Assembly (NCBI GenBank): GCA_021789095.1
Contig: JAJYJX010000127.1
Span: 1-6,893, forward strand
Origin: a bacterium
GTDB lineage: Bacteria > JAMCPX01
DNA: 6,893 bases
Direction of reading: 5' to 3'
The notes beneath the pieces were generated by a model, which saw nothing but the letters and a program-made list of their open reading frames with translations, made no database searches and was not told where the DNA came from. The first letter of the stretch is position 1. The number at the start of each line of letters is the position of its first letter. Positions 1-6,893 of the stretch are shown in pieces. Position numbers and translations under genes: made by a program.

Positions 1-1778
1 TAGGTGCGGCGGAAGGCGCAATGGACGCAAGCAACCTTCTGAAACCCATGCTTGCCAGGGGAGAACTCCACTGTATCGGTGCTACGACGCTGAACGAGTA
101 CAAGAAGCACATAGAAAAGGATGCTGCTCTTGAAAGAAGGTTCCAGCCTGTGCTTGTTGATCAGCCGTCCGTCGAGGACACGATATCCATCCTCAGGGGT
201 CTCAAGGAGCGCTATGAACTTCATCACGGAGTAAGGATAAAGGATTCCGCACTCGTCGCTGCTGCGGTTCTCAGCAACAGGTATATATCCGACCGGTTCT
301 TGCCTGACAAGGCCATAGACCTTGTTGATGAGGCAGCGGCAAAACTCAGGACGGAGATAGACAGCATGCCTTCAGAACTTGACGAGATAACAAGGAAGAT
401 ACTCCAGCTCGAGATCGAGCGGCAGGCATTAAAAAAAGAGATGGACAGCGCATCAAGGGAAAGACTCGACAGGCTCGAGAAAGAACTTTCAGAGCTCAAA
501 GCAAAGGCCGATGTGCTCAAAGCAAGATGGCAGACCGAGAAATCGGCAATAAGCGATGTAAGGAGGATCAGGGAGGAGATCGAGAAGACAAAACTCGACA
601 TAGACAGATCAGAGCGTGCTTATGACCTTAATAAGGTCGCAGAGCTCAGATACGGCAAACTGCCGGGGCTTGAAAAGCAGTACGAGGCACTGAGCCGGAA
701 GATGGAACACGGAAACAGCAGGCTGCTGAAGGAAGAAGTTGACGACGAGGACATAGCACAGGTTGTAAGCCGGTGGACCGGCATACCCGTATCGAAACTG
801 CTGGAAGGAGAATCACAGAAATTGATCCACCTCGATGAGATACTCCACAGGCGTGTTGTTGGACAGGATGAGGCCGTACGGGTGGTAACAGATGCCATAA
901 TACGTGCGAGATCCGGCATGAAGGACCCAAACAGGCCCATAGGCAGTTTTATCTTCCTTGGCCCGACAGGCGTAGGCAAAACAGAGCTTGCACGGGCAAT
1001 CGCGGAGTCATTGTTTGATAACGAAAACAACATGGTACGGCTTGATATGTCGGAGTACATGGAGAAGCATACTGTTGCAAGGCTCATAGGAGCACCGCCG
1101 GGCTATGTGGGATACGAGGAGGGTGGGCAGCTCACAGAGGCCGTACGGCGCAAGCCGTTCAGCGTCATCCTTTTTGACGAGATAGAAAAGGCACACAGCG
1201 ACGTGTTCAACGCACTGCTCCAGATACTCGATGACGGCAGGCTTACGGACGGACAGGGAAGGACTGTTGACTTCAAAAACACGATCATCATTATGACATC
1301 AAATATAGGAAGCACCTACATACTTGAGTACCTGAGCGGAAACGGGCAGTCGTACGAGCGTATGAAACAGCGCGTTCTTGACGAGTTAAAAAACCATTTC
1401 AGGCCTGAATTCCTGAACAGGGTCGACGAGGTTGTCGTATTCCACGGGCTTACACAGCAGGAATTGATGAAGATTGTTGATATACAGATCCGGAGGCTTG
1501 TCAGTAGGCTGAAAGACAGAAACATAGATATAGTACTCAGCGATGCTGCCAGGAAATACCTTGCGGAGACAGGTTACGACCCTGTTTACGGCGCAAGGCC
1601 GCTGAAAAGGGCGATCAGCAGGGAGATAGAAACACCGCTTGCAAAATCAATCGTATCAGGTGAAATACTGCCCGGTAAGGCAATAAAAATCGGGGTAAGC
1701 CAGGTTAGAAAGAGCGCAGGGACAACACCGTCCTCACCCGAAGACGAACATGTTCATCTTACCTTCAAGCAGGAATAA
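1..1778 (+). CDS. clpB: ATP-dependent disaggregase ClpB, C-terminal two thirds (5' partial)
   Basis: ClpB is a hexameric AAA+ chaperone of the cytosol that, with DnaK/DnaJ/GrpE, threads aggregated proteins through its central pore. The open frame runs in from the left edge (codons from base 3, [17 protein letters not shown]), so the ATG at base 21 is internal. The N-domain and the first Walker A/B pair lie outside the window. Counting from that Met: the end of AAA+ domain 1 with its arginine-finger region DAALERRFQ (34-42); the charged coiled-coil middle domain (about 115-235), diagnostic of ClpB; then AAA+ domain 2 with Walker A GPTGVGKT (314-321), pore loop GYVGYEEGG (361-369), Walker B LFDE (384-387), sensor 1 MTSN (425-428), arginine finger FLNR (464-467) and sensor 2 GARPLKR (524-530). 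All visible motifs are intact. A polar tail of about 25 residues follows the usual end of the fold. The stop is TAA and no clear terminator hairpin follows. The identification is firm. Confidence 0.97.
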
Positions 1779-1822
1779 TCCCAAAAAGTTTATTTCTATT
1801 ATTGCATATTTATGTTGAGATT

Positions 1823-2115
1823 TCACTCCTGTTCCAGCAAATTTGCCCGTCCGGTTTTGACAAACTCCGTCTTGATCGTTTTAAACGCCTCAGGGGTCAG
1901 TTTGCGGAAGGTGTTGTCTCCGCGCTGCCTGAAATAGATCTCCATGTCAGGGTGCTTTTTCGATATTGAAATGGTCTTGCTTAAACGGACGGACCAGTAT
2001 TTTCTGGGTGTTGGTCAATGTGAACGCATCAATGACGCGGAATTTTTTCCGGGTGGCATCGGCGCTGTCAAAGTATCCGTCCTCGTATAAGGCTCAGCAG
2101 GATACTATCGTCCAT
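1823..2115 (-). pseudogene. Decayed small gene, unknown family, two apparent +1 frameshifts
   Basis: On the minus strand an ATG at 2115 opens MDDSILLSL, which runs into a stop after 15 codons. The next frame reads EDGYFDSADATRKKFRVIDAF and continues to TQKILV. The following frame reads YWSVRLSKTISISKKHP, passes MEIYFRQRGDNTFRKL and ends LLEQE at a TGA (1823-1825). Removing one base in TTATAC near the first shift and one A from the AAAA run near the second joins all three pieces into a single 96-codon protein, and the length becomes divisible by three. The product would be a charged soluble protein without signal or membrane segment. I do not recognise the family. No Shine-Dalgarno precedes the ATG, so the true start may be elsewhere. 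It could be a real relic, or an intact gene disrupted by sequencing errors. A chance run of reading frames is less likely, because the pieces abut neatly. Confidence 0.5.
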
Positions 2116-2257
2116 GCAGGAGATATAGCATAAAACACAGGCATGTTAAACCCGAAAAATGCATTTGAAAAATAGGGAAGTTTGAGTAATGAGCGAAAAG
2201 CCTGCGTCAAATATAGGTATTCTTCGAATATCAGCAAAGAAAAAACATTGTTGCTGC

Positions 2258-2329
2258 GTCATTGCGAGCTAAAGGCGAAGCAATCCCTATGCTGGTAGAT
2301 TGCTTCGTCGTTTCACTCCTCGCAATGAC
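2258..2329. repeat. 72-bp palindromic dispersed-type repeat (REP/MITE-like)
   Basis: The terminal arms GTCATTGCGAG (2258-2268) and CTCGCAATGAC (2319-2329) are perfect reverse complements. A second nested pair, CGAAGCAATC (2276-2285) and GATTGCTTCG (2298-2307), is also perfect, leaving a 12-base apical loop and an imperfect bulge between the pairs. The motif matches a hairpin repeat (GTCATTGCGAGCGAAGCGAAG type) that I know to recur many times in various bacterial genomes; copy number here cannot be judged from one window. It sits 9 bases past the lipoprotein stop codon, where the hairpin could shield or terminate the minus-strand transcript. It has no coding capacity of its own and no transposase is nearby. 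Confidence 0.85.
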
Positions 2330-2338
2330 AACCCTGCC

Positions 2339-2755
2339 CTATCTGATCTTTGTGCATTTGTTGTAAAGCCCTATGTGATTGAGATCAAATTTGTCAGGTG
2401 TAAGGAGCACTGCACCATCAATCTCCAGCGTACAGCTGTAATCAAACAGGATCAATTTCCTGTTGTCAAAAACCTTGAGCAGGTAGTAATTCCCATCATT
2501 TGTGATCTGCAGGCGGTATTTTTTTAAAATGTCGTAGTAATCGGGCGGCAGCTTGCTTTTTACAGTATTAAGAAATTTAGATTCATTAAGATCCTTCGGA
2601 AGATTACCGTCATACCTCCCTCTGAATATAGCCGCAGAAGAAGCTGCTGCAGCCATAAGATTATCATATTCTTTTTTTTGTGATGCTGTCAGGGTTATGC
2701 ACGAACCAAGTGCAAACACATATACGACGACAACAGCTAAAATCCCTTTTGTCAT
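2339..2755 (-). CDS. Predicted small lipoprotein of unknown function
   Basis: This 138-residue protein begins with Lys3, a hydrophobic stretch (5-16) and the lipobox LGSC, with the lipidated cysteine at 19. That predicts signal peptidase II cleavage and membrane anchoring. Position +2 is Ile rather than Asp, so under the Lol rule it would go to the outer membrane. The mature part (about 120 residues) has an Ala-rich helix (35-42), then a mixed basic/aromatic region with KLPPDYYDILKKY (68-80) and NYYLLKVFDNRKLILF (89-104), which reads like beta strands. Two further cysteines (108, 134) could form a disulfide. I recognise no family. It starts 48 bases after the flavoprotein stop on the same strand, with GGCAGG about 7 bases before the ATG, so co-transcription is likely. 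It ends in TAG just before the palindromic repeat. Confidence 0.75.
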   Translation of the reverse strand: MTKGILAVVVVYVFALGSCITLTASQKKEYDNLMAAAASSAAIFRGRYDGNLPKDLNESKFLNTVKSKLPPDYYDILKKYRLQITNDGNYYLLKVFDNRKLILFDYSCTLEIDGAVLLTPDKFDLNHIGLYNKCTKIR

Positions 2756-2803
2756 ATGAGTACCTGCCCCTTGCGCGGCGTGCTCGGGAATAAGGCATTT
2801 ATA

Positions 2804-3172
2804 CTATATGAGTTGTTTTTCTTCTTCAATGTGGAAGATCATGATCGCCCTCACCCATGGGAAGCGTGATTTTATACGCTCGAACTCGGTGCCGGTTTCC
2901 CTGAAATATGCAGAACCCTTGAGCAAAAAGCCGGCACCGGATCCATGGCTGCCTTTGACATCTTTGCTGGCAAGGATCATGTGCAGCTTGCTTCCTGCTT
3001 TTATATTCTCTTCTGTCTTTTTTAGATCACCGGCCGGTATGACGATATCGGAATCGCCCAAGACTTGAATGTAGCTGTTCCATGTTGCAGCCATGTGGGG
3101 ACCGTCCGGACCCATCGAGGTAAAGCTTGCAGGACTTTCATGTTCCAATATCTCTACAATAGTCTTATTCAT
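2804..3172 (-). CDS. FMN-binding protein (FMN-bp), pyridoxamine-phosphate-oxidase-like split-barrel flavoprotein
   Basis: This 122-residue cytosolic flavoprotein closely resembles, from memory, the 122-residue FMN-binding protein of Desulfovibrio vulgaris, a homodimer that binds one FMN per subunit without covalent attachment and is thought to transfer electrons. Shared landmarks are DGPH (23-26), TWNSY (30-34), IVIPAG (43-48), KTEEN (52-56), GSGAGFLLKGSAYFR (77-91), EFERI (96-100) and WVRA (106-109). Trp31, Tyr34 and Trp106 correspond to the aromatic residues beside FMN in the Desulfovibrio protein (Trp32, Tyr35, Trp106). The start at 3172 is preferred over one at 3247: AGGAG lies 7 bases before it, the length then equals that of the known protein, and the promoter lies inside the longer version. 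The ATG at 3178 is only one base from AGGAGA. The physiological partner is unknown; the co-directional lipoprotein gene gives no clue. Confidence 0.88.
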   Translation of the reverse strand: MNKTIVEILEHESPASFTSMGPDGPHMAATWNSYIQVLGDSDIVIPAGDLKKTEENIKAGSKLHMILASKDVKGSHGSGAGFLLKGSAYFRETGTEFERIKSRFPWVRAIMIFHIEEEKQLI

Positions 3173-3197
3173 ATACATTCTCCTGTCCTGATTTAAA

Positions 3198-3225
3198 ATG
3201 TTATGGCGTGTTTTTGTCATGTCAA
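3198..3225 (-). promoter_or_regulatory. Sigma70-type promoter of the flavoprotein-lipoprotein pair
   Basis: On the minus strand a perfect -35 TTGACA (3225-3220) is followed after 16 bases by TAACAT (3203-3198), which matches four of six -10 positions. Transcription would begin near 3190, leaving a short leader that contains the AGGAG ribosome-binding site of the 3172 start. Confidence 0.6.
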
Positions 3226-3252
3226 GCATACTGTCCGGCAATCTCAAATATG

Positions 3253-3272
3253 TTGATTGTATTTTAAATCAA
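3253..3272. promoter_or_regulatory. Small AT-rich inverted repeat in the divergent intergenic region, possible operator
   Basis: TTGATT (3253-3258) and AATCAA (3267-3272) are perfect reverse complements 8 bases apart, in the AT-rich DNA just upstream of the metallo-hydrolase start and of the opposing promoter. It could be a regulator site. Six-base arms in AT-rich DNA can also arise by chance. Confidence 0.25.
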
Positions 3273-3294
3273 TATTGCTTATTATTTTTTAAAT

Positions 3295-4038
3295 ATGGAC
3301 AAACAGATCATATACGGCGGGCACTCTACGGTCTTAATAAACACGGGTAAGGCAGTAATACTTACTGATCCGAATCTGAGCAAACGGATATGGACACTGA
3401 GCAGAAAAAGCAGGCCGGGGCTTACCCAGGAGCAGCTGGGGCACGTTAACCTTGTACTTGTCTCGCACGGGCATTATGATCACCTTGACCTGCCTACAGT
3501 GAAAAGGCTTAAAAGAACAGCAACCGTGATTGTGCCGCACGGACTTGACGGATATTTCAAACGCAGCGGTTTCAGGGACGTGAGGGTCATGTCTTGGTGG
3601 GAACAGACAACTGCTCATGGAACAAGGATCATAGCTGTGCCTGCAAACCACTTTAAGGGCAGGCACCCACTCGTTAACAGCCTTTACCAGGGATACGTAA
3701 TAGACGGTGCCCGGCAGATATACTTCGCAGGTGATACAGGTCTGTTCGACGAAATCAGGGAGATCGGGGAAATGTTCAGGCTTGATTTAGCACTGCTCCC
3801 TGTTGGTGCTTACAAGCCGTGGTCCGTGTTCGGCCACCACATGACGCCCGAGGACAGCGTAAAGGCAATGCAGTACCTGAAAGCGAAATTCATGATACCG
3901 ATACACTGGGGCGCGTTCAGGCTTTCAATGGAACCGCTTGATGAGCCTATAAAACGCCTGAAGCAATCAGCCCTTCAGGCAGGTATTGAGGATAAGATCT
4001 TCGTACTGGAGCCGGGCCAGACGCTCAGCCTGCAGTAA
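3295..4038 (+). CDS. Metallo-beta-lactamase-fold hydrolase, NAPE-PLD/RomA-type
   Basis: This 247-residue cytosolic protein has a full set of binuclear-metal ligands: HxHxDH as SHGHYDH (His58, His60, Asp62, His63), His119 in PANHFKGRH, Asp147 in FAGDTG and His204 in IPIHWG. The strings SHGHYDHLD, FAGDTG, LLPVGAY (167-173) and IHWGAF are typical of the branch (COG2220) containing NAPE-hydrolysing phospholipase D and RomA-like proteins, which cleave phosphodiester or related bonds. The substrate here is unknown. It is shorter than the usual NAPE-PLD/RomA proteins (over 300 residues) and lacks their N-terminal extension, so it is a compact relative. There is no signal peptide. The ATG at 3295 has no Shine-Dalgarno; the bases before it are almost all A/T, so translation may depend on an unstructured or very short leader. 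It is divergent from the flavoprotein gene. A role in antibiotic resistance is not implied. Confidence 0.88.
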   Translation: MDKQIIYGGHSTVLINTGKAVILTDPNLSKRIWTLSRKSRPGLTQEQLGHVNLVLVSHGHYDHLDLPTVKRLKRTATVIVPHGLDGYFKRSGFRDVRVMSWWEQTTAHGTRIIAVPANHFKGRHPLVNSLYQGYVIDGARQIYFAGDTGLFDEIREIGEMFRLDLALLPVGAYKPWSVFGHHMTPEDSVKAMQYLKAKFMIPIHWGAFRLSMEPLDEPIKRLKQSALQAGIEDKIFVLEPGQTLSLQ

Positions 4039-4062
4039 CGCATATCCATCCCGTTTACTTTA

Positions 4063-4091
4063 TTGACATTTGTTATTTTAGATATTATTAA
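4063..4091 (+). promoter_or_regulatory. Sigma70-type promoter of the acyl-CoA synthetase gene
   Basis: A perfect -35 TTGACA (4063-4068) is followed after 17 bases by TATTAA (4086-4091), which matches four of six -10 positions. Initiation near 4098 would leave a leader of about 28 bases with the AGGAGA ribosome-binding site at 4112-4117. The synthetase can thus be transcribed independently of the hydrolase upstream. Confidence 0.6.
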
Positions 4092-4125
4092 TAAAATATG
4101 ATTTCGTTCACAGGAGAATATTTGA

Positions 4126-6063
4126 TTGGCAAAGAGGCTCTACTGGAAGGGGTTTAAGCAAGCAGTTCATGACAGTAACGTATACGCATTTATGAGGGCA
4201 CACAAGGTCAGGGATTTCGATCATCTGGTCAAACGCTCGCAGAGTGATATAGAATGGTTCTGGGATGCTGTAAACAAATATCTTGGTATCGAGTGGTACA
4301 CGCCTTACAAGAAAGTCCTTGATACAAAGAGGGGCATTGAATGGGCCCAATGGTTTTCCGGAGGCAGGATCAACATTGTCCACAACTGTATCGACAAGCA
4401 CATAAATACCTACAGACGCCACAAGGTTGCCCTTATCTGGGAAGGCGAAAACGGCGAGACAAGAAAGCTTACGTACCTTGACCTGTATCAGACAGTTAAC
4501 CGCACTGCAGAAGGCCTCAAAAGCCTTGGAATAAAAACGGGTGATGCCGTCGGCGTGTTCATGCCAATGCTTCCTGAAACAGCAATAGCACTCCTGGCAA
4601 TTGCGAAGATCGGCGCTATCTTTATACCCGTATTTTCAGGGTATGGTCCCGAAGCGATCGCATCAAGGCTCAATGATGCATCTGCAAAGATACTTTTTAC
4701 CGCGGACGGGTTTTACAGAAAAGGCAGCATCGTTGAGATGAAAAAGACGGCTGATGCGGCCCTAAGCATGAGTCCGGCAGTGAAGCATGTGGTTGTCCTC
4801 AAGAGGCTGGGCATTGACATACCATGGACAGACGGCAGGGACATAGAGTGGTATAATTTTATAAAGGATAAACCGTCCGTTTCACAAACAGAAAAGCTTC
4901 CTTCAGAAACACCGTGGATGGTCATATACACATCGGGAACAACGGGAACGCCCAAGGGCGCGGTACATACCCATGCAGGCTTCCTTGTAAAACAGGCTGA
5001 AGAAATAGCTTTCCAGATCGATATGAAGGATCAGGATATACTTTTCTGGTTCACCGATATGGGATGGATCATGGGTCCCTGGGAGGTCGTAGGCGGCCTT
5101 GCAATGGGAGGTACCCTGTTCTTCTATGAAGGGGCACCTGACTGGCCAAAACCGGACAGGTTATGGGACATGGTAGAACATCACAGGATAACAATCCTCG
5201 GCATTTCCCCAACCGCCGTGAGGGCACTCATGCGCAGCGGCGATCACTGGGTAAAGGTGCACGATATCTCGAGCCTGCGTATGTTCGGATCTACGGGAGA
5301 ACCATGGAATCCTGATCCCTGGATGTGGCTGTACAGGAACATCGGCGCCGGGAGGTGTCCGATCATAAACCTTTCGGGAGGGACAGAGGTCGGTGCATGC
5401 TTCTTATCCGTTCATCCTGTTAAACCGCTTAAGCCGTGTTCCCTGGGGGGACCGGCACTGGGTATGGATATAGATGTCTTTGATGATAATGCAAAACCTG
5501 TCAGGGGCGGCGTTGGAGAGCTCGTTTGCAAGAAACCATGGCCCGGTATGACCAGGGGTATATGGCACGATCCGCAGCGCTACATTCAAACCTACTGGGG
5601 CAGGTGGGAGCATACCTGGGTGCATGGTGACTGGGCATCCGTAGATAAGGACGGCTACTGGTTTTTGCACGGCAGATCCGACGATACGATAAAGATAGCG
5701 GGTAAGCGTGTCGGCCCTGCAGAGGTTGAATCGGTCATGGTGTCCCACAGGGCGGTTTCAGAAGCCGCTGCAATAGGTGTGCCGGATGAATTAAAAGGAG
5801 AGGCGATTGTGTGCTTCGCTGTATTAAAACCAGGGCATTCCCCCACAGAAGAATTAAGAAATGAATTGATAGCACTCGTATCCTCATCGCTCGGTAAATC
5901 ACTGATGCCGAAAACCGTAAAATTCATATCAGACCTCCCGAAGACCCGCAACGCAAAAATCCTCAGAAGGTTTGTAAGGGCAAAATATCTCGGACAGGAG
6001 ATCCCGGACACATCCTCCGTCGAGAACCTTTCCTCGCTAGATATGATTGGACAGGCTATATAA
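4126..6063 (+). CDS. AMP-forming acyl-CoA synthetase (acetyl-CoA synthetase-like)
   Basis: A 645-residue ANL-superfamily enzyme that activates a carboxylic acid with ATP to an acyl-adenylate, then forms acyl-CoA. Motifs in order: phosphate-binding YTSGTTGTPKG (268-278), FGSTGEPWNPDPW (387-399), SGGTE (417-421), HGDW (500-503), GRSDDTIKIAGKRVGP (516-531) and the C-terminal PKTRNAKILRR (605-615) with catalytic Lys611. Asp502, Arg517, Arg528 and Lys611 match Asp500, Arg515, Arg526 and Lys609 of Salmonella Acs, so it should be active. Lys611 is also where related enzymes are switched off by acetylation. Length is near that of Acs (about 650), but the acetate-pocket WWQTE of true Acs is replaced by SGGTE, so the acid is probably not strictly acetate. 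The start is TTG at 4126, with AGGAG (4112-4116) 9 bases before it; the ATG at 4098 is out of frame. The stop is TAA. Confidence 0.92.
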   Translation: MAKRLYWKGFKQAVHDSNVYAFMRAHKVRDFDHLVKRSQSDIEWFWDAVNKYLGIEWYTPYKKVLDTKRGIEWAQWFSGGRINIVHNCIDKHINTYRRHKVALIWEGENGETRKLTYLDLYQTVNRTAEGLKSLGIKTGDAVGVFMPMLPETAIALLAIAKIGAIFIPVFSGYGPEAIASRLNDASAKILFTADGFYRKGSIVEMKKTADAALSMSPAVKHVVVLKRLGIDIPWTDGRDIEWYNFIKDKPSVSQTEKLPSETPWMVIYTSGTTGTPKGAVHTHAGFLVKQAEEIAFQIDMKDQDILFWFTDMGWIMGPWEVVGGLAMGGTLFFYEGAPDWPKPDRLWDMVEHHRITILGISPTAVRALMRSGDHWVKVHDISSLRMFGSTGEPWNPDPWMWLYRNIGAGRCPIINLSGGTEVGACFLSVHPVKPLKPCSLGGPALGMDIDVFDDNAKPVRGGVGELVCKKPWPGMTRGIWHDPQRYIQTYWGRWEHTWVHGDWASVDKDGYWFLHGRSDDTIKIAGKRVGPAEVESVMVSHRAVSEAAAIGVPDELKGEAIVCFAVLKPGHSPTEELRNELIALVSSSLGKSLMPKTVKFISDLPKTRNAKILRRFVRAKYLGQEIPDTSSVENLSSLDMIGQAI

Positions 6064-6067
6064 TAAA

Positions 6068-6096
6068 TTGTTTACTTTCACAAAATAAGTCATACT
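6068..6096 (+). promoter_or_regulatory. Possible weak promoter of the RRM gene
   Basis: TTGTTT (6068-6073), a 17-base spacer and CATACT (6091-6096) fit a weak sigma70 site in the short gap after the synthetase stop. The RRM gene may equally be read from the synthetase transcript, as the gap is only 54 bases. A strong AGGAG (6104-6108) lies 9 bases before the ATG. Confidence 0.3.
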
Positions 6097-6117
6097 TTAA
6101 AAAAGGAGAAAAAAAAC

Positions 6118-6378
6118 ATGCTAAAATTGTATGTGGGCAACCTGACGTTTAACACCACTGAAGAAGAAGTAAAGGGGCTGTTTGAGAAAATTGGTGCAGT
6201 TCAGAGCGTTACCATAATCAAGGATAAGTACTCGGATCGCTCGAAAGGCTTTGGATTCGTTGAAATGACAAACGATGAAGAAGCAAAGAAAGCTATCGAA
6301 CAGGTCAACGGCACGGACTTCAAGGGAAGAAGCATCAGGGTAGCTGAGGCAAAACCAATGGAGAAAAAAGAAGGCTGA
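6118..6378 (+). CDS. Single-RRM RNA-binding protein, stopped before its Gly-rich tail
   Basis: An 86-residue protein that is almost entirely one RNA recognition motif: RNP2 LYVGNL (4-9) and RNP1 KGFGFVEM (43-50) carry the aromatic residues (Tyr5, Phe45, Phe47) that stack on RNA bases. Bacterial relatives (Rbp family of cyanobacteria, delta-proteobacteria and others) bind single-stranded RNA and are often cold-induced; their targets are mostly unknown. Many carry a short glycine-rich tail after the RRM. Here TGA at 6376-6378 ends the protein at KKEG, yet the same frame continues for 20 codons of exactly such a tail before TAA at 6439. The gene may thus be truncated by a nonsense mutation, misread in sequencing, or partly read through. 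The RRM itself is complete and should fold. Start chosen at the ATG behind AGGAG. Confidence 0.93.
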   Translation: MLKLYVGNLTFNTTEEEVKGLFEKIGAVQSVTIIKDKYSDRSKGFGFVEMTNDEEAKKAIEQVNGTDFKGRSIRVAEAKPMEKKEG

Positions 6379-6441
6379 AGCTACGGCGGAGGCCAGAAAA
6401 AAGGTGGATACAGAGGCAACAGCAGGGGGGGATACAGGTAA
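6379..6441 (+). other. In-frame Gly/Arg/Tyr-rich tail beyond the TGA of the RRM gene
   Basis: Immediately after the TGA the unchanged frame reads SYGGGQKKGGYRGNSRGGYR and stops at TAA (6439-6441). Eight of 20 residues are Gly, and Arg, Lys and Tyr supply most of the rest. This composition matches tails of bacterial and plant glycine-rich RRM proteins and would be unlikely in random non-coding sequence. With the tail the protein would be about 107 residues, an ordinary length for the family. Confidence 0.7.
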
Positions 6442-6454
6442 TAAAATTTGATCG

Positions 6455-6482
6455 TTTCCAAATCGGGTAATTTTGTTATAAT
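6455..6482 (+). promoter_or_regulatory. Sigma70-type promoter of the Fe-S protein gene
   Basis: A perfect -10 TATAAT (6477-6482) is preceded after 16 bases by TTTCCA (6455-6460), which matches four of six -35 positions. Initiation near 6489 would give a leader of about 90 bases that includes the hairpin at 6529-6555. Confidence 0.5.
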
Positions 6483-6528
6483 AAAGTTACTCATATACCG
6501 GGATAACCGGAAACAGCATAAATAGTTA

Positions 6529-6555
6529 AGCTGGATTTGCCCTGCAGATCCAGCT
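6529..6555 (+). promoter_or_regulatory. 12-bp hairpin in the leader of the Fe-S protein gene
   Basis: AGCTGGAT (6529-6536) pairs with ATCCAGCT (6548-6555), and the inner bases TTGC/GCAG extend the stem to 12 pairs (one G-T) around a three-base CCT loop. The hairpin ends 22 bases before the ATG at 6578. The bases after it (CATATTTCTG) are not a real T run, so it is a poor intrinsic terminator for the RRM gene. It may instead be a leader structure affecting translation or RNA stability. Confidence 0.5.
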
Positions 6556-6577
6556 CATATTTCTGTGGATTTTGACG

Positions 6578-6893
6578 ATGTTCTTTAATTCCAAAGACCA
6601 ATATTCTCTTTGTGTTAAATGCGGGCAGTGCAGGTCGGTCTGCCCTGTGTTTGACGAACTGAACGAGGAAGGCGCTTCACCGCGCGGCAAGACAACACTT
6701 GTCCAGGCACTTTTTGAAAACCGTATTGATCCCTCCAGAAAAACAAAACAATTTATCTCTGAATGCCTTTTGTGTTCGGCATGTGTTCAGGTATGTCCAA
6801 ATGGTGTGCAAACGGATCTGCTTGTGCTGTCCGCAAGAAAAAAGTTGGCTGAGAAACCCGGCCTCAACCTTACAGAGATAGAGTTGACAAAAC
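6578..6893 (+). CDS. (Fe-S)-binding protein of the GlcF/GlpC family, N-terminal part (3' partial)
   Basis: The first 105 codons are present; the window edge cuts the rest. Two classical [4Fe-4S] motifs are complete: Cys12, Cys15, Cys18, Cys22-Pro and Cys63, Cys66, Cys69, Cys73-Pro. Between them lies SPRGKTTL (34-41), matching the GPRGR-type segment of glycolate oxidase iron-sulfur subunit GlcF. Family members (COG0247) go on to two CCG domains and pass electrons between a flavin subunit (glycolate, lactate or glycerol-3-phosphate dehydrogenase) and the quinone pool or a heterodisulfide reductase-like partner. Which partner applies cannot be seen here. The ATG at 6578 has only a weak GGA about 8 bases upstream; an in-frame TTG at 6572 is a less likely start. 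It has a probable promoter of its own and a hairpin in the leader, so it likely begins a new transcription unit. Confidence 0.87.
   Translation, partial: MFFNSKDQYSLCVKCGQCRSVCPVFDELNEEGASPRGKTTLVQALFENRIDPSRKTKQFISECLLCSACVQVCPNGVQTDLLVLSARKKLAEKPGLNLTEIELTK

Follow-up and report, generated by a model that had tools for sequence, protein, structure and literature searches.

A gene for a small RNA-binding (RRM) protein has likely been truncated by a recent, lineage-specific nonsense substitution, which removes a probably dispensable tail from a protein of known family; the evidence asks for no new mechanism. The gene lies in the 6,893-nucleotide stretch of DNA analysed here (the window), a complete contig (C62) of a 2.15-Mb draft genome (G000; 203 contigs, ~92% complete). 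Its product matches RRM_1 over the entire profile (positions 1-70 of 70, 87 bits vs a cut-off of 20.7), which places it among the single-RRM proteins, and its homologues within the phylum are 82-92% identical. Translated from 6100 to 6500, the frame reads ...PMEKKEG, the TGA, 20 sense codons (6379-6438; SYGGGQKKGGYRGNSRGGYR) and two successive stops, the first being the TAA at 6439-6441. A preliminary description of the window had taken these Gly/Arg/Tyr-rich codons for the gene's own tail; the frame translation reproduces its coordinates and composition, and syntenic orthologues have homologous tails that are translated (Table 1).

Table 1. Features of the RRM locus (positions are those of the window unless a contig is named).
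Feature	Position	Strand	Remarks
Acyl-CoA/acetyl-CoA synthetase-like gene (ACS)	4126..6063	+	Pfam AMP-binding, ACAS_N; marks the conserved site of the RRM gene
Leader with conserved AAGTCATACTTTAAA and GGAG ribosome-binding site	6064..6117	+	Common to the RRM genes of relatives
RRM protein, 86 aa, ending at TGA	6118..6378	+	PF00076
TGA replacing a glycine codon	6376..6378	+	GGC/GGC/GGA in L004/L005/L006
Gly/Arg/Tyr-rich tail remnant behind the TGA, 20 codons and TAA	6379..6441	+	Homologous to translated tails of syntenic orthologues; probably untranslated
3' UTR hairpin common to paralogous RRM gene	6465..6492	+	z -5.2; copies only at RRM genes
Hairpin copies	6465-6492; G000:C65:16508-16534 (-); G003:C54:39056-39082 (-)		3' UTRs of two paralogous RRM genes and of an RRM gene in another genus

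The comparison set comprised nine genomes of the phylum, all of one family, and RRM homologues were present in all nine. The ACS gene, ~80% identical in relatives, also lies upstream of the RRM gene in five of them (G001, G006, G007, G005 and G002). Three of these carry the orthologues with the closest tails, and at the position of the TGA they have the glycine codons GGC (G001, locus L004), GGC (G007, L005) and GGA (G006, L006), the last being one base from TGA. The preliminary description had noted that GGA to TGA takes one base, and had proposed aligning orthologues from related genomes. Their frames run on to a terminal stop as GGDYGGGHRKSGFKGGNSRGGGYR (L004), GGSFGGGSRKGGFRGGNSRSGGY (L005) and GGGFGGGSKGGYKGGNSRGGGYR (L006), where the window has a glycine, the TGA, SYGGGQKKGGYRGNSRGGYR and the TAA; the matching orthologue tails end in GGYR or GGY, and differences in tail length keep the frame. 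G005 and G002 share the upstream ACS gene with the window, but their tails are different and charged. None of the three orthologues ends at the point of the TGA without conserved Gly-rich codons behind it, and no interior stop was found in any further RRM homologue across the nine genomes. A search of contigs from other genomes yielded only RRMs of other phyla (best 64% identity) and no closer orthologue. An open stretch of 20 codons would be unremarkable by itself; its homology to the orthologue tails rules chance out. Because the orthologues read on past this position with glycine and no other interior stop occurs among the homologues, the tail is inherited coding sequence and the TGA is private to this genome. 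The locus thus has the marks of a nonsense allele: a sense codon in three syntenic orthologues, one base from a stop, with a homologous frame behind it.

On this reading, the ancestral protein would have been a single RRM with a short Gly/Arg/Tyr-rich tail behind it, and a single G-to-T change in this lineage, or in the sampled strain, would have made a TGA out of a glycine codon, most simply GGA. If the organism truly carries this base and termination is efficient, as we infer, translation would end at residue 86 and leave out the final 21 residues (that glycine and the 20-residue tail). The loss would probably be mild or neutral, because the RRM fold is complete without the tail and a second, tailed RRM paralogue (L002) is intact in the same genome. 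The end of this gene is also a site at which the protein would tolerate a genuine nonsense change.

The ancestral architecture resembles that of the cyanobacterial Rbp1 type, in which one RRM_1 domain of ~80 aa is followed by a short Gly-rich tail and some genomes hold two or more RRM genes. The orthologues have this Gly-rich C-terminal region in an uninterrupted frame; the window differs in that its tail is cut off by the TGA, and its genome comes from a different, small phylum. As it stands, the window protein is like the naturally untailed RRMs (Synechocystis Rbp2 and short RRMs of other phyla, e.g. L015 and L020), which end no more than ~10 residues past the RRM fold, except that here a new stop has produced the short form, and the tail can still be read after it. 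In Synechocystis, Rbp1 without its Gly-rich tail supported growth at 15 C as in the wild type and accumulated to more than twice the level, Rbp2 naturally lacks such a tail, and the RNA preferences of tailed Rbp1 and untailed Rbp2 were not significantly different (PMC9333190). By analogy, the window protein may behave like Rbp1. On the preferred reading, the locus is a clean natural case of an RRM protein that has lost its tail, which agrees with the published dispensability of the Rbp1 tail for cold function, and it matters little. Annotation will list an 86-aa protein in a lineage that normally makes one of ~108 aa.

A less probable but serious alternative is an artefact: the TGA would stem from sequencing, assembly or mixed strains in this draft, probably metagenome-assembled, genome, and the organism would keep the glycine codon and the full-length tailed protein. 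The sense codon in all relatives fits this reading, as do a tail that looks fully constrained, the division of the genome into 203 contigs and the small size of the contig, all of which the window covers; an intact tail behind the stop is equally expected from an assembly error or from readthrough. Against it stands a stop-codon screen of ~0.8 Mb of this genome versus ~0.7 Mb of its relatives, with ~190 non-overlapping alignments and ~61,000 residues (approximate figures, as a few antisense ORFs remain). It gave no credible interior stop: inspection placed all 15 flagged cases within antisense ORFs or ahead of a start codon. The RRM gene itself is too short to serve as a query in this screen. 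Stop-creating errors therefore seem rare in this assembly, which suggests a real substitution rather than an error.

The state of the tail bears on the age of the stop. In the tail, pN is 0.11-0.16 between the window and its relatives and 0.13-0.16 between relatives with intact tails, and pS between the window and the three orthologues is ~0.7-0.8 in both the RRM and the ACS gene, at or near saturation. In a simple and rough neutral simulation that started from the window tail, only 20 codons long, the probability of acquiring at most three amino-acid changes without a new stop was ~0.36 at 0.1 substitutions per site but 0.03 at 0.2, so that such an outcome becomes unlikely beyond ~0.1-0.2 substitutions per site. 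As a rough estimate from these 20 codons, coding constraint probably acted on the tail during most of the branch. Since the tail is undecayed although synonymous sites are near saturation, the stop is recent, erroneous or read through, and the undecayed tail fits these three alike.

Readthrough is the third of these, and the preliminary description had listed it, in regulated form, beside a nonsense change and a sequencing error. The glycine codons of the relatives bear out the latter two as candidates; regulated readthrough found no support, as the TGA occurs in no relative and no UGA-decoding machinery was found in the genome. In such a scheme most ribosomes would stop and give the untailed RRM, and a fraction would insert an amino acid and give the tailed form; we regard this as very unlikely, and likewise a version confined to this lineage, evolved from the glycine codon, that would set how much of the RRM protein carries a tail in one species. 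Among bacterial stop codons UGA is generally the leakiest, and the tail behind it is as conserved as in relatives, which a recent stop explains equally well. The base that follows the TGA is A and not C, the inefficient termination context being UGA-C (PMC5289835). The RNA after the stop lacks notable structure, folding only slightly better than shuffled sequences (z -1.6), and no Rfam family was found between 6000 and 6893. As in programmed readthrough or selenocysteine insertion, the window has an in-frame UGA followed by coding-like sequence; unlike in those systems, the stop is not conserved in orthologues, which have glycine codons there, and the decoding machinery was not found. A suppressor tRNA was rejected because none of the 39 tRNAs found and typed in G000 has a UCA anticodon. 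A selenoprotein gene was likewise rejected: in this ~92% complete genome, the only match to tRNA-Sec (RF01852) over the cut-off is tRNA-Ser(UGA), and all SelB matches fall below theirs. Re-initiation on the tail was discarded too, the tail having no in-frame ATG, GTG or TTG (a GTG at 6404 lies in another frame).

Reassignment of UGA to a sense codon, for which this single in-frame TGA is the sole argument, can be dismissed, since TGA is the terminal stop of 63 of the 172 aligned genes (~37%), the conserved genes screened contain no credible interior TGA and RF2 is present. TGA is thus an ordinary terminator in this genome. The two parts of the RF2 gene, prfB, sit at different contig ends (L032 at the end of G000:C97 and L035 at the end of G000:C80), and the gene shows the CTT-TGA +1 frameshift site that is characteristic of RF2 autoregulation. 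The preliminary description was right that the neighbouring genes use other stops (TAA in clpB, the MBL-fold gene and ACS; TAG in two minus-strand genes), but this carries little weight given the 63 aligned genes that end in TGA. Separately, tRNA-Trp (CCA) was not found among the 39 tRNAs of G000 and is present in the relative G001 (L227); its absence is probably an assembly gap.

Altogether, a nonsense substitution remains the preferred reading of the TGA, and the hairpin in the 3' UTR common to RRM paralogues may merit more attention. The 27-nt element forms a stable hairpin at all three genes that carry it (z -5.2 at the window gene, -4.6 at L002 and -3.8 at L003), and its copies are identical apart from two loop bases, with diverged flanks. 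No further copies were found in the nine genomes with up to 3 mismatches, so that it occurs only at these RRM genes. It has no T-run of an intrinsic terminator and may be a regulatory RNA element on RRM mRNAs.

The 5' side is also shared. A leader of the form (A)AGTCATACTTTAAA(C)AAAGGAG precedes RRM genes of both tail types, in the window and upstream of L002-L010, and is itself preceded by TTTACTTT in several of them; it probably combines a shared promoter and ribosome-binding site. Within the RRM body (6118-6375), pS is lower to genes of the other tail type (0.37 to L003, with zero over codons 69-85, and 0.53 to L002) than to the positional orthologues (0.70-0.79), which suggests that the body is a mosaic produced by past gene conversion between RRM paralogues.
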